Positions 1 through 34,833 of a stretch of DNA of 34,833 nucleotides are shown piece by piece. Under the pieces are notes generated by a model. It had not been told where the DNA came from. It was given only the letters and a program-made list of their open reading frames with translations, and ran no database searches. Position numbers and translations under genes: made by a program. The stretch is from Alistipes sp. (GTDB lineage: Bacteria; Bacteroidota; Bacteroidia; Bacteroidales; Rikenellaceae), in the NCBI GenBank assembly GCA_017647025.1, contig JAGCLL010000083.1, positions 1 through 34,833 on the forward strand, in the 5' to 3' direction. Numbering within the stretch: position 1 is the first letter of the stretch; each line of letters starts with the position of its first letter.

Positions 1-465
1 GGTGAGCGAGATATGGTCGATTTGTGCGAGGTTGTTGTGCGCTACTTCTACGATCCGTCGATGAAGGGTAGTAACTCGATTAAGGTGGTTCTGCCTGCGG
101 TTTTGCGCTCTAAGGAGTTGCAGAAAAAGTATGCAAAGCCGTATCGAGAGTATGTTCAGTCGGATAATTTTGCGGGCTTCGACTTCTCGCTTATCAACTA
201 TGACGAGAATGGTGGAGTGGAAAACCCTTATAAACATCTGCCAACCGTTGGTGCAGAGTTGCTCGAAGATGGCGAAACGGCTGATAGCGAGGAACGTATC
301 AATAACGGAGGTTTAGCAAATGCCAACTACGCCAAGTTGCAGTACGATGGTCTTACGGACGAGGAGAAACTAAAATTGAAGAATGCTCTATTGCGCTACT
401 GCGAACTCGACACAATGGCAATGGTGCTGATATTTGAGTATTTTAAGTTGAATATAAAAGAATAA
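1..465 (+). CDS. DUF2779 domain protein, C-terminal part (5' end outside window)
   Basis: The frame is open from the first base, so the gene begins upstream; 154 codons remain before TAA at 463-465. The visible part has the DUF2779 hallmarks as I know them: an early GSNSIK-x-VLPA stretch and a late YCELDTMAMV motif. The latter has the Y-x3-D spacing of motif III in DEDDy 3'-5' exonucleases, so an RNase-H-fold exonuclease domain is plausible (inference). Members of this family often carry an N-terminal nuclease-like domain that would lie outside this window. The molecular role is unknown. The next gene starts 4 bp after the stop, so the two are probably co-transcribed. Codon use here is host-like (many GAG, CGC, TCG), unlike the AT-rich gene that follows. 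Confidence 0.72.
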   Translation, partial: GERDMVDLCEVVVRYFYDPSMKGSNSIKVVLPAVLRSKELQKKYAKPYREYVQSDNFAGFDFSLINYDENGGVENPYKHLPTVGAELLEDGETADSEERINNGGLANANYAKLQYDGLTDEEKLKLKNALLRYCELDTMAMVLIFEYFKLNIKE

Positions 466-469
466 GATT

Positions 470-1723
470 ATGGCAAGTACATTTTTTGAGATTGTGTGTC
501 TATCGGATAAAGAGCGAGTGCAATCATCTGTTATTGCGTGGATATTCTCAGATGAATGCAAGGCTATATATTTGCAAGACAAACTTACTGCGTTGGAAAA
601 TTTGATAAAACCAACCTCTAAGTGGAATAATATAACCTCAATGGAGTCTTTAGTTGAGTGGGAACATATGGATATTCTTATTCTGCTAAAAGATAATAAT
701 GGAGTGCTTACAGATGTTGTTGTGATAGAGAACAAAATCAAATGCGATCTGCACGATAACCAACTTACTCGCTACTCTAAGCAACTTAAGTCACAAAATA
801 TATTGGATAAGAATGGAAATCCAAAAACCAATGAGATAAATCCATATTATAATGCTACGCATCATTATGGATATCTTACACTGATAAACCACAACAGTGT
901 AACCGATGGCAATAATATCGTCTGGACGAATTTTACCTATAAAAAACTGTACGCTGAGTTGCGTAATGGCCTAAATAATGGTGACAAATCTGATCCTGAT
1001 TACCATATTGCAGAGTCATACCTCAATGCATTAGATAATATGGTGAGTGTTGCTGATGTTGCCATACAAAACCCTTGTATATTGTTTCTTGATAAATCTT
1101 ACCCATACAACAATGCATTTCACTCGGAGTGGGATTATATCAGAAAATATAAACTACGCCACGTACTTCAAGTAAACTACTTTGAGAGCATAAAACAAAA
1201 TGTAGAAACCGACATTAACAACTATCTGGCAAAATATAATGGTCAGACTTGCACTGTAAGGGTGAGCTATGGTATGCAATCGGATAATGCTGAAATAGCA
1301 TTAGATTTTAAGGATGGAGACTTAATCACTAAATATCTCGATTTTGCCCCAAATGGTCAAGGCGATTTCTGCATAGCAGTGCAGAGTGGATCTTTTAAGA
1401 TTGCTGCTGCAAAGGATTATAATGATAAAAATAATGCTTCAAGTAATAAAGGACTATTGCAAAACCGAGGTTTTATGAGAACAACCGGCAACAAAGACTC
1501 TATATTTGATTTGTATGCCCAAAAACAAAATGGAACTTGGAGAGTTAATAATCCGAAGAGCAACTCGAATCGTGCACGAATGTCTATATCAAGACCAGCA
1601 AGTAATCCAGATGTATGGTTTGAAAAGAGTAATGTAATCGCTGAATTTAAGTCGTGCATAGATTCTTTGTATGATATGCTCCAACTATATGACCGAGTAA
1701 AACAAAAATACAATTGGCACTAA
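470..1723 (+). CDS. PD-(D/E)XK nuclease family protein (PDDEXK_4-like)
   Basis: A 417-residue soluble protein. The N-terminal third has a PD-(D/E)XK signature: Asp68 in HMDILIL, then E87-N-K89 in VVVIENKIK, then Q98-x3-Y102 in NQLTRYSKQL. That spacing fits the PD-(D/E)XK superfamily, and the opening (helical lead, EWEHMDILI) resembles the PDDEXK_4 group seen in stand-alone bacterial nuclease genes. The remaining 300 residues have no motif I can name. ATG lies 4 bp after the upstream stop, so translation is likely coupled. The gene is clearly more AT-rich than the core genes of the window (AAA, ATA and TTA codons dominate), which suggests horizontal acquisition. Substrate and role (defence, repair, mobile-element function) cannot be told from this sequence. 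Confidence 0.78.
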   Translation: MASTFFEIVCLSDKERVQSSVIAWIFSDECKAIYLQDKLTALENLIKPTSKWNNITSMESLVEWEHMDILILLKDNNGVLTDVVVIENKIKCDLHDNQLTRYSKQLKSQNILDKNGNPKTNEINPYYNATHHYGYLTLINHNSVTDGNNIVWTNFTYKKLYAELRNGLNNGDKSDPDYHIAESYLNALDNMVSVADVAIQNPCILFLDKSYPYNNAFHSEWDYIRKYKLRHVLQVNYFESIKQNVETDINNYLAKYNGQTCTVRVSYGMQSDNAEIALDFKDGDLITKYLDFAPNGQGDFCIAVQSGSFKIAAAKDYNDKNNASSNKGLLQNRGFMRTTGNKDSIFDLYAQKQNGTWRVNNPKSNSNRARMSISRPASNPDVWFEKSNVIAEFKSCIDSLYDMLQLYDRVKQKYNWH

Positions 1724-2020
1724 ATAAATAGATGCCATAATCCTTTCGTGTGATATATACAATAGAAATTGCTAAATTGGCATTATCTTAATATAACACT
1801 GTGCTTCCAAACACGCAAGTGATTCCGCAAAAAGTCGTAACCTTTTTTGAGAATTTGAAAAGTTGGTCACACACTTCTCTCTTCGTTTGGGATTGGATTT
1901 GTCGGGCGAGGAGAATTGCATCGGATTTCACCCGATTTTATTGGGTTGCAAAAGGCGTAACCCGCAGAATTTGGCTGGATCTGTGCCCAATGTCCCGACA
2001 TCAGCTAACTTCTTGACACA
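1724..2020. other. Gene-poor segment between the nuclease gene and tRNA-Arg
   Basis: About 300 bp with no convincing gene on either strand. A 71-codon open frame from 1801 is rich in Trp, Arg and His and starts at GTG, so I judge it non-coding. The segment holds a 9-bp copy (GTGATTCCG, 1819-1827) of the acceptor-end sequence of the neighbouring tRNA-Arg (2055-2063) and a GGGTT...AACCC inverted repeat near 1943-1963. It could be a remnant of an integration event at the tRNA, but no integrase or full att duplication is visible. Confidence 0.4.
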
Positions 2021-2021
2021 G

Positions 2022-2047
2022 AAAAAGGAGCAGAAATCTCTGCTCCT
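2022..2047 (-). terminator. Intrinsic terminator of tRNA-Arg
   Basis: On the minus strand a 9-bp perfect stem (2039-2047 with 2026-2034, loop 2035-2038) is followed by a T run (complement of A2022-2025). It lies 8 nt after the 3' end of the tRNA, so it is the expected terminator of that transcript. Confidence 0.75.
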
Positions 2048-2055
2048 CTTCTTTG

Positions 2056-2129
2056 TGATTCCGGCGGGATTCGAACCCACGACCCGCAGCTTAGAAGGCT
2101 GCTGCTCTATCCAACTGAGCTACGGAACC
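2056..2129 (-). tRNA. tRNA-Arg (anticodon TCT)
   Basis: Folds as a complete 74-nt cloverleaf on the minus strand. The acceptor stem is GGTTCCG/CGGAATC with one G-U pair. The D stem is GCTC/GAGC, the anticodon stem GCAGC/GCTGC with loop CTTCTAA giving anticodon TCT, and the T arm GTGGG-TTCGAAT-CCCGC. The discriminator base is A and CCA is not encoded. It decodes AGA. A good promoter lies about 60 bp upstream and a terminator directly downstream, so it is a single-gene transcript. Confidence 0.96.
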
Positions 2130-2187
2130 AAGCCTGTATTAACGGCGAAAATATATGCAAACCACACTCTTCGCCCTTAAAACTGCG

Positions 2188-2218
2188 CAAAAGTAATACA
2201 AATTTCCCAATTTGCAAA
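2188..2218 (-). promoter_or_regulatory. Promoter of tRNA-Arg
   Basis: Minus-strand TTTG (2218-2215), 19-nt spacer, TACTTTTG (2195-2188). This matches the Bacteroidota consensus TTTG-N19-TAnnTTTG exactly. Transcription would start near 2182, about 50 nt before the tRNA. Confidence 0.7.
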
Positions 2219-2266
2219 AACTACAATCAAAATCCCCAAAATACCTCGGCGTCGTAGGTGCTTTTT

Positions 2267-3046
2267 CTATCCCAATGCCACATCGAGTGCCATCATTAAG
2301 GCGAAGCCTATTGCAAAGGTTATTGTCGGGATATTCGAGTGCTTACCACTGTGCGATTCTGGGATAAGTTCCTCTACCACAACATATATCATCGCTCCCG
2401 CAGCAAATGCAAGAATATAAGGAAATGCCCCCATAATATGCTCTATTGCAAAAATGGTTGCGATAGCCGACAGAGGCTCTACAACCCCCGACAATGCCCC
2501 ATACGCAAAGGCTCTTTTGCGTGAATTTCCCGTCGCTCGCAGTGGCAACGACACCACCGCACCTTCGGGTATATTCTGCAAGGCGATACCCACCGCCAGC
2601 GCCAATCCTCCTCCAAGCGAAATGCCCACTTCACCACTCAATGCTCCCGCTGCAACTACGCCCACCGCCATACCCTCAGGTATGTTGTGCAGCGTAACTG
2701 CCAGTACCAACATCGACGAGCGCCCAAGTGTCGAACGAGGGCCTTCGGGATTATCGCTATCTGCGTGAAGGTGAGGGATTACCGTATCCAACAGCAACAT
2801 AAATCCCACGCCAAGCAGTAGCCCCGCAACGGCTGGAAACCACTCACTTTCCAACCTCGCTGCCGACTCCTCCATCGCTGGTATCAACAGCGACCACACC
2901 GCCGCCGCAACCATCACTCCCGAAGCGAAACCGAGCAACGCTTTGTGGAGGCGACCAACCAAACTATCGCCCAAAAACAGCACAAAGCCTGCTCCTATCA
3001 ATGTGCCCAAAAATGGAATTATCAGTAACGGCAAAACCTCCATCAT
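2267..3046 (-). CDS. ZIP family divalent metal transporter (ZupT/GufA type)
   Basis: A 259-residue, almost wholly hydrophobic protein with about eight membrane segments. It carries the two metal-binding ZIP signatures, HNIPEG (His120-Asn121...Glu124) in segment IV and QNIPEG (Gln157-Asn158...Glu161) in segment V, plus a His/Asp loop PHLHADSD between segments III and IV that is typical of the ZIP cytoplasmic loop. Length and motif order fit the bacterial ZupT/GufA branch, which imports Zn2+ and other divalent ions across the inner membrane. The specific metal cannot be read off. It starts with two adjacent Met codons; either could be used. It is transcribed alone, divergently from the giant lipoprotein gene, from a -7 box at 3075-3082. 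Confidence 0.9.
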   Translation of the reverse strand: MMEVLPLLIIPFLGTLIGAGFVLFLGDSLVGRLHKALLGFASGVMVAAAVWSLLIPAMEESAARLESEWFPAVAGLLLGVGFMLLLDTVIPHLHADSDNPEGPRSTLGRSSMLVLAVTLHNIPEGMAVGVVAAGALSGEVGISLGGGLALAVGIALQNIPEGAVVSLPLRATGNSRKRAFAYGALSGVVEPLSAIATIFAIEHIMGAFPYILAFAAGAMIYVVVEELIPESHSGKHSNIPTITFAIGFALMMALDVALG

Positions 3047-3074
3047 ATTCTAAAATTTTACCAAAATTATACCG

Positions 3075-3082
3075 CAAATATA
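3075..3082 (-). promoter_or_regulatory. -7 box for the ZIP transporter gene
   Basis: Minus-strand TATATTTG matches TAnnTTTG and lies about 30 nt before the start codon. I see no good -33 match at the usual distance. Confidence 0.5.
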
Positions 3083-3157
3083 CCAATTTTTCCAAATCCT
3101 AACCCATAAATATCGCAAAATAATTATTCATAATTATACAGATTAAAATTTTTTGCT

Positions 3158-3165
3158 TATATTTG
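3158..3165 (+). promoter_or_regulatory. -7 box for the giant lipoprotein gene
   Basis: TATATTTG matches TAnnTTTG. No clear -33 box. It is divergent from the ZIP -7 box, 75 bp away. If used, transcription starts near 3171 and the mRNA leader is about 265 nt. Confidence 0.45.
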
Positions 3166-3189
3166 CCGTATAATAGGCTCTTTGGGCGC

Positions 3190-3226
3190 AAAATCCCTCC
3201 CCGATTTTTTCGGGGGGGGGGATTTT
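3190..3226 (+). repeat. Hairpin with a ten-G homopolymer in the lipoprotein leader
   Basis: AAAATCCCTCCCCGA (3190-3204) can pair with the right half, TC then ten G (3212-3221) then ATTTT, around a T loop. The left arm needs only eight G for full pairing (one of them a G-U pair), so the tract is two longer than the perfect stem. A T-rich stretch follows, so it could work as an attenuator-like terminator. Homopolymer G runs of this length are prone to length change. Confidence 0.6.
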
Positions 3227-3300
3227 GAGGTTTTAATTAGTTGATTATTAGCGATTTAGGCGCTTTGAGAGAGAAAGAACTTTAATTGGAGAGAGGGAAT

Positions 3301-3381
3301 AAGGATTTTAAGGAATATAAGGAGTTTAAGGAAAATCATTAAATTCATTAAACTCATTAGGCTCCTTAAACTCATTAAAAA
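3301..3381 (+). repeat. Nine in-register 9-bp repeat units in the lipoprotein leader
   Basis: Four units of form AAGGANNNT (starts 3301, 3310, 3319, 3328) run directly into five units of form CATTAAANT (3337, 3346, 3355, 3364, 3373). All keep the 9-bp period. The second type resembles the reverse complement of the first: GAGTTTAAGG at 3322-3331 is the exact reverse complement of CCTTAAACTC at 3364-3373. The array therefore reverses orientation in the middle and can fold back on itself. Confidence 0.75.
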
Positions 3382-3437
3382 ACCCTGACGACACTAAAAA
3401 CCAAAAAATTATACAAACAAACTAATCAAAAAAAACG

Positions 3438-6400
3438 ATGAAAAATTTGACAAAAATTTTCTTGGCGGTTATGGCGGGAATGTTAGCATTCTCTTGCGTT
3501 ACAGACACAATTGTTGATCCGACCATCGAACTCGGTGATGAGGTCAATGGTTCAGGTCAGTACACGCTTACTCTTTCGCTTGGCGAGAACGACAATGCGT
3601 TGCGTACCGAACTTGGCGAGAAGGTTGGCACAAACTATCCAGTGAAGTGGTGCGAGGATGATGCTGTTGCAGTAAATGGCACACCTTCGACCTCTATTGA
3701 GATTGCGAACGATGAGGGCACTGCGGCAAAGTTCACCTTTGGTGCATCGATTTCCCGTCCTTATCATGTCGTATATCCTGTGGCGGAGGGTGTCGAGGCT
3801 GTTGCTGAGGGCTGCTACCCTGTAACATTCCTCTCTACACAGCACTACACCGAGGGTACATTCTGCGAGGGTGCGGCTCCAATGTGTGGCTACGCATCAG
3901 AGGATGAGGCTTCGGCAGTTAAGATGCAGCACCTCACTTCGGTGCTTCGTTTCCTTGTTAAGGGTTCGAACACTCTTACCAGTATGACTATCACTGCCGA
4001 GAAGGGAGTGATTTCGGGTAACTACGATGTAAACTGTCAGACTGGCGAGGTTACTCCACACGACGACGCTCGCAACGACATCACCCTATCGTTTGGTGAG
4101 GGCTTGGCGCTCGGCGAGGAGGCAATCCCTGTCTATGTTACAGTTCCTGCTGGCGAGGGCGACTATGGTATGCTCGTGGTAAAACTTCGTTCGGCGGAGG
4201 GTGTTATGAGTGCTAAGGTCAACACCACCGCAAAACCTATCAAGGCAGGCGTAGTGCGTGAGTTTAATACTCCTATCGTATTTGTTCCTGGCGAGGAGAG
4301 CGACGATGCAACAGTATTCGAGATTGCAAGCGATGTTGATATGGCAACATTGAAGCAGATGATTGCAAACAACTCGTTCTACCCTTATACTACTGCTCGT
4401 GTGGTGGCAGACATTACAATGCCGGCAGATTGGACTCCAATCGAGGGCTTCACCTACACATTTGATGGTGGCAACAACGCAATCAAGGATTTGAAGGCGC
4501 CATTGTTTGGCACCGTAGAGGGCGCAACCATTCAGAATGTTAAACTCACCAATGTGGCAATCAGCGAGACTGAGCGTACAAAGGTGGGCTCACTCGTATG
4601 CTACGCTACAAATTCGACTATCTCTAACTGCTCGGCAGGGGGCGCATTGACCTATAACAATACAACTTATGATGCGAGTGCAGACTCTGGCGAGAGTGAT
4701 AATCAGGCTATCGCAGGTCTCGTGGGCGTAGCCAAGGATACTGCTGTTAGCGATTGCTTGAATAGTGTTGATGTTACAGTTAACGGTTACTACAAATCGA
4801 CTACGGGTAAAACTTATCCAAAGGTTGGCGGTGTGATTGGTCTTGCAAGAATGGCTGTGAAGCCATCTGATGTCAAGGATCTTGTTGAAATCAAGAATTG
4901 CACCAACCTCGCAACAATCACATCGAGTCAGACCAAATCGAATCTTCAACCTTGTGTTGGAGGTGTAATAGGCTTTGGTTATTGTGTGAATATGGTAAAT
5001 CTCACCAATGGTGATAAGAATGCCGTAGACACCAAAGGTGCTATAAAGTTTACGAAGGAGACATTCTGTCCATATTGGGGAGGTGTTGTTGGAATGGTAA
5101 GTCTCATTTGCGGTAACGGCCTTTACAACTACGGAAAGTTGTCGTTCGACAAAAAGTTGGAATGGAATCAGCTTGGTGGTGTTATTGGAAATACAACAAC
5201 AGGAGCACTTACAGGTGCAACACTCAAAAATGCCAAGAACTATGGTACAATTGAGGCTACTTCTGGCGCTTCTGGTACAGCCATCTATATTGGTGGTGTT
5301 ATGGGTCGTGTTCAGAATAACCTCTCTCTCTCTAATTGCGAGAACTACGGTACAGTTCGCACTGTAGCATCTTCTTCGGGCAACTATCGTGTCGGAGGTG
5401 TGTTCGGTGATGTAACAAAGGTTGACGCTACTGTTGAGAACTGTAAAAATGGTGATCCTGATAAGGCTCCTATCACTGTTTCGGTCGCTCCAAGCCAAGC
5501 ATCAACAAGCACAACAAACATCTATGTTGGAGGCATTATGGGTTATTCCGAGAGTAAGAAGATTGCAAACTGTTCTAACCACGCAAATGTTTCTCTTTCG
5601 GGCACAACCGCAGTCGCTCCATTTATCGGAGGTATCGCAGGATACACCAAGGGTGCAGATTTGGAAATTTCAGGCTGTAAGAACTACAATAACACCGACA
5701 CAGCCGAGAGCCACATCAGCATCAGTATACCGGAACTTACAAGCGAAACCATTCTCTATGTAGGAGGTTTGTTTGGACAGGTTGCAAGCAGCAAGAAGTT
5801 CACCGAATGTACCAACAACTGTGCTATTAACTTGAATGTTAATACAAAGAAGACGGATAGCAATCCATATATTGGAGGCGTTGCTGGATCTATAAATTCG
5901 CAAGAGATCAATCAATTGAAAAATGACGAGAAGGGAGATATAACCGTAAGTGGTACCACACAATCCAACTTTGCCGTAGGCGGTATTACCACAAGTTTTA
6001 GTGGTACAGCAAGTGATAGCACTCCAACTGCTGTAACAAACTGCTCGAACGCAGGTGATATCTATTGTGATGTTGTGAATGGTACAGCAGCAACAACCGA
6101 CGAGTCAGGTGCAGCAGTTGCTGCCGTAGGTGGTAGTATCTATATGAGCGGTTTGAGTTGGTCTGGACTAAACAACCGCAATATATCTAACTTCACCAAC
6201 AGCGGAAATATCACATTTAATGGCCAAATTCTTACCAACAAGGATCTCAATATCACTGGTGCTCTTTATAACACCGCAGCATCTTATACCTACTCTAACA
6301 TCAAAAACACCGGTACAATCAAGGTGGGTGCTGATGCAAAAGTTCCAGGAGTTGCTCGTGTCTCGGGTGTTTCTCGTACAATAGCGACAGGCACATTCAC

Positions 6401-8486
6401 AAATTGTGTCAACGAAGGTCAGATTATCTACGAGGCAACGGATGTAAAGGCGGTATTGCTTGGAGGTATTACTGGCGATTTGACTGGTGCAGCGACATTC
6501 TCGGGTTGCTACAATAGTGGACACATTCAGTTCAATGGTGCTGCAACCTCTACTAATGCAGCCGAGGTTTGTGTTGGCGGTGCTATTGGTAAGTTTAGTG
6601 CAAATGGAACAGCCAAGAACCTTGTGAACAAAGGCTCGGTAACCGTTGGTGGTACTTGGAAGTTTAACCCAAGTGTTGGTGGTGTTATCGGTTATGCATC
6701 TAATAATGGTGCAATCATCGAGGCGTGCCACAATGGTGATAGCACAAACAACACTCACACAGTTAAGTTGACAGCGTCGAAAGATGGTTATGTTGGAGGT
6801 ATTGTAGGTAACTTTATCGGTAAGGAGATTAAGAGTTGTACAAGTTACGGAACAGTAACCGCAGTTGGTGCTGCAAACACTATCTCTCATATGGTTGGAG
6901 GTATTGTTGGTCAGTTGATGGGTAAGGCGACAACATCAAATAATACCACAACATACACCGAGGTTAAGTTGACATCGTGCGTTAACCACGCAAATGTTAG
7001 TTTGACAGGTTCAATCAAGAACCCTTATGTTGGTGGTGTTGTAGGTAATGTTCCTAACACCTTGGCTGTGATGGCAAGTTGTAAAAATGGTGCAGAGAGC
7101 AACGCTTCGCCTGCAACCGTTTCGATTAATGCAACCGCTATGGCAGCAGCGCCATATCTTGGTGGTGTAGCGGGTTACTACAATGGCGCAAGCCTTACAT
7201 CGTGCCACAACCACGCAAATGTATTATTGGAGGGCAATGGAGGAACTACTCCGTTCGTTGGTGGTGTTGTTGGCGTTGCTGATACTGCTACTACAATTAT
7301 TGACGACTGTGATAGTTACAATAATGCCGATACCGACCAAAAGTATATTTCCGTTAAATATACAGCAACCTCAACAGACGCTTTGAAGATGGGTGGTATC
7401 GCAGGTGTAGCAAATGGTACAACTTTCAAGAATTGCGACAATAATAGTGCGGTATACTTTGCAGGTGTATTTGGTAAAGCATCTTCAGTTTCTGGCCTTG
7501 CAGGAAGTGCTGCTGCTAACGCAGGCAATGCTACCAATCAAACAGGTTTCTATAATAACCACAATGGCGCAAAGGGTAAAATTACTGTAACAAAGAAGAG
7601 CAGCGATACCGTTTTGACAGCAGGTCTTGGAATCTCGGCAATGTCATCATTCGGCTGTAAAGGTGTGGCTAATTGCAGTAATGCTGGCGATATCTACTGT
7701 GATGTAAAAACAACCGGTTCGGTTTATATCTGTGCAGTAACATGGTATGGGGGTTTGTCGGGAACAGGTTTTACAAATAGCGGAAATATCACCTTCGATG
7801 GTGATTGTGGTAACGAGTTGTTTATCACAGGTGGTGGCTATACCGTAGAAAACAAGACTTGTAACGATATGGTAAATAAAGGTAAATTTACTATTGGCAA
7901 GAATGCTATGGTGAAGAATGTACATATTGGTGGATTATGCCGTCAGGTTAAGGGCACAACAGTGTTTAACAACTGCCGCAATGAGGGCAATGTTGTTGTG
8001 GAGACTACCGACGAAATAGCACAATTACGCATTGGCGGTATTGCTTCTCAAACAAGTGGCGCAGTGTCAAGCACACTTTGTGGTGGCGCAAACGGCTTTG
8101 AGAACACTGGTAATATCACTTGTACAAGCCCAGTTCCTGCCAATCACAATATCGGAGGTGTGATTGGTTATGTTGGACACAATATCACCATTCAGAATGC
8201 GACTGTATCGGGTACTTATACCGCTATCGGTTATACCAATATAGGTAAGATTATGGGCGTTTCTCGCACAGATGCTATCAAGGCTACAAACTGCGTGATC
8301 GCAGGTTCGATTGATAAGGGTTATTATGGCGATTATCAAGATGACTTTGGCAATGAAAAAACTGGTTGGACTACTGATCTTGTACCTATCTCTGCTGACA
8401 ACTTCTTCAATTACATCTACGCTACTGCTGTAACTCCTGAGGTGGCTGCGGCTGATAATTGTACTTGTCCTACACAGGCTCAATAA
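3438..8486 (+). CDS. Giant GLUG-repeat surface lipoprotein, adhesin-like
   Basis: 1682 residues. The N terminus is a lipoprotein signal, basic then hydrophobic, with lipobox LAFSC and Cys20; acidic residues soon after the Cys are compatible with export to the cell surface. Residues about 30-290 resemble the N-terminal beta-rich domain common in Bacteroidota surface lipoproteins (fimbrillin-like; uncertain). From about residue 310 to 1600 there are more than 20 units of roughly 50 residues of the form (V/I)GG(V/I/L)xG...CxNxGxV, i.e. GLUG-type repeats expected to form a long beta-solenoid. A block of about 545 residues is duplicated: CKNG at 669 and 1215, CSNAGDIYCDV at 869 and 1413. The tail ends DNCTCPTQAQ with no obvious sorting domain. 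An adhesive or matrix role is inferred. A tiny ORF follows 32 bp downstream. Confidence 0.85.
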   Translation: MKNLTKIFLAVMAGMLAFSCVTDTIVDPTIELGDEVNGSGQYTLTLSLGENDNALRTELGEKVGTNYPVKWCEDDAVAVNGTPSTSIEIANDEGTAAKFTFGASISRPYHVVYPVAEGVEAVAEGCYPVTFLSTQHYTEGTFCEGAAPMCGYASEDEASAVKMQHLTSVLRFLVKGSNTLTSMTITAEKGVISGNYDVNCQTGEVTPHDDARNDITLSFGEGLALGEEAIPVYVTVPAGEGDYGMLVVKLRSAEGVMSAKVNTTAKPIKAGVVREFNTPIVFVPGEESDDATVFEIASDVDMATLKQMIANNSFYPYTTARVVADITMPADWTPIEGFTYTFDGGNNAIKDLKAPLFGTVEGATIQNVKLTNVAISETERTKVGSLVCYATNSTISNCSAGGALTYNNTTYDASADSGESDNQAIAGLVGVAKDTAVSDCLNSVDVTVNGYYKSTTGKTYPKVGGVIGLARMAVKPSDVKDLVEIKNCTNLATITSSQTKSNLQPCVGGVIGFGYCVNMVNLTNGDKNAVDTKGAIKFTKETFCPYWGGVVGMVSLICGNGLYNYGKLSFDKKLEWNQLGGVIGNTTTGALTGATLKNAKNYGTIEATSGASGTAIYIGGVMGRVQNNLSLSNCENYGTVRTVASSSGNYRVGGVFGDVTKVDATVENCKNGDPDKAPITVSVAPSQASTSTTNIYVGGIMGYSESKKIANCSNHANVSLSGTTAVAPFIGGIAGYTKGADLEISGCKNYNNTDTAESHISISIPELTSETILYVGGLFGQVASSKKFTECTNNCAINLNVNTKKTDSNPYIGGVAGSINSQEINQLKNDEKGDITVSGTTQSNFAVGGITTSFSGTASDSTPTAVTNCSNAGDIYCDVVNGTAATTDESGAAVAAVGGSIYMSGLSWSGLNNRNISNFTNSGNITFNGQILTNKDLNITGALYNTAASYTYSNIKNTGTIKVGADAKVPGVARVSGVSRTIATGTFTNCVNEGQIIYEATDVKAVLLGGITGDLTGAATFSGCYNSGHIQFNGAATSTNAAEVCVGGAIGKFSANGTAKNLVNKGSVTVGGTWKFNPSVGGVIGYASNNGAIIEACHNGDSTNNTHTVKLTASKDGYVGGIVGNFIGKEIKSCTSYGTVTAVGAANTISHMVGGIVGQLMGKATTSNNTTTYTEVKLTSCVNHANVSLTGSIKNPYVGGVVGNVPNTLAVMASCKNGAESNASPATVSINATAMAAAPYLGGVAGYYNGASLTSCHNHANVLLEGNGGTTPFVGGVVGVADTATTIIDDCDSYNNADTDQKYISVKYTATSTDALKMGGIAGVANGTTFKNCDNNSAVYFAGVFGKASSVSGLAGSAAANAGNATNQTGFYNNHNGAKGKITVTKKSSDTVLTAGLGISAMSSFGCKGVANCSNAGDIYCDVKTTGSVYICAVTWYGGLSGTGFTNSGNITFDGDCGNELFITGGGYTVENKTCNDMVNKGKFTIGKNAMVKNVHIGGLCRQVKGTTVFNNCRNEGNVVVETTDEIAQLRIGGIASQTSGAVSSTLCGGANGFENTGNITCTSPVPANHNIGGVIGYVGHNITIQNATVSGTYTAIGYTNIGKIMGVSRTDAIKATNCVIAGSIDKGYYGDYQDDFGNEKTGWTTDLVPISADNFFNYIYATAVTPEVAAADNCTCPTQAQ

Positions 8487-8518
8487 TTAACGAATGGTTT
8501 AACGATTAAAAGACTTTT

Positions 8519-8653
8519 ATGACTATGAAAAAAGATATTTTGTTGGGCTATTCTGCTCCTGAATTTGAGATTTATGATGTAGCCGTAGAGTGTGGCTACG
8601 GAGGAAGCGTAGGTCTTCCAGGCTTTGGCGAGGACGAAGATACTCTCGTCTAA
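8519..8653 (+). CDS. Tiny ORF, copy A of a repeated small-peptide family
   Basis: 44 codons from ATG 8519, or 42 from the in-frame ATG at 8525 (MKK..., which I consider equally likely). The product opens with a basic MKK, then LLGYSAPEFEIYDVAVE, then a Gly-rich acidic tail GYGGSVGLPGFGEDEDTLV. It has no signal peptide or membrane segment. I believe it is a real gene because a second copy at the right end of the window shares 20 of its last 28 residues, including the ending LPGFG..EDTL, and because it sits between the large lipoprotein and a strong terminator. The function is unknown. Small proteins opening with a similar Tyr-x-Ala-Pro-x-x-Glu pattern occur in Bacteroidota near surface-protein genes, from memory. 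A secreted or modified peptide is one option, but no modification enzyme lies nearby. Confidence 0.65.
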   Translation: MTMKKDILLGYSAPEFEIYDVAVECGYGGSVGLPGFGEDEDTLV

Positions 8654-8680
8654 AATCTACTAAACATAACCCTCTTATTG

Positions 8681-8716
8681 CAAGGGACAACCCAAAAAGG
8701 TTGTCCCTTGTTTCTT
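8681..8716 (+). terminator. Terminator after tiny ORF A
   Basis: A 12-bp perfect stem CAAGGGACAACC (8681-8692) / GGTTGTCCCTTG (8699-8710) with loop CAAAAA, followed by TTTCTT. The same stem, base for base, follows tiny ORF B at 34698-34726 on the other strand. Confidence 0.85.
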
Positions 8717-8866
8717 CGAGTAGGTGGTGCAACTGTTGGTAGCGTAGCCGCTAATTCTGCATCACGAGCGATACCTATTATATAATAAGGCGAGGCGTTG
8801 GCTCTATCTTTGAGTCCTATTTTAGCCAAAGCAAAAGTCAAAGGGCCTGTTAAAAATTGTAAGTTA
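8717..8866 (+). other. Spacer between two terminators, no gene recognised
   Basis: About 150 bp between the terminator of tiny ORF A and a second terminator at 8867. It contains a -7-like TATCTTTG at 8805-8812 without a matching -33 box. A short untranslated transcript of about 85 nt ending at 8902 is possible. A minus-strand frame (8650-8925) runs through here, crossing both hairpins, and I do not regard it as coding. Confidence 0.35.
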
Positions 8867-8902
8867 AAGTGTAAAATTGTAGTGAATTTTACGCTTTTTT
8901 TT
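8867..8902 (+). terminator. Second terminator upstream of kbl
   Basis: A 12-bp stem AAGTGTAAAATT (8867-8878) / AATTTTACGCTT (8885-8896) with one G-U pair, loop GTAGTG, and a continuing T run to 8902. It insulates the kbl promoter from upstream transcription. Confidence 0.75.
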
Positions 8903-8914
8903 GTATAAAAATTA

Positions 8915-8922
8915 TAACTTTG
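8915..8922 (+). promoter_or_regulatory. -7 box for the kbl transcript
   Basis: TAACTTTG matches TAnnTTTG, 13 nt after the end of the terminator T run. A -33 box is not evident at 19-20 nt. The leader to the kbl ATG would be about 80 nt. Confidence 0.5.
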
Positions 8923-9006
8923 CATTAGGTATTGTTACAATTTGTAAGCAAGCCATATCGTTTAACGAGAAGAATATAAGCGTAAATAACTTAAAATCAA
9001 ACATAT

Positions 9007-10194
9007 ATGTACGGAGATTTCAAACAACATCTTCAACAAGAGTTGGAATCAATCAAAGAGGCCGGTCTTTACAAGACCGAGCGAGTAATCTGCTCGCCGC
9101 AGCGTTCGGCTATCGAGGTTGCAGAGAAGGAGTGCCTGAATTTCTGCGCCAACAACTACCTCGGTTTATCCGACAACCCTCGCCTTATCGAGGCGGCTAA
9201 AAAGGCTATGGACGAGCGAGGCTTCGGAATGTCGTCGGTACGCTTTATCTGCGGCTGTCAGGATATTCACAAGGCTCTCGAAAAGGCTATTGCTGACTAT
9301 TTCGGAACAGAGGATACAATCCTCTATGCTGCTTGCTTCGATGCTAATGGTGGTGTTTTCGAGCCACTCTTCACCGAGCAGGATGCCATAATCTCGGATT
9401 CGTTGAATCACGCTTCAATTATCGACGGAGTTAGACTTTGTAAGGCGGTGCGCTATCGCTACGCCAATGCCGATATGGAGCAGTTGGAGGATTGCTTGAA
9501 GCGTGCGCAGGCGCAGCGCTTTCGTATTATCGTAACTGACGGTGTCTTTTCGATGGACGGCAATGCTGCTCCGCTCGACGAGATTTGTCGCTTGGCAAAG
9601 GAGTACCGTGCTTTGGTTATGGTTGACGAGTGCCACTCGGCAGGCGTCTTGGGTAAGACGGGTCGTGGAATTACCGAGTTGTACAACTTGCGTGGAGAGG
9701 TCGATATTCTCACTGGAACGCTCGGCAAGGCGTTTGGTGGTGCTATTGGTGGCTTCACCACAGGCCGTAAGGAGATTATCGATATGCTTCGTCAGCGTTC
9801 TCGCCCTTACCTCTTCTCTAACTCGTTGCCACCGGCAGTAGTGGGTGCAGGTATCGAGATGTTCAAAATGTTGGAGGAGAGCAACGAGTACCACGACCGC
9901 TTGGTCGAGAATGTGGCATTCTTCCGTGAGAAGATGATTGCTGCGGGCTTCGATATTAAGCCTACCGTATCGGCAATCTGCGCTGTGATGCTCTACGATG
10001 CTAAACTATCGCAGGATTTCGCTGCTGAGTTGCAGAAGAAGGGAATCTTCGTTACGGGCTTCTACTATCCGGTTGTGCCAAAGGGGCAGGCTCGTATTCG
10101 TGTTCAGGTGTCGGCAGGCCACACCCGTGAGCAGTTGGAGAAGTGTGTAGCAGCCTTCGTAGATGTTGGAAAAGAGTTAGGAGTGTTAAAATAG
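9007..10194 (+). CDS. kbl: Glycine C-acetyltransferase (2-amino-3-ketobutyrate CoA ligase)
   Basis: 395 residues, the usual length. A PLP-dependent alpha-oxoamine synthase that interconverts glycine plus acetyl-CoA and 2-amino-3-ketobutyrate in threonine breakdown; cytosolic. Visible motifs: NFCANNYLGL near residue 45, the GFGMSSVRFICG substrate loop, SDSLNHASIIDG, TDGVFSMDG, the MVDECHSAG aspartate, and the PLP lysine Lys241 in GTLGKAFGG. The stretches RQRSRPYLFSNSL and PVVPKGQARIR are diagnostic for Kbl and separate it from serine palmitoyltransferase, a close relative expected in sphingolipid-making Bacteroidota. Threonine dehydrogenase (tdh) is not adjacent. The downstream Lrp-type regulator is 26 bp away and may respond to the amino acids concerned (inference). 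Confidence 0.95.
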   Translation: MYGDFKQHLQQELESIKEAGLYKTERVICSPQRSAIEVAEKECLNFCANNYLGLSDNPRLIEAAKKAMDERGFGMSSVRFICGCQDIHKALEKAIADYFGTEDTILYAACFDANGGVFEPLFTEQDAIISDSLNHASIIDGVRLCKAVRYRYANADMEQLEDCLKRAQAQRFRIIVTDGVFSMDGNAAPLDEICRLAKEYRALVMVDECHSAGVLGKTGRGITELYNLRGEVDILTGTLGKAFGGAIGGFTTGRKEIIDMLRQRSRPYLFSNSLPPAVVGAGIEMFKMLEESNEYHDRLVENVAFFREKMIAAGFDIKPTVSAICAVMLYDAKLSQDFAAELQKKGIFVTGFYYPVVPKGQARIRVQVSAGHTREQLEKCVAAFVDVGKELGVLK

Positions 10195-10220
10195 GCTTAT
10201 AGCCCTAAAAGGATTGAGTT

Positions 10221-10694
10221 ATGACAAAGGAAGTTTTAGATGCAATTGACCGCAAAATCCTGAAATTTTTGGTCAAAAATGCAAGAATGCCATATTTGGA
10301 GATTGCCCGTGAGTGTGGCATTTCGGGTGCTGCAATTCACCAGCGCATAAAGAAGTTGGAGGATACGGGTGTAATTCTCGGCTCACGAATGATTGTGAGT
10401 CCAAAGATGCTTGGATTTGATGTCTGCGCCTTCGTGAATTTGAGTATTCAAGACCCAATGATGAGTACCGCAGTGGCGGAGCGTATCAAACATATTCCAG
10501 AGGTTGTGGAGTGCCATTTCATCACCGGAACATACACCGCAATGGTTAAGTTGTACTGCGTGGATAATGAGCACTTGATGCGCACCATCTTCGACAACAT
10601 CTTGCGTATTCCAGGTGTAACCAACACTCAGACATATATCTCGCTCAACGAGATGTTCTCTCGTGAGCCACATGTTGACTATTTGGATAAGTAA
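10221..10694 (+). CDS. Lrp/AsnC family transcriptional regulator
   Basis: 157 residues. It has an N-terminal winged helix-turn-helix (DAIDRKILKFLVKNAR, then PYLEIARECGISGAAIHQRIKKLE, residues about 7-50). It also has a C-terminal RAM/effector domain with the usual beta-strand pattern (FVNLSI..., VVECHFITGTYTAMVKLYC, then IFDNILRIPGVTNTQTYISL). Length and architecture are standard for feast/famine regulators that bind amino acids as octamers. It lies 26 bp after kbl and 14 bp before queD, so it belongs to the same transcript. Control of kbl by this protein is a reasonable guess, not shown. Confidence 0.93.
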   Translation: MTKEVLDAIDRKILKFLVKNARMPYLEIARECGISGAAIHQRIKKLEDTGVILGSRMIVSPKMLGFDVCAFVNLSIQDPMMSTAVAERIKHIPEVVECHFITGTYTAMVKLYCVDNEHLMRTIFDNILRIPGVTNTQTYISLNEMFSREPHVDYLDK

Positions 10695-10708
10695 AAGCAG
10701 TTTAATCT

Positions 10709-11161
10709 ATGGCAAAGATACGATTGACAAAAGAGTTCACCTTCGAGTCTGCTCACGCCCTTGATGGTTACGATGGCTTGTGTCGTGAAATTCACGGTCA
10801 CTCCTACCGCCTTTTTGTTACGATTAAGGGTGAACCTATCGGCGAGGCGGGTAATCCGAAGATGGGTATGGTGATGGACTTTGGTGACTTGAAGCGCATC
10901 GTTAACAGTGAGATAGTCGACAGACTCGACCACTCGTTTGTACTTCGCAATTCGGAGCAGAACGAGGAGTTGAAGGCGCTGCTTGGCGCAAAGTTCAGCA
11001 AGGTGGTGTTGGTCGATTATCAGCCAACTTGCGAGAATATGTTGGCGGACTTTGCTGCTCGATTGCAGAAGGCATTGCCAGCGAATGTGCAACTCTACTC
11101 GCTCCGTTTGCACGAAACCGCAACATCTTACGCTGAATGGTATGCAGAAGATAATTCTTAA
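10709..11161 (+). CDS. queD: 6-carboxytetrahydropterin synthase (QueD/PTPS family)
   Basis: 150 residues, a T-fold enzyme of queuosine precursor synthesis that makes 6-carboxy-5,6,7,8-tetrahydropterin from dihydroneopterin triphosphate. Zinc ligands His16 (FESAHAL), His29 and His31 (EIHGHSY) are present. So are the catalytic Cys25 four residues before the HGH pair, Asp74-His75 (LDHSFVL) and the pterin-anchoring Glu136 (RLHETATSYAEW). The Cys-x3-His-Gly-His spacing is the QueD rather than the mammalian PTPS pattern. The stop codon lies inside a 7-bp repeat that leads into polA. Confidence 0.9.
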   Translation: MAKIRLTKEFTFESAHALDGYDGLCREIHGHSYRLFVTIKGEPIGEAGNPKMGMVMDFGDLKRIVNSEIVDRLDHSFVLRNSEQNEELKALLGAKFSKVVLVDYQPTCENMLADFAARLQKALPANVQLYSLRLHETATSYAEWYAEDNS

Positions 11162-11174
11162 TTCTCAATTCTCA
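11154..11174 (+). repeat. Three 7-bp repeats between queD and polA
   Basis: ATTCTTA, ATTCTCA, ATTCTCA in tandem, starting inside the last codons of queD (stop 11159-11161) and ending 5 nt before the polA GTG. Confidence 0.6.
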
Positions 11175-11179
11175 ATTAA

Positions 11180-14086
11180 GTGAAACGCCTTTTCCTTGTC
11201 GATGCCTATGCATTGATTTTCAAATACTACTACGCCTTTATGGGGCGACCTATGCGCAACCGAGAGGGTATGAACACCTCGATTGTCTATGGCTTTACAA
11301 AGTTCTTGCGTGATATCCAAAAGCGCGAGAAGCCCGACTTGCTCGGTGTAGCATTCGACCCAAAGGGTGGTTGCTTTCGTCGAGAAATTTATCCTGAATA
11401 CAAGGCTAATCGCCCTGCAACACCTGAGGATATTTTGCAGTCGGTGCCTTATGTGAAGCGCATAGTCGAGGCTATGTGTATTCCTGTGTTGGAGGTGCAG
11501 GGTTTCGAGGCAGACGATGTTATCGGAACACTCGCCAAGAAGGGCGATGAGGCTGGTTACGAGGTCTTTATGGTTACTCCCGACAAGGATTATGGTCAAC
11601 TTGTTGGCGAAAATCGCAAACTCTATAAACAGAAGGGTGATGATATCGAAATCATAGACCGAGAGGCAATACAGGCAAAATATGGCATTGACCGCCCAGA
11701 ACTTGTGCGAGATATTTTGGCACTGTGGGGCGACTCATCGGATAATATCCCTGGCGTGCCAGGCGTAGGCGAGAAGGGCGCTTGCAAGATGGTGCAGGCG
11801 TGGGGTGAGGTTGAAAATATCATCGCTAATGCTGATAAGATTGGTGGTAAGACGGGTGCAAATATCCTCGCTAACGAGGAGCAGTTGCGACTTGCGAAGG
11901 TGCTTACCACTATCCGCCTCGATGTGCCTATCGAGTTCAATGAGGAGGAGTTGACCGTCTGCTGTCCGAAGATAGACGAGTTGCGAGCATTGTATGCAGA
12001 GTTGGATTTTAAGGGATTTTTGGCAGATTTGAACAATCTTGCGCCAGTCGAAGATTTGTCTGTTCCGCAACAAGCACCGCAGACGCAACTTGCAAATATG
12101 GCTCGTGCAAAGTCGGCTCAGCAGAAAAAGGCATCGTTGGAGGGACAAGGCTCGCTCTTTGGCGACCTATTTGCTCCCGTAGTGGAGGCGGCTACTCCTG
12201 AGGCGGAAGAGCCAGCCGAAGAGGTGCAAACCGACCTCTTTGCCAATAGTTTTGCTACGGCAGCAACCACTTCTCACAAATATACAACCATATTTACGCC
12301 AGATGACTTGCGCAAGGTGGTGGCAGAGATTGCGGAGCAACCGCACTTCTGCTTCGACCTCGAAACCACAGGCTTCGATATGTTTAGCGACCGCATTGTA
12401 GGTCTTTCGCTTGCGGTGAAGGCTCACGAGGCGTGGTATGTGCCATTCGGACACAACGCCGATGTGCGCCCTCGCAACGATATAGAGGCGGAGTATGCCT
12501 CGATTTTGCGACCACTTTTCGAGAATGAGAAGATTGCGAAGGTGGGACAAAATATGAAGTTCGACACTCTCTTCCTTCGTGCTTTGGGTATTGAGGTAAG
12601 GGGTGCGAAGTGGGATACGATGATTATGCACTACCTGCTCGACGCAGAGTCACGCCACGGAATGGACTCTTTGGCAGAGCGTTATCTGAACTACTCGCCA
12701 ATATCGATAGAATCTCTTATTGGCAAGGGAGCCAAGCAACTTACTATGGATATGGTAGGAGTGGAGCGAGTAGCGGAGTACGCTTCGGAGGATGCAGATA
12801 TAACACTGCAACTCTACGATACACTGCGACCAATGTTGGAGAAGGAGGAGTCGCTACTGAAACTATATCACGAGATTGAAGAGCCAATGATTAGCGTTCT
12901 TGCCGATATGGAGTGGGAGGGTGTATGTATCGACAGCGAAGCACTACGCAACTACTCTTTAACTCTATCGCAGAAACTCGCCTCCATAGAGGAGCAGATT
13001 AGGGAGATTTCGGGCGAGCGAGAGATAAATATAAATTCGAGCCGACAACTCGGAGAGTTGCTCTTTGCCAAGATGCGTATTACCGACAAACCGAAGATGA
13101 CCAAAACCAAGCAATTCTGTACCGATGAGGAGTATTTGCAGTCGTTTGCGGGGGAGCATAAGGTTGTCGATTTGATTTTGGAATACCGAGGCGTTAAGAA
13201 GTTGCTTTCGACCTATGTAGACTCTTTGCCACAGTTGGTAAACCCAGTTACTGGTCATATTCATACCTCGTATAATCAAGCAGTTACGGCTACTGGACGA
13301 CTCTCGTCTGCTAATCCGAATTTGCAGAATATCCCGGTGCGAGATGACCTTGGTCGCCCAATTCGTAGTGCCTTTGTGCCGAGCGACGATAGGCACGAAC
13401 TGCTCTCGGCGGACTACTCGCAGGTGGAGTTGCGATTGATGGCTCACCTTTCGGGCGATGAAAACTTGTGCGAGGCGTTCCGTGAGGGCGAGGATATTCA
13501 CGCCGCTACGGCAGCACGCATCTTCAAGAAGCCTATCAGTGAGGTAACATCCGAGGAGCGCCGTCGTGCCAAGACCGCCAACTTCGGCATTATATATGGC
13601 ATTTCGGCATTTGGTTTGAGTCAGCGTTTGCGTATCCCTCGTGCCGAGGCAAAGCAACTTATCGAGGGCTACTTTGACTCCTATCCGAAGGTTAAGGAGT
13701 ATATGGATAATGTCGTTAATGATGCACGAGAGAGGGGTTATGTCGAGACACTCTTTGGTCGCCGCCGCTATCTTGCAGATATCGACTCTCGCAATGCCAA
13801 TGCTCGTGCGTTGGCGGAGCGAAACGCCATAAATGCCCCAATTCAGGGTACCGCCGCCGACATTATGAAGATGGCTATGGTGAATGTTGCTTGTCGCTTC
13901 AAGGAGGAGGGGGTTCGTTCCCGCATCACAATGCAGGTACACGATGAAATCGTGGTCGATTTACTGCGCACGGAGCGTGAGCAGGTCGAGCGCATCGTAA
14001 AGGAGGAGATGGAGGGTGCTGCCAAGTTGTCAATTCCACTTACCGCAGAATGCGGTGTGGGTGAGAATTGGCTGATGGCTCACTAA
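11180..14086 (+). CDS. polA: DNA polymerase I
   Basis: 968 residues starting with GTG; the next in-frame starts would cut into the conserved RLFLVDAYALIFKYYYAF opening. Domain order: 5'-3' flap exonuclease (1-290, with FEADDVIGTLA and the DSSDNIPGVPGVGEKGA helix-hairpin-helix); a 70-residue low-complexity linker; 3'-5' exonuclease (about 375-565). The exonuclease is intact: Asp393/Glu395 in DLETTG and YASEDAD as motif III. The family A polymerase follows, with Asp745 in SADYSQVELRL, the O-helix RRRAKTANFGIIYG and Asp922 in QVHDEIVVD. It does gap filling, Okazaki fragment maturation and repair synthesis. The linker holds QGSLF (323-327) and QTDLF (350-354), which resemble beta-clamp binding pentapeptides. 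Last gene of the kbl transcript, or near it. Confidence 0.97.
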   Translation: MKRLFLVDAYALIFKYYYAFMGRPMRNREGMNTSIVYGFTKFLRDIQKREKPDLLGVAFDPKGGCFRREIYPEYKANRPATPEDILQSVPYVKRIVEAMCIPVLEVQGFEADDVIGTLAKKGDEAGYEVFMVTPDKDYGQLVGENRKLYKQKGDDIEIIDREAIQAKYGIDRPELVRDILALWGDSSDNIPGVPGVGEKGACKMVQAWGEVENIIANADKIGGKTGANILANEEQLRLAKVLTTIRLDVPIEFNEEELTVCCPKIDELRALYAELDFKGFLADLNNLAPVEDLSVPQQAPQTQLANMARAKSAQQKKASLEGQGSLFGDLFAPVVEAATPEAEEPAEEVQTDLFANSFATAATTSHKYTTIFTPDDLRKVVAEIAEQPHFCFDLETTGFDMFSDRIVGLSLAVKAHEAWYVPFGHNADVRPRNDIEAEYASILRPLFENEKIAKVGQNMKFDTLFLRALGIEVRGAKWDTMIMHYLLDAESRHGMDSLAERYLNYSPISIESLIGKGAKQLTMDMVGVERVAEYASEDADITLQLYDTLRPMLEKEESLLKLYHEIEEPMISVLADMEWEGVCIDSEALRNYSLTLSQKLASIEEQIREISGEREININSSRQLGELLFAKMRITDKPKMTKTKQFCTDEEYLQSFAGEHKVVDLILEYRGVKKLLSTYVDSLPQLVNPVTGHIHTSYNQAVTATGRLSSANPNLQNIPVRDDLGRPIRSAFVPSDDRHELLSADYSQVELRLMAHLSGDENLCEAFREGEDIHAATAARIFKKPISEVTSEERRRAKTANFGIIYGISAFGLSQRLRIPRAEAKQLIEGYFDSYPKVKEYMDNVVNDARERGYVETLFGRRRYLADIDSRNANARALAERNAINAPIQGTAADIMKMAMVNVACRFKEEGVRSRITMQVHDEIVVDLLRTEREQVERIVKEEMEGAAKLSIPLTAECGVGENWLMAH

Positions 14087-14211
14087 AAAAATCGTTCTGA
14101 TGAGTTCTTTTTGCACAAGCCTTCGGATGCCGAGATGCTCACATAGCTCTACTATGCTCCGCTCTCGTCACCTTGCCTTGCACAAAAATAATCTCATCAT
14201 TGACGATTTTT
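14087..14211. repeat. Imperfect long inverted repeat between polA and priA
   Basis: An outer arm of 18-19 nt (14087-14104 with 14193-14211) pairs with few mismatches. The centre contains a smaller hairpin CATAG-CTCTA-CTATG. The whole element fills the space directly after the polA stop. The T run at the right end makes terminator activity possible; the size and internal structure are more like a dispersed intergenic palindrome. Confidence 0.5.
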
Positions 14212-14264
14212 GGAGTTGTAGAAAATATAATTTTGAATTCTTAATTTGCCTAAGCTGCCTATAA

Positions 14265-16475
14265 ATGAGTAGTTTTGCCGACATAGTACTCCCGTTGGCG
14301 CAACCAGCCTATACCTTCGCTCTGGGCGAGGGTATGGAGGTGCGTGTAGGTGATGCTGTGGCGGTACAATTCGGCAAAAATGCGGTCTATACGGGTATCG
14401 TATGGCGACTGCACGACACACCCCCAACAAAGGGCGTAGCAAAGCCAATTTTAAAGGTCTTGTACGACAAACCCCTGCTTTCGGAGTTGCAGATGCGATT
14501 TTGGGAGTGGATAGCCGACTACTACATCTGCTCGGTGGGTGAGGTTATGCGTGTGGCTTTGCCCTCGATTATCAAGTCGAAGGCTCGATGCGAAGATGAG
14601 TTTGAGCCATATACCCCAAAACGAGAGATAACGGTGGGGCTTGTTGCCGATGCCTTTACGGAGGAGGTGCGTGAGAAGATGGCACGCCGAGCGCCAAAAC
14701 GATATGAGGCACTGTGCGCTATTGAGAAGGCGGGCGGCGTTGCGCCACGACACGCCGTAGAGTTGGATTCTACGGCATTGAAGGCACTCTGCAAAGTGGG
14801 CTTGGTCGAGATCGGGGAGCGAGATTATACCCTCGACTGTGAGTGGAGCAAAACACTCCTGCCAAGATTATCATCAGCGCAATCAAAGGCTCTCAACGAG
14901 ATACAAAATGGCTTGACCGACAAGCGAGTTGCACTATTGCACGGCGTTACAAGTTCGGGCAAGACCGAGATTTATACACATCTTATCGAGGAGCGACTCT
15001 CGCAAGGCGAGGATGTATTGTTCCTTGTCCCCGAAATATCGCTCACAACGCAGTTGGTGGAGCGTATGCGTGGGCTTTTTGGCGAGAGTGTTACGGTCTA
15101 TCACTCTAAACTAACACCACAACAACGCACAAAACTCTACACCGATATGCTCTCCTCGGAGAGTGGGAACTTTGTGGTTGGAGCGCGCTCGGCGTTGTTC
15201 CTGCCATACAAAAAATTGGGCTTGGTGGTGGTCGATGAGGAGCACGATTCGAGTTATAAGCAATCAGAGCCAAACCCTCGCTACAATGGTCGTGATGCGG
15301 CGATAATGTTGGCTGCACTTCACAATGCAAAGGTGGTTTTGGGCAGTGCTACACCATCGCTCGAAAGTTATGCTAATCACCTATCGGGTAAGTATGCCTA
15401 CACTTTGTTGACGGAGCGATATGGAGGTGTGGAGATGCCCGATATTAGAATTTCGGATACGGTGCGCAATGTTAAGCGCAATGAGCGTAAGTTGCACTTT
15501 AATAAGGAGTTGCTCGATGGCATTGCGGAGCGATTGGAGTGTAATGAGCAGGTTATTCTCTTCCAAAATAGACGAGGATATTCGCCCTATATGGAGTGTC
15601 CGTCGTGCGGTTGGTCGGCTCGATGTCCGCACTGTAATGTAACACTATCGGCACATCAGCAGAAGGGACGAATGGTGTGCCACTACTGCGGCTACAATGA
15701 GCCAATACAGCGCTATTGTCCAAATTGCAAGACGAGCGAATTGAAACCTATGGGCTTCGGTACGGAGCGAGTTGAGGAGGCTATATCGGAACTCTTTCCC
15801 GATGCGAGAGTGTTGCGACTTGATGGCGATACCGCCACTTCGAGTGCAGCCTACAACCGCATTATTGGCGCCTTTGCTCGCCACGAGGCGGATATATTGG
15901 TTGGCACACAGATAGTGTCGAAGGGTTTGGACTTTGCGGATGTTACCCTGATTGGAATCTTGAATGGCGACAACCTGCTCGCTTCGCCCGATTTTAGGGC
16001 AGAGGAGAGGGCTTGGCAACTGATAATGCAGGTGGCAGGTCGCTCTGGCAGACGAGATAAGCGAGGCGAGGTGATTATTCAGACAGCCGAGCCTACGCAC
16101 CCAATATATTCGACGATTGGCGACTACGACAAATTGGCGTCGAAACTCCTTGCCGAGCGCAAGCAGTTTGGTTATCCGCCATTCGTGCGAATAGTGAAGA
16201 TTGCAATGCGCAGTGCCAATCAAAAACAACTTGTAGACTCCTCTTTGAAACTTGGCGAGCAGTTGCGTAATCGCTTTGGTCGCAGGGTGTTGGGCCCTGT
16301 AACACCACTTATCGACAGGGTGCGTGGCGAGTGGCGAGTGGAGTTGATGTTGAAGGTCGAAGTCGAGGCATCATTCGCCAAAGCAAGGGCTATTTTGAGA
16401 GAGGAGATTGCTCACCTGCGTGAGGTGAATGAGTACCGAAACATTACGATAATTTGCGATGTCGATATTTTGTGA
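14265..16475 (+). CDS. priA: Primosomal replication protein N' (PriA helicase)
   Basis: 736 residues. A 3'-5' superfamily 2 DNA helicase that restarts stalled forks by loading DnaB. The N-terminal 3'-DNA-binding domain is followed by the Walker A motif GVTSSGKTE (Lys233), the DEEH box (Asp324-His327) and GSATPSLES. The zinc-binding insert has four CxxC pairs (CPSC, CPHC, CHYC, CPNC), and helicase motifs V and VI (VGTQIVSKGLDF, QVAGRSGR) come after it. All catalytic parts are intact. Its final 17 bp overlap the start of comF. PriA's client helicase gene dnaB lies 0.9 kb downstream, so replication-restart functions are clustered here. Confidence 0.97.
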   Translation: MSSFADIVLPLAQPAYTFALGEGMEVRVGDAVAVQFGKNAVYTGIVWRLHDTPPTKGVAKPILKVLYDKPLLSELQMRFWEWIADYYICSVGEVMRVALPSIIKSKARCEDEFEPYTPKREITVGLVADAFTEEVREKMARRAPKRYEALCAIEKAGGVAPRHAVELDSTALKALCKVGLVEIGERDYTLDCEWSKTLLPRLSSAQSKALNEIQNGLTDKRVALLHGVTSSGKTEIYTHLIEERLSQGEDVLFLVPEISLTTQLVERMRGLFGESVTVYHSKLTPQQRTKLYTDMLSSESGNFVVGARSALFLPYKKLGLVVVDEEHDSSYKQSEPNPRYNGRDAAIMLAALHNAKVVLGSATPSLESYANHLSGKYAYTLLTERYGGVEMPDIRISDTVRNVKRNERKLHFNKELLDGIAERLECNEQVILFQNRRGYSPYMECPSCGWSARCPHCNVTLSAHQQKGRMVCHYCGYNEPIQRYCPNCKTSELKPMGFGTERVEEAISELFPDARVLRLDGDTATSSAAYNRIIGAFARHEADILVGTQIVSKGLDFADVTLIGILNGDNLLASPDFRAEERAWQLIMQVAGRSGRRDKRGEVIIQTAEPTHPIYSTIGDYDKLASKLLAERKQFGYPPFVRIVKIAMRSANQKQLVDSSLKLGEQLRNRFGRRVLGPVTPLIDRVRGEWRVELMLKVEVEASFAKARAILREEIAHLREVNEYRNITIICDVDIL

Positions 16476-17190
16476 TATATCGGGTGTTGTGGGTGATGTA
16501 GCATCGTTAATTCTACCTCGCACCTGCTTGGCGTGCGGTAGGGTGCTACTCGAAAACGAGAGTTCGATATGTCTGGCGTGTCGCTACAATATGCCGTTGA
16601 CCAACTTTGCTCGACACAAGGATAACCCCGTGAAACTCCTCTTCGAAAATGTCCTTCCTGTTGAGGCGGCTTCGGCGATGTTTTGGTTTGTGGGCGGTAC
16701 AGAGTGGCAACGCATAGTCCACAACTTCAAGTACTATGGTCGTTGGCTCTTTGCACAGAAGATGGGCGAGTGGCTTGGCGAGGAGTTGCAGGAGAGTGGC
16801 GATTTCGATGGGATTGATTTGATTGTTCCCGTTCCGTTGCACTATCGTAGACGCTTGGCACGAGGATACAACCAATCCGAGCAGTTGGCGCTTGGAGTTG
16901 GGCGCAAGATGGGTGTGAAGTGCGATTTTCGTTCGGTACGCCGTTGCTCCTACAACGAGAGTCAAACCTCGAAGAGTCGCACCGAGAGGTGGGAGAATGT
17001 GGAGGAGATTTTCGAGGTGCGCAATGCCAAAAAGTTGCGTGGTCGGCACCTCTTGCTGGTAGATGATGTGTTGACTACGGGAGCAACAATAAGTTCGTGT
17101 GCCTCGGCAATTGTCAAGGCGTGCGAAGGAGATGTGAAAATTAGTATTGCTTCTCTGTCGGTCTCTCGGCGCATTATGCAGGAGCGATAG
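16459..17190 (+). CDS. comF: ComF family phosphoribosyltransferase-like protein
   Basis: 243 residues. The N-terminal part has a zinc-finger-like pair of CxxC motifs (CLAC at about residue 23 and again near 38). The C-terminal half is a type I phosphoribosyltransferase fold with VPVPLHYRRRLARGYNQS and the PRPP loop LLLVDDVLTTGATISSC. ComF proteins are linked to DNA uptake and bind PriA in Gram-positives (established in the family); the enzymatic reaction is unclear. It starts inside priA (17-bp overlap), so translation is coupled, and the priA-comF pairing supports a shared role in handling single-stranded DNA. Confidence 0.92.
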   Translation: MSIFCDISGVVGDVASLILPRTCLACGRVLLENESSICLACRYNMPLTNFARHKDNPVKLLFENVLPVEAASAMFWFVGGTEWQRIVHNFKYYGRWLFAQKMGEWLGEELQESGDFDGIDLIVPVPLHYRRRLARGYNQSEQLALGVGRKMGVKCDFRSVRRCSYNESQTSKSRTERWENVEEIFEVRNAKKLRGRHLLLVDDVLTTGATISSCASAIVKACEGDVKISIASLSVSRRIMQER

Positions 17191-17295
17191 AGTTTTCAAA
17201 AAGATATAAACATCATAGAGCGTTATAGAGTGGCGATTTTGTGGCTACAATAGCCGTTATGAACAGAGTTTTCAACACGCACGCACGAGCGCATA

Positions 17296-17326
17296 TTGAT
17301 GGAGTAGCAAAAAAAGGCTACTTTTG
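17296..17326 (+). promoter_or_regulatory. Promoter of the dnaB operon
   Basis: TTG (17296-17298), 20-nt spacer, TACTTTTG (17319-17326), a good Bacteroidota promoter. A 6-bp inverted repeat AGTAGC (17303-17308) / GCTACT (17317-17322) lies in the spacer and covers half of the -7 box, so it could be an operator. Confidence 0.65.
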
Positions 17327-17346
17327 TGGGATAAAAGCAGAAAAAG

Positions 17347-18897
17347 ATGGCAAAGGAGTTCAAAAATAGCAAGAATAGCGGTGCTTTTGCAGAGTTGGCA
17401 CCAGAGGTTGTAGGCACAGTACCTCCGCAGGCTGTGGAGTTGGAGGAGGCTGTCCTCGGAGCGTTAATGCTCGAATCGGACAAAATCACCGAGGTGCAGG
17501 AGTATCTCACCGAGGCGTCATTCTACAAGGAGGAGCACAGACTCATCTACCGTGTTATGAATGAGTTGGCATTGGCACAACAGCCAATCGACCTCTTCAC
17601 AGTAACCAATCAACTCAAATCGAAGCGAGAGTTGAAGAAGGTGGGTGGAGCAACCTATCTTGCACAACTTACCCAGAGAGTAGGTACTGCGGCAAATATC
17701 GAGTTCCACTCTCGAATTATCACCCAGAAGCATATCCAGCGTGAACTTATTCGTGCATCGAGCGAAATCCAGCGCCAATCATACGATAGTACCATCGATG
17801 TAAATGACCTTATCGGCTATGCTGAGGGTGAGGTATTGAAGATTACCGAGGGCTATGTGAAGCGTTCAGTGCAGACCGCAAGCGACATCCTTCGTGCCAC
17901 AATCCGCCAGATTGAGAAGGCTGCCGAGAACGACTCTCGTTACAGTGGAGTCTGCACAGGCTTTACCGATTTGGACAACATCACACTCGGTTGGCAACCG
18001 TCAGACCTTATCATCATTGCTGCTCGTCCAGCGATGGGTAAAACAGCCTTTACCCTGACAATGGCTCGAAATATGGCTGTCGACTACGACGCACCTGTGG
18101 CGTTCTTCTCGTTGGAGATGTCGTCTGTGCAGTTGATGACTCGTTTGGTTTGTGCCGAGACGGGTATTCACGGTCAGACTATCCGCAGCGGAAAACTCAC
18201 TCCGTCGGAGTGGAAGACGCTCGAAACAAACACCAAGGCCCTGGGTATGGCTCCACTCTATATCGATGATACGCCTGCATTGTCAATCTTCGAGTTCCGC
18301 TCGAAGGTGCGCCGCTTGAAGGCTAACAATGGCATCAAAATCATTATGGTGGACTACTTGCAGTTGATGACCGCAGCAGGAGCAGGCGACAAGGGTAACC
18401 GTGAGCAGGAGGTGGCATTTATCTCTCGTTCGTTGAAGGGTATTGCCAAGGAGTTGAATGTGCCGATTATCGCCCTTTCGCAGTTGAGCCGTGCAACGGA
18501 GTCGCGTGGTGGCTCGAAGCGTCCACAGTTGAGCGACCTTCGTGAGTCGGGTGCTATCGAGCAGGATGCCGACCTTGTAGCATTTATCCACCGCCCAGAG
18601 TACTACGGTTTCACCGCAGGCCCAGGCGAGGAGCCAGTTGAGGGCTTGGCAGAGTTTATCATCGCCAAGCACCGTAATGGCTCGGTTGAGGATGTAAGGC
18701 TGCGCTTTATCAAAGAGCAGGCAAAGTTTACCAACTGGGATCAGATAAACACCACGATGGCTCAACCTTCATTCGAGCAGTACGAGGAGGTGGCGAGTGC
18801 GTCGTTTGCTCAACCAACAGGCTTGCAGGGTGCAACCAGCAACGAGTTTGATATCTCCCGTGTGGCTCCAACGCCAACCGATGAGGCTCCATTCTAA
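17347..18897 (+). CDS. dnaB: Replicative DNA helicase DnaB
   Basis: 516 residues. The N-terminal helical domain (PPQAVELEEAVLGALM..., residues about 20-130) is followed by the RecA-like C-terminal motor. Walker A is RPAMGKTAF with Lys232; Walker B-like is IIMVDYLQLM; later come LSQLSRATESR and LRESGAIEQDADLVAFIHR. The hexameric ring helicase drives the replication fork and is loaded by PriA or DnaA pathways. The last 35 residues are low complexity. The start is fixed by the promoter 20 nt upstream and by the A-rich stretch before ATG. First gene of a four-gene transcript. Confidence 0.97.
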   Translation: MAKEFKNSKNSGAFAELAPEVVGTVPPQAVELEEAVLGALMLESDKITEVQEYLTEASFYKEEHRLIYRVMNELALAQQPIDLFTVTNQLKSKRELKKVGGATYLAQLTQRVGTAANIEFHSRIITQKHIQRELIRASSEIQRQSYDSTIDVNDLIGYAEGEVLKITEGYVKRSVQTASDILRATIRQIEKAAENDSRYSGVCTGFTDLDNITLGWQPSDLIIIAARPAMGKTAFTLTMARNMAVDYDAPVAFFSLEMSSVQLMTRLVCAETGIHGQTIRSGKLTPSEWKTLETNTKALGMAPLYIDDTPALSIFEFRSKVRRLKANNGIKIIMVDYLQLMTAAGAGDKGNREQEVAFISRSLKGIAKELNVPIIALSQLSRATESRGGSKRPQLSDLRESGAIEQDADLVAFIHRPEYYGFTAGPGEEPVEGLAEFIIAKHRNGSVEDVRLRFIKEQAKFTNWDQINTTMAQPSFEQYEEVASASFAQPTGLQGATSNEFDISRVAPTPTDEAPF

Positions 18898-18915
18898 ATC
18901 ATATATAGTTAGACG

Positions 18916-20451
18916 ATGTTTGTAAAGTGTTTTGCGGGCGCAATTGTAGGCATTAAGGCAGTTAAGGTCGATGTCGAGGTGAATGTTGCAGGGGGAGGCA
19001 TAGGTCTTTTCCTTGTAGGTCTGCCCGACAATGCCGTGAAGGAGAGTGAGCAGCGTATTCGCTCCGCTTTCGAGAACTCGCAACGCCGTATGACCGCTAA
19101 AAAGGTGGTTGTAAATCTTGCTCCTGCCGACCTTCGCAAGGAGGGCTCAGGCTTCGATTTGCCAATTGCAGTGGGTATTTTGGCGGCAACACAACAGATT
19201 TTGGATACACGCCTTGCCGACACAATGTTTGTGGGAGAGTTATCTCTCGATGGCGCTGTTAAGCCAGTGCGAGGCACTCTTCCTCTTGCCGTAATGGCAA
19301 AAGAGTGCGGCTTGCAACGCATTGTAGTTTCGGCTGCAAGTGCGCACGAGGCGGCAGTTGTTGAGGGGTTGGAGGTTATACCCGTAAATAACCTAAAAGA
19401 GGTTATTGCCTACCTGAACAACGAGATAGATATTGCTCCTGCCGAGGCAAAGGTTGCGGAGAGTGCCGAGATGCAGAGCCTCTATGCCGAGGACTTTGCC
19501 GATGTCAAAGGTCAGCGCGATGTGAAGCGAGCCTTGGAGATTGCAGCCGCAGGAGGACACAATGTGCTGATGATTGGCGCACCCGGCTCCGGTAAGACTA
19601 TGCTGGCTCGTCGTATGCCTACGATTATGCCACCAATGACTTTGGACGAGGCTGTCGAGGCTACAAAAATTCACTCCGTAGCGGGTAAGTTGGGCGAGAA
19701 TATAGGCTTGATGACCAAACGCCCATTCCGAGCGCCACACCACCTCACTTCGCAGGTGGCACTTATCGGTGGTGGCCAGTCGCCACAACCCGGCGAGGTT
19801 AGTTTGGCTCATAATGGCGTGTTGTTCCTCGACGAGTTGCCAGAGTTTGGTCGCAATGTCTTGGAGGTGTTGCGCCAACCGTTGGAGGATAGAGTGATTA
19901 CCATCTCACGAGCAAAATATAGCGTGGAGTACCCATCTAATTTCACTCTGATTGGAGCAATGAACCCTTGTCCGTGCGGATTTTACAACCACCCTACCAA
20001 GGAGTGCTCGTGCCAGCCGTTTGCGATAAATCGCTACTTCTCACGCATCTCGGGTCCTTTGTTGGACCGCATTGATCTGCACATAGAGGTCGTGCCGGTA
20101 CCGCTATCCGAGATAAATGGCGACCAAGTTGAGGAGTCGAGTGCCGAGATTCGCAAGCGAGTTATGGCGGCTCGTGAAATTCAGTCGCTCCGCTTTGAGG
20201 GGACACCCATACATTCGAATGCGATGATGAATTCGGCTATGTTGCGCCACTTCTGCCCATTGAGTGGAGAGGTGCGTAACCTATTGGAGAGTGCTATGCG
20301 CCGATTAAACCTCTCGGCTCGTGCCTACGACCGAATTATTAAGGTGGCACGCACAATTGCCGACCTTGCGGGTGCAGAGAATATCGAGGCGATGCACATT
20401 GCCGAGGCGATAAATTATAGAACACTTGATAGAGATAGTTGGGGAAGATAA
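18916..20451 (+). CDS. comM: YifB/ComM family Mg-chelatase-like AAA+ ATPase
   Basis: 511 residues. The N-terminal Lon-protease-like ChlI domain (GLPDNAVKESEQRIRSA..., GSGFDLPIAVGILAA, FVGELSLDGAVKPVRG) is followed by an AAA+ domain with Walker A GAPGSGKTML (Lys227) and RAPHHLTSQVALIGGG. Walker B is GVLFLDELPEF, then comes the Cys-rich NPCPCGFYNHPTKECSC segment and a C-terminal MCM-like helical region. ComM is a branch-migration helicase that helps integrate DNA taken up by transformation (known in Vibrio and Haemophilus). It lies 18 bp after dnaB and near comF and priA, so several DNA-transaction genes are clustered. Confidence 0.93.
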   Translation: MFVKCFAGAIVGIKAVKVDVEVNVAGGGIGLFLVGLPDNAVKESEQRIRSAFENSQRRMTAKKVVVNLAPADLRKEGSGFDLPIAVGILAATQQILDTRLADTMFVGELSLDGAVKPVRGTLPLAVMAKECGLQRIVVSAASAHEAAVVEGLEVIPVNNLKEVIAYLNNEIDIAPAEAKVAESAEMQSLYAEDFADVKGQRDVKRALEIAAAGGHNVLMIGAPGSGKTMLARRMPTIMPPMTLDEAVEATKIHSVAGKLGENIGLMTKRPFRAPHHLTSQVALIGGGQSPQPGEVSLAHNGVLFLDELPEFGRNVLEVLRQPLEDRVITISRAKYSVEYPSNFTLIGAMNPCPCGFYNHPTKECSCQPFAINRYFSRISGPLLDRIDLHIEVVPVPLSEINGDQVEESSAEIRKRVMAAREIQSLRFEGTPIHSNAMMNSAMLRHFCPLSGEVRNLLESAMRRLNLSARAYDRIIKVARTIADLAGAENIEAMHIAEAINYRTLDRDSWGR

Positions 20452-20464
20452 AGAGTAAGAAGAT

Positions 20465-21226
20465 ATGAAACAGATTAAGAGTATACTTGTTGTGGCTGTG
20501 TTGGCGTTGGTAGGTTGCGCTTCCGAGAGCGACAAATACGATGTAAATTACTACCCTTGCACCTTCGAAGGGGCATATTGGGATGGTTTGGTAGATGCTA
20601 ATCTCAACAAAGATAAACTCGTAGAGGGAAGTTTTGCCAAAGAGTGGCACGATGAGAAGAGCGACCTTGTGGGCGAGGTTGTAGAGCCATATCCAGGGTA
20701 TTGGGAGGGCGTTGCAATATCGAACTTTTGCAGCAAAGAGCCCGATTCGGATGGAACATACGAGAAACAACTCTACGCCTATGTCGAGAAGCCCCATTCG
20801 GGTAAGAATTTTCTTGTCTGCAATGGCTTTATGAGTGGCTATGTGGAGCTTCGATTCAACAGCAAAACGAGCTTTATAGAGAGTATGATGGTGGCAAATA
20901 CCACCTACTCACGCAACGCTACGGGCAATGGCTACCGCACCGCCGAGCGACCTCTCGGTGAGAACGAGTCGATTTGGATTGAGGCTGTGGGCTATGTAAA
21001 CGGCTCTGATGAGATACAGGCAATAGCATCGTTCTACCTCTACAAGAATGGTAAACCTGCGTTTGAGGGGTGGAAGAAGTGGTATATGACCTCGATGTGC
21101 AAAATTGACCGACTCCGTATGTATATCAAGTGGGACGGCAAGGAGGAGTACAATCCATATCCAGCCTACTTCGCATTGGACGATATTGTTGTAGTGCGTC
21201 AGGAGTTGAAAGAGGAATTGAAGTAA
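20465..21226 (+). CDS. DUF4465 lipoprotein
   Basis: 253 residues with a lipoprotein signal ending LVGC (Cys18), followed by ASESDKYD, an acidic stretch compatible with surface export. The mature part fits the DUF4465 pattern: EGAYWDGL near the start, WEGVAISNF, a central VANTTYSRNA, and a closing PAYFALDDIVV. DUF4465 proteins are predicted beta-sandwich surface proteins of Bacteroidota; the ligand is not established, though a carbohydrate-binding role is often suspected (inference). The gene is 13 bp after comM and 34 bp before the HAD lipoprotein, so it shares the dnaB transcript despite an unrelated role. Confidence 0.8.
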   Translation: MKQIKSILVVAVLALVGCASESDKYDVNYYPCTFEGAYWDGLVDANLNKDKLVEGSFAKEWHDEKSDLVGEVVEPYPGYWEGVAISNFCSKEPDSDGTYEKQLYAYVEKPHSGKNFLVCNGFMSGYVELRFNSKTSFIESMMVANTTYSRNATGNGYRTAERPLGENESIWIEAVGYVNGSDEIQAIASFYLYKNGKPAFEGWKKWYMTSMCKIDRLRMYIKWDGKEEYNPYPAYFALDDIVVVRQELKEELK

Positions 21227-21260
21227 AACATATTTATAAACCTATTAAAACATCAAAGAA

Positions 21261-22166
21261 ATGAAAAAGATCTATTCGATTTTGCTTGTTGCTGCGGTAG
21301 CCGCAATGAGCACAGGTTGTGCAGAGAAAAAGGCTCAGGAGTTGTCTTTCACACAACTTATGGAGCAGTCTTCACCAGAGCAGGTACAGGCGTGGTACAA
21401 TGGTGCATCGCGCCTTGATGCCGAGTACACCAAGGCTCACGCTGCGGAGTTGCGTGCGCAGAAGAAGTTGCTTGTATTCGACCTCGACGGTACTTTGTCG
21501 AACCACAAGTGCCCAATGCCAGAGGCTAACAGAGCGTTGCTCGATGCTCTCGGCAAGAAGTATCACATCGTAATGTGTGGTGCAGGTAACGCACCTCGTA
21601 TCCACAAGCAGATGGAGCAGTACCCAATCGACATCGTGGGTAACTACGGTATGCAGCACGCAAAGGTTGTGGATGGCGAGTTGGTTATTACAAAGCAGAT
21701 TGTTACCGAGGTTGATGCTGCATTCTTCCTCGAAAAGACCAACTACTTGCGTGAGAAGTATGGCTATACCAACTACTATGGTGAGCCTATCGAGTTCCAC
21801 AAGACCGGTATGGTAACATTTGGCTTGCTCGGTACTACTGCACCAAAGGAGGAGAAGATTGTCTTCGATCCGGATCGTGCAAAGCGTCGTGTGATGTACC
21901 CAGAGGTGTTGGAGATCTTTAAGGATTATACCGTATATATCGGTGGCTCGTCATCATTCGACATCGTGGGCAAGCAGTACAACAAGTACGATGCAACAAT
22001 GGAGTATGCCCAGATGCACGGTTACACCAAGGAGCAGGTGTTGTTTATGGGTGATGATATGGGTGATGGTGGCGGTGATAGCCATGTTCGCCTTGGCGGT
22101 ATGGACTATATCCATGTACTCGACTACACCAAGATTCCAGAGATGTTGGCATTCTTGTTGGAGTAA
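21261..22166 (+). CDS. Lipid-anchored HAD-superfamily phosphatase, phosphomannomutase-like
   Basis: 301 residues. The signal is a clear lipoprotein type with lipobox STGC (Cys20). The catalytic part is a HAD IIB fold: nucleophile motif VFDLDGTLS (Asp74, Asp76), the GNYGMQ loop, a cap with HKTGMVTFGLLG and RAKRR, and a metal motif FMGDDMGDGGGD (Asp265-Asp266). The cap and the GGSSSFDIVGKQYNKYDA segment resemble eukaryotic-type phosphomannomutase (where the equivalent is GGxxSFDxFPxGWDK). HAD IIB enzymes of this type are normally cytosolic; a lipid-anchored, periplasmic or surface version is unusual. Substrate unknown; a sugar phosphate is plausible. Last gene of the dnaB transcript, followed by a strong hairpin. 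Confidence 0.82.
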   Translation: MKKIYSILLVAAVAAMSTGCAEKKAQELSFTQLMEQSSPEQVQAWYNGASRLDAEYTKAHAAELRAQKKLLVFDLDGTLSNHKCPMPEANRALLDALGKKYHIVMCGAGNAPRIHKQMEQYPIDIVGNYGMQHAKVVDGELVITKQIVTEVDAAFFLEKTNYLREKYGYTNYYGEPIEFHKTGMVTFGLLGTTAPKEEKIVFDPDRAKRRVMYPEVLEIFKDYTVYIGGSSSFDIVGKQYNKYDATMEYAQMHGYTKEQVLFMGDDMGDGGGDSHVRLGGMDYIHVLDYTKIPEMLAFLLE

Positions 22167-22184
22167 GTCTTTACCCTCCCTTAA

Positions 22185-22221
22185 CACAAAGCCCAACTAA
22201 CGCTGTTAGTTGGGCTTTGTG
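22185..22221. terminator. 17-bp perfect hairpin, bidirectional terminator
   Basis: Arms 22185-22201 and 22205-22221 pair perfectly around the loop GCT. It separates the dnaB transcript (plus strand) from tRNA-Thr (minus strand). No long T run on either side, so it is likely a strong-stem terminator used from both directions. Confidence 0.75.
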
Positions 22222-22231
22222 CTACCAATTG

Positions 22232-22303
22232 AGCCGATTTCGGGATTTGAACCCGAGACCCCTTCATTACGAGTGAAGTGCTCTACCGCTGAGCTAAATC
22301 GGC
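22232..22303 (-). tRNA. tRNA-Thr (anticodon CGT)
   Basis: A complete 72-nt cloverleaf on the minus strand. Acceptor stem GCCGATT/AATCGGC, D stem GCTC/GAGC, anticodon stem CTTCA/TGAAG with loop CTCGTAA giving CGT, T arm TCGGG-TTCAAAT-CCCGA, discriminator T, no encoded CCA. It decodes ACG. The shared hairpin at 22185-22221 lies just downstream. Confidence 0.96.
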
Positions 22304-22376
22304 AACGAGATTAGCGGTTTCGTTAGGCAAATATCGCAAAAAATCGCTATTCGCACAACTTTTTCATAATTTTTTG

Positions 22377-22384
22377 TATCTTCG
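22377..22384 (+). promoter_or_regulatory. Possible -7 box for the small helical protein gene
   Basis: TATCTTCG differs from TAnnTTTG at one base and lies about 30 nt before ATG 22416. Weak on its own. Confidence 0.35.
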
Positions 22385-22415
22385 TACTCTACAAGAGTCG
22401 AAATAGAAAATATAT

Positions 22416-23087
22416 ATGGGAAAAATAACTCTAAAACCTACCGAAAATCAGAATTACATTCTTCTTGGCGGGGATTTCCAAAAGGTGCTTGACCTCGCTC
22501 ATAAGCAGGAGGCGGAGGGAGAGTTCGAAGCGGCGTGCAACACTCGCTACAAGGCATTTCAGCAGATTGTTGATGTTCTACCCGAAGAGGAGGCCGCAGA
22601 GTTGGATTTTTCACACCCAAACACTCGTGCAGCGATAGAGATTATCTATGGCTCGGCAGTGGACAACTTCCTTGCTGGCGATGTGGAACTCTCGGCTGCG
22701 CAACTCGAACTATTGTTGGAGTGCGATAGCGAGGACCATATCGAGGCTACGCCACAGTTGGCGTTGTGCTACATCGCATTGGAGGAGTGGGAGTGCTTGG
22801 AGGATATTTTGCCCGATTTGGGCGATAAGAGCGCATTCCGACCACTCGTTGAGGCTTTGGCGGAGTATGCTTGTACGGGCGATATTTCAGCCGAACAACT
22901 AACGGCATTGCGTCGTCATCGCCATCTCTGCGAGGAGTTGTGCGCTACGGAGCATACGGCAGACGAAAAGTACTTGAAAGATATTTCTTCGGAACGACCA
23001 ACCCAACAGGCTCTCGCCCGTGAGATATATCTGCGATGTGAGCCACTCTTGCTTAAATACGAAGGTTTTGCCAATAAACTAAAATAG
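22416..23087 (+). CDS. Unknown soluble helical protein, possibly TPR-like
   Basis: 223 residues, strongly acidic, predicted all-helical from the Ala/Glu/Leu-rich heptad-like pattern. No signal peptide or membrane segment. Stretches such as DLAHKQEAEGEFEAACNTRYKAF and the central LALCYIALEEWECLEDILPDLG look like degenerate tetratricopeptide helices, so a protein-binding role is possible. I do not recognise a named family. It is flanked by tRNA-Thr (opposite strand) and a convergent nitroreductase gene; its TAG stop lies inside the shared terminator palindrome. Confidence 0.7.
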   Translation: MGKITLKPTENQNYILLGGDFQKVLDLAHKQEAEGEFEAACNTRYKAFQQIVDVLPEEEAAELDFSHPNTRAAIEIIYGSAVDNFLAGDVELSAAQLELLLECDSEDHIEATPQLALCYIALEEWECLEDILPDLGDKSAFRPLVEALAEYACTGDISAEQLTALRRHRHLCEELCATEHTADEKYLKDISSERPTQQALAREIYLRCEPLLLKYEGFANKLK

Positions 23088-23110
23088 GATTGCAATTGCA
23101 ATCCTATTTT
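23081..23110. terminator. 30-bp perfect palindrome, bidirectional terminator
   Basis: A 15-bp arm starting AAAATAGGATTGCAA meets its exact reverse complement with no spacer. A and T runs at the ends supply U tracts in both directions. It contains the TAG stops of both convergent genes (23085-23087 plus, 23104-23106 minus). Confidence 0.85.
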
Positions 23111-23736
23111 ATTATCAACTCCTCGGTGCGGAGTTTTGGAACAAAGTGTGTATCCCCCTGGCGATAGTAGGTTTGGTTTTCGCCCTCTGCAATATCGACC
23201 ACCTCAATATGCTCTGCCGAGCGCCCTATGGCGATAATAAGTTGTGGCGTAAGCGCAAGGTGCAACCCTCGGCTTATCTCCTCCTTGTCGAATGCAGCAA
23301 TGCAGACACCATTCAACCCCATCTCTACCGCACGAAGTAGAATAGTCTGGGCGGCAATACCCAAATCAATATCTACAAATCGCCCCTCCTTGGTGGCGCA
23401 AATTACCACAAAGGCTTGTGGCTCGTTGCCTTCAAATGGCAGGTTCAGTTCAGGCAGTGCCGCACCCAGGCGGATATGAGGTGCTACGAGGTGAGCCTCC
23501 TCTGCCGTAACAAGGCGAAAGCGCAAAGCCTGCTGATTTCTTGCCGATGGAGCGAGTCGTGCCGCCTCGACAAGTGATACGAGTTGGTCGTAGCGCACCG
23601 TAAACGAGTGGTCATAGCCACGCACCGAACGATTTTTAGCAAGGAGCGACATAAGCGACACTTTGCGAGTACGCACCGAGGCGCATTTCTGCGCCTCGTA
23701 CTCCTCCATCTTTCGACCGAGATAGTTATCTGCCAT
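23104..23736 (-). CDS. Nitroreductase family protein
   Basis: 210 residues. FMN-dependent nitroreductase fold: an N-terminal extension of about 30 residues, then LLAKNRSVRGYDHSF with the family's NRSxR motif and LVEAARLAPSARNQQALRF (flavin contact). A C-terminal AAQTILLRAVEMGLNGVCIAAF and LHLALTPQLIIAIGRS (the usual P.xxxAIG strand) follow. Physiological substrates of this family are often quinones or unknown. The gene starts 14 bp after the antiporter stop and is the last of the HAD-antiporter transcript. The metabolic link to its neighbours is not clear. Confidence 0.88.
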   Translation of the reverse strand: MADNYLGRKMEEYEAQKCASVRTRKVSLMSLLAKNRSVRGYDHSFTVRYDQLVSLVEAARLAPSARNQQALRFRLVTAEEAHLVAPHIRLGAALPELNLPFEGNEPQAFVVICATKEGRFVDIDLGIAAQTILLRAVEMGLNGVCIAAFDKEEISRGLHLALTPQLIIAIGRSAEHIEVVDIAEGENQTYYRQGDTHFVPKLRTEELIIK

Positions 23737-23750
23737 TAATTTTATCTATT

Positions 23751-25448
23751 TTAGTTGTTTGCCTTTTGGTATCCGTCACGACTTGCGCCCCAAAGCGACA
23801 AGAATATCAAGATACCCACTACTGCCATAGCGATAACGCCAATAAATACATAGTTCCAACCATAGTGGTCAGCCAACCAACCAATTCCAAATCCCGAAAC
23901 TGCGGTCGAGAGGTAGCCGAAGATACCAACCAAACCATTTGCAGTTGCGGCAGCCTTCTTTGTTGCCTGATTTGAGGCTGCGATGCCAATCAGTGCCTGT
24001 GGGCCATATATAAAGAAGCCCGCCATTGCCAACACGCCAATCAATGCCCAGTCGGGAGCCATTCCGGGGTTGAGGTAGAAGAGGTAGAATGCACCCATCG
24101 CTACGCCTGCTCCAACCGTACACCACAAGCAGGTGCGGTGTGCACGACCTGCGAAGAATCTATCTGTTACCCAGCCGGCAACGAGTGTGCCAACGATGGC
24201 CATAATCTCGAAGGCGGCAACGGTAATACCCGCCTTACCGTAGGACATACCGCAAGCCTCGGTCAGGAATTTCGGGCCCCAATCGAGTACCGAGAAACGA
24301 ACGACATAGACGAAGAAATTTGCGATAGCCAATCCCCAAATTATAGGGTTTTTGTAGACCATCTTTCGTACATAGGCACGACGAGCCGAGGCATCACCTT
24401 CGTCGTTATCTAACGCTGTTTTTGCGGTTTCCAACTCTGGCAATCCCACCGACTTTGGCGTATCACGAAGGAGTGCAAATAGTCCTACTGCTCCGAACAA
24501 AGCAATTAAACCTGGCAACCAGAATGCCCACTGCCAGGCACCCGTATGCTCGGTGCGTGTAACAATGGCTTGTGTAGCCCTTGCCTGCGCTTTGTCGATA
24601 CCACACTCTTCGGCAATCTCCGAAGTGCTAATCTCTACATTTTCCCTCTTTGCCTTGTCTACAACCTCTTTTACGGCGAAAAATTTCTCGTTAGAGAAGT
24701 TGTAGGTGGTAGTGTCTTGCTTTTCGGGAGAGGCTTTCAAGGTGTAGATAACATCTACCAAATAACCCTCTGCCACCCTCTCTGGCTCGCACACCTTAAT
24801 AACCTTACCAATCGCCTCACTCGACTTCTTGACATCGTCTTTGAAGAGGGTAGTTACATAGTTTCTGGTTATCTTCTCAACATCTTGTTGCGAGTTGCTC
24901 AAATCGCTACCCATATTTGCCATAATAAATCCGCAGAGGATAGCCAGTACACTCGCTCCGATTGAGTGCGAGGTGTTCCATATTGACTGCTTTGTAGCCA
25001 ACTCGTGCGGTGGAATCCAGTGCGACAGGAGTCGTGCGCAAGGAGGGTATCCACTACCTTGGAAGATGTTGTTTAGCATCAACAAAATCGCAAAAGCAAC
25101 AATCAGGATGTGTGGTGCTTTGCCAATTTCGACGCCGAGGATGTGGGGCATAAAACCGAATGCGAGGCTCGCCAAGGCGCAGAGCGCAAGTCCTATCGAC
25201 ATATGATAGCGAGCATTCATACGGTCTGCCAAGATGCCGTTGAAGTAGCGTGAGAAGCCATATACTAATCCCACGACGGTCATCACGATACCAAACGAGG
25301 TATTCGAGATACCGTACTCGGCTGCCAAACCCGGCATTGCGAACGAGAAGTTCTTACGAACAAAGTAGAAGAAGGCGTAACCAAGCATCGTTACGATGAT
25401 GGTGCGCCACTGCCATATTGCAAATCTCTTCTGTGTTTGGGTGTCCAT
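23751..25448 (-). CDS. MFS organophosphate:phosphate antiporter, GlpT/UhpT-like, with extra periplasmic domain
   Basis: 565 residues, about twelve membrane segments. Family marks of the OPA branch: YAFFYFVRKNFSFAMPGL in segment 1, FQGSGYPPCARLLSHW (GlpT has QGMGWPPCGR), and LLRDTPKSVGLPE after segment 6. GlpT-type proteins exchange glycerol 3-phosphate or hexose phosphate for inorganic phosphate across the inner membrane. It is over 100 residues longer than GlpT. The excess is a hydrophilic insert at residues about 181-303 between segments 5 and 6, a loop that faces the periplasm in GlpT. A HAD-IIA phosphatase gene lies 42 bp upstream in the same transcript, consistent with uptake then dephosphorylation. 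The actual substrate is not determined. Confidence 0.88.
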   Translation of the reverse strand: MDTQTQKRFAIWQWRTIIVTMLGYAFFYFVRKNFSFAMPGLAAEYGISNTSFGIVMTVVGLVYGFSRYFNGILADRMNARYHMSIGLALCALASLAFGFMPHILGVEIGKAPHILIVAFAILLMLNNIFQGSGYPPCARLLSHWIPPHELATKQSIWNTSHSIGASVLAILCGFIMANMGSDLSNSQQDVEKITRNYVTTLFKDDVKKSSEAIGKVIKVCEPERVAEGYLVDVIYTLKASPEKQDTTTYNFSNEKFFAVKEVVDKAKRENVEISTSEIAEECGIDKAQARATQAIVTRTEHTGAWQWAFWLPGLIALFGAVGLFALLRDTPKSVGLPELETAKTALDNDEGDASARRAYVRKMVYKNPIIWGLAIANFFVYVVRFSVLDWGPKFLTEACGMSYGKAGITVAAFEIMAIVGTLVAGWVTDRFFAGRAHRTCLWCTVGAGVAMGAFYLFYLNPGMAPDWALIGVLAMAGFFIYGPQALIGIAASNQATKKAAATANGLVGIFGYLSTAVSGFGIGWLADHYGWNYVFIGVIAMAVVGILIFLSLWGASRDGYQKANN

Positions 25449-25462
25449 AGTTTGTTATCAGT

Positions 25463-25483
25463 TTTCCGCTTTCCGCTTTCCGT
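25463..25483 (-). repeat. Three 7-bp repeats in the HAD-antiporter gap
   Basis: TTTCCGC, TTTCCGC, TTTCCGT on the plus strand, 15-35 nt before the antiporter start on its own (minus) strand. There it reads as a purine-rich GGAAAGC repeat, so a change in copy number would alter the distance between the phosphatase stop and the antiporter start. Confidence 0.6.
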
Positions 25484-25490
25484 TTTTCGT

Positions 25491-26360
25491 TTATTTAAGC
25501 CCGTGAGCCTCCTTGATGAGTTCACCCAACACCTCGATGCTGTCGCAAACCAAGTGTGGCTGCTTTGGTGCAGCGTCGCACACTTCGAGTGTTGTTTCGC
25601 CCGAAAGCACCAATACGCCAAATGCGCCTGCATTGTGTGCCATCTCGATGTCGGTGTAGATGCGGTCGCCCACCATTGCCACCTCGTCAGCCTCGTAGCC
25701 GAAGCGACCGAGGATACCCGACAACATATTTGGGTCTGGCTTGCCAAGGGTAATATCTGGACGACGACCAGTGGCGTGAGCGATACATTCAGCAATAGAG
25801 CCACAATCTACCAACACTACTGGTTGGTCGGTAGGGCAAACACGGTCGGGGTTGGTTGCGATGTAAGGCACATTTTGCGAAGCCCACCACGCCGCACGGC
25901 AGAGGCGGTTGTACTGCAAAGTCTTGTCGAAGGCAACAACCACTACATCTGGCACATCGTCAGCCGAATCCTCGGTTGAGATGAATCCTGCATTCTCGAA
26001 CTCGGCAATCATCGAAGGGGTGCCGAGCAAGAAGAGGCGTTTAGCCTCTGGGTAGTGAGTCTTGATGTAGTCAATAGTGGCAATCGAGGTGGTATACATC
26101 TCCTCACGAGTAGCCTCGATACCCAACTTTGCCAACTTTGCGAGGTAGTCCGAGATGCCCGCTGATGGGTTGTTTGTGAGGAATGAATAGTTCACGCCCA
26201 TCTCCTTCACACCAGAGAGGAATGCCTTGGTGTACGGGAAGAGGGTTGCACCCAAATAGATTGTGCCGTCCATATCGAGGGCAACATGCTTCAATTTGCG
26301 CAAACGCTCCATTAACTCATCGTAAGAGTAGATTGAGCGATACTTGTTAAATTCTGCCAT
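25491..26360 (-). CDS. HAD-IIA family phosphatase (NagD/PNPase-like)
   Basis: 289 residues. A cytosolic HAD phosphatase with nucleophile motif ALDMDGTIYLG (Asp29, Asp31), motif II FLTNNPSAG, a C2A cap with LFLLGTPSMIAEFENAGF and VVVAFDKTLQYNRL, the Lys of motif III in LGKPDPNMLSGIL and the metal motif MVGDRIYTDIEMAHNAG. This is the full HAD-IIA pattern (NagD, phosphoglycolate and 4-nitrophenyl phosphatases). Substrate specificity is not readable. A strong promoter lies 55 nt upstream and the GlpT-like antiporter follows, so a glycerol phosphate or sugar phosphate substrate is a sensible hypothesis. Confidence 0.92.
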   Translation of the reverse strand: MAEFNKYRSIYSYDELMERLRKLKHVALDMDGTIYLGATLFPYTKAFLSGVKEMGVNYSFLTNNPSAGISDYLAKLAKLGIEATREEMYTTSIATIDYIKTHYPEAKRLFLLGTPSMIAEFENAGFISTEDSADDVPDVVVVAFDKTLQYNRLCRAAWWASQNVPYIATNPDRVCPTDQPVVLVDCGSIAECIAHATGRRPDITLGKPDPNMLSGILGRFGYEADEVAMVGDRIYTDIEMAHNAGAFGVLVLSGETTLEVCDAAPKQPHLVCDSIEVLGELIKEAHGLK

Positions 26361-26415
26361 AAGTATGTGATTTATTTGATTATTGTTGATTTCCCCTTTT
26401 GGTTTTTTTATCGAA

Positions 26416-26447
26416 CAAAGGTAAGCCTTTTTTCGCTATTTATCAAA
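26416..26447 (-). promoter_or_regulatory. Promoter of the HAD-antiporter-nitroreductase operon
   Basis: Minus-strand TTTG (26447-26444), 20-nt spacer, TACCTTTG (26423-26416). A near-perfect Bacteroidota promoter; leader to ATG about 50 nt. Confidence 0.75.
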
Positions 26448-26481
26448 AAATTGAGAAGGTTTGCAAAGCAAAAACCAAATT

Positions 26482-26522
26482 AAAACAAAAAGCGGCTGTC
26501 GCAACTCGAAGTTACAACAGCC
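26482..26522 (-). terminator. Terminator of the Nudix-porX transcript
   Basis: A 13-bp minus-strand stem (26510-26522 with 26494-26506, two G-U pairs, loop TCG) followed by GCTTTTTGTTTT. It lies 23 nt after the porX stop. Confidence 0.85.
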
Positions 26523-26545
26523 ACATTTCTCGTCGGCTCCGACTC

Positions 26546-28093
26546 TTATCTCTTTGGTTGCAACACGATATACGGTACAATCATCTCCTCCATCGAGATA
26601 CCTCCGTGTTGGAATGTATCACGATAGTAGCGGATGTGGCGATTGGCGTCGTTGTTGTAGACCAAGAAGTCGTTGTTGTAGGCAAAAATATAACTCGAAG
26701 TGAGGTTTGATGCAGGGAGTTGCACCTCCTCTGGGCGGGTAACCTCGAATACCTCCTTGCGGTTGTAGGCGAGGTTGCGACCAGTCTTGTAGCGCAGGTT
26801 TGCCGATGTTTCACGGTCGCCCGTAACCTTCACAGGGTTATCCACACGCACCGTTCCGTGGTCGGAGGTTATCACTACCGTATGACCACGCTCCGAGAGC
26901 AATTTAAGCAGTGTGAACAACTCCGAATGTTCAAACCACGAGCGAGTGAGTGAACGGAACGAAGCATCATCCTCGGTGAGTTGGCGGATAATCTCGGTCT
27001 CGGTACGAGCGTGCGAGAGAATATCCAAAAAGTTGTATACAATAACCGAGAAATCGGCATCGTAGATGCGTTGTATATTGTCAATCAACTTTCTGCCCGC
27101 CTCTGGGCGTACAAGTTTGTCGAATGACCACTTGTAGCGCTTGCCCGACTGTGCAATTTGGCGAGCAAGGAACTCCTCCTCGTATTGGTTTTTACCACCC
27201 TCTTCGTTGTCGTTGAGCCACTTGTTAGGCATCAACTTATCTATCGCCAACGGCATCAATCCCGCAAAGATAGAGTTTCGGGCGTACTGCGTAGCGGTTG
27301 GTAGAATCGAGCAGTAGAAGTCGTCTGTCGCAATGTCGAAGTAGCCACGCAACATACCGCTGATGGTGCGCCACTGGTCGTAGCGGAAATTGTCTATAAG
27401 CAATAGGGTGGTTTTACTATGGTTATCTACAACCGGGAAAACCTTGTTGCGCATAAGTGTATGCGACATCACGGGTGTAGCCTCATCACGAGAGTTTATC
27501 CACTCCTTGTAGTTGTTGCAGACAAAGCGTGAAAAGAGTCGATTGGCCTCGACCTTCTGATACTGCAAAATCTCACGGATGGAGCCATCACCTCCAACCA
27601 ACTCTATATCCCAATTAACGAGTTTGCGGTATATTGAACTCCACTGCTGGAAGGTTGAGGCATTCTGCATCGCCACCGCAATACGACCAAACTCGGCACG
27701 ATAGTCGGCGGTGGTCTGCTCGGTTACGAGTTGCTGCGAGTGGACATGCTTTTTTATGAGTGGCAACATCTGCGAAGGGTGTACGGGCTTAACGATGTAG
27801 TCGGCAATTTTTGAGCCTATCGCCTTATCCATAATATCCTCCTCCTCGCTCTTGGTAACCATAATTACGGGCGTGGTAGGGCGGACATCTTTGATGAGTG
27901 GCAGGGTTTCGAGTCCTGTCATTCCCGGCATCATCTCGTCGAGAATAATCACATCGTAAGCCACCTCCGCAGCCATATCTATTGCGTCGTAGCCATTGTT
28001 GCAGGTATCCACCTCGTACCCCTTCGATTGAAGGAGCAAGATGTGAGGTTTTAGCAACTCTATTTCATCGTCTACCCAAAGAATTTTAACCAT
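26546..28093 (-). CDS. porX: PorX-type response regulator with PglZ domain
   Basis: 515 residues, the length of Porphyromonas PorX. The N-terminal receiver domain has the acidic pair Asp8-Asp9, phospho-acceptor Asp52 (VIILDEMMPGMTG), Thr80 and Lys81 (MVTKSEEED). A helical middle follows, then a PglZ/alkaline-phosphatase-like domain with metal-ligand motifs LLLIDNFRYDQW, SILPTATQYARNSIFAGL, VITSDHGTVRV and the late FQHGGISMEEMIVPY. In species with type IX secretion, PorX works with PorY and SigP to control secretion genes, and its PglZ domain has phosphodiesterase activity on oligonucleotides (established for the family). No type IX component is in this window. It lies 3 bp after a Nudix gene in one transcript. 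Confidence 0.93.
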   Translation of the reverse strand: MVKILWVDDEIELLKPHILLLQSKGYEVDTCNNGYDAIDMAAEVAYDVIILDEMMPGMTGLETLPLIKDVRPTTPVIMVTKSEEEDIMDKAIGSKIADYIVKPVHPSQMLPLIKKHVHSQQLVTEQTTADYRAEFGRIAVAMQNASTFQQWSSIYRKLVNWDIELVGGDGSIREILQYQKVEANRLFSRFVCNNYKEWINSRDEATPVMSHTLMRNKVFPVVDNHSKTTLLLIDNFRYDQWRTISGMLRGYFDIATDDFYCSILPTATQYARNSIFAGLMPLAIDKLMPNKWLNDNEEGGKNQYEEEFLARQIAQSGKRYKWSFDKLVRPEAGRKLIDNIQRIYDADFSVIVYNFLDILSHARTETEIIRQLTEDDASFRSLTRSWFEHSELFTLLKLLSERGHTVVITSDHGTVRVDNPVKVTGDRETSANLRYKTGRNLAYNRKEVFEVTRPEEVQLPASNLTSSYIFAYNNDFLVYNNDANRHIRYYRDTFQHGGISMEEMIVPYIVLQPKR

Positions 28094-28096
28094 AAT

Positions 28097-28687
28097 TTAC
28101 CTCCCTTTTGCTGCGAAAACATTGCGTATTGTGGGGTATGTAGTACGCAAATTCTCCTCCACCTCATTGGGTGAGCACCACTTGGCTTGGAGAATATCCT
28201 CCTCGGCTTGCGGTTTGGTTTGGCAGTGGTCTGCCTTCATCTCGAACCACGCCGTGCGCTTCAACTCCCACACTCCATAAACGCCGTAGGCGTGGAATGT
28301 ATTGCACAAAAATCGAACAATTTTTGCCCCTTTGACACCGGTCTCCTCTGCAACCTCTCTCACAGCACACACCTCGTCGCTCTCGCCCGCATCGACATGC
28401 CCTTTTGGCAAATCCCAGCGACGATAGCAGAATATCATAAGGGTTTCTCCTTGTTCGTTCTCTACCAAACCTCCTGCTGCCTCAATATACTTGAACTCCG
28501 CAAAGAACTGCTCCTTTATAGCGTCGATTGCTCGGTCGCAAACCTCGATGGTGTTGTATGTTTCGAAAAATTTGAGTACATTCGCAATCGAAAGGTATGC
28601 CGAAGGTAGACGATAAGCCCCCTCAACACCACTCGGAGTGTCGGTGAGAATGAGCAACTTATCGGTAAAAAATATATCTGTACGCAT
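28097..28687 (-). CDS. Nudix hydrolase
   Basis: 196 residues from ATG 28687. A complete Nudix box (G-x5-E-x7-R-E-x2-E-E-x-G) sits at GHVDAGESDEVCAVREVAEE. An N-terminal domain of about 80 residues precedes it, and the cap ITKMRTDIFF-like upstream codons are excluded. A longer frame opens at TTG 28714, but that TTG lies inside the promoter -7 box, so I reject it. The fold hydrolyses a nucleoside diphosphate linked to another group; the substrate is unknown. Being co-transcribed with PorX, whose phosphodiesterase domain acts on oligonucleotides, suggests a nucleotide-related function (inference). The S9 peptidase gene diverges 48 bp away. Confidence 0.9.
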   Translation of the reverse strand: MRTDIFFTDKLLILTDTPSGVEGAYRLPSAYLSIANVLKFFETYNTIEVCDRAIDAIKEQFFAEFKYIEAAGGLVENEQGETLMIFCYRRWDLPKGHVDAGESDEVCAVREVAEETGVKGAKIVRFLCNTFHAYGVYGVWELKRTAWFEMKADHCQTKPQAEEDILQAKWCSPNEVEENLRTTYPTIRNVFAAKGR

Positions 28688-28711
28688 CTTCGTTATCGAT
28701 TTTATGGGATA

Positions 28712-28719
28712 CAAAGATA
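28712..28719 (-). promoter_or_regulatory. -7 box for the Nudix-porX transcript
   Basis: Minus-strand TATCTTTG matches TAnnTTTG and lies 24 nt before the ATG at 28687. No good -33 box; that region would overlap the first codons of the divergent peptidase gene. Confidence 0.6.
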
Positions 28720-28735
28720 GAAAAATTAACTAAAT

Positions 28736-30841
28736 ATGAGTATGAAAAAATCATTTATTGCTATGGCATTTTCACTTTTAGGCTTCGTTGGGTGCAATAC
28801 AGCCCCTGCACCACTCGAAATTGACAACGCACTTTCGGCCGAGGAGATTGCCGCTGCACGCCTTACCCCTGAGGTGATGTGGAAGATGAGTCGCATAGGC
28901 TCGCACGCACTTTCGCCCGATGGCGAGACTCTGCTCTACACCCTTACTCGCTACAATATGGCGGAGAATCGTGGTATCTCGGTAATTGTAAGCCGTAACC
29001 TTACCACAGGTGAGGAGGTGGAGTTGACCGACCTCTCGGCAACTTCGGTATCGCCCGTATGGAGTGCTGACGGAAAGGATATTTGGTTTGCCACTACTCG
29101 CAGCGGCGATATGCAGTTGTGGAAGATGCAAGCCGATGGCTCGCAACCCAAGCAGGTGTCGAATATCGAGGGTGGTATCGAGGGTTTTGGTATCTCGCCA
29201 GACGAGAAGCACATCTACTACACCAAATTTGTCCACGCCAAAGATGTAAATTCGGCAGATCTTTACGATGATATGGCGAAATCGAAGGCTCGTATCTACG
29301 ACGATTTGATGGTGCGCCACTGGGACTATTGGGATAAAGGAGAGTATCTTCACATCTTCGTTGCCGAGTTGTTGGCAAATGGCGTAGGCGAGGGTGTCGA
29401 TATAATCGGCAAAAATTCGGCTTGGGATGCTCCACTTGCTCCATACTTCGACCACGCAGAGATTGCGTGGAGTCCTGACGGGGAGCAACTTGCCTACACT
29501 TGTAAGCCTTTGACCGGTACGGAGTATGCTGTATCAACCGACTCGGACATCTTTATCTACGATGTTGTAGGCGGACAGACACTTCTTTTGACAAAAGGTC
29601 GCAAAGAGTTTGCCTTTGAGGGTTACGATAAGTACCCTGTATGGTCGCCGAGTGGAGATAAAATCGCTTGGTGTTCGCAGGAGCGCCCAGGCAACGAGGC
29701 GGATAAGGCTCGACTTATGGTCGATGGCTCGGAGTGTATAAAATACTTGACCAAGAGTTTCGATTATAACGCTTCGAATGTGGTATGGGCAGACGATAAT
29801 ACAATCTACTTTATCGCTCCAATCGAGGCTACGCACCAGATTTGTCGTGTTAAGGCTGATGGAACAGGCGAGGTTGAGGTTATCACCAAGGGCGACCATG
29901 ACATAAACTCATTTGAGATTAGAGGCGGTCGTTGTGTCGGCTCGGTGATGACTATCTCGATGGCTCCTGAACTCTTTGAGTTCGATTTGACAAACGGAGC
30001 GATGACAAAAATTACCTCTGTAAATGATTTTGTATACAACAATATCAAGATGGGCGAGGTGCAGAAGCGTTGGGTTAAGACTACCGATGGCAAGCAGATG
30101 CTCGTGTGGGTTATTCTTCCGCCAGATTTCGATGCAACTAAAAAATATCCTACCTTGCTCTACTGCCAGGGTGGTCCGCAGAGTGTTGTATCGCAATTTT
30201 GGAGTTACCGCTGGAACTTCCAGTTGATGGCTGCGCAAGGCTATGTTGTAGTTGCACCTAATCGCCGAGGTCTGCCTTCGTTTGGACAGGAGTGGCTCGA
30301 CCAGATTTCGGGCGACTATTCAGGACAAAATATCCGTGATTACCTCGCTGCAATAGACGATGTTGCAAAGGAGAAGTGGTGCGACAAGGAGCATTTGGGC
30401 TGCGTTGGAGCGTCGTATGGCGGATATTCTGCCTTCTATCTTGCTGGTCATCACCAGAAACGCTTTAAGGCATTTATTGCCCACTGCGGAATCTTTAGCT
30501 TCGAGTCTATGTATGGCGAGACCGAGGAGTTGTTCTTCCTCAATAATGACTATGGTGGTGCTTACTGGGATAAGAGGAACAAGACCGCAATGCGCTCATA
30601 CGCCAACTCGCCACACAAGGCTGTGGATAAGTGGGATACACCAATTTTGATTATCACGGGTGAGCGTGATTACCGCATACCTTATACGCAGTCGCTCCAA
30701 GCCTTCACTGCGGCTCGTGCGCAAGGTATTCCTGCTCGCTTGGTATCGTTCGAGAATGAGGCACATCAGGTATTCAAACCACAGAACTCTATCGTCTGGA
30801 ATAGAGAGTTCTTCGGGTGGTTAGATAAGTATTTGAAATAG
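28736..30841 (+). CDS. S9 family serine peptidase, lipoprotein (dipeptidyl/acylaminoacyl peptidase type)
   Basis: 701 residues. A lipoprotein signal with lipobox GFVGC (Cys20; Cys18 if the second Met at 28742 is used). No acidic run follows the Cys, so periplasmic rather than surface location is favoured. Residues about 45-430 have the repeated SPDG and WSPDG patterns of the S9 beta-propeller. The catalytic alpha/beta hydrolase domain has nucleophile Ser560 in GASYGGYS, Asp645 in TGERDYRIPY and His677 in NEAHQVF. The NGVGEGVDIIG to FDHAEIAWSPDG segment is propeller. These enzymes trim short peptides taken up from the environment. A 16-bp hairpin terminator follows directly; the convergent symporter gene shares it. 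Confidence 0.93.
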   Translation: MSMKKSFIAMAFSLLGFVGCNTAPAPLEIDNALSAEEIAAARLTPEVMWKMSRIGSHALSPDGETLLYTLTRYNMAENRGISVIVSRNLTTGEEVELTDLSATSVSPVWSADGKDIWFATTRSGDMQLWKMQADGSQPKQVSNIEGGIEGFGISPDEKHIYYTKFVHAKDVNSADLYDDMAKSKARIYDDLMVRHWDYWDKGEYLHIFVAELLANGVGEGVDIIGKNSAWDAPLAPYFDHAEIAWSPDGEQLAYTCKPLTGTEYAVSTDSDIFIYDVVGGQTLLLTKGRKEFAFEGYDKYPVWSPSGDKIAWCSQERPGNEADKARLMVDGSECIKYLTKSFDYNASNVVWADDNTIYFIAPIEATHQICRVKADGTGEVEVITKGDHDINSFEIRGGRCVGSVMTISMAPELFEFDLTNGAMTKITSVNDFVYNNIKMGEVQKRWVKTTDGKQMLVWVILPPDFDATKKYPTLLYCQGGPQSVVSQFWSYRWNFQLMAAQGYVVVAPNRRGLPSFGQEWLDQISGDYSGQNIRDYLAAIDDVAKEKWCDKEHLGCVGASYGGYSAFYLAGHHQKRFKAFIAHCGIFSFESMYGETEELFFLNNDYGGAYWDKRNKTAMRSYANSPHKAVDKWDTPILIITGERDYRIPYTQSLQAFTAARAQGIPARLVSFENEAHQVFKPQNSIVWNREFFGWLDKYLK

Positions 30842-30875
30842 AATATGGGGCGGAGAAAACCGCCCCATATTCTAT
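30838..30875. terminator. 16-bp perfect hairpin, bidirectional terminator
   Basis: Arms 30838-30853 and 30860-30875 with loop AGAAAA. It contains the stop codons of both convergent genes (TAG 30839-30841 plus, TAG 30874-30872 minus). A GC-rich core (GGGGCGG/CCGCCCC) gives high stability. Confidence 0.85.
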
Positions 30876-32317
30876 CTTCTATGAGATACTACAAGTAGAC
30901 CTATCATCGTTACACCTGCATTGACCAGTAGGATTTCAAAGCCAAATTCGTAGCCATTCAACAACCACTCGGAGTTGAGGTCGAGTAGTAGCGACAATAG
31001 AGGTGCCAACACCACAACAATAGGTACAAACCTATCTCGCACCGCCCGCTTGGAGATAATTCCAAAGGCGAACATTCCGAGTAGAGGGCCATAGGTGTAA
31101 CTTGCCAGACGATAGAACATATTTATAGCGCTATCGTTGCTCCATCGCTCGAAGGCGAATATAAGCCCCATCAGCAATACCGCAATTGCTATATGCACCC
31201 ATTTGCGCACCTTGGTAAGTTTCTCCTCGGTGTAGGCGCTCTCGCCACCGAGAATATCCATTGTAAAGGATGTGGTAAGCGAAGTCAGCGCACTTCCCGT
31301 AGTCGAAAATGTTGCCGAGATTATGCCCAAAACCAAGAGTACTGACAACGCCATTGGCACACCCTCTTGGCTCGCAACAAAGGCAAAGACATCGTCGGCT
31401 TTGGCAACGCTCAGATTGCACTCCACAAGGTAGAGGTGCAACATCGCTCCCAAAACCAACATCAGCGCAATAACTCCCACCTGCAAAACTGAGGATAGCA
31501 CCATATTGCGTTGTGCCGAGCGTTGAGTACGACTACTCAGGGCTCTCTGCATCATATCTTGGTCGAGTCCAGTATTCGCCACAATTAGGAATATGCCCGA
31601 GATGAACATCTTCCAGAAGTGGCGGCTATCTCTCACATCATCAAAGAAAAAAATCTGCGTAAAACCCCTCTCCGAGGCCTGTGCCATAGCCTCGCCAAAC
31701 GATAAATCGAGCGAGCGAAGCACAAAGAATATGGCAAGCACAATACAGCCCACCATACAGAGGGTTTTCAGCACATCCGTCCATACAACCGATGCTACAC
31801 CACCCCTATGGGTGTAGAGCCACACCAAAAAGATAAATAGCCCTGCCGTAACAAAGAATGGCACTCCAAGTGTGTTGCACAAGAGTTGTTGTACCACAAT
31901 GCAAATCACAAATGCTCGCAACGAGGCACTAAGCACCTTCGATACAAAGAAAATCCACGCTCCCGAGCGGTGGCTACTTACGCCAAAACGACGGTCGAGA
32001 TACTCGTACAACGAGGTTACATTCAGGCGATAGAATAGCGGAATAAGGAGGTAGGCAATAATAGTATATCCTACCACCACACCGAACATAAATTGCAGAT
32101 AGGAGAATGATGAAATGGCTACCGAGCCAGGCAACGAGATAAGCGAAATGCCAGAAATTGGAGCACCAACCAGAGCCAACCCCACCACCAAAGCCGACTG
32201 CGAACGCCCACCCTTGAAGAAGGTGGCGTTGGTGGCGTTGGTGCTCGATCTCCTCGCCACAGCAAAGAGTAGCAAGAGATAGAGAGCAATGGTTAGAAGG
32301 GTTAGTATCGGAGTCAT
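30872..32317 (-). CDS. Sodium:solute symporter (SSS family)
   Basis: 481 residues, about thirteen membrane segments. SSS features: N-terminal ATFFKGGRSQSALVVGLALVGAPISGISLISLPG (the unwound first helix region), SYLQFMFGVVVGYTIIAY, the LNVTSLYEYLDRRFG signature after segment 3, and GLDQDMMQRALSSRTQRSAQRN in the middle. It uses the Na+ gradient to import a small solute across the inner membrane; solute unknown. It starts 6 bp after the aminotransferase stop, so the two form one transcript, which hints at an amino acid or amine as substrate (inference). Confidence 0.92.
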   Translation of the reverse strand: MTPILTLLTIALYLLLLFAVARRSSTNATNATFFKGGRSQSALVVGLALVGAPISGISLISLPGSVAISSFSYLQFMFGVVVGYTIIAYLLIPLFYRLNVTSLYEYLDRRFGVSSHRSGAWIFFVSKVLSASLRAFVICIVVQQLLCNTLGVPFFVTAGLFIFLVWLYTHRGGVASVVWTDVLKTLCMVGCIVLAIFFVLRSLDLSFGEAMAQASERGFTQIFFFDDVRDSRHFWKMFISGIFLIVANTGLDQDMMQRALSSRTQRSAQRNMVLSSVLQVGVIALMLVLGAMLHLYLVECNLSVAKADDVFAFVASQEGVPMALSVLLVLGIISATFSTTGSALTSLTTSFTMDILGGESAYTEEKLTKVRKWVHIAIAVLLMGLIFAFERWSNDSAINMFYRLASYTYGPLLGMFAFGIISKRAVRDRFVPIVVVLAPLLSLLLDLNSEWLLNGYEFGFEILLVNAGVTMIGLLVVSHRR

Positions 32318-32323
32318 AGAGTG

Positions 32324-33529
32324 TTACAATCTATCCAATACTCGGCGGATAATCTCTACGCTTTCTCGAATCTCATCATCAGAGATTACGAGAGGTGGCG
32401 AGATGCGGAAGGCGGTGGCGCAATAGAGGAACCAATCGCTCATAATGCCCTCCTCCTTGAACATCTCCATAACTTTGAAGAGTCGCTCTTCTGTGCCGAG
32501 TTCTACCGCCAACAAGAGTCCACTACGACGAATTTCGAGTACGGCAGGGTGGTCGCATAATAACTCCTCGTATAGAGCGCCCTTGCGCTCCACATCGGCA
32601 ACGATATTATGCTCTTTGAGGTAGCGAAATGCCGCCAAACCTGCGGCACAACATACGGGATGCCCACCAAAGGTGGTAATATGACCAAGTACCGGATTAT
32701 CCTGCAACGAATCCATAATCTCCTTCGACGATACGAAGGCTCCGAGTGGCATACCTCCACCAAACGCCTTGGCAAGGCACATTATATCGGGCGTTACGCC
32801 ATACTTCACGCAGGCAAACATCTCGCCCGAACGCCCCATTCCCGTCTGAATTTCGTCGAATATAAGCAGGGCACCCACCTCATCGCATCGCTTGCGCAAT
32901 GCTTGCAGATAACCCTCTTGTGGGAGTCGTACTCCCGCCTCGCCTTGCACTGGCTCACACAACACACAAGCGGTCTTTTCGGTGATTTTTTGTAGGTCGT
33001 CAAACGAATTAAAATCTAACGCCTTGCAGTCGGGCAAAAGAGGTCGGAATGCGTTTTTCCACTCCTCGCCCTCGGGCTCGCCCATCATACTCATTGCTCC
33101 GTGTGTCGAGCCGTGGTATGCTCGGCGCATCGAAATCATCTCGGTGCGGTGGGTGTATCGTTTTGCCAACTTCAAAGCACCCTCGACAGCCTCGGCTCCC
33201 GAATTGAGGAAATAGACACTCTCCAACGGAGAGGGCAACGCCTCGGCAATCTCTACGGCATACTCCACTTGTGGTCGCTCGACCATCTCGCCATAGACCA
33301 TAATGTGCATATATCGCTCCGCCTGACGCTTTACCGCCTCAACGACTGCGGGGTTGGCGTGGCCGACATTGCTTACCGAAACGCCCGACACAAGGTCGAA
33401 GTAGCGTTTTCCTTCGGGTGTGTAGAAAAACACACCTTCGGCTCTCTCGACTCCTACAAGCATAGGCGAAGGAGAGGTCTGCGCCACATTGGCGAGAAAC
33501 TGACGACGAAGAATTTGTGAATTAGACAT
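32324..33529 (-). CDS. Class III PLP-dependent aminotransferase
   Basis: 401 residues, standard length for the acetylornithine/4-aminobutyrate aminotransferase group. Motifs: FDLVSGVSVSNVGHANP, FLNSGAEAVEGALKLAK (PLP phosphate), Asp225 in LLIFDEIQTGMGRSG (pyridine nitrogen), the PLP lysine Lys254 in CLAKAFGGGMPLGAF, and ITTFGGHPVCCAAGL. It transfers the terminal amino group of an omega-amino acid to a keto acid in the cytosol. The exact donor cannot be assigned from sequence; no arginine-synthesis gene is adjacent, so I give no symbol. It has its own strong promoter and is followed 6 bp later by the Na+/solute symporter. Confidence 0.9.
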   Translation of the reverse strand: MSNSQILRRQFLANVAQTSPSPMLVGVERAEGVFFYTPEGKRYFDLVSGVSVSNVGHANPAVVEAVKRQAERYMHIMVYGEMVERPQVEYAVEIAEALPSPLESVYFLNSGAEAVEGALKLAKRYTHRTEMISMRRAYHGSTHGAMSMMGEPEGEEWKNAFRPLLPDCKALDFNSFDDLQKITEKTACVLCEPVQGEAGVRLPQEGYLQALRKRCDEVGALLIFDEIQTGMGRSGEMFACVKYGVTPDIMCLAKAFGGGMPLGAFVSSKEIMDSLQDNPVLGHITTFGGHPVCCAAGLAAFRYLKEHNIVADVERKGALYEELLCDHPAVLEIRRSGLLLAVELGTEERLFKVMEMFKEEGIMSDWFLYCATAFRISPPLVISDDEIRESVEIIRRVLDRL

Positions 33530-33549
33530 ATCTCCAAAAAATTACTACG

Positions 33550-33580
33550 CAAAGGTACAAATCTATTTTTGCAAAGCAAA
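33550..33580 (-). promoter_or_regulatory. Promoter of the aminotransferase-symporter operon
   Basis: Minus-strand TTTG (33580-33577), 19-nt spacer, TACCTTTG (33557-33550). A consensus Bacteroidota promoter; the leader to ATG 33529 is only about 15 nt. It starts 8 bp after the mnmA stop. Confidence 0.75.
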
Positions 33581-33588
33581 AAAAGTTA

Positions 33589-34641
33589 TTACTTCTCCAT
33601 AATGATTCCTCCACCAAGCACCATATCGCCACGATAGAATGCGGCGGCTTGACCAGGTGCGATGGCGGTCAATGGCTCGTGAAGGCGAACAAGTAGGGTG
33701 TTGTCGGCAAGGAGTGTTACAGTGCAACGATTTTCCTGCTTGCGGTAGCGGATCTTGACAACGACATCGTCGAGCCCTAAGAGGAGTGCAGGGTTTATGA
33801 TATTCCAATCTTTCAGTCGCATTTCGGTGCGCTCCAACGAGCGCAAATCACCCAATACCACCTTGTTCTCCGCAGGCACAATCTCCTTAACAAAGACCGC
33901 CTGGTTGAGGTCTATGCCCAAGCCTCGTCGCTGACCAATGGTGTAGAATGGATAGCCCTCGTGCCAAGCGATGAAGTTACCCTCTGCATCTACAAATTTA
34001 CCCTTCTGAATAGCCTCTGCGGGAACTCTACTACGAAGGAATGTGCGATAGTCCATAGGGCAGAAGCAGACTCCAAGGCTATCCCTTTTTTGTGCCGCCT
34101 TCAAAAAGCCTCGCTCCTCGGCAATTTTGCGCACTTGCTGTTTGGTCAATTCACCCATTGGCAAGACCATTCGCTCCAAAATATCCTGTGGCACTCCCCA
34201 TAGGAAGAAAGATTGATTTTTATCCTCGTCAGCACCATTTGTTATGTGCCAATAATTGTCGATTTTTCGCTTTTGAACATAGTGGCCAGTCGCCAGGTGG
34301 TATATGCCCATTTCGTCGGCAATTCGGCGGAGTAGCGGCCACTTCAATCGGTTGTTGCATAGGGTACAAGGTACAGGTGTATGCCCCGACATATATTCGC
34401 TGACAAAGTAGTCAATGATGGTCGATTTGAAGAGTTCTCGCTGGTCGGATATAATGTGCTGAATGCCCAGACGACTGCACAAATCACGAGCGTCGTCGAG
34501 ATACTCGGTGTTGCCATCCTTTTCGTAAAAACGGAATGTTACGCCGACAACCTCGTATCCTGCATCTTGCAGGAGCATTGCCGCTACGGAACTATCCGTG
34601 CCACCGCTCATACCTAACAAAACTCTCCTCTTTGCATTCAT
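33589..34641 (-). CDS. mnmA: tRNA-specific 2-thiouridylase MnmA
   Basis: 350 residues from ATG 34641. It thiolates U34 of tRNAs for Glu, Gln and Lys. The PP-loop reads [10 protein letters not shown] (Thr15 where most MnmA have Val). The catalytic Cys pair is the [14 protein letters not shown] cysteine (Cys95, with Cys92 three residues before) and the DSLGVCFCP cysteine. ATGHY and the [11 protein letters not shown] loop are present, with the C-terminal RNA-binding beta domain after that. An open frame continues upstream to 34707, but that would start inside the terminator of tiny ORF B, and conserved sequence begins at [10 protein letters not shown], so 34641 is the start. The -7 box ends 5 nt upstream, so the mRNA may be leaderless. 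Confidence 0.93.
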
Positions 34642-34645
34642 AGCG

Positions 34646-34676
34646 CAAAGATAGCGAGAAAAAACGAGATGATAAA
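34646..34676 (-). promoter_or_regulatory. Promoter of mnmA, possibly leaderless
   Basis: Minus-strand TTTA (34676-34673), 19-nt spacer, TATCTTTG (34653-34646). With a start 4-7 nt after the box, transcription would begin at about the A of ATG 34641. Confidence 0.6.
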
Positions 34677-34692
34677 ATATGTCAATTAGCAC

Positions 34693-34726
34693 AAAAACAA
34701 GGGACAACCGCAGTGGTTGTCCCTTG
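34693..34726 (-). terminator. Terminator after tiny ORF B, same stem as after ORF A
   Basis: On the minus strand CAAGGGACAACC (34726-34715), loop ACTGC, GGTTGTCCCTTG (34709-34698), then TTTTT. The 12-bp stem is identical to that at 8681-8710; only the loop differs. Confidence 0.88.
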
Positions 34727-34744
34727 CAATAAGAGGGTTATAGT

Positions 34745-34833
34745 TTAGCCGAGTGTATCCTCCTCCCAGCCGAAGCCAGGGAGAGCAACACTTGTGCCGT
34801 AACCGCCTTCAACGGCTACCTCGAAAATCTCAA
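34745..34833 (-). CDS. Tiny ORF, copy B of the repeated small-peptide family (5' end outside window)
   Basis: 28 complete codons remain before TAA (34747-34745); the start lies beyond the right edge. The tail GYGTSVALPGFGWEEDTLG aligns without gaps to copy A (8519-8653): 20 of 28 residues identical, most other changes conservative (Y/F, D/E, G/A). It precedes a terminator with the same stem as copy A and lies upstream of mnmA. Whether a large lipoprotein gene also precedes it cannot be seen. Confidence 0.65.
   Translation of the reverse strand, partial: EIFEVAVEGGYGTSVALPGFGWEEDTLG

Follow-up and report, generated by a model that had tools for sequence, protein, structure and literature searches.

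The small ORF at positions 8519-8653 of the window (the whole stretch of DNA analysed here, 34,833 nucleotides) is best explained as a precursor gene from a Bacteroidota branch of RiPPs of the LPP type, the linear polyphosphorylated peptides described from the Paenibacillus alginolyticus lpp cluster by Popov et al. (2026, PMC13381572). In this branch, to which we assign the gene with a probability of about 0.77, the precursors are dispersed and each is paired with a surface protein. This gut bacterium has about a dozen genes of the kind, each beside a surface-protein gene wherever the neighbourhood is readable. The features of the window on which the argument draws are the following.

3438-8486, + strand: 1682-aa surface lipoprotein, the partner of copy A, with a fimbrillin-like N-terminal domain (~280 aa) followed by GLUG / M26-N-like repeats
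8519-8653, + strand: precursor peptide gene, copy A, 44 aa, reading MTMKKDILLGYSAPEFEIYDVAVECGYGGSVGLPGFGEDEDTLV; alternative start at 8525
8519-8599, + strand: predicted leader, residues 1-27, with a YxxPx[VIL]-type motif (Y11, P14, here F16) and E24-x-G26-Y27
8600-8650, + strand: predicted core of copy A, GGSVGLPGFGEDEDTLV, the leader/core cut being placed by analogy with LPP
8606-8608, + strand: conserved Ser, core residue 3 (alignment column of 118 members), putative phosphorylation site
8680-8711, + strand: intrinsic-terminator-like hairpin, 13 bp, folding z = -5.2
34697-34727, - strand: hairpin behind the second copy, folding z = -3.8
34748-34831, - strand (stop 34745-34747): second precursor copy, 3' 28 codons only, running off the contig end
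34748-34798, - strand: core predicted for the second copy from its alignment with copy A, GTSVALPGFGWEEDTLG

The peptide gene and its copies

The window corresponds to a complete contig (G000:C81, 34833 b) from a MAG of 2.04 Mb that is 87% complete and consists of 219 contigs. The giant lipoprotein carries a lipobox-like Cys at residue 20, as judged by eye, and matches Pfam Peptidase_M26_N over the cut-off (E 8.5e-10) and Glug below its cut-off. An earlier note on this DNA had described a small ORF directly behind the giant gene, followed by a strong hairpin, and this is indeed the arrangement found: 32 nt lie between the stop of the 1682-aa ORF and copy A (38 nt to the second ATG), and the hairpin follows, although it is absent from the list of a simple terminator scan. 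The second copy agrees with copy A at 20 of 28 residues, and a 27-nt block, ATAACCCTCTTATTGCAAGGGACAACC, is identical in both, as had also been noticed. The terminator had been called invariant; hairpins do stand behind both copies of the window, but another copy of the same genome (C23:8597) has a different stem, and the copies of related genomes differ there.

The conservation goes beyond chance, with eight matches at E < 1e-6 in the own genome and weaker relatives besides: four divergent ones (on C6, C61, C133 and C135, E 4e-5 to 0.02) and two contig ends at which the gene breaks off when 11 identical residues have been read (E 1.7 each). At least eight copies of the genome belong to the arrangement seen in the window, with the peptide behind a giant GLUG lipoprotein (type I); five are complete, and there are five contig-end fragments (three 5' ends, two 3' ends), some of which may be the two ends of one gene. 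The contig of the window and four others of the same MAG (C83, C157, C48, C50) all end inside the peptide gene, probably because the copies are near-identical, and the family's gene numbers may be undercounted in short-read assemblies.

The frame is conserved under purifying selection, as paralogues keep their protein while the codons diverge. In one related genome (G182), ten distinct copies encode the same tail protein, RGYGDSVLLPGFGTEDDELVY, at a tail pS of 0.43 and a dN/dS of 0.02; the tail gives a dN/dS of 0.05 in G138 and of 0.45, on few changes, in G137, and the seven distinct copies of the own genome give 0.17. Since gene conversion alone would wipe out synonymous differences too, protein identity combined with synonymous divergence points to selection. 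Between genomes the tail evolves faster than the leader (pN 0.28-0.39 versus 0.15-0.22). The earlier note had left a choice between a secreted or processed peptide family and a mobile 3' cassette. A cassette of peptide and terminator that moves or recombines, with no selection on the peptide, would account for the nearly identical stretches that recur at many places in the own genome and for the contigs that break inside the gene, but the copies are coupled to a surface-protein gene, their flanks are unlike, and their synonymous sites have diverged where the protein is the same, so that we consider this reading most improbable. The processed peptide family, on the other hand, is well supported by the purifying selection together with the leader motif, the partner genes and the co-occurrence described below, and points to a RiPP precursor; that the peptide is secreted we infer from the ABC exporter of the linked clusters. 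In several G182 copies (L062, L064, L067) a palindromic, REP/MITE-like-looking element stands between the giant gene and the peptide gene, and this insertion widens the gap from ~38 to ~107-324 nt.

The family and its surface-protein partners

Further copies, whose existence in related genomes had been left to be checked, form a large family: a profile search with the peptide returns 129 of 200 genomes from the bacterial family of the window (E <= 0.1), 13 of 295 genomes of the order (E <= 0.01) and, in a phylum-wide draw, 2 of 247 genomes, namely the own genome and one from another order of the class. Among named genomes, the matches come from Rikenellaceae and Alistipes sp. MAGs of ruminant origin, and the window's genus would accordingly be Alistipes. 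Four genomes studied closely hold 10-20 precursor matches each, the others listed 1-15.

We aligned 118 unique peptides from regions picked by match score, one of them a contig-end fragment. Their consensus from the Tyr onwards is YxxPx[VIL]E[VI]xE[VI]xVExG[FYI][AG]xS, followed by a variable tail that is rich in acidic residues (27% Asp/Glu, 2% Lys/Arg) and has a median length of 16 residues after the Ser. YxxP is present in 118/118 members, a count that is partly circular as the HMM seeds contain YxxP; at the columns matching E24 and G26 of copy A, Glu is found in 116 and Gly in 112 members, and the column of core position 3 holds Ser in 102/118. By the inferred cut, the first residue of the core would be Ala in 72/118 and Gly in 18/118. 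The information content is 3.50 bits at the Ser, drops to 0.80 one column later and amounts to 0.49-0.83 across the nine columns after the Ser. Leader and tail act as separate modules: in one genome (G102), the first 81 nt of three precursors (to GFAAS) are identical but for 1 nt, after which the tails are unrelated, and the partners likewise resemble each other over their initial ~35 residues (~48 in two of them) before they diverge. At type I loci there is one core sequence per genome in G182 and G138, nearly one in G137 and two in the own genome, and the sequence differs from genome to genome. A core that is common within a genome and different between genomes could serve as a strain-specific surface tag.

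Next to the peptides lie genes of surface proteins. Besides type I, there is a type II in which the peptide stands in front of the lipoprotein, usually within about 100 nt, and the partners of both types have the ~280-aa N-terminal domain in common (hhalign 99.7%, E 4.8e-26). Of the 53 peptides in four genomes of the window's genus, 43 have a lipoprotein with this domain as their neighbour (two or three of these assignments span 330-410 nt, one true gap being 378 nt), six more lie at most 46 nt behind a long same-strand ORF that starts less than 100 nt from a contig end, and the remaining four are themselves at contig ends, such that all 49 readable copies adjoin a surface-protein gene. Based on the short gaps, peptide and lipoprotein are probably co-transcribed. 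Among 32 type II partners, Pfam finds Mfa_like_1 in 5 and LRR_5 in 16. In other families, T9SS type A cargo can be found upstream of the peptide: 5 of the 9 upstream neighbours that were scanned match TIGR04183 over the cut-off. T9SS was also considered as a common denominator in the window's genus and rejected, as TIGR04183 gives no match at E <= 0.001 in five genomes, the own included. Seen from the lipoproteins, 46 of the 88 with the domain in the four genomes have no assigned peptide, at least five of these having one that is cut by a contig end; at 32 domain-lipoprotein loci lacking an assigned peptide, no family-like ORF was seen by eye. Many fimbrillin-domain lipoproteins stand without a visible companion peptide, for instance on C55, C165 and C21 of the own genome. 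Searches of solved structures with the lipoprotein domain, the peptide and the kinase-like profile gave nothing usable.

Within genomes, the tail similarity of type II peptides tracks the similarity of their partners (82 pairs, rho 0.30, reached by 2 of 500 permutations), and leader similarity does not (rho about -0.05). Between genomes the correlation is weaker, with a tail-partner rho of 0.15 in the four genomes (13/500) and 0.28 in all (0/500). This is modest evidence that the core matches its partner within genomes; taken with the pairing, it suggests that the mature peptide is most likely a companion of the surface protein, as a ligand or a decoration. The same correlation, the pairing with surface-protein genes and the lack of a signal peptide visible by eye would also suit an unmodified small cytosolic protein that aids the making or export of the partner lipoprotein, as a chaperone or as a translational or dosage regulator. 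Such a helper leaves unexplained the YxxP motif, the co-occurrence with PqqD and the clusters with kinase, protease and exporter, and the peptide can stand on either side of its partner, which speaks against a role in cis; we find such a helper unlikely.

Enzyme clusters and the PqqD-like RRE

Of the 11 genomes read outside the family, 4 (G218, G427, G455, G493) have the peptide in a cluster with a PqqD gene, and three of the four also have an HprK-like kinase, a signal-peptidase-like protease, a nucleotidyltransferase and an ABC exporter. The operon of G218, from another family, reads peptide, HprK-like kinase, signal-peptidase-like protease, PqqD, NTP_transf_5 and ABC exporter (L342). The gene set of G427 (L361) is the same, except that a lipoprotein gene separates peptide and kinase, and in G455 (L359) PqqD, nucleotidyltransferase, kinase, capsule-export-like genes, peptide, lipoprotein, protease and exporter are found. 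In G493, from another order, the peptide is accompanied by an Mfa_like_1 lipoprotein, PqqD and the nucleotidyltransferase (L358). Within the window's genus, a protease-kinase-ABC-PqqD cluster is divergent from a peptide-lipoprotein pair in G125 (L322). No cluster gene lies near the peptide in 16 of the 20 regions, or 7 of the 11 genomes, read outside the family; linkage in at least 4 of 20 has a chance probability of 5e-5, assuming two PqqD genes per 3.3 Mb. Nucleotidyltransferase and ABC exporter are both present in G218, G427, G455 and G002, the exporter without the transferase in G125, G015, G037, G080 and G083, and the transferase without the exporter in G493; of the seven type A cluster regions that were read in the window's family, one has the transferase. 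The Ser/His/Asp of the protease are invariant in 8 aligned sequences and the P-loop and DD of the kinase in 9, and the HprK-like protein matches curated kinase models weakly (15.9-19 bits). In the 377 kb (18%) of the own, 87%-complete MAG that were covered, PqqD and other ABC ATPases are present, and kinase, protease and nucleotidyltransferase were not found. A route through a double-glycine leader and a C39 exporter was also tried and rejected, PF03412 being absent from 5/5 peptide genomes, the own included.

Judged by their gene content, G218, G427 and G455 carry LPP-type clusters; the putative assignment of the window copy to LPP rests on its membership in the family, the leader motif and the presence of PqqD. 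By analogy, a discrete PqqD-like RRE would bind the leader at YxxPx[VIL], the HprK-like kinase would phosphorylate the conserved Ser at core position 3, and the signal-peptidase-I-like serine protease would cut after E-x-G-F/Y to yield an acidic core of, in the median, 19 residues (in the window GGSVGLPGFGEDEDTLV). The nucleotidyltransferase, where present, may modify the core further, and the MsbA-like ABC exporter would send it out. In the four closely studied genomes the precursors are satellites scattered over the genome, probably transcribed together with their surface lipoprotein genes, and in other families some stand behind T9SS cargo. Tentatively, and with the odds somewhat against so complete a scheme, one RRE-centred machine could phosphorylate, cut and export at least 12 linear cores, each of them a partner-matched ligand or decoration of an adhesin-like lipoprotein or T9SS cargo protein.

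The link between the peptides and an RRE is also seen in their distribution. PqqD (PF05402) is present in 5/5 peptide-bearing genomes and 0/3 peptide-less ones; in the same 200 genomes of the family, 114 have both, 15 the peptide only, 4 PqqD only and 67 neither (p 4e-33, ignoring phylogeny), and 11 of the 15 peptide-only genomes are weak peptide matches (E > 0.02). With a peptide threshold of E <= 0.01 for all, the counts become 109/4/9/78 (p 9e-40, likewise ignoring phylogeny). Within the genus, PqqD is found in 85/89 peptide genomes and in 0/20 among the peptide-less genomes listed. The single PqqD of the own genome (L286 6586-6852, 50.9 bits against a cut-off of 23.4) lies in a TonB-receptor locus on contig C117, a setting found for 24 of the genus's 37 distinct PqqD rows. 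This location, with no RiPP enzyme nearby except in G125, raises the possibility that the genus PqqD serves the TonB operon, that the peptides use something else and that the co-occurrence is a phylogenetic coincidence. The distribution over 200 genomes and within the genus speaks against this, as do the genome G125, which carries both kinds of PqqD on one contig, and a PqqD tree, built on few columns and with long branches and a bootstrap that had not settled. There the own PqqD shares a group with the cluster RREs of G125, G218 and G427, apart from the capsule-locus RREs (support 93/88, at a fork under the star threshold). The RREs linked to the peptides of G455 and G493 lie outside this group. 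We judge a coincidence improbable, and retain the reading in which the PqqD protein is the RRE of the peptides.

TonB-type PqqD loci (for example L286 6586-9641, L287, L290, L291, L328, L335 and L339) often contain a His-rich protein of ~140 aa and an HMA-like protein. A second, diverged PqqD occurs with NTP_transf_5 and an HprK-like kinase inside capsule/exopolysaccharide-like clusters (L323, L325, L327, L329, L359), and a further one stands beside radical SAM-looking genes (L289, G102:C3), possibly another RiPP system.

An RRE of this kind also brings lasso peptides to mind, in which a B1 protein (here PqqD) would read the YxxP leader, B2 would cut and an Asn-synthetase-like cyclase would close the ring. 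The only PDB match of the RRE profile is TfuB1 (6jx3), which we take to be a lasso RRE, and the best NCBIfam models for the PqqD proteins are lasso PqqD chaperones, below their cut-off. The leader motif is the same as well: according to Popov et al. (PMC13381572), discrete RREs of lasso peptides bind [Y/W]xxPx[LVIFA]. Yet a scan of cluster proteins that covered the G427 operon and most of that of G218 revealed no lasso cyclase or B2, nor was either recognised by eye elsewhere; a signal-peptidase-like protease takes the place of B2, and the inferred cores begin with Ala four times as often as with Gly. A lasso precursor is therefore a distinctly remote prospect, and the LPP type remains the preferred reading.

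Comparison with known RiPP systems

The statement of the earlier note that no named family has this peptide is true for Pfam, NCBIfam and PHROGs, none of which has a match for it; the gene set of the linked clusters, however, matches the LPP family published in 2026. In that paper, the LPP leader reads YxxPxVLxHQxIxFETxxS before a variable C-terminus, the core starts with AQS, S3 carries phosphates and the protease needs the RRE; its authors describe LPP as restricted to Bacillota, with final product and role unknown (PMC13381572). The likeness covers, in the linked clusters, a discrete RRE, an HprK-like kinase, a putative leader protease that is archaeal-type signal-peptidase-I-like, an NTP transferase and an MsbA-like exporter, with no cyclase needed, and, in the precursor, a conserved YxxP leader with a variable C-terminus and an A-x-S core start; clusters often lying in capsule loci are listed as a further common feature. 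In the literature searched, PMC13381572 is the only paper found to describe the gene set, and the word 'bacteroid' is absent from its text. The two systems differ in five respects: phylum, LPP being reported only from Bacillota and the present family belonging to Bacteroidota (Bacteroidia); precursor number, with 1-3 per LPP cluster against the 10-20 per genome of our four genomes; placement, mostly away from the enzymes here; the end of the leader, F-E-T in LPP and E-x-G-F/Y here; and the surface-protein gene beside each precursor, unlike in LPP.

Clusters of the paeninodin type, which produce phosphorylated lasso peptides, also have an ABC exporter. They likewise combine RRE, HprK-like kinase and NTP transferase, according to Popov et al. 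(PMC13381572). The present family is unlike them in that no cyclase or B2 was seen, the motif has Y instead of W, and the protease is signal-peptidase-like. The radical-SAM / PCAT clusters of Bacteroidales are RiPP systems of the same order, but use peptidase-containing exporters and radical SAM enzymes, unlike those of the present family; 'signal peptidase' and 'nucleotidyl' do not occur in the accessible portions of that survey (PMC10352776).

The neighbours of the precursors belong in part to the fimbrillin-like (Mfa_like_1) and the T9SS type A cargo proteins. We know of no small companion peptide for either group, and none was listed in the literature searched. The family offers a likely identity for unannotated genes of 40-60 residues beside surface-protein genes. 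It also places in gut Bacteroidota a system closely similar to the LPP RiPPs, which had been regarded as restricted to Bacillota and had no known role, and its many natural cores per genome, each with an obvious candidate partner, make both the function and the leader/core rules testable.
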